From the IMG/VR virus record IMGVR_UViG_3300035698_014782, positions 1-21,562 of that record: DNA of 21,562 nucleotides, one strand, 5' to 3'. A program made the position numbers and the translations under genes. The stretch comes from a virus. Positions 1 to 21,562 of the stretch are shown piece by piece. Below the pieces are notes generated by a model. The model made no database searches. It had not been told where the DNA came from and was given only the letters and a program-made list of their open reading frames with translations. How positions within the stretch are numbered: the first letter of the stretch is position 1; each line of letters begins with the position of its first letter.

Positions 1-2
1 AA

Positions 3-404
3 TTACTGGACAATGTGATTGAGGCTGGATACAGTGTGGAAAACATTGCGCTGGGCATGGGCGGCGGACTCTTGCAAAAAGTAGACCGTGACACTCTGAA
101 ATATGCCATGAAGGCTTCTGCCAGATGCGATTCAGATGGAGTATGGCATGATGTGTTCAAAGATCCTATTGCAGATCCTGGCAAGACTTCCAAGAAAGGT
201 CGGCTGGGACTAATCTACGAATGTGGAGTTGGTTCATGTGGTTACCGGACACTGCCCAAGGAATTTGCAGATGAAAAAGGCAATATCCTGCGTACAGTGT
301 ACCGGAATGGCGTGCAATTAATTGACGATGATTTTGAAACTGTTCGAACACGGGCAGGTCTGAAAGAATCAGAATACAATCCACAACCAATTGAACGATT
401 CTAA
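3..404 (+). CDS. nadV: Nicotinamide phosphoribosyltransferase, C-terminal part (5' end outside window)
   Basis: This is the last 133 codons of a NAMPT/NadV-type enzyme, which makes nicotinamide mononucleotide from nicotinamide and PRPP as the first step of NAD salvage. The reading frame is open from the window edge, so the gene starts upstream. What shows the family: the glycine-rich NIALGMGGGLLQ segment followed by KVDRDT, then FKDPIADPGK and SKKGRLGL. These match the conserved C-terminal blocks of NAMPT from phages to humans. The end (RTVYRNG, then DFETVRTRAGL) also fits. A strong terminator follows directly, so it is probably the last gene of its transcript. Large phages often pair NadV with an NMN adenylyltransferase; that partner would lie outside this window. 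Confidence 0.93.
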   Translation, partial: LLDNVIEAGYSVENIALGMGGGLLQKVDRDTLKYAMKASARCDSDGVWHDVFKDPIADPGKTSKKGRLGLIYECGVGSCGYRTLPKEFADEKGNILRTVYRNGVQLIDDDFETVRTRAGLKESEYNPQPIERF

Positions 405-413
405 ACAAAACCT

Positions 414-447
414 AATAGTCCAAGTGGGTGTCTACTTGGACTATTTT
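414..447 (+). terminator. Rho-independent terminator after nadV
   Basis: Perfect 12-bp inverted repeat (414-425 with 434-445) with an 8-nt loop. The descending arm runs into a short T tract (444-447). It sits 9 nt after the nadV stop and 14 nt before the next promoter, which is a typical end-of-operon arrangement. Confidence 0.88.
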
Positions 448-461
448 CGTGACAATAACAG

Positions 462-490
462 TTGACATCATGCTTTGTAGACTGTAAAAT
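462..490 (+). promoter_or_regulatory. Sigma-70-type promoter
   Basis: Consensus -35 TTGACA (462-467), 17-bp spacer, -10 TAAAAT (485-490). The predicted start of transcription is near 497, about 24 nt before the ATG at 521. It is the best promoter match in the window and lies between a terminator and a new gene run, so it probably drives the genes from 521 to at least 1198. Confidence 0.85.
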
Positions 491-520
491 TATATTAACA
501 GCAACAAAGGAATGTGTAAC

Positions 521-664
521 ATGAAGATCTTAGCAACAAACAAAGATTTCAGAGTTGAGTTTAACCAGTCCTCAACATATTTCGTTATAGACAACAACGG
601 AGATTGCTGGAAAACCTACAAGAGTGAAAAAGCCGCAATCAAATATATGGACAGCGTCGCATAA
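521..664 (+). CDS. Small phage protein, 47 aa, unknown function
   Basis: First gene after the promoter at 462-490. A good ribosome binding site (AAAGGAA, 506-512) lies 8 nt before the ATG. The product is mixed-charge with no transmembrane segment. It has an aromatic core (STYFVIDNNGDCWKTY) and a lysine-rich end, and looks like one small beta-rich domain. I do not recognise a family. The next frame may begin inside its 3' end. Confidence 0.72.
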   Translation: MKILATNKDFRVEFNQSSTYFVIDNNGDCWKTYKSEKAAIKYMDSVA

Positions 665-992
665 CAGTTTTCATGTGGCACCAAAGGAAATTACACCACG
701 ATCTATTATTTTCGTTGATAATGAAATGAATGAATATGATCAAGGTCGAAAAGACGTTCTTCTGGAACTGCTGACAAAGTTCAAGCCCTCACGAACTTTA
801 CGGACATGCGTAATTACCCAGTGTGATTGTTGTGGGCGACAGCTTCACCCATTGAACACTTCAGGATATGGCACGTGTGATGCTTGTAAAATTTCACACA
901 ACTATGGTCAGGATTCGTTTGACATTCGATTGGCATATATGCTAATAAAGCGCGCAAACAGTATAACCAATTTGGAAACTGATAATAGATAA
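624..992 (+). CDS. Small zinc-ribbon protein
   Basis: The frame is open from a GTG at 624 to 992, up to 122 residues. Two cysteine pairs, CDCC and CDAC, stand about 17 residues apart in the middle, flanked by basic residues. This is the usual pattern of a four-cysteine zinc ribbon. Such small proteins in phages often bind nucleic acid or host polymerase, but nothing specific can be claimed. The start is uncertain. The 624 GTG overlaps the preceding gene by 41 nt and has only AAGAG beside it; a GTG at 675 or an ATG at about 729 are alternatives. All choices keep the cysteine motif. Confidence 0.65.
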   Translation: MKKPQSNIWTASHNSFHVAPKEITPRSIIFVDNEMNEYDQGRKDVLLELLTKFKPSRTLRTCVITQCDCCGRQLHPLNTSGYGTCDACKISHNYGQDSFDIRLAYMLIKRANSITNLETDNR

Positions 993-1003
993 AGGTGACT
1001 GAC

Positions 1004-1198
1004 ATGACGAAAAAACTGCACCCACACTCGGAACTAGAATATGTCAAGTGGCAGGCTGAAGTATTCAAACAGAATGACCGAAATAACAAGGAGAAGATAA
1101 AGAATGAAATGGAAGACCAAATCCAAAATCAAAGCTGGCTCACGAGACAACATGCATCCCTGGTTCGTTCGTGTAAAAAGCTATACTATATCTTTTAA
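1004..1198 (+). CDS. Small charged phage protein, 64 aa
   Basis: An ATG at 1004 follows AAAGG (991-995), and the stop of the preceding gene overlaps this ribosome binding site, so the two are probably translated together. The product is hydrophilic and rich in Lys, Glu, Asn and Gln. Its long middle stretch (KWQAEVFKQNDRNNKEKIKN) should form a helix. No family recognised. The last 15 residues are more hydrophobic and basic. A GTG at 995 would add three residues but leaves no room for the ribosome binding site. Confidence 0.62.
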   Translation: MTKKLHPHSELEYVKWQAEVFKQNDRNNKEKIKNEMEDQIQNQSWLTRQHASLVRSCKKLYYIF

Positions 1199-1212
1199 GT
1201 AATTGCTTTGAT

Positions 1213-1282
1213 GATGTACTGTGATAACTCGTTATGTCCACACTAAGCGCTTAGTGACGCTAAAGGACTGACTCAGTACATC
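1213..1282 (+). ncRNA. Structured non-coding element upstream of the tRNA
   Basis: A 70-nt stretch that can fold as nested helices. An outer perfect 9-bp stem pairs 1213-1221 with 1274-1282. A 4-bp stem GTCC/GGAC (1236-1239 with 1265-1268) encloses a perfect 16-bp palindrome (1241-1256, CACTAAGCGCTTAGTG). A short ATAA/TTAT hairpin lies at about 1224-1235. No start codon or T tract is associated. It may be a processing signal in the tRNA precursor, a small RNA, or a protein-binding site on DNA. It lacks a T-arm, so it is not itself a tRNA. Confidence 0.45.
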
Positions 1283-1293
1283 TTCTAAGCATT

Positions 1294-1377
1294 GCCCAAG
1301 TACTCAAGTAGCTGATGTGGTCTTAGCGCCGAGTTGAAGCCTCGGAGATGTCTGTTCGATTCGGACCTTGGGCCCCA
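1294..1377 (+). tRNA. tRNA-Phe(GAA)-like gene with duplicated 5' acceptor strand
   Basis: The D-arm is GCTG/TAGC (1311-1314 with 1324-1327), with GG in the loop. The anticodon arm CCGAG/CTCGG (1329-1333 with 1341-1345) has the loop TTGAAGC, placing GAA (Phe) at 1336-1338. The T-arm GTCTG/CGGAC (1350-1354 with 1362-1366) has the loop TTCGATT. The 3' acceptor CTTGGGC is followed by an encoded CCA (1375-1377). The oddity is the 5' strand. GCCCAAG (1294-1300) pairs perfectly but is 8 nt too far upstream. The correctly spaced ACTCAAG (1302-1308) leaves an A-C mismatch and a wobble. Residue 37 is G where bacterial tRNA-Phe usually has A. It may be a functional variant or a recently damaged tRNA gene. 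Confidence 0.7.
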
Positions 1378-1420
1378 TATTACAACTGTCCTATAACTTA
1401 TGTACTAAAGGAGAAATAAG

Positions 1421-1867
1421 ATGATTGAGTATACAGTTAAAGTTAATGACACCGGAACTAAGTCTTGGTATCTCAACGGTAAGCTACACCGAGAAGACGG
1501 TCCTGCTGTTGAGTTGGTCAACGGTAATAAGTTCTGGTACCTTAACGATAAGCAACACCGAGAAGATGGTCCTGCTATTGAGTATGGCAATGGTGATAAG
1601 TGGTGGTACCTTAACGATGAGCAACACCGAGAAGATGGACCTGCTGTTGAGTACATCAATGGTTATAAGTCTTGGTACCTTAACGGTAGGCGACACCGAG
1701 AAGATGGTCCTGCTATTCAGTATAGCAATGGTAATAAGTCTTGGTACCTTAACGGTAGGGGCCTAACGGAGGCAGAACATAAAGCTGCTACTTCACCTAA
1801 GGATACTTGTAATGGTAAAGAAGTAGTAATTGATGGTATTACTTATGTATTAAAGGAGAGTAAATAA
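1421..1867 (+). CDS. WYLNGKLHREDGPA-repeat protein, copy 1
   Basis: The 148-residue product is built from four full 23-residue repeats plus a shortened fifth. Each unit follows the pattern G-x-K-x-WYLN-x-x-x-HREDGPA-[IV]-x-x-x-N. The tail reads LTEAEHKAATSP, then KEVVIDGITYVLKE. The repeat resembles the MORN-like (MORN_2 variant) units found in phage and giant-virus proteins, and should fold as an elongated beta-hairpin sheet suited to binding other molecules. No enzyme motif is present. The start is clear: AAAGGAG lies 9 nt before the ATG. A paralogue begins one base after its stop, and the ribosome binding site of that paralogue is inside this gene's last codons. Confidence 0.85.
   Translation: MIEYTVKVNDTGTKSWYLNGKLHREDGPAVELVNGNKFWYLNDKQHREDGPAIEYGNGDKWWYLNDEQHREDGPAVEYINGYKSWYLNGRRHREDGPAIQYSNGNKSWYLNGRGLTEAEHKAATSPKDTCNGKEVVIDGITYVLKESK
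1597..1677 (+). repeat. 81-bp exact direct repeat shared by the two repeat-protein genes
   Basis: Positions 1597-1677 and 1976-2056 are identical over 81 bp, slightly more than one 69-bp repeat unit. Neighbouring units differ at many silent and non-silent sites, so this block points to recent unequal recombination or gene conversion rather than to selection on the protein alone. Confidence 0.85.
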
Positions 1868-1868
1868 G

Positions 1869-2249
1869 ATGATTGAACATACAGTTAAAGTTTATGACAA
1901 TGGCACTAAGCAGTGTTACCTTAACGGTAAGCTACACCGAGAAGATGGCCCTGCTATTGAGTGGGCCAATGGTTCTAAGTGGTGGTACCTTAACGATGAG
2001 CAACACCGAGAAGATGGACCTGCTGTTGAGTACATCAATGGTTATAAGTCTTGGTATCTCAACGGTAAGCTACACCGAGAAGGGGGACCAGCTATTGAGC
2101 ATAGCAATGGCGATAAGTATTGGTATCTTAACGGTAAGCTACTAACGGAGGCAGAACATAAAGCTGCTACTTCACCCAAGAAGAAGCCTAGTTGTAGTGG
2201 TAAAGAAGTAGTAATTGATGGTATTACTTACACCCTAAAGGAGAAGTAA
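1869..2249 (+). CDS. WYLNGKLHREDGPA-repeat protein, copy 2
   Basis: A 126-residue paralogue of the preceding gene, with three full 23-residue repeats and a shortened fourth. It begins MIEHTVKVYDNGTK and ends with the same EAEHKAATSP and KEVVIDGITYTLKE tail. It starts one base after the upstream stop and uses the AAAGGAG embedded there. Positions 1976-2056 are identical to 1597-1677 in copy 1, so copies differ by whole repeat units and have exchanged sequence recently. Function unknown; probably a binding protein whose surface varies through repeat number. Confidence 0.85.
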   Translation: MIEHTVKVYDNGTKQCYLNGKLHREDGPAIEWANGSKWWYLNDEQHREDGPAVEYINGYKSWYLNGKLHREGGPAIEHSNGDKYWYLNGKLLTEAEHKAATSPKKKPSCSGKEVVIDGITYTLKEK

Positions 2250-2250
2250 G

Positions 2251-2307
2251 ATGATTGAGTATACAGTTGAAGTTAGTGGCAGCGGTGCCATTGGAAGTTA
2301 TAATTGA
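2251..2307 (+). pseudogene. Remnant of a third repeat-protein copy
   Basis: One base after copy 2 another ATG follows the same embedded AAAGGAG. The frame reads MIEYTVEVSGSGAIGSYN and then stops at 2305-2307. The first eight residues almost repeat the start of copy 1 (MIEYTVKV), and no WYLN unit follows. It looks like the stump left when a third tandem copy was deleted or overwritten by the GC-richer block that follows. A genuine 18-residue peptide cannot be excluded. Confidence 0.7.
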
Positions 2308-2372
2308 TACCATGAAACAGGCGCATTTGACGTAGAGGGCACAAATTAATTCGTTTCGCATGCCGATTATGC

Positions 2373-2401
2373 TTGTGGTCTGTGTCGCGTCACGCTATAA
2401 G
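2373..2401 (+). promoter_or_regulatory. Candidate promoter for the GC-rich gene block
   Basis: TTGTGG (2373-2378), 17-bp spacer, TATAAG (2396-2401). It lies in a 131-bp stretch without a gene, 38 nt before the next start. The -35 is imperfect, but the same TTGTGG-17-(TAAAAT) layout recurs at 10803. Confidence 0.4.
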
Positions 2402-2438
2402 TAATGCATAGCAAAGAAGCACACACCGGAGAATGACA

Positions 2439-2543
2439 ATGACAAACCCAGCACACACAAAAGAGCAGATCGCAGCAGCAGCCGATTGTGAAAAAACATT
2501 CTTGCGCTTGATGAAAAAAGCAGGAAAGCCGGTGCGCAAATGA
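2439..2543 (+). CDS. Small phage protein, 34 aa
   Basis: Begins MTNPAHTKEQIAAAADCEKT and is basic at its end. The ATG at 2439 has GGAG at the right distance (2428-2431); an in-frame ATG at 2433 is too close. It overlaps the next gene in an ATGA junction (2540-2543). It opens a run of four ATGA-linked frames that are richer in GC than the rest of the window. No family recognised; too short for a domain assignment. Confidence 0.55.
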   Translation: MTNPAHTKEQIAAAADCEKTFLRLMKKAGKPVRK

Positions 2544-2704
2544 GCGCCGCACAGGACTACATCAACGATGCCCAAAACCGAATGGAAAGGTTGCATCGTA
2601 TCTCGGAAATGTACGCAGGCACGGAACGAGCGTTTGCGGCCATCCGATGTATTGAAAAGCGAAAAGCGCGAATGGAACCCACTACCACAGGAGACAGAAA
2701 ATGA
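2540..2704 (+). CDS. Small helical phage protein, 54 aa
   Basis: Linked by ATGA overlaps to the genes on both sides, so translation is probably coupled. The product (MSAAQDYINDAQNRMERLHR and onward) is Arg-, Ala- and Glu-rich and predicted largely helical. GGAG lies near its end and serves the next gene. No known domain seen. Codon choice is GC-rich like its neighbours to 3890 and unlike the genes after 4386. Confidence 0.6.
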   Translation: MSAAQDYINDAQNRMERLHRISEMYAGTERAFAAIRCIEKRKARMEPTTTGDRK

Positions 2705-3258
2705 GTGACATCCCAAACAGCCGCCGCAGTCCGATGGAGCACGAACGGGACATGCCGGACGCGCCGACGAACCGCATTGGGCTGCATGCGGACATAATTA
2801 ACATCCCGATTAAAGAGATCAACGGCCCGTTTTACGGACAGTGCGAGTTGGCATACAAGAATGGCCACCGCGATGCGCGACACGCGGCGGCTGAATTGGC
2901 GCTATCGTTTGAACGCGAAGCCACCGCCGCGCAGGCCGAGATTGCTAGGCTGCGGGAAACTAACCGCTCACTTAACCGCAGAACGCAACAAGCCGAGAGT
3001 GTCGCATACAACAACGCGGGTCGATGGAAGCGAAAGCTAGAACGAGTGAAGGCATTTGCTGATCATATGCTTACCACCAACATGCGAGTCAATAAGCGGG
3101 AACGCGAGGCAAAGGCTGAGGTTGCCGCACTGCGCAAGCGAGTGCAGGCGGCGGATGCAATGGCGGATTCGTGCGAAACATACTTCGAAAGCGCATGTGA
3201 CATGACCTTTGTACTTGAAAAGCTAAAAGCCTACTGCGACACGGACGCCAAGCCATGA
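2701..3258 (+). CDS. Coiled-coil phage protein, 185 aa
   Basis: The N-terminal third is polar and contains YGQCELAYKNGHRDARHAAA at about residues 41-60, a motif I associate with hypothetical proteins of temperate proteobacterial phages. From about residue 60 to 160 it is Ala/Glu/Arg-rich with heptad-like spacing (AQAEIARLRETNRSLNRR; AEVAALRKRVQAADAM), indicating a long coiled coil. No catalytic motif. It may act as a structural or scaffold-like accessory protein, but that is inference. GC content is clearly above that of the flanking regions, which supports acquisition from another phage. Start fixed by the ATGA overlap and the GGAG at about 2690. Confidence 0.75.
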   Translation: MSDIPNSRRSPMEHERDMPDAPTNRIGLHADIINIPIKEINGPFYGQCELAYKNGHRDARHAAAELALSFEREATAAQAEIARLRETNRSLNRRTQQAESVAYNNAGRWKRKLERVKAFADHMLTTNMRVNKREREAKAEVAALRKRVQAADAMADSCETYFESACDMTFVLEKLKAYCDTDAKP

Positions 3259-3462
3259 CCGCAGCAGAGCGCAACCGCCGCAAGCGCCGCAGGGTTTAAA
3301 GCGCTACCTGCGGGGTGGATGCCAGTGGTGTACGCTGCAAAGGTCGAGGCATACGCCACTGGGGCGACCGAAGGCAAAATCGAACAATTCATAAGGGAAA
3401 AAAGACATGGCCAAATATTTAACCGACGAACAACTTTCCGAAATGGTGCGCCCAGCGACTGA
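3255..3462 (+). pseudogene. Frameshifted small phage gene
   Basis: An ATG overlapping the previous stop reads MTAAERNRRKRRRV and stops at 3297-3299. One base later the +1 frame continues without a break as FKALPAGWMPVVYAAKVEAY and on through ATGATEGKIEQFI, as expected of a single protein, ending at 3462 inside the next gene. The junction is GTT TAA, where the P-site codon can slip to TTT. This is either a +1 indel that broke the gene or a programmed +1 shift. An independent start at the ATG at 3319 is also possible. Confidence 0.55.
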
Positions 3463-3655
3463 GGCCGTTCCGACAGGTTCGCGATGGCGGCACAGCAAAA
3501 GCGGCGGTGTCTACATCGCGATGCAAGTTGCTCTGTCTGAGGGCGGGCATGAACCTGTTGTTATTTACCGTGAGGATCGCAAGGACGCACCTATTTGGGT
3601 GCGCGTGGCACGTGACTTCTTGGACGGGCGTTTTATTCGCGCTGACCTTACTTAA
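3407..3655 (+). CDS. DUF1653-like small phage protein
   Basis: An 82-residue product with the core PTGSRWRHSKSGGVYIAMQV, then EPVVIYRE and WVRVARDFLDGRF. This matches the pattern of DUF1653-type beta-rich domains (short HxKGxxY core, xPxVxYR, WxRPxxEFxD), common in bacteria and phages and of unknown function. The ATG at 3407 has AAGGG about 11 nt upstream. It overlaps the end of the frameshifted gene, and belongs to the GC-rich block by composition. Confidence 0.72.
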   Translation: MAKYLTDEQLSEMVRPATEAVPTGSRWRHSKSGGVYIAMQVALSEGGHEPVVIYREDRKDAPIWVRVARDFLDGRFIRADLT

Positions 3656-3719
3656 TAGGAGCAAGCGCAGCCAATGACTTGCCGCTGGGGCGATTAATTT
3701 AATAATGGAGTATGACAGA

Positions 3720-3881
3720 ATGCAGCACACACTACAGACTGACCTTAACCACGAGATTAACGATCTCATCGAGGAGTGGATTGCCGAAAACCCCGATGCG
3801 ACAGTGGCCACAGTTGAAAACGCGATTGTTGACGCCGGTAATGACTATTCTGCCCGTGTGTACCAGAAGTTGACGACGTGA
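3720..3881 (+). CDS. Small acidic phage protein, 53 aa
   Basis: Frame MQHTLQTDLNHEINDLIEEW and onward, ending KLTT. It is acidic and mostly helical by composition. GGAG lies at 3707-3710, 9 nt before the ATG. No known domain. It is the last gene of the GC-rich block; the DNA after 3890 returns to the usual composition. The 64 bases before it hold only a seven-codon frame at 3674 that I do not regard as a gene. Confidence 0.6.
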   Translation: MQHTLQTDLNHEINDLIEEWIAENPDATVATVENAIVDAGNDYSARVYQKLTT

Positions 3882-3933
3882 ACAGACACCTCTTCGTGCC
3901 GGGTATTACCACAGTCTAATACAAGGAGCAAGT

Positions 3934-4329
3934 GTGAGACTTGCATTTTGTGACGTCGAAACTAATGCTATTGATAACCCAGATAGTATTTGGCTCGTTG
4001 GTGGCAAGATGGCGTGTACTGGTGAGGCATTCAAGTTCGATAATATCCACACTGACTTGGTTGCCCGTAAGGCAGCTACACAGTGGCATCTATCACTAGA
4101 TAAGATGGTTGGTCATAACTTCATTTCGTATGGTCTTCCCCTCTTAAACAAGTGGCTAGACACCAAGCTGGACCCTCAGAAGGTCCTTGATACCCTTGTC
4201 CTATCACGTACCATCAACTTCAACATCGAGACGCCACACCACCAGGCTAAATTCAGGCACACTATTTTAAGGGCTACATTTGCCATGATCCATCAACAAA
4301 ATGCTCTTAGATGTGCAAATAACACTTGA
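3934..4329 (+). pseudogene. Truncated T7-type DNA polymerase 3'-5' exonuclease domain, catalytic Asp lost
   Basis: The GTG start has AAGGAGC 5 nt upstream. The 131 residues match the N-terminus of T7-family DNA polymerase (family A). Exo I is DVE (D7, E9) in FCDVETNA. The Exo II segment is GHNFISYGLPLL, and KVLDTLVLSR is typical of the family. The homology ends near residue 107, after which the sequence is unrelated and stops, so most of the exonuclease and the whole polymerase domain are missing. In Exo II the conserved Asp (T7 D65; spacing D7-to-67 is identical) is Gly67, codon GGT. The fragment should be unable to cut DNA. It is a relic of recombination, or a dead domain kept for binding. 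Confidence 0.78.
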
Positions 4330-4354
4330 CATGTAGATGCGAATAACATAAAAA
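4326..4354 (+). promoter_or_regulatory. Sigma-70-type promoter
   Basis: TTGACA (4326-4331), 17-bp spacer, TAAAAA (4349-4354). Predicted start near 4361, ahead of the ATG at 4386. The -35 overlaps the stop codon of the polymerase fragment. Confidence 0.62.
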
Positions 4355-4385
4355 GGTGTTATCAACAAAGCATAGGATATGCAAA

Positions 4386-5195
4386 ATGACAGATGTGATT
4401 GAAATTCAAAAAACAGATGCTCGTACCAAGATGCTTCAACGTGTTCTGAATCTGCGAGCAAGAGCAGAAGATTCTGGTTCGTCCGAAGCAGAAATGAACA
4501 CAGCATTTGTTATGTGTGAGAAGCTAATGGATTCGTACAACATCGAGGAAGCAGAGCTCGCGATTGCAGAGGCCTCAGGCGAAATCAAGCTAGATGTGAT
4601 CACAAAAGAAGTTGACACTTCCATTCGCAAAGGCAAGAAACAGCTTCACAAAGTCCTCAACTGTCTAACTGGAATTGCAGCCTTCACTGAGACGCAAGCG
4701 GTATATTCTAAATGGGCAGGAACAGCGACGTTCACAGGTCACCGTCCAGATGTTGCGCTTGCAGATTTTCTTGTTGCGGTGATTAAAGAGGCCCTTGACC
4801 GCGAGTACGATTCATATCGGCGGAATACACCTGCAGTAGGATATGGAGCAAAAACATCGTTTACCAACGCCATGTCATACCGTGTCAATTGTCGACTTAA
4901 AGAAATGGTAGCAGAGCGCACTGCGACTCGCGAATCAAATAAAGTAAAAGCAAAACAGCAGATGATCGAGAACGAGGCAACAGCAACATCTACAGCACTT
5001 GTAGTCTCAGAGATTGCGGAACAAAAAGCAAAAGAAGTTTCGTCTGAATTCGCTAAAGCACATCCCCGAGTCCGTTCTGTGTATACGCACTCCCGCTCAT
5101 CAAACGGCACTGCACATGGTGCAGGTCGAACAGCAGGTGATAGGGTCAATCTGGGCCGTGCAATTGGTCAAGGGACAACAAAGTCTCTTGCATAA
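4386..5195 (+). CDS. DUF2786-like phage protein, 269 aa
   Basis: The N-terminal 50 residues (KMLQRVLNLRARAEDSGSSE and MCEKLMDSYNIEEAEL) match the DUF2786 pattern: a helical segment with small-residue spacing and a conserved LMxxYxI. The middle part (HKVLNCLTGIAAFTETQAVY; FTGHRPDVALADFL; an RVNCRLKEM helix) is typical of the second domain usually fused to it in phage proteins. The C-terminus is long, helical and then low-complexity (Ser/Gly/Ala-rich). Function unknown; no catalytic motif that I can name. The ATG at 4386 was chosen because AGGA lies 8 nt upstream and it follows the predicted transcription start; a GTG at 4356 would be too early. Confidence 0.78.
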   Translation: MTDVIEIQKTDARTKMLQRVLNLRARAEDSGSSEAEMNTAFVMCEKLMDSYNIEEAELAIAEASGEIKLDVITKEVDTSIRKGKKQLHKVLNCLTGIAAFTETQAVYSKWAGTATFTGHRPDVALADFLVAVIKEALDREYDSYRRNTPAVGYGAKTSFTNAMSYRVNCRLKEMVAERTATRESNKVKAKQQMIENEATATSTALVVSEIAEQKAKEVSSEFAKAHPRVRSVYTHSRSSNGTAHGAGRTAGDRVNLGRAIGQGTTKSLA

Positions 5196-5197
5196 GG

Positions 5198-5226
5198 TTG
5201 ACACCAAACGGTAGGTGATGTATAGC
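5198..5226 (+). promoter_or_regulatory. Sigma-70-type promoter
   Basis: TTGACA (5198-5203), 17-bp spacer, TATAGC (5221-5226), immediately after the previous stop codon. Predicted start near 5233, about 24 nt before the next ATG. Confidence 0.66.
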
Positions 5227-5256
5227 TTGTAGTGTAGAAGCGGTGGAGAAATTGAC

Positions 5257-5706
5257 ATGCTACATACGATTGATTCGACAGGTTGGGACACACTCACATC
5301 TTGGTGTGTCCCAACCGCGATCAGTTTTCTTTCTGGGATTCCTCTGATCCATTCTCACTCTCGTGCCGCGTTTATTCAAGACAAGGCCTTGAAAGAGGTT
5401 AAGGGCGTGTACGCTGCAGAGGCGCTGTTGATGCTCAGAGAACAGGGATATAAAGGCGAGAGGGTCGATCTCAGCAGCCGATACAATGATGCCCCCAGGC
5501 TCAAGAAATTTCTCGAAGGTCGTACATCATGGGAGAAGGGCATGCCTCTCATGATTCAAGTTGAGGATTCCAAAGATTTCTGCCATATGATTGCAAGTCA
5601 TTATGGATATGCCGCTGACAATCATACAATGAAGCCTGTTGCAATTGACAAATTCCCTCACCTTAACAAATATGTGACATCAGCTTGGGTTGTGTCAAAA
5701 CTTTAA
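5257..5706 (+). CDS. Putative C39/papain-like cysteine peptidase-fold protein, 149 aa
   Basis: Near the N-terminus is the motif SWCVPTAISFLSGI. A Cys followed by PTA and a small helix is the nucleophile region of C39-like and related papain-fold peptidases. Towards the C-terminus, CHMIASHYGYAADN supplies a candidate catalytic His with a following Asn/Asp. The length (149) suits a single compact domain. If active it would cut a peptide or amide bond in a phage or host protein; the substrate is unknown. It stands alone behind its own promoter. Codons 9-20 form a 13-bp perfect inverted repeat, listed separately. The ribosome binding site (GGTGGAG, about 5240) lies a little far from the ATG. Confidence 0.7.
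   Translation: MLHTIDSTGWDTLTSWCVPTAISFLSGIPLIHSHSRAAFIQDKALKEVKGVYAAEALLMLREQGYKGERVDLSSRYNDAPRLKKFLEGRTSWEKGMPLMIQVEDSKDFCHMIASHYGYAADNHTMKPVAIDKFPHLNKYVTSAWVVSKL
5281..5316 (+). promoter_or_regulatory. 13-bp perfect stem-loop inside the 5' coding region
   Basis: Positions 5281-5293 and 5304-5316 are perfect inverted complements (GGTTGGGACACAC and its partner) separated by 10 nt. In the mRNA this strong, GC-containing hairpin starts about 48 nt after the predicted transcription start and covers codons 9-20, including the candidate catalytic Cys. It could slow early elongation, protect the mRNA or act as an attenuator. Confidence 0.6.
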
Positions 5707-5717
5707 TGGAGAATAAT

Positions 5718-5891
5718 ATGAAACTACTTTTAGGACTACTGTTTGTTCTTATGGTTACGTTCGTGCCGTTTGTACTGATCTGGGCAGTGAACATTCTATT
5801 TCCGATTGCTGCCATCCCGTTTACATTAGAGACTTGGTTGGCTGCATTTGTGATCGGCTCTCTGTTTACTAAAACCACTTACACGAAATGA
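5718..5891 (+). CDS. Small membrane protein with two transmembrane helices, 57 aa
   Basis: Very hydrophobic. The first helix covers about residues 2-27 (LLLGLLFVLMVTFVPFVLIW) and the second about 28-50 (LFPIAAIPF, then TWLAAFVIGSLF), with a short basic tail. GGAG lies 6-7 nt before the ATG at 5718. Proteins of this shape with an IW-N-x-LF...IPFT-x-TW-x-A pattern are frequent among tailed phages; their role is unknown, and inner-membrane location is expected. The ATGATGG following its end links it to the next gene. Confidence 0.75.
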   Translation: MKLLLGLLFVLMVTFVPFVLIWAVNILFPIAAIPFTLETWLAAFVIGSLFTKTTYTK

Positions 5892-5902
5892 TGGAGAACA
5901 CT

Positions 5903-6142
5903 GTGAATGGACACAAATTGGACGGCAATGCGATAGCTGTAGATGCGTATTACAATCAAAATATAGTGACAGACAATGCAATGAACATTCTTGAAGCGTT
6001 GTCAAATTCGGAGTTTGAAGATATTGCACAGGAGCTGTCTGATTGTGACGACAATTTTGATTATGCTGCACCAGAAGATGCAGTACTTGATTATATCGTT
6101 GCCAATATTGGGTTGTTTAACCCAGACCTCGAAGAAAGATGA
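5903..6142 (+). CDS. Acidic phage protein, 79 aa
   Basis: Start chosen at GTG 5903 because GGAG (5893-5896) stands 6 nt upstream; an in-frame ATG at 5888 has no ribosome binding site and overlaps the previous gene. The product is strongly acidic (FEDIAQELSDCDDNFDYAAP, EDAVLDYIV) and probably helical. No known family. Its stop overlaps the next gene by 4 nt. Confidence 0.65.
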   Translation: MNGHKLDGNAIAVDAYYNQNIVTDNAMNILEALSNSEFEDIAQELSDCDDNFDYAAPEDAVLDYIVANIGLFNPDLEER

Positions 6143-6285
6143 ATCACATGGACAGCAAACCAACCGTAACGGAAGTAAAGCTAAGCGAAAATACAATTAC
6201 TGAGATGTTTACTGTACTAGGTGCACACGTTTCTGGAACCACGCCTCTTGATTATTTTGATCAATGGGGTGATGAGGATGAATAA
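6139..6285 (+). CDS. Small acidic phage protein, 48 aa
   Basis: The ATG at 6139 overlaps the upstream stop (ATGA junction), with GAAGAAAG as a purine-rich ribosome binding site. It begins MNHMDSKPTVTEVKL and ends DYFDQWGDEDE. The acidic tail resembles other small phage proteins but no family is recognised. The next gene starts inside its last codons. Confidence 0.55.
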   Translation: MNHMDSKPTVTEVKLSENTITEMFTVLGAHVSGTTPLDYFDQWGDEDE

Positions 6286-6490
6286 AGTATTGGAGTTTCT
6301 AAAACTGTGGATGTCATCTGTTGCTGTCATAACTGCCATAATCCTGGTGCTCCTTATCTTCATTTCAATAGTAGTGTGGAGCTTTCCTATAGCAAATCCG
6401 TTCACCTGGTTGTTGCTGCGACTCGTCCTATCAATTGGTTTTATTTTTGCATGTATCCTCACACTTTTCGACATTTTTGAGGGATTGTAG
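6278..6490 (+). CDS. Small membrane protein with two transmembrane helices, 70 aa
   Basis: Residues about 13-35 (SSVAVITAIILVLLIFISIV) and 43-65 (TWLLLRLVLSIGFIFACILT) are hydrophobic helices joined by a short FPIANPF loop. It resembles the membrane protein at 5718 in layout, including IANPFTW against IAAIPFTLETW, and may be a distant relative. The start may be the ATG at 6278 or 6272; GGGG at about 6266 serves either. Expected in the host inner membrane; function unknown. Confidence 0.7.
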   Translation: MNKVLEFLKLWMSSVAVITAIILVLLIFISIVVWSFPIANPFTWLLLRLVLSIGFIFACILTLFDIFEGL

Positions 6491-6567
6491 TTCACATTAC
6501 ACGTCTAGTCAGCTATGTTGTATGAGCAGCAACCTGCGTTTTAATTATGAAAACAATGAGGAACTTA

Positions 6568-8565
6568 ATGACAAACTTTTTAATCTTTTCGAGGCTTGTA
6601 CGTGACCAATTCGATAAAATGTCGGAGGGTGAACTACACGTCACAGACATCTCCACAGACGTTCTGTGGGACACGTACATGTCGTCGTTCCCAGAAGGAA
6701 CGGATCCGATGTACAAAGAACGGACCGAACACGATTGTAATTGCTGCAAGCAATTTATTCGTAACATCGCAAACGTGGTTTCTATTAAAGATCTAGCAGT
6801 CACAACTGTTTGGGACGTTGCGGTGCGTGACGCTCCATATCCATACAACAAAGTTGCACAAGCAATGTTTGAGATGGTACAGGCAAGTAATGTCCATACG
6901 ATTTTCCACAAGTCTGAATCGCATTATGGTCAAGAAACAAATTTTCAACAGCTTGAAGACAAACAGGTGATCGAGTGGCATCACTTCGAAGCTAAGTTGA
7001 AGCCAAGATTTGTGTCTGATGATGGTCCCACCTTGATCTCTGAAGCAAATTCGAACGCTCAGGTGTTCCGTCGTGGTCTTGACGAGCTAAGACTGTCGGC
7101 AGTCGAATCGGTTTTGGATCTGATCAATTCCAACAGCATTTATCGTGGTGAAGAATTCACATCAATCGTGTCTGAGTTCAAAAAACTGAAAGCTGCATAC
7201 AGCAAATTGAACTCTGACAATGCAAGAGCAACGTTCATCTGGGAAAACTTGTCCAGCTTTGCATCGCGTTTTCGCAACACTGCTATTGGAACTTTGGTTC
7301 AAGACCTATCCAACGATGTCGAACTGGAGTCGGCAGTCCGGATGTTCGAATCCAAAGTCGCGCCGGACAATTACAAACGGACGACATCACTCATTACACC
7401 TAACATGATTAAAGATGCAATGAAGACGGTTGATGATTTGGGAATTGCAGACAGTCTACAGCGCCGCTTCGCAATCCTTGCTGATGTAAGTGTGAATGAT
7501 GTGCTTTTTGTCGATAATCAATCGCGAAGTCTGATGAAAGACAGTGGTCTCACTCAATTGCTTATGGAGGAGGTAAAACCAAAGCAGGTGTCGACAGACC
7601 GTGCAACCAAGATCACCATTGAAGACTTCCTTGAGACTGTTCTCCCCCGTACAGAATCTGTAGAACTTCAGATGAAAAACACAATGTCAGGCAATTTGAT
7701 GAGTCTGACTGCTCCAATTAACGAAGATGCCCCCAAACTGTTTAAATGGAACAACGGTTTTTCATGGTCCTATAACGGCAATGTGGCCGACTCCATGAAA
7801 GAAAAGGTAAAGCGTGCAGGTGGCAATGTTGATGCCCAACTACGTGTAAGTCTCAATTGGTTCAATACGGACGACTTGGACATTCATGTAAGAGAGCCTG
7901 ATGGTAACACCATCAACTTTAGTAACAAGTCTGGCAAACTTGATGTAGACATGAATGTTAGCCAGCCTGTTCGTGATGCTGTAGAAAATGTTCGCTGGCT
8001 GTCAAAGCCTGCAGACGGGACATATACTGTTTCGGTGAAGAATTACACAGTTCGCGAACGTGTAGATGTTGGCTTCAATCTTGAAGTAGAGTCGGATGGG
8101 ATACTGTATGAATTCTCTTATGCTAAACCTGTCCATGGGATGGTGCAAACTATCGAAATTGATGTTCGAGACGGCAAAGTGATGAAAATCGAAAAGCTCG
8201 CTGGTGTAGTAGAAAACTCTTCGGCCAAGGACATCTGGAACCTCAAAACAGAAGCGTTCGTCAAAGTCAACACCATCGTTACAAGTCCAAACTACATGGA
8301 AGACGATGGTGTAGGGAACAAGCATTGGTTCTTTGTACTTGATCAGTGTGTAAACCCTGACGCAACACGCGGATTCTACAACGAGCAGCTCCGTGGCGAT
8401 CTTACAAAGCACCGAAAGGTATTCGAGATCCTTGCAGACAAATTAAAATGTGAGCACACGACGGATCAGATGAGCGGAGTGGGATTCTCGTCTACAAAGA
8501 AAGATGCTGTTGTCGTTCACGCTAAAGGTAGTACACTTAACCAACTATATGAAATCAACTTTTAA
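6568..8565 (+). CDS. Large conserved phage protein with YfaP/DUF2135-like domain, 665 aa
   Basis: The start at 6568 is preferred: GAGGAA lies 4 nt upstream and the sequence then begins TNFLIFSRLVRDQFDKMSEG. The ATG at 6547 has no ribosome binding site. The N-terminal region holds LWDTYMSSFPEGTDP and EHDCNCCKQFIRN, a Cys cluster (residues about 57-60) that I know from a widespread family of phage proteins of unknown function. The middle is helical. At about residues 425-550, LRVSLNWFNTDDLDIHVREP, then GKLDVDMN, matches the YfaP/DUF2135-like beta domain with its conserved DLD. The next gene is its usual neighbour. Possible roles such as binding host or virion components are inference only. Confidence 0.8.
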   Translation: MTNFLIFSRLVRDQFDKMSEGELHVTDISTDVLWDTYMSSFPEGTDPMYKERTEHDCNCCKQFIRNIANVVSIKDLAVTTVWDVAVRDAPYPYNKVAQAMFEMVQASNVHTIFHKSESHYGQETNFQQLEDKQVIEWHHFEAKLKPRFVSDDGPTLISEANSNAQVFRRGLDELRLSAVESVLDLINSNSIYRGEEFTSIVSEFKKLKAAYSKLNSDNARATFIWENLSSFASRFRNTAIGTLVQDLSNDVELESAVRMFESKVAPDNYKRTTSLITPNMIKDAMKTVDDLGIADSLQRRFAILADVSVNDVLFVDNQSRSLMKDSGLTQLLMEEVKPKQVSTDRATKITIEDFLETVLPRTESVELQMKNTMSGNLMSLTAPINEDAPKLFKWNNGFSWSYNGNVADSMKEKVKRAGGNVDAQLRVSLNWFNTDDLDIHVREPDGNTINFSNKSGKLDVDMNVSQPVRDAVENVRWLSKPADGTYTVSVKNYTVRERVDVGFNLEVESDGILYEFSYAKPVHGMVQTIEIDVRDGKVMKIEKLAGVVENSSAKDIWNLKTEAFVKVNTIVTSPNYMEDDGVGNKHWFFVLDQCVNPDATRGFYNEQLRGDLTKHRKVFEILADKLKCEHTTDQMSGVGFSSTKKDAVVVHAKGSTLNQLYEINF

Positions 8566-8576
8566 GGATAAAAAAT

Positions 8577-8975
8577 ATGAATATGTTTGAACGTGCAACA
8601 CGTAGTAAATATACTTTTGCGACAAGTGTTGGCCTCATCGGTGTAACAGATCTTTGGGACCTGCCACTGACCTCACAGCGTGGTGCAAACCTGAACGACG
8701 TAGCGAAAGAAATCAATCGTGTTTTGAAATCGCAAGACGAAGATGACTTTGTGTCCATGTCTATCAATGTGAAAAAGACACAAAACGAGTTCAAGCTCGA
8801 ACTGGTTAAGTACATCATCTCCGTAAAGCAGGCAGAGAATTCAGCAAGCCTCGAGAAAAAGACCAATGCAATGCGCAAAGAGAAGTTACTTGCGTTGTTG
8901 GCTAAGAAAAACGACGATGCTCTTGAAAGCAAAACCATCGAAGAAATTCAACGGGAAATCGAAGCTCTGGCATAA
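8577..8975 (+). CDS. Conserved phage protein, partner of the YfaP-like protein, 132 aa
   Basis: Begins MNMFERATRSKYTFATSVGL and contains VTDLWDLPLTSQRGANLNDVAKEINR, a pattern I recognise in many tailed phages. The second half is a long Lys/Glu-rich helix or coiled coil (residues about 85-132). AAGGA lies just before the ATG, and it begins 12 nt after the large protein's stop, so the two are cotranscribed. Function unknown. The recurrent pairing in other phages, which I recall rather than computed, suggests they act together. Confidence 0.78.
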   Translation: MNMFERATRSKYTFATSVGLIGVTDLWDLPLTSQRGANLNDVAKEINRVLKSQDEDDFVSMSINVKKTQNEFKLELVKYIISVKQAENSASLEKKTNAMRKEKLLALLAKKNDDALESKTIEEIQREIEALA

Positions 8976-8981
8976 GAAAAA

Positions 8982-9011
8982 GAGTGGTGATGGCAAACAC
9001 TATCACCACTC
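8982..9011 (+). terminator. Intercistronic stem-loop
   Basis: Perfect 10-bp inverted repeat (8982-8991 with 9002-9011) with a 10-nt loop, starting 7 nt after a stop codon. There is no T tract, so termination would be weak. It may instead stabilise the 3' end of the upstream mRNA. Confidence 0.5.
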
Positions 9012-9058
9012 CATCTACTGACACGCTTTCCACACAAAAAACAAATCGGAGAAAAGTA

Positions 9059-9352
9059 ATGGAAGATCAAACACAAAACGTCGAAGATTGCTCGGGACAG
9101 AGCGAGTACGCCACTGAAGAGGATGCGCGCGCTGATCTGATCAATACCAACGCAGGAACTGTCCTCGAGGAGATTATGAACTTGCTCGAAAACGGCACAT
9201 TGGACGAAGATACACTTTTGGCTGACACCTATGGGAGAATGGCTGCTCTTGAAATGATTGGGTTTTCTACTCTTGAATTGGCAGAATCTGCTATGGAAAC
9301 ATCAGAATTTATGATTGATGTAAATAGCGAACCTGTTGATGGGGAGGAATGA
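9059..9352 (+). CDS. Acidic phage protein, 97 aa, paralogue of the next gene
   Basis: Start at ATG 9059, supported by CGGAG 7-8 nt upstream; a GTG at 8984 lies inside the stem-loop and is unlikely. The product is acidic and helical. Its core LLENGTLDEDTLLADTYGRM, then EMIGFST, parallels ARIDSGSLDHATFLSETYAR, then EILGYST, in the following gene, so the pair arose by tandem duplication. No known family. The gap to the next ATG is 4 nt. Confidence 0.68.
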   Translation: MEDQTQNVEDCSGQSEYATEEDARADLINTNAGTVLEEIMNLLENGTLDEDTLLADTYGRMAALEMIGFSTLELAESAMETSEFMIDVNSEPVDGEE

Positions 9353-9356
9353 AAAC

Positions 9357-9590
9357 ATGACCAAAGAATTGCAGAAGCCTGAGACGTTTGTCACTCAGAT
9401 GGTGATGGATATCCTCGCGCGGATTGACAGCGGATCCTTAGATCATGCTACATTTTTGTCTGAGACATACGCACGTGTGGTGTGTGCGGAGATCTTAGGA
9501 TATTCGACAGACAGCATGCAGACAGATGCAAAAATGGCTGCCAAGGAACTAAGTGACATCGCCTACGAAAAAGAGCCGAAAGATTTCTGA
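9357..9590 (+). CDS. Phage protein, 77 aa, paralogue of the preceding gene
   Basis: Start at ATG 9357 with GGGGAGGAA 8 nt upstream, inside the end of the preceding gene. It shares the D-x-T-x-L-x-[DE]-TY-x-R...E-[IM]-[LI]-G-[FY]-ST core with that gene but lacks its acidic N-terminal extension. Probably a helical bundle; it may form a heteromer with the paralogue. Function unknown. It is followed by 107 bp holding a promoter-like site and a long palindrome. Confidence 0.66.
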   Translation: MTKELQKPETFVTQMVMDILARIDSGSLDHATFLSETYARVVCAEILGYSTDSMQTDAKMAAKELSDIAYEKEPKDF

Positions 9591-9597
9591 TTTGATG

Positions 9598-9606
9598 TGG
9601 TATAAT
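9598..9606 (+). promoter_or_regulatory. Extended -10 promoter candidate
   Basis: TGGTATAAT, the perfect extended -10 form (TG-n-TATAAT), with no clear -35 at 17 bp. Predicted start near 9613, placing the 32-bp palindrome in the leader of the helicase gene. Confidence 0.5.
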
Positions 9607-9638
9607 CACAATTGATAAAGTAATTATGTGTGTAACAC

Positions 9639-9670
9639 AACACACCTCTACTTATAAGTAGAGGTGTGTT
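9639..9670 (+). terminator. 32-bp perfect palindrome between genes
   Basis: Every base of 9639-9670 is matched in the inverted repeat (left half begins AACACACCTCTACTTA). As RNA it gives a stem of about 14 bp with a minimal loop. Only TT follows, so it is not a classical terminator, and its symmetry would work on both strands. It could be a bidirectional terminator, a leader stem-loop or a binding site for a dimeric protein. Confidence 0.6.
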
Positions 9671-9697
9671 CAAACTGAAAAAATGTGAAAGAGTATT

Positions 9698-10813
9698 ATG
9701 TGGAATGATCAACAAAAAGCAGCGCTCGTTGATGTAAATAGGTGGTTCATGGAATACAAATCGGCCCCAAATAAAAGATCAGTAAAACCTTGGTTTTCTC
9801 TGCAAGGTTTTGCGGGAACGGGAAAAACGACACTGGCAAGGCACTTTGCTGAAGGGATTGATACGCCTGTTTTCGCAGCCTTTACAGGGAAAGCAGCTCT
9901 TGTCATGCGTAAAGCAGGGTGTGAAGGTGCGAGGACAATACACAGTCTGATCTACATTGCAGAACAGCATAAGACGACAGGTGCACTCACGTTCAGGCTA
10001 AACAAGCAGAGTGCGTTGGCTGATGCGGACCTGTTAATCATTGACGAATGTTCGATGGTCAACGAGGAGATTGGCAAGGATCTGCTGTCTTTTGGAGTTC
10101 CGATTCTTGTTCTCGGCGATCCAGAGCAGTTGCCTCCTGTCGATGGAGCAGGCTTCTTCACATCACGTAAACCTGATGTTATGTTGACAGAGATCCACAG
10201 GCAGGCTAAGGACAGTCCTATTATTCATCTTGCTACAATTGCAAGGTCAGGGCAGATGCCTGACATCGGAACATATGGCGATTGCAGAGTCGTCTCAAAG
10301 ATCTCGTCCTCTGATGCACTTGATGCTGATCAGATCCTTGTTGGGCGAAATGTTACACGAGAAGATTTGAATCGCAAGATGAGAAAAATGTTGAAGTTTA
10401 CGTCTGACATGCCTTCTGCTAAAGAAAAACTGATCTGCCTAAAAAATGATCGCGATCTTGCCATTTTCAACGGTGGAATGTTTACAGTGCTCGAGCCAAT
10501 TCAGAACAAATACAAGACCCAATTCAGCTCCTATATGGTGAATTCAGAGGACGATGAGGATCGTCAGCCATTCACTATCAAAGTCCACAACAGTTTCTTC
10601 GTATCAGACGTCCCTGTACCAAACTGGAAACTACTCAAAGGATCGCAAAGTATGGACTACGCATACTGCATTACGACACACAGAGCTCAAGGTAGCCAAT
10701 GGGGCAACGTCCTTGTGTATGGGTCTGAATCGTACGTGTTTCGTGACGATCAATACAGATGGCTTTACACAGGGATTACACGTGCACAAGAAAAATTAAC
10801 TCTTGTGGTGTGA
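9698..10813 (+). CDS. SF1B DNA helicase, Dda/RecD type
   Basis: A 371-residue ATP-driven 5'-3' DNA helicase, the type that starts or restarts replication forks in T4 (Dda, 439 aa). Motifs in order: Walker A GFAGTGKTT (residues 37-45); Ia AAFTGKAA; Walker B LIIDECSM (113-120); III GDPEQLPPVDG (140-150); IV/V YCITTHRAQGSQW near residue 325; and VI YTGITRAQEKL near 360. The C-terminal motifs fit the UvrD_C_2 domain. Shorter than Dda, mainly between motifs III and V. A GAAAGAG ribosome binding site precedes the ATG. The metallophosphoesterase gene follows 44 bp on, partly behind its own promoter. Confidence 0.92.
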   Translation: MWNDQQKAALVDVNRWFMEYKSAPNKRSVKPWFSLQGFAGTGKTTLARHFAEGIDTPVFAAFTGKAALVMRKAGCEGARTIHSLIYIAEQHKTTGALTFRLNKQSALADADLLIIDECSMVNEEIGKDLLSFGVPILVLGDPEQLPPVDGAGFFTSRKPDVMLTEIHRQAKDSPIIHLATIARSGQMPDIGTYGDCRVVSKISSSDALDADQILVGRNVTREDLNRKMRKMLKFTSDMPSAKEKLICLKNDRDLAIFNGGMFTVLEPIQNKYKTQFSSYMVNSEDDEDRQPFTIKVHNSFFVSDVPVPNWKLLKGSQSMDYAYCITTHRAQGSQWGNVLVYGSESYVFRDDQYRWLYTGITRAQEKLTLVV

Positions 10814-10831
10814 AAGACAATAATGTAAAAT
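10803..10831 (+). promoter_or_regulatory. Sigma-70-like promoter
   Basis: TTGTGG (10803-10808), 17-bp spacer, TAAAAT (10826-10831). The -10 is identical to that at 485 and the -35 to that at 2373. Predicted start near 10838, 20 nt before the metallophosphoesterase ATG; the -35 lies in the last helicase codons. Confidence 0.58.
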
Positions 10832-10857
10832 GTTTTGAACACAGACAAGGAGAGATT

Positions 10858-11433
10858 ATGAGCAGGGACATTTGGTTCTTCAGCGACCACCATTTTGGAC
10901 AATCGAGTATTTTGAAGTTTACCGACAAGGACGGAAATCTTGTTCGTCCTGGCTTTGCTGATGTCGCTGAGATGGACAACTACATGATTGAAATGTGGAA
11001 CGCATCGATCAAACCAGGCGATATTGTATATCATCTTGGAGACATTGCATTTGACAAGCAAAAGTTCACTGATTCAATATTGAATCAGTTACAGGGAAGG
11101 ATTCGATTGGTAGTCGGCAACCATGATGATATTAAGTTGATGTCATCGTTGCCTAAAATTCAAAAGATTTTAGAGAGTCGAAGGTTTGATGATCATATGT
11201 TCATTGCCAGTCATAGACCATTGCACCCTCACAATCTGTGGAACCATAGAAAGATGTGCCCGTTGATTAATCTGGTCGGACACATTCACAGTAACGATCC
11301 TCCACCTGACCAATACATAAACGTCTGTGTTGAGAGGACAGGATACAAGCCAATACACATCGACGACATTGCACAACAAGCACATATAATGATTCAAAAT
11401 TTAGAGGAGGCATACAATGAGCAAATTACCTAA
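10858..11433 (+). CDS. Calcineurin-like metallophosphoesterase, 191 aa
   Basis: Start at ATG 10858, with AAGGAGAG 5 nt upstream. All signature blocks of the superfamily are present: FFSDHHFG (D-x-H, residues 8-14), VYHLGDIAF (GD), LVVGNHDD (GNHD), IASHRPLHP (the first distal His) and NLVGHIHS (GHxH). These residues hold two metal ions that hydrolyse phosphate esters. The compact size matches phage phosphoesterases of the YfcE type. Substrate is unknown; 2',3'-cyclic phosphates, nucleotides or phosphoproteins are all possible. Its end overlaps the nucleotidyltransferase-like gene by 17 nt, so the two are translated together. Confidence 0.88.
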   Translation: MSRDIWFFSDHHFGQSSILKFTDKDGNLVRPGFADVAEMDNYMIEMWNASIKPGDIVYHLGDIAFDKQKFTDSILNQLQGRIRLVVGNHDDIKLMSSLPKIQKILESRRFDDHMFIASHRPLHPHNLWNHRKMCPLINLVGHIHSNDPPPDQYINVCVERTGYKPIHIDDIAQQAHIMIQNLEEAYNEQIT

Positions 11434-12568
11434 GAATCCGCTTCCGTTTTCGGTTCCTGGTTGCTACCTTGCGGGTGGGGCGATTCTTTCCACAGTAACC
11501 AAAACAGAAATATCAGATTATGATCTTTACCCAAAGTCTAAAGAGGCGATGATCACGCTGTTCTACATTTTGCAAGAATCGAACTGCTTTGTGGTCAATT
11601 ATTCGGACCGAGCGGTGACATGGAAGTGCAATGACGTTGTAAAAGACAATGGCGAGCGCGGCATCATTCAGGTGATGACGTTTGACACATTTGAAAATCC
11701 CGAAAAGATTTTTGACTTTTTCGATTTCTCTGTTTGTATGGGCGCATTTGACACAGATACGCTTGAATACCATTTTCACAAAGACTTCTGGCCTTCTGTG
11801 GCAAGCAGAACACTGTACTTCAATCCTAAGACAAAATACCCATTAAATAGTCTGACACGCGTCAGTAAGTACACGTCCAAAGGATACCACTTACCTAAGA
11901 CACAGTCGATCAAAATGTCTCTTGCTGTGATCAACTCAGGGATGCCAACATCGTGGGAAGAACTTGAAGCAGCCATTGGCGGATCTTACGGCAGACAGAT
12001 CAAAATTATGGTTACGGATAAAGAATTCTCATACGAAGCTGCATTGGAAATTCTGGGCGATCTTGTTCTTGATATCGATGTAGTGACTGAATCGTACGAC
12101 AAGATTAAGGCCGAACACCTTGAGGTGAGCGTCACTGGCTCGACTGTTCCAATTCTAACAATTCCATACAGTAACAACAGCATGAATTCAAGCTCCAAAA
12201 CATATAAAATAGTTAATGGCGCTGCTGTTCCTATGGACGCTGCTGAAAAGACTGCTTTGACGTTGCTCGGCGTCAATATGGAGGAAATTGACCCTAACAC
12301 GATGTTTAACGGATACAAGTGGATGACACATGTAGATGGCAACACGTATGAAGGACTCTTCAACTTCAAAAGGGTTCAATACACAATGAAAGAAGAAACC
12401 GGTGAGATCACAGGACTATACAACACTCCTGAAATGGCACTTCAGCCGCCAAGTTCAGCACAAACTTCACTGTGCATGTTTTCATTCGTTGCATCAGACA
12501 TAACCAGTGCAACGTCGAGAGATTTTCACGTCAAGCGTTCCACATTTCAAGAGGTGGTCAAATGTTGA
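11417..12568 (+). CDS. Nucleotidyltransferase-fold protein, 383 aa
   Basis: The N-terminus has GCYLAGGAILS (GG at residues 20-21) followed by ISDYDLYPKS (D34, D36). This is the GG-(x)n-D-x-D pattern of the polymerase-beta nucleotidyltransferase fold, as in CCA-adding and poly(A) enzymes. FDFFDFSVCMGAFD (around residues 99-112) is probably the strand carrying the third acidic residue. The C-terminal half shows no known domain. It may add nucleotides to RNA or a small molecule; substrate unknown. It overlaps the metallophosphoesterase gene by 17 nt with GAGGAGG upstream of the ATG, and overlaps the next small gene by 7 nt. Confidence 0.76.
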   Translation: MSKLPKNPLPFSVPGCYLAGGAILSTVTKTEISDYDLYPKSKEAMITLFYILQESNCFVVNYSDRAVTWKCNDVVKDNGERGIIQVMTFDTFENPEKIFDFFDFSVCMGAFDTDTLEYHFHKDFWPSVASRTLYFNPKTKYPLNSLTRVSKYTSKGYHLPKTQSIKMSLAVINSGMPTSWEELEAAIGGSYGRQIKIMVTDKEFSYEAALEILGDLVLDIDVVTESYDKIKAEHLEVSVTGSTVPILTIPYSNNSMNSSSKTYKIVNGAAVPMDAAEKTALTLLGVNMEEIDPNTMFNGYKWMTHVDGNTYEGLFNFKRVQYTMKEETGEITGLYNTPEMALQPPSSAQTSLCMFSFVASDITSATSRDFHVKRSTFQEVVKC

Positions 12569-12852
12569 AACTCGTAGAAATAGTCCTCCATGTTGTTAGT
12601 TTTCTCACAATGGTCTTGATTAGTCTAGCATTGTGCGGTTTGACTATCTCTGTGTTGTTGGGGATCACAATGTTCTTGACATGGACCGTGCCTGCAGGAG
12701 CGCTGTTCCATTGGGGCATTCTTAGAGGGCTGGTTGTAATATCAATAGGAGTCTCGTTGTGTTGGGCCATTTCGTCTGAAAGCAAGGAATGGGTGGACGA
12801 ATCACTTGAGACATTAAAAAACGGACCAATTCAATTTTCAAAGGGAGAATAA
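12562..12852 (+). CDS. Small membrane protein, 96 aa
   Basis: Start at ATG 12562, overlapping the upstream stop; GAGGTGG is 7 nt before it. Two or three hydrophobic segments occur at about residues 5-38 (possibly two helices) and 48-70, then a hydrophilic acidic tail (SSESKEWVDESLETLKNGPI). Expected in the host inner membrane with the tail in the cytoplasm. No family recognised. Coupled to the nucleotidyltransferase-like gene, though a shared function is not implied. Confidence 0.7.
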   Translation: MLKLVEIVLHVVSFLTMVLISLALCGLTISVLLGITMFLTWTVPAGALFHWGILRGLVVISIGVSLCWAISSESKEWVDESLETLKNGPIQFSKGE

Positions 12853-12854
12853 CA

Positions 12855-13022
12855 ATGGCTACAGCAGAACAATACGCAAACTGGTGCATGGGACTAATTC
12901 GAGGAGACGATCACATTGTTGATGATATATATTCAGCAATGTACGATGATGGTTTTATGGACGATGATCAAGAATGGACTATCGTCGATGCCGATGCCGA
13001 TGATGATGATGATGACAGCTAA
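12855..13022 (+). CDS. Very acidic small protein with poly-Asp tail, 55 aa
   Basis: The ATG at 12855 is preceded by GGGAG at 12843-12847, which lies in the last codons of the preceding gene. The product begins MATAEQYANWCMGLIRGDDH and ends in ADADDDDDDS, encoded by a run of GAT triplets (about 12996-13016). About one third of residues are Asp or Glu. Such charge is known from DNA-mimic and inhibitor proteins but also from many neutral small phage proteins, so no role is claimed. A stem-loop follows 5 nt after the stop. Confidence 0.66.
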   Translation: MATAEQYANWCMGLIRGDDHIVDDIYSAMYDDGFMDDDQEWTIVDADADDDDDDS

Positions 13023-13027
13023 GTTAA

Positions 13028-13059
13028 AATGTGGAGTGTCATAAAAAGCACTCCACATT
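13028..13059 (+). terminator. Stem-loop after the acidic gene, probable terminator
   Basis: Perfect 11-bp inverted repeat (13028-13038 with 13049-13059) with a 10-nt A-rich loop, 5 nt after the stop codon. The expected T tract is missing downstream. The position suggests transcript ending or 3' protection for the run that begins near 9698. Confidence 0.6.
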
Positions 13060-13069
13060 ACTGTTGGTT

Positions 13070-13147
13070 ATGTATACGGACGAAGAGCCCAAGTTTGACT
13101 ACAAGGAGCAAGGACTTCCTGTTGCAGATCGCACAGATCTGAAGTAA
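13070..13147 (+). CDS. Possible 25-aa peptide upstream of DNA ligase
   Basis: Frame beginning MYTDEEPKFDYKEQGLPVAD and ending RTDLK. The composition is like a real hydrophilic phage peptide, but there is no ribosome binding site before the ATG, and the start lies 10 nt after a stem-loop. It fills the space between that stem-loop and the ligase promoter-like site. Low confidence. Confidence 0.33.
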   Translation: MYTDEEPKFDYKEQGLPVADRTDLK

Positions 13148-13157
13148 AGTCAGAGAA

Positions 13158-13163
13158 TATAAT
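13158..13163 (+). promoter_or_regulatory. Isolated TATAAT upstream of DNA ligase
   Basis: A perfect -10 hexamer 22 nt before the ligase ATG, in an AT-rich stretch. No -35 is found at 16-18 bp, so it is weak, needs an activator, or is chance. Confidence 0.3.
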
Positions 13164-13185
13164 TATTAGTTAAGGAACAAGGCAT

Positions 13186-14532
13186 ATGCACGATATTATC
13201 AATGCTCTGTGTGAAAACAACAGTGCAAACTACAAGCTCGGCGTTCTGAAGGAACATAAGAGCAACGAACAGCTCAAGCGTGTTTTGATGATGACATACG
13301 ACAAGGTTGCATATCGTTACTACATTACGATGAACCATTGGAACAAACCTGAGACATCTCCGTTTGTTTCCAACTCAATCCCAACATTGTCTTTAGACGA
13401 TGCTCTCGACTTTCTGGAGACTAAGCTGTCCACAAGAGAGGTTACAGGCAACGCTGCGATTGAACAGATGGATGTGGTTTTTAGGTCTCTCTCTGATGAA
13501 GATCGCAGTGTAATGACGAAGGTGTTGAACCGCGATCTTCGGATTAATTGTGGACGAACACAGATTAATAAGGTGTTTCCGAGCCTGATTAATAGGCCCG
13601 TTTACATGCGCTGCGGAATCTACAACAAAGACACTGCAAAGAAGATTAATGTTGTAGGGGCCATTGTTCAGCTCAAAGCGGACGGCACGTATCGCGAGTT
13701 CGTGTGTGATGCAAGTGGCACGTCATCAAGCTCGCGATCGGGTGAAGAATATGAATATCCTGTGCACTTTGATCTAATGAAGGATTATCCAAACGGACAC
13801 TATTTTGGAGAATTGACAGTGATCAACGAAGACGGCACTGTGATGAATCGCGCTGAGGGCAATGGTCTTATCAACAGCAGTGCACCTCCTCATAGTCAAA
13901 TCGTGTTCGACGTTTGGGATTACGTCACTCCCGAAGAGTATGCGACAGCTACGAAGAAAGAGAAGTGCAAGACACCATACGCCACACGATTGGCAGAGTT
14001 GCGCAAAATTCTTATTGACAATACATCTCCACAAATCAGACTGATCGAAACGCATGTTGTAAACACCATGAGCGAAGCTCTTGGACACTGTATGAAATGG
14101 ATGAACGATGGACTTGAGGGTGCAATTCTAAAGGACTCGAACTCTGTGTTCCGTGACGGCACCAACCCACAACAATTGAAGTTGAAGCTGGTCATTGATC
14201 TTGATTTGAGGATTGTAGGATTCCAAGAAGGCACTGTTGGAACGTCACGCGAAAAAACATTCGGTGCAATTGTGTTTGAGTCTGACGATGGCAAGATTAA
14301 AGGTCGAACATCAGGGTTCACAGATGCACTATTGAAAGATTTCAATTCCCGTCGTGCAGAAATGATCGGCAAGATTATTACAGTCCAATGCAATGATATT
14401 ACAAAGGGACGAGACAACGATTTTTACGCTCTCTCCCACCCACGGTTTATTGAGGTTCGTGATGATAGAACAGATACAGACACGCTCCAACGTGCTCTCG
14501 AGACCAAGAGAATGGCAATGGATCTGTCTTGA
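13186..14532 (+). CDS. ATP-dependent DNA ligase (T4 gp30 type)
   Basis: A 448-residue enzyme that seals nicks in duplex DNA using ATP. Motif I is KADGTY with the AMP-accepting Lys at residue 164 (T4 K159). Motif III lies in GHYFGELTV (E209), motif IV in GLEGAILKD (E311), and motif V is LKLKLV (K332, K334). An OB-fold domain follows (LRIVGFQEGTVGT; GKIITVQCNDIT; SHPRFIEVR). The helical N-terminal domain of about 130 residues is typical of the T4 group; total length is a little under the 487 of T4. AAGGAAC and AAGG precede the ATG. It would serve replication and recombination, and is the only ligase here with an obvious DNA role. Confidence 0.92.
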   Translation: MHDIINALCENNSANYKLGVLKEHKSNEQLKRVLMMTYDKVAYRYYITMNHWNKPETSPFVSNSIPTLSLDDALDFLETKLSTREVTGNAAIEQMDVVFRSLSDEDRSVMTKVLNRDLRINCGRTQINKVFPSLINRPVYMRCGIYNKDTAKKINVVGAIVQLKADGTYREFVCDASGTSSSSRSGEEYEYPVHFDLMKDYPNGHYFGELTVINEDGTVMNRAEGNGLINSSAPPHSQIVFDVWDYVTPEEYATATKKEKCKTPYATRLAELRKILIDNTSPQIRLIETHVVNTMSEALGHCMKWMNDGLEGAILKDSNSVFRDGTNPQQLKLKLVIDLDLRIVGFQEGTVGTSREKTFGAIVFESDDGKIKGRTSGFTDALLKDFNSRRAEMIGKIITVQCNDITKGRDNDFYALSHPRFIEVRDDRTDTDTLQRALETKRMAMDLS

Positions 14533-14540
14533 AAATGTCG

Positions 14541-14569
14541 TTGATTTACATCTTTAACTGGCGTAAGAT
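14541..14569 (+). promoter_or_regulatory. Promoter candidate abutting the next start codon
   Basis: TTGATT (14541-14546), 17-bp spacer, TAAGAT (14564-14569). The predicted transcription start (about 14576) coincides with the A of the next ATG, so the message would be leaderless. Confidence 0.45.
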
Positions 14570-14575
14570 GTAAGC

Positions 14576-14758
14576 ATGGAACAATACTTCTTGCTGTTAT
14601 CCCTTGCTGTTTTAATCGTGATCTTCGTCAGGGGGACATTTATCGTGTTCAGTCAAAACTTCTTGATGGCAACAATGTTGCTCTTCGTGCTCCCCCCATT
14701 ACTTTTTGTTTGGATCGTGTATGTGGGCATTTTCATGAGAACTCAAGATCCAACATAG
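14576..14758 (+). CDS. Small membrane protein, two helices, 60 aa
   Basis: Two hydrophobic segments, about residues 4-25 (YFLLLSLAVLIVIFV) and 30-53 (LMATMLLFVLPPLLFVWIVY), then a short polar tail MRTQDPT. No ribosome binding site precedes the ATG and the promoter-like site upstream would start transcription at or near it. Sequence coding for the last twelve residues is duplicated at 15065-15099. Function unknown; inner-membrane location expected. Confidence 0.6.
   Translation: MEQYFLLLSLAVLIVIFVRGTFIVFSQNFLMATMLLFVLPPLLFVWIVYVGIFMRTQDPT
14721..14755 (+). repeat. 35-bp direct repeat, copies at 14721 and 15065
   Basis: Positions 14721-14755 and 15065-15099 match over 35 bp with one C/T difference. 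The first copy is the 3' end of the small membrane-protein gene; the second lies in another reading frame near the start of the 15036 gene. It records a local duplication or recombination event. Confidence 0.85.
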
Positions 14759-14787
14759 TAACAACATAAAGGACGAATAAAATGAAC
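14759..14787 (+). repeat. 29-bp direct repeat carrying a translation start, copies at 14759 and 16647
   Basis: Positions 14759-14787 and 16647-16675 are identical. Each contains the ribosome binding site AAAGGACGA, the spacer and the first codons ATGAAC of two unrelated genes. It may be a shared initiation cassette spread by recombination, or the relic of a larger duplication. Confidence 0.85.
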
Positions 14788-14913
14788 GATTTAGTATATT
14801 ACATTGTCGGAAACGTGGTTTTGTTTGGATCAGCGTATGCATTTGGCACTGGTCTGCAACGTTGGTACGACAAATATGCAGAGTCATGGATGGAGCGTGA
14901 CGAGAAAAATTGA
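14782..14913 (+). CDS. Small protein with one transmembrane helix, 43 aa
   Basis: Starts within the 29-bp repeated initiation sequence, AAAGGACGA 7-8 nt before the ATG. A hydrophobic stretch at residues 4-24 (LVYYIVGNVVLFGSAYAFGT) is followed by a charged tail (QRWYDKYAESWMERDEKN). Probably a single-pass inner-membrane protein. No family recognised. Confidence 0.62.
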   Translation: MNDLVYYIVGNVVLFGSAYAFGTGLQRWYDKYAESWMERDEKN

Positions 14914-14951
14914 TCGTGTGGCGGACCTATCCGAGAACAGGCCACAGCAGA

Positions 14952-14978
14952 CCACTTGTACAAAAAATGTACAAGTGG
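14952..14978 (+). terminator. Stem-loop, probable terminator
   Basis: Perfect 11-bp inverted repeat (14952-14962 with 14968-14978) with a loop of five A. It lies 39 nt after the previous stop. A run of five T occurs 12 nt downstream rather than at once. GGCCAC at about 14940 could compete for the descending arm, hinting at alternative structures. Confidence 0.5.
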
Positions 14979-15035
14979 CCACCAAAATCGTTTTTGAGTG
15001 TGTGGCGTACCCATTAAAGTAGGAGATTGTGAACA

Positions 15036-15263
15036 ATGACAAAAGATCTACCAACACTACCACGATGTGGGCATTTTCATGAGAATTCAAGATCCAACAA
15101 CGACGTGCAAAATACGCCACCAGAAGCATATCTTGAGGGAATAAAGGCTTTGGGTCGAGTGATAAACGATTATCGTGATTGTCTGGCATTTAAAGGCTAT
15201 ATTCTACACGGCAGCGTCGAAAGTTCTGATCTGTACGCGAAGAAAGAGATCTTCGTACTGTGA
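15036..15263 (+). CDS. Phage protein of mixed origin, 75 aa
   Basis: The N-terminal third (residues about 9-22, RCGHFHENSRSNND) is coded by the duplicated 35-bp sequence read in a different frame from its source gene. The rest (AYLEGIKALGRVINDYRDCL) looks like an ordinary helical phage protein. The ATG at 15036 is 12 nt from AGGAG. A GTG at 15030 in another frame is closer but leads to a stop after 17 codons, so the natural start may have been rearranged. Function unknown; a palindrome begins directly after the stop. Confidence 0.5.
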   Translation: MTKDLPTLPRCGHFHENSRSNNDVQNTPPEAYLEGIKALGRVINDYRDCLAFKGYILHGSVESSDLYAKKEIFVL

Positions 15264-15280
15264 AAGTCAACTGTTGACTT
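15264..15280 (+). repeat. 17-bp palindrome, operator-like
   Basis: AAGTCAAC-T-GTTGACTT: 8-bp arms around one central base, directly after a stop codon and about 105 bp before the HAD gene. It could be a binding site for a dimeric regulator. The following 105 bp hold no convincing gene. Confidence 0.4.
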
Positions 15281-15385
15281 GGACGATCGAACCTTCATTG
15301 TGCGTTGAGAGCATGAAAGAATCACAGCTGGAACGCGGTCAAGAAACTACAAACACGTCCACAATTTTTAACAATGAGGTAAATT

Positions 15386-15850
15386 ATGAGACAACTATTT
15401 TTAGACTGCGATGGCGTTCTTGCTGATTTTGACAAGCAGTTTGTATTGCTTGCAGGGACAACAGGTCAAACATACGAAGACGAACACGGTTCTGGAACTT
15501 TTTGGAATCTGATACAAAATTCCAAAAAGTTCTTTGAGGACATGCCTCTTATGTCCGACGCTCTTGAGCTGTATGCTGCTGTAAAACATCATCGCCCTAT
15601 CATACTCACAGGATGTCCACGCGGGACCTGGTCTGTTCAGCAGAAGCTGATCTGGCGTGACAAACACTTCAAGGGCGTTCCAATGGTCACGTGCTTGTCT
15701 AGGGATAAGGTAGATTACTGTCAGCCAGGAGACGTCCTCGTCGATGATTTCTTGAAGCACAGCCAGAAGTGGATTGATGGCGGAGGAGTGTTTGTTCACC
15801 ACACCAATACACCTTCGACATTGCAACAATTGAGCCAAATTGACCTTTGA
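15386..15850 (+). CDS. HAD-family 5'(3')-deoxyribonucleotidase-like phosphatase, 154 aa
   Basis: Begins RQLFLDCDGVLADFD: the nucleophile D7 and acid/base D9 in the DxDGVLAD motif. Motif II is PIILTGCPRG, with a Thr after a hydrophobic strand. Motif IV is GDVLVDDFLKH, with the metal-binding Asp pair. The size and the DGVLAD form fit the NT5C-type nucleotidases, which remove the 5' phosphate from nucleoside monophosphates and trim nucleotide pools. GAGG lies 7-8 nt before the ATG. In phages such enzymes are usually soluble. It ends about 40 bp before the next promoter. Confidence 0.86.
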   Translation: MRQLFLDCDGVLADFDKQFVLLAGTTGQTYEDEHGSGTFWNLIQNSKKFFEDMPLMSDALELYAAVKHHRPIILTGCPRGTWSVQQKLIWRDKHFKGVPMVTCLSRDKVDYCQPGDVLVDDFLKHSQKWIDGGGVFVHHTNTPSTLQQLSQIDL

Positions 15851-15886
15851 CATGGTAGGAGAACAAAAAATACTGATTGACACTCC

Positions 15887-15916
15887 TTGACAGATATGCT
15901 ACGTTTAATGTATAAG
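15887..15916 (+). promoter_or_regulatory. Sigma-70-type promoter with doubled -35
   Basis: TTGACA (15887-15892), 18-bp spacer, TATAAG (15911-15916). A second TTGACA lies exactly 10 bp upstream (15877-15882), one helical turn away. Predicted start near 15923; the hairpin at 15937 then lies in the leader. Confidence 0.68.
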
Positions 15917-15936
15917 GAAGGGGAATCACTATGTAA

Positions 15937-15969
15937 ACCTTCTACAGAAACGATTTCTTTGTAGAAGGT
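15937..15969 (+). promoter_or_regulatory. Long leader stem-loop
   Basis: A 10-bp outer stem (15937-15946 with 15960-15969) continues as a 4-bp GAAA/TTTC stem closed by CGA, with a 2-nt bulge. It starts about 14 nt after the predicted transcription start. No T tract follows. It leaves a leader of about 165 nt before the next solid gene, in which only tiny frames (for example MIDEVFYLKSMGYTVEW at about 16001) are seen. Leader regulation or mRNA protection is likely. Confidence 0.5.
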
Positions 15970-16087
15970 AGGCATTATGAGCGGTTCAGTGGAAACAGTA
16001 TGATAGATGAAGTGTTTTACTTGAAGAGTATGGGTTATACAGTCGAGTGGTGAAAAACTTCTTTGTGAAACAGGTTTAGGAAAAACT

Positions 16088-16342
16088 ATGAAAATGGCTG
16101 AAAACGATTTCAACCAACTCAAAGAGATTATTATTGAAAATGATAATATCCACGGTCTAAAAACATCAGATTGGGTTGAACAAGCTAAAATTAATGGCTG
16201 GTCTGATAAACGTATGCGGTGGGATATGGTTTGGAGTGTAGGCCGTGAAAAGCGGCAAACTTGGTTCGACAAAGTTTACCAGTATCTTGATGACGATCAC
16301 ATTGATACCGCGCTTCGTAAAATTGTACAGCAAATGACTTGA
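16088..16342 (+). CDS. Small phage protein, 84 aa
   Basis: AGGAA lies 8 nt before the ATG at 16088; an in-frame ATG at 16094 is an alternative. The product is helical and charged, with Trp-rich turns (SDWVEQAKINGWSDKRMRWD, then WSVGREKRQTWFDKVYQYL). The pattern resembles a small helical domain, but I cannot assign a family. First solid gene after the promoter at 15887. Confidence 0.66.
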   Translation: MKMAENDFNQLKEIIIENDNIHGLKTSDWVEQAKINGWSDKRMRWDMVWSVGREKRQTWFDKVYQYLDDDHIDTALRKIVQQMT

Positions 16343-16375
16343 CACTATATGTTAAACGAGTTGAAAAGTTGATGA

Positions 16376-16384
16376 TGTTATGAT
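16376..16384 (+). promoter_or_regulatory. Weak extended -10 candidate
   Basis: TGTTATGAT fits TG-n-TATGAT, with no -35 at the usual distance. A TTGACA at 16339 is too far (34 bp). It lies 50 nt before the next ATG. Confidence 0.28.
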
Positions 16385-16434
16385 TCGTCCAGCAAACAAT
16401 TTTTTCAATATCAGTGAGCGTGAAGGATTGAAAA

Positions 16435-16608
16435 ATGAGTAAATTATCCTATCCTGCAAATAAACCATATGTTGCTGGATATTATGGCGTTCTATACAAC
16501 AACCCTGAAAAAGACGGCCAGGAATATCCAAATGTTTGTGGTGGAACACACATCATTTCGTGTGGCATATTCCTGGCACGGACCAACATGTCACTGTGTT
16601 TTTCCTGA
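16435..16608 (+). CDS. Small phage protein, 57 aa, possibly shortened
   Basis: AAGGA is 8 nt before the ATG at 16435. The N-terminal 40 residues (KPYVAGYYGVLYNNPEKDGQ; NVCGGTHIIS) look like an ordered domain. The last 17 (CGIFLARTNMSLCFS) are Cys-rich and less convincing. A second frame stays open across 16550-16657 (VAYSWHGPTCHCVFPETCH) and could be the original continuation after a frameshift near 16560. Function unknown. Confidence 0.5.
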   Translation: MSKLSYPANKPYVAGYYGVLYNNPEKDGQEYPNVCGGTHIISCGIFLARTNMSLCFS

Positions 16609-16669
16609 AACATGCCACAGATATTACACTACAAGTGTGCAATTATTAACAACATAAAGGACGAATAAA

Positions 16670-17149
16670 ATGAACAAATTGACATGGGCACGTGATGAAT
16701 TGCGACGTGCGGGATATAGCACAGACGATCCTGAAGACGGTCCAGACAAGTGGATCGCCGAGAATGTAATTCAACTGCTCCAAGTATTTTCGGAACAGGG
16801 ACACAGTGGCTCTTCAGCACCGTTTGCAATTAGAATTTTTGAGCAGCTTGCATCATGGAAACCGCTTACACCGCTTACAGGCAATGATGAAGAGTGGCAA
16901 CATTTCGACAATGAAAGTATCAGCCAAAATATTCGCGATTCGTCAGTGTTCAAAAACATTGACGGTGTTGCATATTGGACTGAAGGTAAAGTGTTCTGGG
17001 AATGGTTTTCTTATGAAGGTGGTGAGCCCTACAAATCGTATTTTACAAATTCGGAGAGTAGTGTGGACGTTGCATTTCCGTGGTCGAGACCTGACTCCCC
17101 CCAGTACGTTTTCAAACCAAATAGCACTTACCCAAACGAAGAGCGCTAA
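16670..17149 (+). CDS. Conserved phage protein, 159 aa
   Basis: Uses the 29-bp repeated initiation sequence (AAAGGACGA, ATG at 16670). The N-terminus is a helical domain (WARDELRRAGYSTDDPEDGP; IAENVIQLLQVFSEQGHSG). Then SSAPFAIRIFEQLASWKPLTPLTGNDEEW, NIRDSSVFKN and TEGKVFWEW match a hypothetical protein family I have seen in many tailed phages and prophages. No catalytic motif identified. The C-terminal part includes PWSRPDSPQYVF and is more polar. Function unknown. Confidence 0.78.
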   Translation: MNKLTWARDELRRAGYSTDDPEDGPDKWIAENVIQLLQVFSEQGHSGSSAPFAIRIFEQLASWKPLTPLTGNDEEWQHFDNESISQNIRDSSVFKNIDGVAYWTEGKVFWEWFSYEGGEPYKSYFTNSESSVDVAFPWSRPDSPQYVFKPNSTYPNEER

Positions 17150-17168
17150 TTAGAAAGAACAAAAGAAA

Positions 17169-17297
17169 ATGGTGATACTTGCCTTACTTGGCGCTATTAT
17201 GGTTGGTTGTATTGTTGGATATGGAGTAATGACTCTTTCCTACAATCTCATGCTAAAGAACAAAAATGGAAAAGGAACAAAAAACGATGATAATTAA
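17169..17297 (+). CDS. Small single-pass membrane protein, 42 aa
   Basis: Residues 2-29 form one hydrophobic helix (ILALLGAIMVGCIVGYGVMT), followed by a basic and polar tail (KNKNGKGTKNDDN). The ribosome binding site is weak (AGAAAGAAC). Its last codons overlap the start of the SPFH gene, so the two are likely translated together and may act at the same membrane. No family recognised. Confidence 0.6.
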   Translation: MVILALLGAIMVGCIVGYGVMTLSYNLMLKNKNGKGTKNDDN

Positions 17298-18135
17298 AAT
17301 TGTCAGTGCAGTGTTTGCAGGGATTCTAGCTCTTACAGTCGTAGGTGGAAGTTGGTACACGGTCGATCAAGGTGAACTAGGTGTCCAGCTCCGCAACGGT
17401 GCTTTGGTTGGTGTGGCTGAGCCAGGGCTTGGTTTCAAAGTGCCCGTGATCGACAAAGTTGTTGACATTGACCTTCGCAGCCAAGTCAAAATCTACGAAA
17501 ATGTTTTGACGTATAGCCGCGATCAGCAGACAGCAAGTCTTACTGTTAGCGTAAACTTTCGAGTGCCACCTGGCGAGGTCGTTAGCGTCTATCAAGATTA
17601 TGGAAGTGTGGAACGTCTTGCTGATAGACTACTCGATCGTCAAGTCATGGACGAAACTAAGAATGTTTTTGGTCGGTTTAATGCAGTGACTGCTATTCAA
17701 GAGCGGAGCAGACTTGTAGTGGAGATTCAACAGGCAATTCAAGAAAGTGTCGATGGCCCAATCACAATTGAGAGCGTACAAGTCGAAAACATTGATTTTG
17801 ATGATAGCTATGAAAGAGCGATTGCTGCACGGATGGAAGCAGAGGTAGAAGTTCAAAGGATTGGCCAGAATGCAGAGCGCGAAAAGGTGCAGGCGCAAAT
17901 TAAAGTGATTCAAGCAGAGGCAGATGCAGCATCCCGTGTGGCACAAGCGACCGCAGAAGCACAGGCAATCACTCTTCTTGGCAATGCTGAGGCAGAGGCG
18001 ATCAAAGCAAGGGGCAACGCACTTCGCGATAACCCAAATCTTGTCAGTCTTGTTCAAGCAGAGCGCTGGGACGGCAAGCTACCAACGACAATGTTGCCCG
18101 ATATTACAGTACCATTCATGAACATGAGTAACTGA
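17287..18135 (+). CDS. SPFH/band-7 (prohibitin/stomatin-like) membrane protein, 282 aa
   Basis: A short N-terminus is followed by a transmembrane helix (IVSAVFAGILALTVVGGSWY), then the SPFH domain. Its landmarks are VDQGELGVQLRNG, EPGLGFKVPVIDKVVDIDLR, a beta-rich QTASLTVSVNFRV and VQVENIDFDDSYERAI. A long Ala/Glu/Gln coiled coil (residues about 180-245) and a short C-terminal segment follow. Family members form large membrane rings and in bacteria (HflK/HflC) hold the FtsH protease. A phage copy could remodel host membrane or protease activity; that is inference. ATG 17287 was chosen because AAGGAAC lies 9 nt upstream; ATG 17266 would add seven residues. Flanked by two tiny membrane proteins. 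Confidence 0.87.
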   Translation: MIIKIVSAVFAGILALTVVGGSWYTVDQGELGVQLRNGALVGVAEPGLGFKVPVIDKVVDIDLRSQVKIYENVLTYSRDQQTASLTVSVNFRVPPGEVVSVYQDYGSVERLADRLLDRQVMDETKNVFGRFNAVTAIQERSRLVVEIQQAIQESVDGPITIESVQVENIDFDDSYERAIAARMEAEVEVQRIGQNAEREKVQAQIKVIQAEADAASRVAQATAEAQAITLLGNAEAEAIKARGNALRDNPNLVSLVQAERWDGKLPTTMLPDITVPFMNMSN

Positions 18136-18137
18136 TC

Positions 18138-18281
18138 TTGAACCTTGGCATTGCAATGATTGTCGCGTATATTCCACTCTTCTATTGGATGATACACGAG
18201 GCTGTTAGGCAGAAAAAAGATTTGAAAAAGATTCGACGACAACCTCGTGTTGAGGTGATCACCTCGACATATTATTCCTGA
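18138..18281 (+). CDS. Small membrane protein, up to 47 aa
   Basis: The frame begins 2 nt after the SPFH stop at TTG 18138, or at ATG 18156. One hydrophobic helix (GIAMIVAYIPLFYWMIHEAV) is followed by a strongly basic stretch (RQKKDLKKIRRQPR), so the tail should face the cytoplasm. No clear ribosome binding site; translation is probably coupled to the SPFH gene. Function unknown, but the position suggests an accessory to the SPFH protein. Confidence 0.52.
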   Translation: MNLGIAMIVAYIPLFYWMIHEAVRQKKDLKKIRRQPRVEVITSTYYS

Positions 18282-18286
18282 CGGAG

Positions 18287-18472
18287 ATGCTAATTTGTGC
18301 TGTACAAACAACACAAAGAATATTACGATGCAATCTGATCGGCACGTTCTCTTATCTGGAAGATTTCACAACTGAAACATCTTGTGAAATCTTCCAGACT
18401 GGCATCGACGATGTCGTTGTATTTGATTCTGTTGGACAGACTGCTTTTCGAACAAAAAAGACCACACAATAG
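18287..18472 (+). CDS. Small phage protein, 61 aa, with a coding stem-loop
   Basis: Frame from ATG 18287 with residues such as NLIGTFSYLEDFTTETSCEI and IDDVVVFDSVGQTAFRTKK, which look like a genuine small beta-rich protein. GGAG (18283-18286) directly abuts the ATG, too close for normal use, so the true start is unclear. Codons 23-37 form a 17-bp perfect inverted repeat. It ends 9 nt before the RNA ligase start, whose ribosome binding site overlaps its end. Confidence 0.5.
   Translation: MLICAVQTTQRILRCNLIGTFSYLEDFTTETSCEIFQTGIDDVVVFDSVGQTAFRTKKTTQ
18355..18398 (+). promoter_or_regulatory. 17-bp perfect stem-loop upstream of RNA ligase
   Basis: Positions 18355-18371 and 18382-18398 are perfect inverted complements with a 10-nt loop; no T tract follows. 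It ends 84 nt before the ligase ATG and lies within the reading frame above. It may control or protect the ligase message. Confidence 0.6.
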
Positions 18473-18481
18473 AGGTGCAAA

Positions 18482-19090
18482 ATGAACTACAAATTTCCTG
18501 AAATTAAAACGCTATCTGATGTTCTCCCTCACGTTGAGGGGAGGTCAGAGTTTGTTGTGGCTGAACGTGTGTTTGGCACTGTAGTCAATTATATGGTTGC
18601 AAAGAAAGACACGTTCGATATGAGTGGTCCTGATGATGTGGGTGGTGCGATTCGTCGTGAATGTCGTGGCATCAAATTTGACTTGGATGGAAACATCATA
18701 GCAAGACCCTTCCATAAGTTTTTCAACGTCGGCGAAAGAGAGGAGACACATCCTAACGTGCTGGACTTTTCCGTTGACCACACTGTCTATACAAAGGAAG
18801 ACGGTAGCATGGCACATCCCATCATGTTCAACGGCACTGTACGGTGGTGCACCAAGATGGGACTGACAGACGTGTCTGCTTATATGGACACGTTCTGCGC
18901 GAAGAACCCCAAATACAATCAGTTTGCACGTGATTGCATTGCAGATGGCTACACGCCACTTTTTGAGTATGTGGGACCATTTAACAAAGTGGTAATTGAG
19001 CACAAAGAAGAGAATATGGTGTTGCTTGCTGTACGAAATACCATTACAGGCGAATTTGTCAACATAAACAAGGAGAATGCTAAATGGTGA
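18482..19090 (+). CDS. rnlA: RNA ligase 1 (T4 Rnl1 type), N-terminal half of a split gene
   Basis: Rnl1 joins RNA ends; in T4 it reseals tRNA cut by the host PrrC nuclease. These 202 residues hold ECRGIKFDLDG and RPFHKFFNVGE, diagnostic of Rnl1, motif I KEDGS with the AMP-accepting Lys at residue 105 (T4 K99), motif III PLFEYVGPFNKVV (E162) and IIIa LLAVRNTITGEF. The frame then ends in NINKENAKW and a stop. T4 Rnl1 has 374 residues. The missing motifs IV and V and the C-terminal domain are in a second frame at 19471. Alone this half cannot form a complete active site. GAGGTG precedes the ATG. Either the gene is broken or the two halves assemble. Confidence 0.88.
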   Translation: MNYKFPEIKTLSDVLPHVEGRSEFVVAERVFGTVVNYMVAKKDTFDMSGPDDVGGAIRRECRGIKFDLDGNIIARPFHKFFNVGEREETHPNVLDFSVDHTVYTKEDGSMAHPIMFNGTVRWCTKMGLTDVSAYMDTFCAKNPKYNQFARDCIADGYTPLFEYVGPFNKVVIEHKEENMVLLAVRNTITGEFVNINKENAKW

Positions 19091-19470
19091 ATGTTGGAGC
19101 ACAAGGTGAACTGCGGGGATTACACTCTATGGATATATTCGTCTCAAACATTCCTTGCACAACTTCCCGAGAGTGTGTACCAGCACCTACCAATTCGCAC
19201 ATAAACCATAGAAGTTGATATACAGTGCGACGAGTCGTTAAAGAAAATCGTGTGAAGACTTATTTTGAACAAATTGCCAACAATCGTAAAAGAGCGTGTT
19301 CTTTGGTCTCGCAACTGTGGACAACACGTCCACAATCAGTTATCGTTACCCATCGGACAATAGGTTTATAGACAAATCCTACTCAACGTTCAACATCAGA
19401 TATCAGTCGTCAACTCAACTCAACTGATATCTGATGTAAGTTAATAGAATTATACATTTAAGAGGGACTC
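19091..19470 (+). other. 380-bp insert between the halves of RNA ligase 1
   Basis: No frame longer than 60 codons that I would call a gene. Directly after the stop of the first half an ATG (19091) opens MLEHKVNCGDYTLWIYSSQT and stops at 19202-19204. The same frame continues in a protein-like way (TIEVDIQCDESLKKIV) to a second stop at 19253-19255, suggesting a decayed gene. AAGGAG (19069-19074) could serve a start at 19084 or 19091. A 7-bp hairpin (19316-19322 with 19328-19334) and a 15-bp inverted repeat (19393-19437) follow. I could not identify group I intron core elements with confidence. Candidates are a decayed mobile element, a small intron or a captured gene. Confidence 0.55.
19393..19437 (+). 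repeat. 15-bp perfect inverted repeat before the second ligase half
   Basis: Positions 19393-19407 and 19423-19437 (left arm ACATCAGATATCAGT) are perfect inverted complements around a 15-nt loop containing repeated CAACT. The right arm ends 33 nt before the ATG at 19471. It could be a terminator without T tract, a leader hairpin or an element end. Confidence 0.6.
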
Positions 19471-20028
19471 ATGGACATCATAGAAAAAATCAAAACGTAC
19501 GACATTCCTGTTGTAGTGTCACATGGTAGGTATACTTCTGCAGAAGCATTGCTCGAATTTACTCGTCCTCTTGAGGGCATCGAGGGGTTTGTCGTTGACT
19601 TTGACGGCCACAAGGTGAAGGTCAAGGCTGATCAGTATGTCACGCTTCATAGGGTGAAGGACCAGATTCGAACCGAACGTCACATTCTTGAGATCATCAT
19701 TAATGGAAAACTCGACGATGTTCTCCCTATCCTAGACGCAACAGATCGAGTAACCGTTGAAGAATACCAACAGCGTTTTAACGTGGGGTTCGACGCAGTT
19801 GTGAGTCGAATTGAAGGGCTAGTGTTGCTTGCGCGTGCCCTCCACAGTGGCGACAAGAAGGAAGTTGCCATAAAATTTGTGCCAAATCTCCTACACAAAG
19901 AAGATTCAAGTTTCATATTTCGTGTACTTGATGGTAAAGAATTGCGCCCACATATCATCGAGTACGTTCGCAAAAGCGTAGGTAATACTACACGCTACGA
20001 CGCTCTTCTCAAATGGCTACAAATGTAG
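19471..20028 (+). CDS. rnlA: RNA ligase 1 (T4 Rnl1 type), C-terminal half of a split gene
   Basis: Continues the upstream half. After MDIIEKIKTYDIPVV come motif IV, IEGFVVDF (E38), and motif V, HKVKVKADQYVTLH (K50, K52), the last catalytic motifs of Rnl1, then a helical C-terminal domain of about 115 residues as in T4 Rnl1. Joining TGEFVN of the first half to DIIEKIK here gives an uninterrupted match to the T4 layout, so little protein sequence seems lost. It has its own GAGGG 4-6 nt before the ATG, so it may be made as a separate chain. An in-frame stop (19459-19461) prevents reading in from upstream. Confidence 0.84.
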   Translation: MDIIEKIKTYDIPVVVSHGRYTSAEALLEFTRPLEGIEGFVVDFDGHKVKVKADQYVTLHRVKDQIRTERHILEIIINGKLDDVLPILDATDRVTVEEYQQRFNVGFDAVVSRIEGLVLLARALHSGDKKEVAIKFVPNLLHKEDSSFIFRVLDGKELRPHIIEYVRKSVGNTTRYDALLKWLQM

Positions 20029-20063
20029 TAGGTTGTACTGACTTGTTAAAGGAAGAGGACAAC

Positions 20064-20114
20064 GTGCAATTACGCATGCTGATTACAAAAGGACTAAAAC
20101 ATGACTTTCGTTAA
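20064..20114 (+). CDS. Possible 16-aa leader peptide before RNA ligase 2
   Basis: A very good ribosome binding site (AAAGGAAGAGG) precedes a GTG opening QLRMLITKGLKHDFR, which ends 14 nt inside the Rnl2 gene. It may be a translational coupler or chance; low confidence. Confidence 0.3.
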   Translation: MQLRMLITKGLKHDFR

Positions 20115-21045
20115 ATTTACATCTATTGACAAGTTCGCTGATGCGTGGAAAATGATGCAACGACAAGAAATTGGCCAGATCCAATACCGCTCCAAAATAA
20201 AGCTGCACGGTACAAACGCCGGAGTTCGCATTGAAGGTGGTCAGCCTTTTTATCAAAAGCGTACTACAGACGTTACACCACTTGCAGACAATGCAGGGTT
20301 CGCATCGTTCGCATGTACTGTAGACTGGAAGATTGACGAAGATATTATCATCTACGGCGAGTGGGCCGGAAAAGGCGTTCAAAAATCTGATGCTGTTTCT
20401 TCGATTCCTACAAAGATGTTGTTTGTTTTCGCAGTGAAAAAAGATGAATACATGATCACTGAACCAGCCGCAATTCGTGAGTATGTACCATACCACCCAC
20501 AGATTGTGATTCTACCATGGTTCGACGAACCAACAACACTAGACATCAACGACGTCAGCAGTGCAAAAGCACTTTCAGAACGTCTCAACGTAGACGTGGA
20601 ACAGATTGGATCAGAAGACCCATTCATCAAAGAGCGTTTTGGTATCTCAGGTGTTGGTGAAGGTCTTGTCGTCTCGCCATGTTCAGAAACTGGTTCGGTC
20701 CCACTTTGGCTTTACAACACATATACATTCAAGGTCAAATCTGATGCTCACCTTGTACAGAAAACTAAAGGAATCAACTCTTCAATCTACATTGAAATTC
20801 CTGGTTCTGTCAGAGAATTCTGTGATCAATTCGTCACGGACAACCGATGTGAACAGATGGTTCAAGAACACCTTGAAGGCTCCTATACTATGAGAGGAAT
20901 GGGGACATTTCTTAAAACAATCAACGCTGATATTCTGAAAGAAAGCAGAAACGAATTTGCTGAACTTGGTGTAGAATGGAAGATGGTTGCAAAGGAAATC
21001 AATAAACGTACTGCGAAATGGTTCAAATCTAAAAATACAGTTTGA
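20101..21045 (+). CDS. RNA ligase 2 (T4 Rnl2 type)
   Basis: A 314-residue ATP-dependent ligase that seals nicks in double-stranded RNA. Motif I is KLHGTN with the AMP-accepting Lys at residue 34 (T4 Rnl2 K35). Motif III is YGEWAGKGVQ (E87), IIIa MLFVFAVKKD, IV GEGLVVSP (E187) and V FKVKSD (K211, K213). A helical C-terminal domain of about 90 residues follows, as in T4 Rnl2 (334 aa). All catalytic motifs are intact. AAGGA lies 8 nt before the ATG. It stands directly after the split Rnl1, giving the phage two different RNA-sealing enzymes. Confidence 0.92.
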   Translation: MTFVKFTSIDKFADAWKMMQRQEIGQIQYRSKIKLHGTNAGVRIEGGQPFYQKRTTDVTPLADNAGFASFACTVDWKIDEDIIIYGEWAGKGVQKSDAVSSIPTKMLFVFAVKKDEYMITEPAAIREYVPYHPQIVILPWFDEPTTLDINDVSSAKALSERLNVDVEQIGSEDPFIKERFGISGVGEGLVVSPCSETGSVPLWLYNTYTFKVKSDAHLVQKTKGINSSIYIEIPGSVREFCDQFVTDNRCEQMVQEHLEGSYTMRGMGTFLKTINADILKESRNEFAELGVEWKMVAKEINKRTAKWFKSKNTV

Positions 21046-21075
21046 CAAATAACGACACAGTGTCAGGAGACAGCC

Positions 21076-21423
21076 GTGAACATTTTCAACTGGATCAAAT
21101 CACTCTTCCAAAACCCTGTAGTGGCTCAACCAATTGATGGGCATGTGGTCTTTGATGGAAGACGTATTGCATGTCTTCCATCAAAGACAGCAGCGGAAGA
21201 ATTCATTCGAAATCAATTCCAAGAGGTCGATGTCAAAACGGCCCGTATAAATCTAACTGCCAGAGGCAAATGTCGATCCACTCAGGATGGAAGATGGAAG
21301 GCGTTTAGAAGCAATCTGAAATTGTCAAACAGGAGACGTCAAGATGAAAAAAGAGTTCAAACCAGTAGTGGGTGGACGAGCCAGCATCTGCACATGGGAA
21401 ATAGAATTTTATTTCCTAGATAA
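21076..21423 (+). CDS. Small phage protein, up to 115 aa, end uncertain
   Basis: AGGAG lies 7 nt before the GTG at 21076. The first 65 residues (MNIFNWIKSLFQ; GHVVFDGRRIACLPSKTAAE, EFIRNQF) look like a real domain. The remainder is Arg-rich and low in order. It also runs 80 nt into the next gene, which has its own AGGAG, so a frameshift near 21250 may have replaced the original end. FDGRRIACLPSKTAAEEFI resembles FYFLDKQQARSFIKLL in the next gene, so the two may be related. Confidence 0.5.
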   Translation: MNIFNWIKSLFQNPVVAQPIDGHVVFDGRRIACLPSKTAAEEFIRNQFQEVDVKTARINLTARGKCRSTQDGRWKAFRSNLKLSNRRRQDEKRVQTSSGWTSQHLHMGNRILFPR

Positions 21424-21562
21424 ACAGCAAGCGAGATCATTCATCAAACTTCTAATCAAAGACGAAATTGATTTTTCGTTTGAATATGAAAAAGTTCTTG
21501 ATCAAGCTGACGAACGGCACTATGTTACAGTAACTGGCTGCTGGGCGGCAAACATGGTTCGG
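21344..21562 (+). CDS. Phage protein, N-terminal part (3' end outside window)
   Basis: AGGAGACG lies 6-7 nt before the ATG at 21344, and the frame is open to the window end (73 codons seen). Residues WEIEFYFLDKQQARSFIKLL, DEIDFSFEYEKVL and HYVTVTGCWAANM suggest a small alpha/beta domain. No family recognised. Probably cotranscribed with the preceding gene, to which it is weakly similar. Confidence 0.65.
   Translation, partial: MKKEFKPVVGGRASICTWEIEFYFLDKQQARSFIKLLIKDEIDFSFEYEKVLDQADERHYVTVTGCWAANMVR

What the first reader, a model, noticed from the sequence alone, without database searches (positions are those of the whole stretch)
18482..20028. RNA ligase 1 split into two chains, dividing its active site
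Seen: motifs I, III and IIIa are in one frame (18482-19090), and motifs IV, V and the C-terminal domain in another (19471-20028). Both have their own ribosome binding site, and a 380-bp insert separates them. Known: all these motifs form one active site in T4 Rnl1. Inference: this is either a freshly broken gene, a gene restored by RNA splicing, or a two-subunit ligase. The halves join at TGEFVN/DIIEKIK with little loss, and both look well conserved, which argues against simple decay.
Basis: partly seen in the sequence, partly recalled or inferred. Interest (0 to 1): 0.82.

Follow-up and report, generated by a model that had tools for sequence, protein, structure and literature searches.

The report
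Phage RNA ligase made of halves
In a group of environmental phages the tRNA-repair type enzyme RNA ligase 1 is encoded as two separate, well-preserved halves that each carry part of the active site, most likely because selfish DNA-cutting genes (homing endonucleases) repeatedly landed in the gene and the two pieces kept working together even after the invader was lost.

Summary
Window 18482-19090 encodes the N-terminal part of a T4-type RNA ligase 1 (motifs I, III, IIIa); 19471-20028, in another frame with its own ribosome-binding site, encodes motifs IV and V and the C-terminal domain; 380 bp separate them.

It is not a fresh break. The same break, between motifs IIIa and IV (T4 Rnl1 about residue 190), occurs in 19 environmental phage contigs (15 distinct versions), with no ligase residues lost, catalytic motifs intact and dN/dS about 0.1-0.17. 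At least nine versions carry a reverse-strand homing endonuclease (GIY-YIG or HNH type) between the halves. Five with both halves in view carry none, and in two of these the halves overlap or lie 1 bp apart in different frames, which excludes intron splicing.

Best reading: homing-endonuclease insertion cut rnl1 into a two-chain enzyme. In the window lineage the endonuclease is gone and the spacer holds the remnant of another passenger gene. Two-chain catalysis is inferred, not shown.

Known parallels are phage Aeh1 nrdA/mobE and T4 39/60. Phage 133 has an annotated split rnlA, but there the split lies before motif I. An RNA ligase divided through its active site, recurrently and at one site, appears new: a new variant of a known kind.

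The parts
18482..19090 (+). N chain of RNA ligase 1 (202 aa): motif I K105 (codon 18794-18796), motif III E162 (18965-18967), motif IIIa
   Evidence: PF09511 E=1.8e-22; motifs; dN/dS 0.117 against L002
19471..20028 (+). C chain of RNA ligase 1 (185 aa): motif IV E38 (19582-19584), motif V K50/K52 (19618-19626), C-terminal domain
   Evidence: tblastn to phage Rnl1 C-terminal parts; motifs; dN/dS 0.106 against L088, with dS near saturation
19091..19470 (.). 380-bp spacer, holds no homing endonuclease; not an intron known to Rfam
19060..19115 (+). remnant of the ribosome-binding site and first codons of a passenger gene that is whole (121 aa) behind the N half in L002; a deletion between short repeats (CAACAYAAAYAA) fused it to the ligase ORF, giving the tail INKENAKW
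   Evidence: 56 nt, 91% identical to L002
19393..19437 (.). stable hairpin (ATCAGATATCAGT...ACTGATATCTGAT) upstream of the C chain; role unknown
   Evidence: fold z-score -3.7, 0 of 200 shuffles as stable
18472..18477 (+). ribosome-binding site of N chain (GAGGTG)
   Evidence: sequence
19462..19466 (+). ribosome-binding site of C chain (GAGGG)
   Evidence: sequence

Best explanation
This is a 'genes-in-pieces' RNA ligase 1. A free-standing homing endonuclease gene (HEG) inserted into an intact rnl1, in the surface loop between motif IIIa and motif IV. The HEG-bearing inserts seen today have a shared layout: stop codon for the N chain, HEG on the opposite strand with its own T4-type late promoter and hairpin leader, then (clearest in L100, L088, L102, L119) a sigma-70-type promoter, and in all a start codon for the C chain. 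The insertion therefore turns one ligase gene into two expressed genes. The two chains are inferred to associate and rebuild the nucleotidyltransferase active site (Lys of motif I and Glu of motif III from one chain, Glu of motif IV and Lys of motif V from the other) and to seal RNA as a heterodimer, probably for tRNA repair as in T4. In the window phage the HEG has been lost and the spacer holds debris of a later passenger gene, but both ligase genes are kept by selection. Shown: the two-gene structure, the shared break point, HEGs in relatives, purifying selection, insert-free split genes. Inferred: expression of both chains, assembly and activity, the homing event itself.
For: Same break in 19 contigs / 15 distinct versions. 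Intact sister L089 gives the uncut sequence across the junction. Reverse-strand HEGs in nine versions: GIY-YIG (L100, PF01541 E=7e-5), HNH (L102, L119), others by motif or blastp similarity. Purifying selection: W-L002 N 0.117; L102-L119 N 0.097, C 0.145; L100-L102 N 0.142, C 0.169. All catalytic motifs kept in every version with both halves in view. Insert-free split pairs L187 (overlapping) and L188 (1 bp apart), and L170 with a 61-bp remnant of the L165-type insert. No second PF09511 gene in the 208-, 195- and 99-kb contigs. L100's N half is a mosaic: intact-type up to about residue 130, split-type from there to the insert (Fisher p 9e-4 to 2e-7, break point chosen to fit), as expected from co-conversion during homing. 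In the model of intact L089 the junction lies in a loop between a strand and helix 201-209; modelled alone, the C chain has a confident C-terminal domain but a poorly folded nucleotidyltransferase part (pLDDT 55-72), as expected of half a domain.
Against: No expression, complex or activity data. In the window no good sigma-70 promoter was found just before the C chain, so it may be co-transcribed. The window's spacer has no HEG remnant, so insertion is inferred from relatives. Trees do not settle the number of events: group I splits as one clade are not rejected (p-AU 0.64), all splits as one clade are weakly disfavoured (p-AU 0.067). The completeness of the 208-kb contig is not known, so a second intact ligase elsewhere cannot be wholly excluded.
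Confidence: 0.85

Rival explanations
1. Recently broken gene (pseudogene) on its way to loss.
For: Two ORFs in place of one; the spacer itself is decaying (deletion, remnant gene).
Against: Split shared by distant relatives; dN/dS about 0.1-0.17 in comparisons between split versions; all motifs intact; insert-free split pairs persist.
Confidence: 0.04
2. Group I/II intron (or other RNA splicing) restores one message.
For: The gene is interrupted precisely, and phage HEGs often sit in introns; ICP1 splices fragmented genes (PMC10448857).
Against: No intron in Rfam scans of the window and six split loci; inserts share no core; HEGs are antisense; terminator-like hairpins follow the N stop in L100 and L088; L187/L188 have overlapping or abutting halves in different frames, leaving nothing to splice.
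Confidence: 0.03
3. Trans-splicing split intein joins the chains after translation.
For: Fractured phage genes with split inteins and HEGs are known (Dassa 2009, cited in PMC10448857).
Against: No intein segments: N chains stop 2-9 residues after the ligase sequence and C chains start with ligase sequence; no intein family among Pfam hits.
Confidence: 0.01
4. The two halves have separate, new functions (for example the C chain as RNA-binding protein only) and do not form a ligase.
For: Separate genes; the C-terminal domain is predicted to fold well alone.
Against: Motif IV/V residues, useful only together with motif I, are invariant in the C chains, and motif I/III in the N chains; the halves stay adjacent in every contig long enough to show both.
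Confidence: 0.07

Closest known systems
Aeromonas phage Aeh1 nrdA-a/nrdA-b split by mobE (Friedrich 2007, described in PMC2988022)
   Same: HEG insertion cuts an enzyme gene into two chains that rebuild a working enzyme; HEG under late/hairpin control
   Different: Different enzyme; a single HEG and lineage described there; here several unrelated HEG classes occupy one site on the opposite strand, and several split versions have lost the HEG
T4 gene 39/60 topoisomerase split by mobA; split gene 43 of Aeromonas phage 25 (PMC2988022)
   Same: Two-chain enzymes from one ancestral gene next to a HEG
   Different: Not RNA ligases; not split through a nucleotidyltransferase active site
Acinetobacter phage 133 rnlA-A / rnlA-B (HM114315, annotated 'split RnlA')
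   Same: RNA ligase 1 gene split in two by an inserted HNH-like ORF
   Different: Break lies before motif I, so all five catalytic motifs sit in one chain; insert is in the sense direction; a single T4-like phage
T4 RNA ligase 1 (2c5u, 5tt6, 9do4)
   Same: Fold, motifs and domain order
   Different: One chain

Membership tests
T4-type RNA ligase 1 (Rnl1) | PF09511 nucleotidyltransferase with motifs I, III, IIIa, IV, V | tested here: met
   N chain PF09511; all motifs present over the two chains
T4-type RNA ligase 1 (Rnl1) | Rnl1 C-terminal domain after motif V | tested here: met
   tblastn; best structural match of the C chain is 2c5u, prob 1.00 though E=0.05; intact sister matches 2c5u at 1.6e-17
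T4-type RNA ligase 1 (Rnl1) | Single polypeptide | tested here: not met
   Two ORFs in different frames 380 bp apart
T4-type RNA ligase 1 (Rnl1) | ATP-dependent RNA sealing activity | not testable with these tools
   Needs biochemistry
HEG-made genes-in-pieces (Aeh1 nrdA type) | One ancestral gene now two ORFs at a clean junction, intact homologues in relatives | tested here: met
   L089 and 71 intact representatives against 15 split versions
HEG-made genes-in-pieces (Aeh1 nrdA type) | HEG between the halves | tested here: inconclusive
   Absent in the window, present in nine split relatives
HEG-made genes-in-pieces (Aeh1 nrdA type) | Both chains assemble into an active enzyme | not testable with these tools
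   Only purifying selection is shown
Group I/II intron | Conserved catalytic core | tested here: not met
   Rfam scans; insert-free relatives
Split intein (fractured gene) | Intein N and C segments at the chain ends | tested here: not met
   Chain ends are ligase sequence plus 2-9 residues

The most novel reading that the evidence does not exclude
The insert is a mobile gene-splitting cassette. HEGs of different nuclease classes, carrying a common late-promoter/hairpin leader, home into the same loop of rnl1 in different phage lineages and each time bring the stop, promoter and start signals that let the cut gene live on as a two-chain enzyme. The two-chain state then outlives the cassette, so natural heterodimeric RNA ligases with a divided active site are a recurrent, stable product of homing.
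Probability: 0.5. Interest if true: 0.75.

Novelty: new variant of a known kind. Interest (0 to 1): 0.64.

Why it matters
Only a few HEG-made split enzymes are described, each a single case. Here one site in one enzyme shows the whole series in nature: intact gene, gene split by different HEGs, and split gene with the HEG gone and the halves overlapping. That makes it testable whether the two-chain state is neutral, irreversible or useful. It would also give natural split RNA ligases, divided through the active site, as tools, and it shows that annotation pipelines will miss the C half (no Pfam hit).

Tried and rejected
Intron search with Rfam at gathering and permissive thresholds: only miRNA-like chance hits from the hairpin at 19381-19441. 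HEG remnants in the window spacer: none convincing; the spacer has no match in GenBank phages. Split relatives in bacterial genome contigs: none found. One origin for all splits: weakly disfavoured. Re-fusion in L089 (nested inside the splits in the quick tree): not needed, since a tree with group I splits as one clade without L089 fits better. Literature: no paper found on a split RNA ligase; the T4-related genome review does not mention one. Several family-search calls failed on wrong coordinates and were repeated. A two-chain structure prediction was not possible with the tool.

Full report
Observation. Window 18482-19090 and 19471-20028 are two ORFs in different frames, exactly 380 bp apart, each with a Shine-Dalgarno-like sequence. 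The first matches PF09511 (T4 RNA ligase 1) over model positions 1-158 of 227. The second has no Pfam hit of its own but matches the C-terminal part of phage RNA ligase 1. Motifs I (KEDGS), III (PLFEY) and IIIa are in the first; IV (EGFV) and V (KVKA) in the second. Aligned with T4 Rnl1 (2c5u) the break falls after about residue 190, so K99 and E159 would be in one chain and E227, K240 and K242 in the other (the roles of these T4 residues are my own knowledge). The window is part of a 208,230-bp IMG/VR contig.

The split is old and shared. Profile searches of IMG/VR found the same break in 19 contigs with 15 distinct versions, against 71 intact representatives. L002 (N half 92% identical) is the nearest; its contig ends before the C half would appear. 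L089 is an intact sister and shows the uncut sequence, GKYLNIHEETQDYYILEMISRYNIPVV; the split chains end TGxYLxx and start M(D/N/L)IIxKIxxYxIPVV, so no ligase residues are missing. In the model of L089 (pLDDT 91) the junction lies in a loop between a strand and helix 201-209. Modelled alone, the window C chain has a confident C-terminal domain but a poorly ordered first 60 residues, as expected for half of a shared domain.

Selection. dN/dS is 0.117 for the N half against L002, and 0.10-0.17 for N and C halves of L102/L119 and L100/L102. All catalytic motifs are present in every version with both halves in view. No second PF09511 gene was found in the 208-, 195- and 99-kb contigs, though their completeness is not known.

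What lies between the halves. In nine versions it is an ORF on the opposite strand with homing-endonuclease features: GIY-YIG in L100 (PF01541) and L165 (43% identical to L100); HNH in L102 and L119 (weak PF01844 plus HTH_23), with L164 60-62% identical to these and L169 related by blastp; GIY-YIG-like by motif in L168 and L172. L088's ORF has no endonuclease Pfam hit but shares the leader described below. By eye, L172 (GIY-YIG-like) and L119 (HNH) share a C-terminal DNA-binding-like region, which would fit a shared target site. L086 holds a small sense ORF and L002 a 121-aa sense ORF; both lack Pfam hits. In the window, 19060-19115 is 91% identical to the start of the L002 ORF; the ~70 bp lying between two short repeats in L002 are missing, which fused the ligase ORF to that ribosome-binding site and made its tail INKENAKW.

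Insert-free forms. In L187 the C-chain start codon lies inside the end of the N ORF, in another frame; in L188 one base separates stop and start; L170 keeps 61 bp that match the beginning of the L165 insert, so it has probably lost its HEG. These forms cannot be spliced from an intron and show that the two-gene state persists without the HEG.

Mechanism. HEG insertion into an expressed gene is the known route to such genes: Aeh1 nrdA/mobE, T4 39/60 and phage 25 gene 43 (PMC2988022). The HEG-bearing inserts share a layout: N stop; HEG antisense; a hairpin leader with a T4-type late -10 box; in L100, L088, L102 and L119 a good TTGACA...TATAAT-like promoter; then the start of the C chain. L100 shows a co-conversion-like mosaic: its N half resembles intact genes up to about residue 130 and split genes from there to the insert. 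Trees need 3 to 5 changes between split and intact; one origin for all splits is weakly disfavoured (p-AU 0.067) and one origin for the window's group is not rejected. So the split either arose more than once at the same site or was spread by homing.

Prior knowledge. GenBank annotates a split rnlA in Acinetobacter phage 133, but translation shows that break upstream of motif I, with all catalytic motifs in rnlA-B. No paper on a split RNA ligase was found, and the T4-related review has none. Among the GenBank phage hits listed here only phage 133 is annotated as split; the unlisted records were not checked one by one.

Verdict. A real, conserved, most probably functional two-chain RNA ligase 1 made by homing-endonuclease insertion; the window copy has lost the endonuclease. 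That the chains assemble and ligate RNA remains to be shown at the bench.

Noticed in passing
upstream of HEGs, e.g. L004 6260-6345 (minus strand); more than 120 IMG/VR stretches (L295-L414): A shared HEG leader: T4-type late box TAAATA (106 of 125 at the same distance), then hairpin GTAGTTC[A/G]C-GGxx...yyCC-C-AACTACTCTA, then about 21 nt to the ATG of GIY-YIG, HNH or NUMOD3 ORFs. Third inner pair is standard in 65 of 67 distinct loops with all four Watson-Crick types (shuffled 31). No Rfam family matches.
   Followed up: partly
window 16670-17149: Tad3 family protein (PF25185, E=1e-36), a type I Thoeris inhibitor, so the phage probably carries an anti-defence gene.
   Followed up: no
L102 11970-12314: Permuted tmRNA of alphaproteobacterial type (tag ANANRAPEMAIAA) on a viral contig that also carries a split rnl1; hints at an alphaproteobacterial host.
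   Followed up: partly
window 20101-21045: A second RNA ligase-like gene (PF09414, slightly below cut-off) directly after the split ligase.
   Followed up: no
L285/L286 5316-6570; L161 5433-6471: rnl1 genes broken at other places (about residue 118 and residue 74) by frame changes; could be pseudogenes, sequencing errors or other split types.
   Followed up: partly
L119 and L100/L102 C halves: C-terminal domains of the ligases are swapped between lineages after motif V, so C-half trees conflict with N-half trees.
   Followed up: partly
window 17266-18135: SPFH/Band 7 membrane protein gene upstream of the ligase, also upstream in L002, L088 and L188.
   Followed up: no
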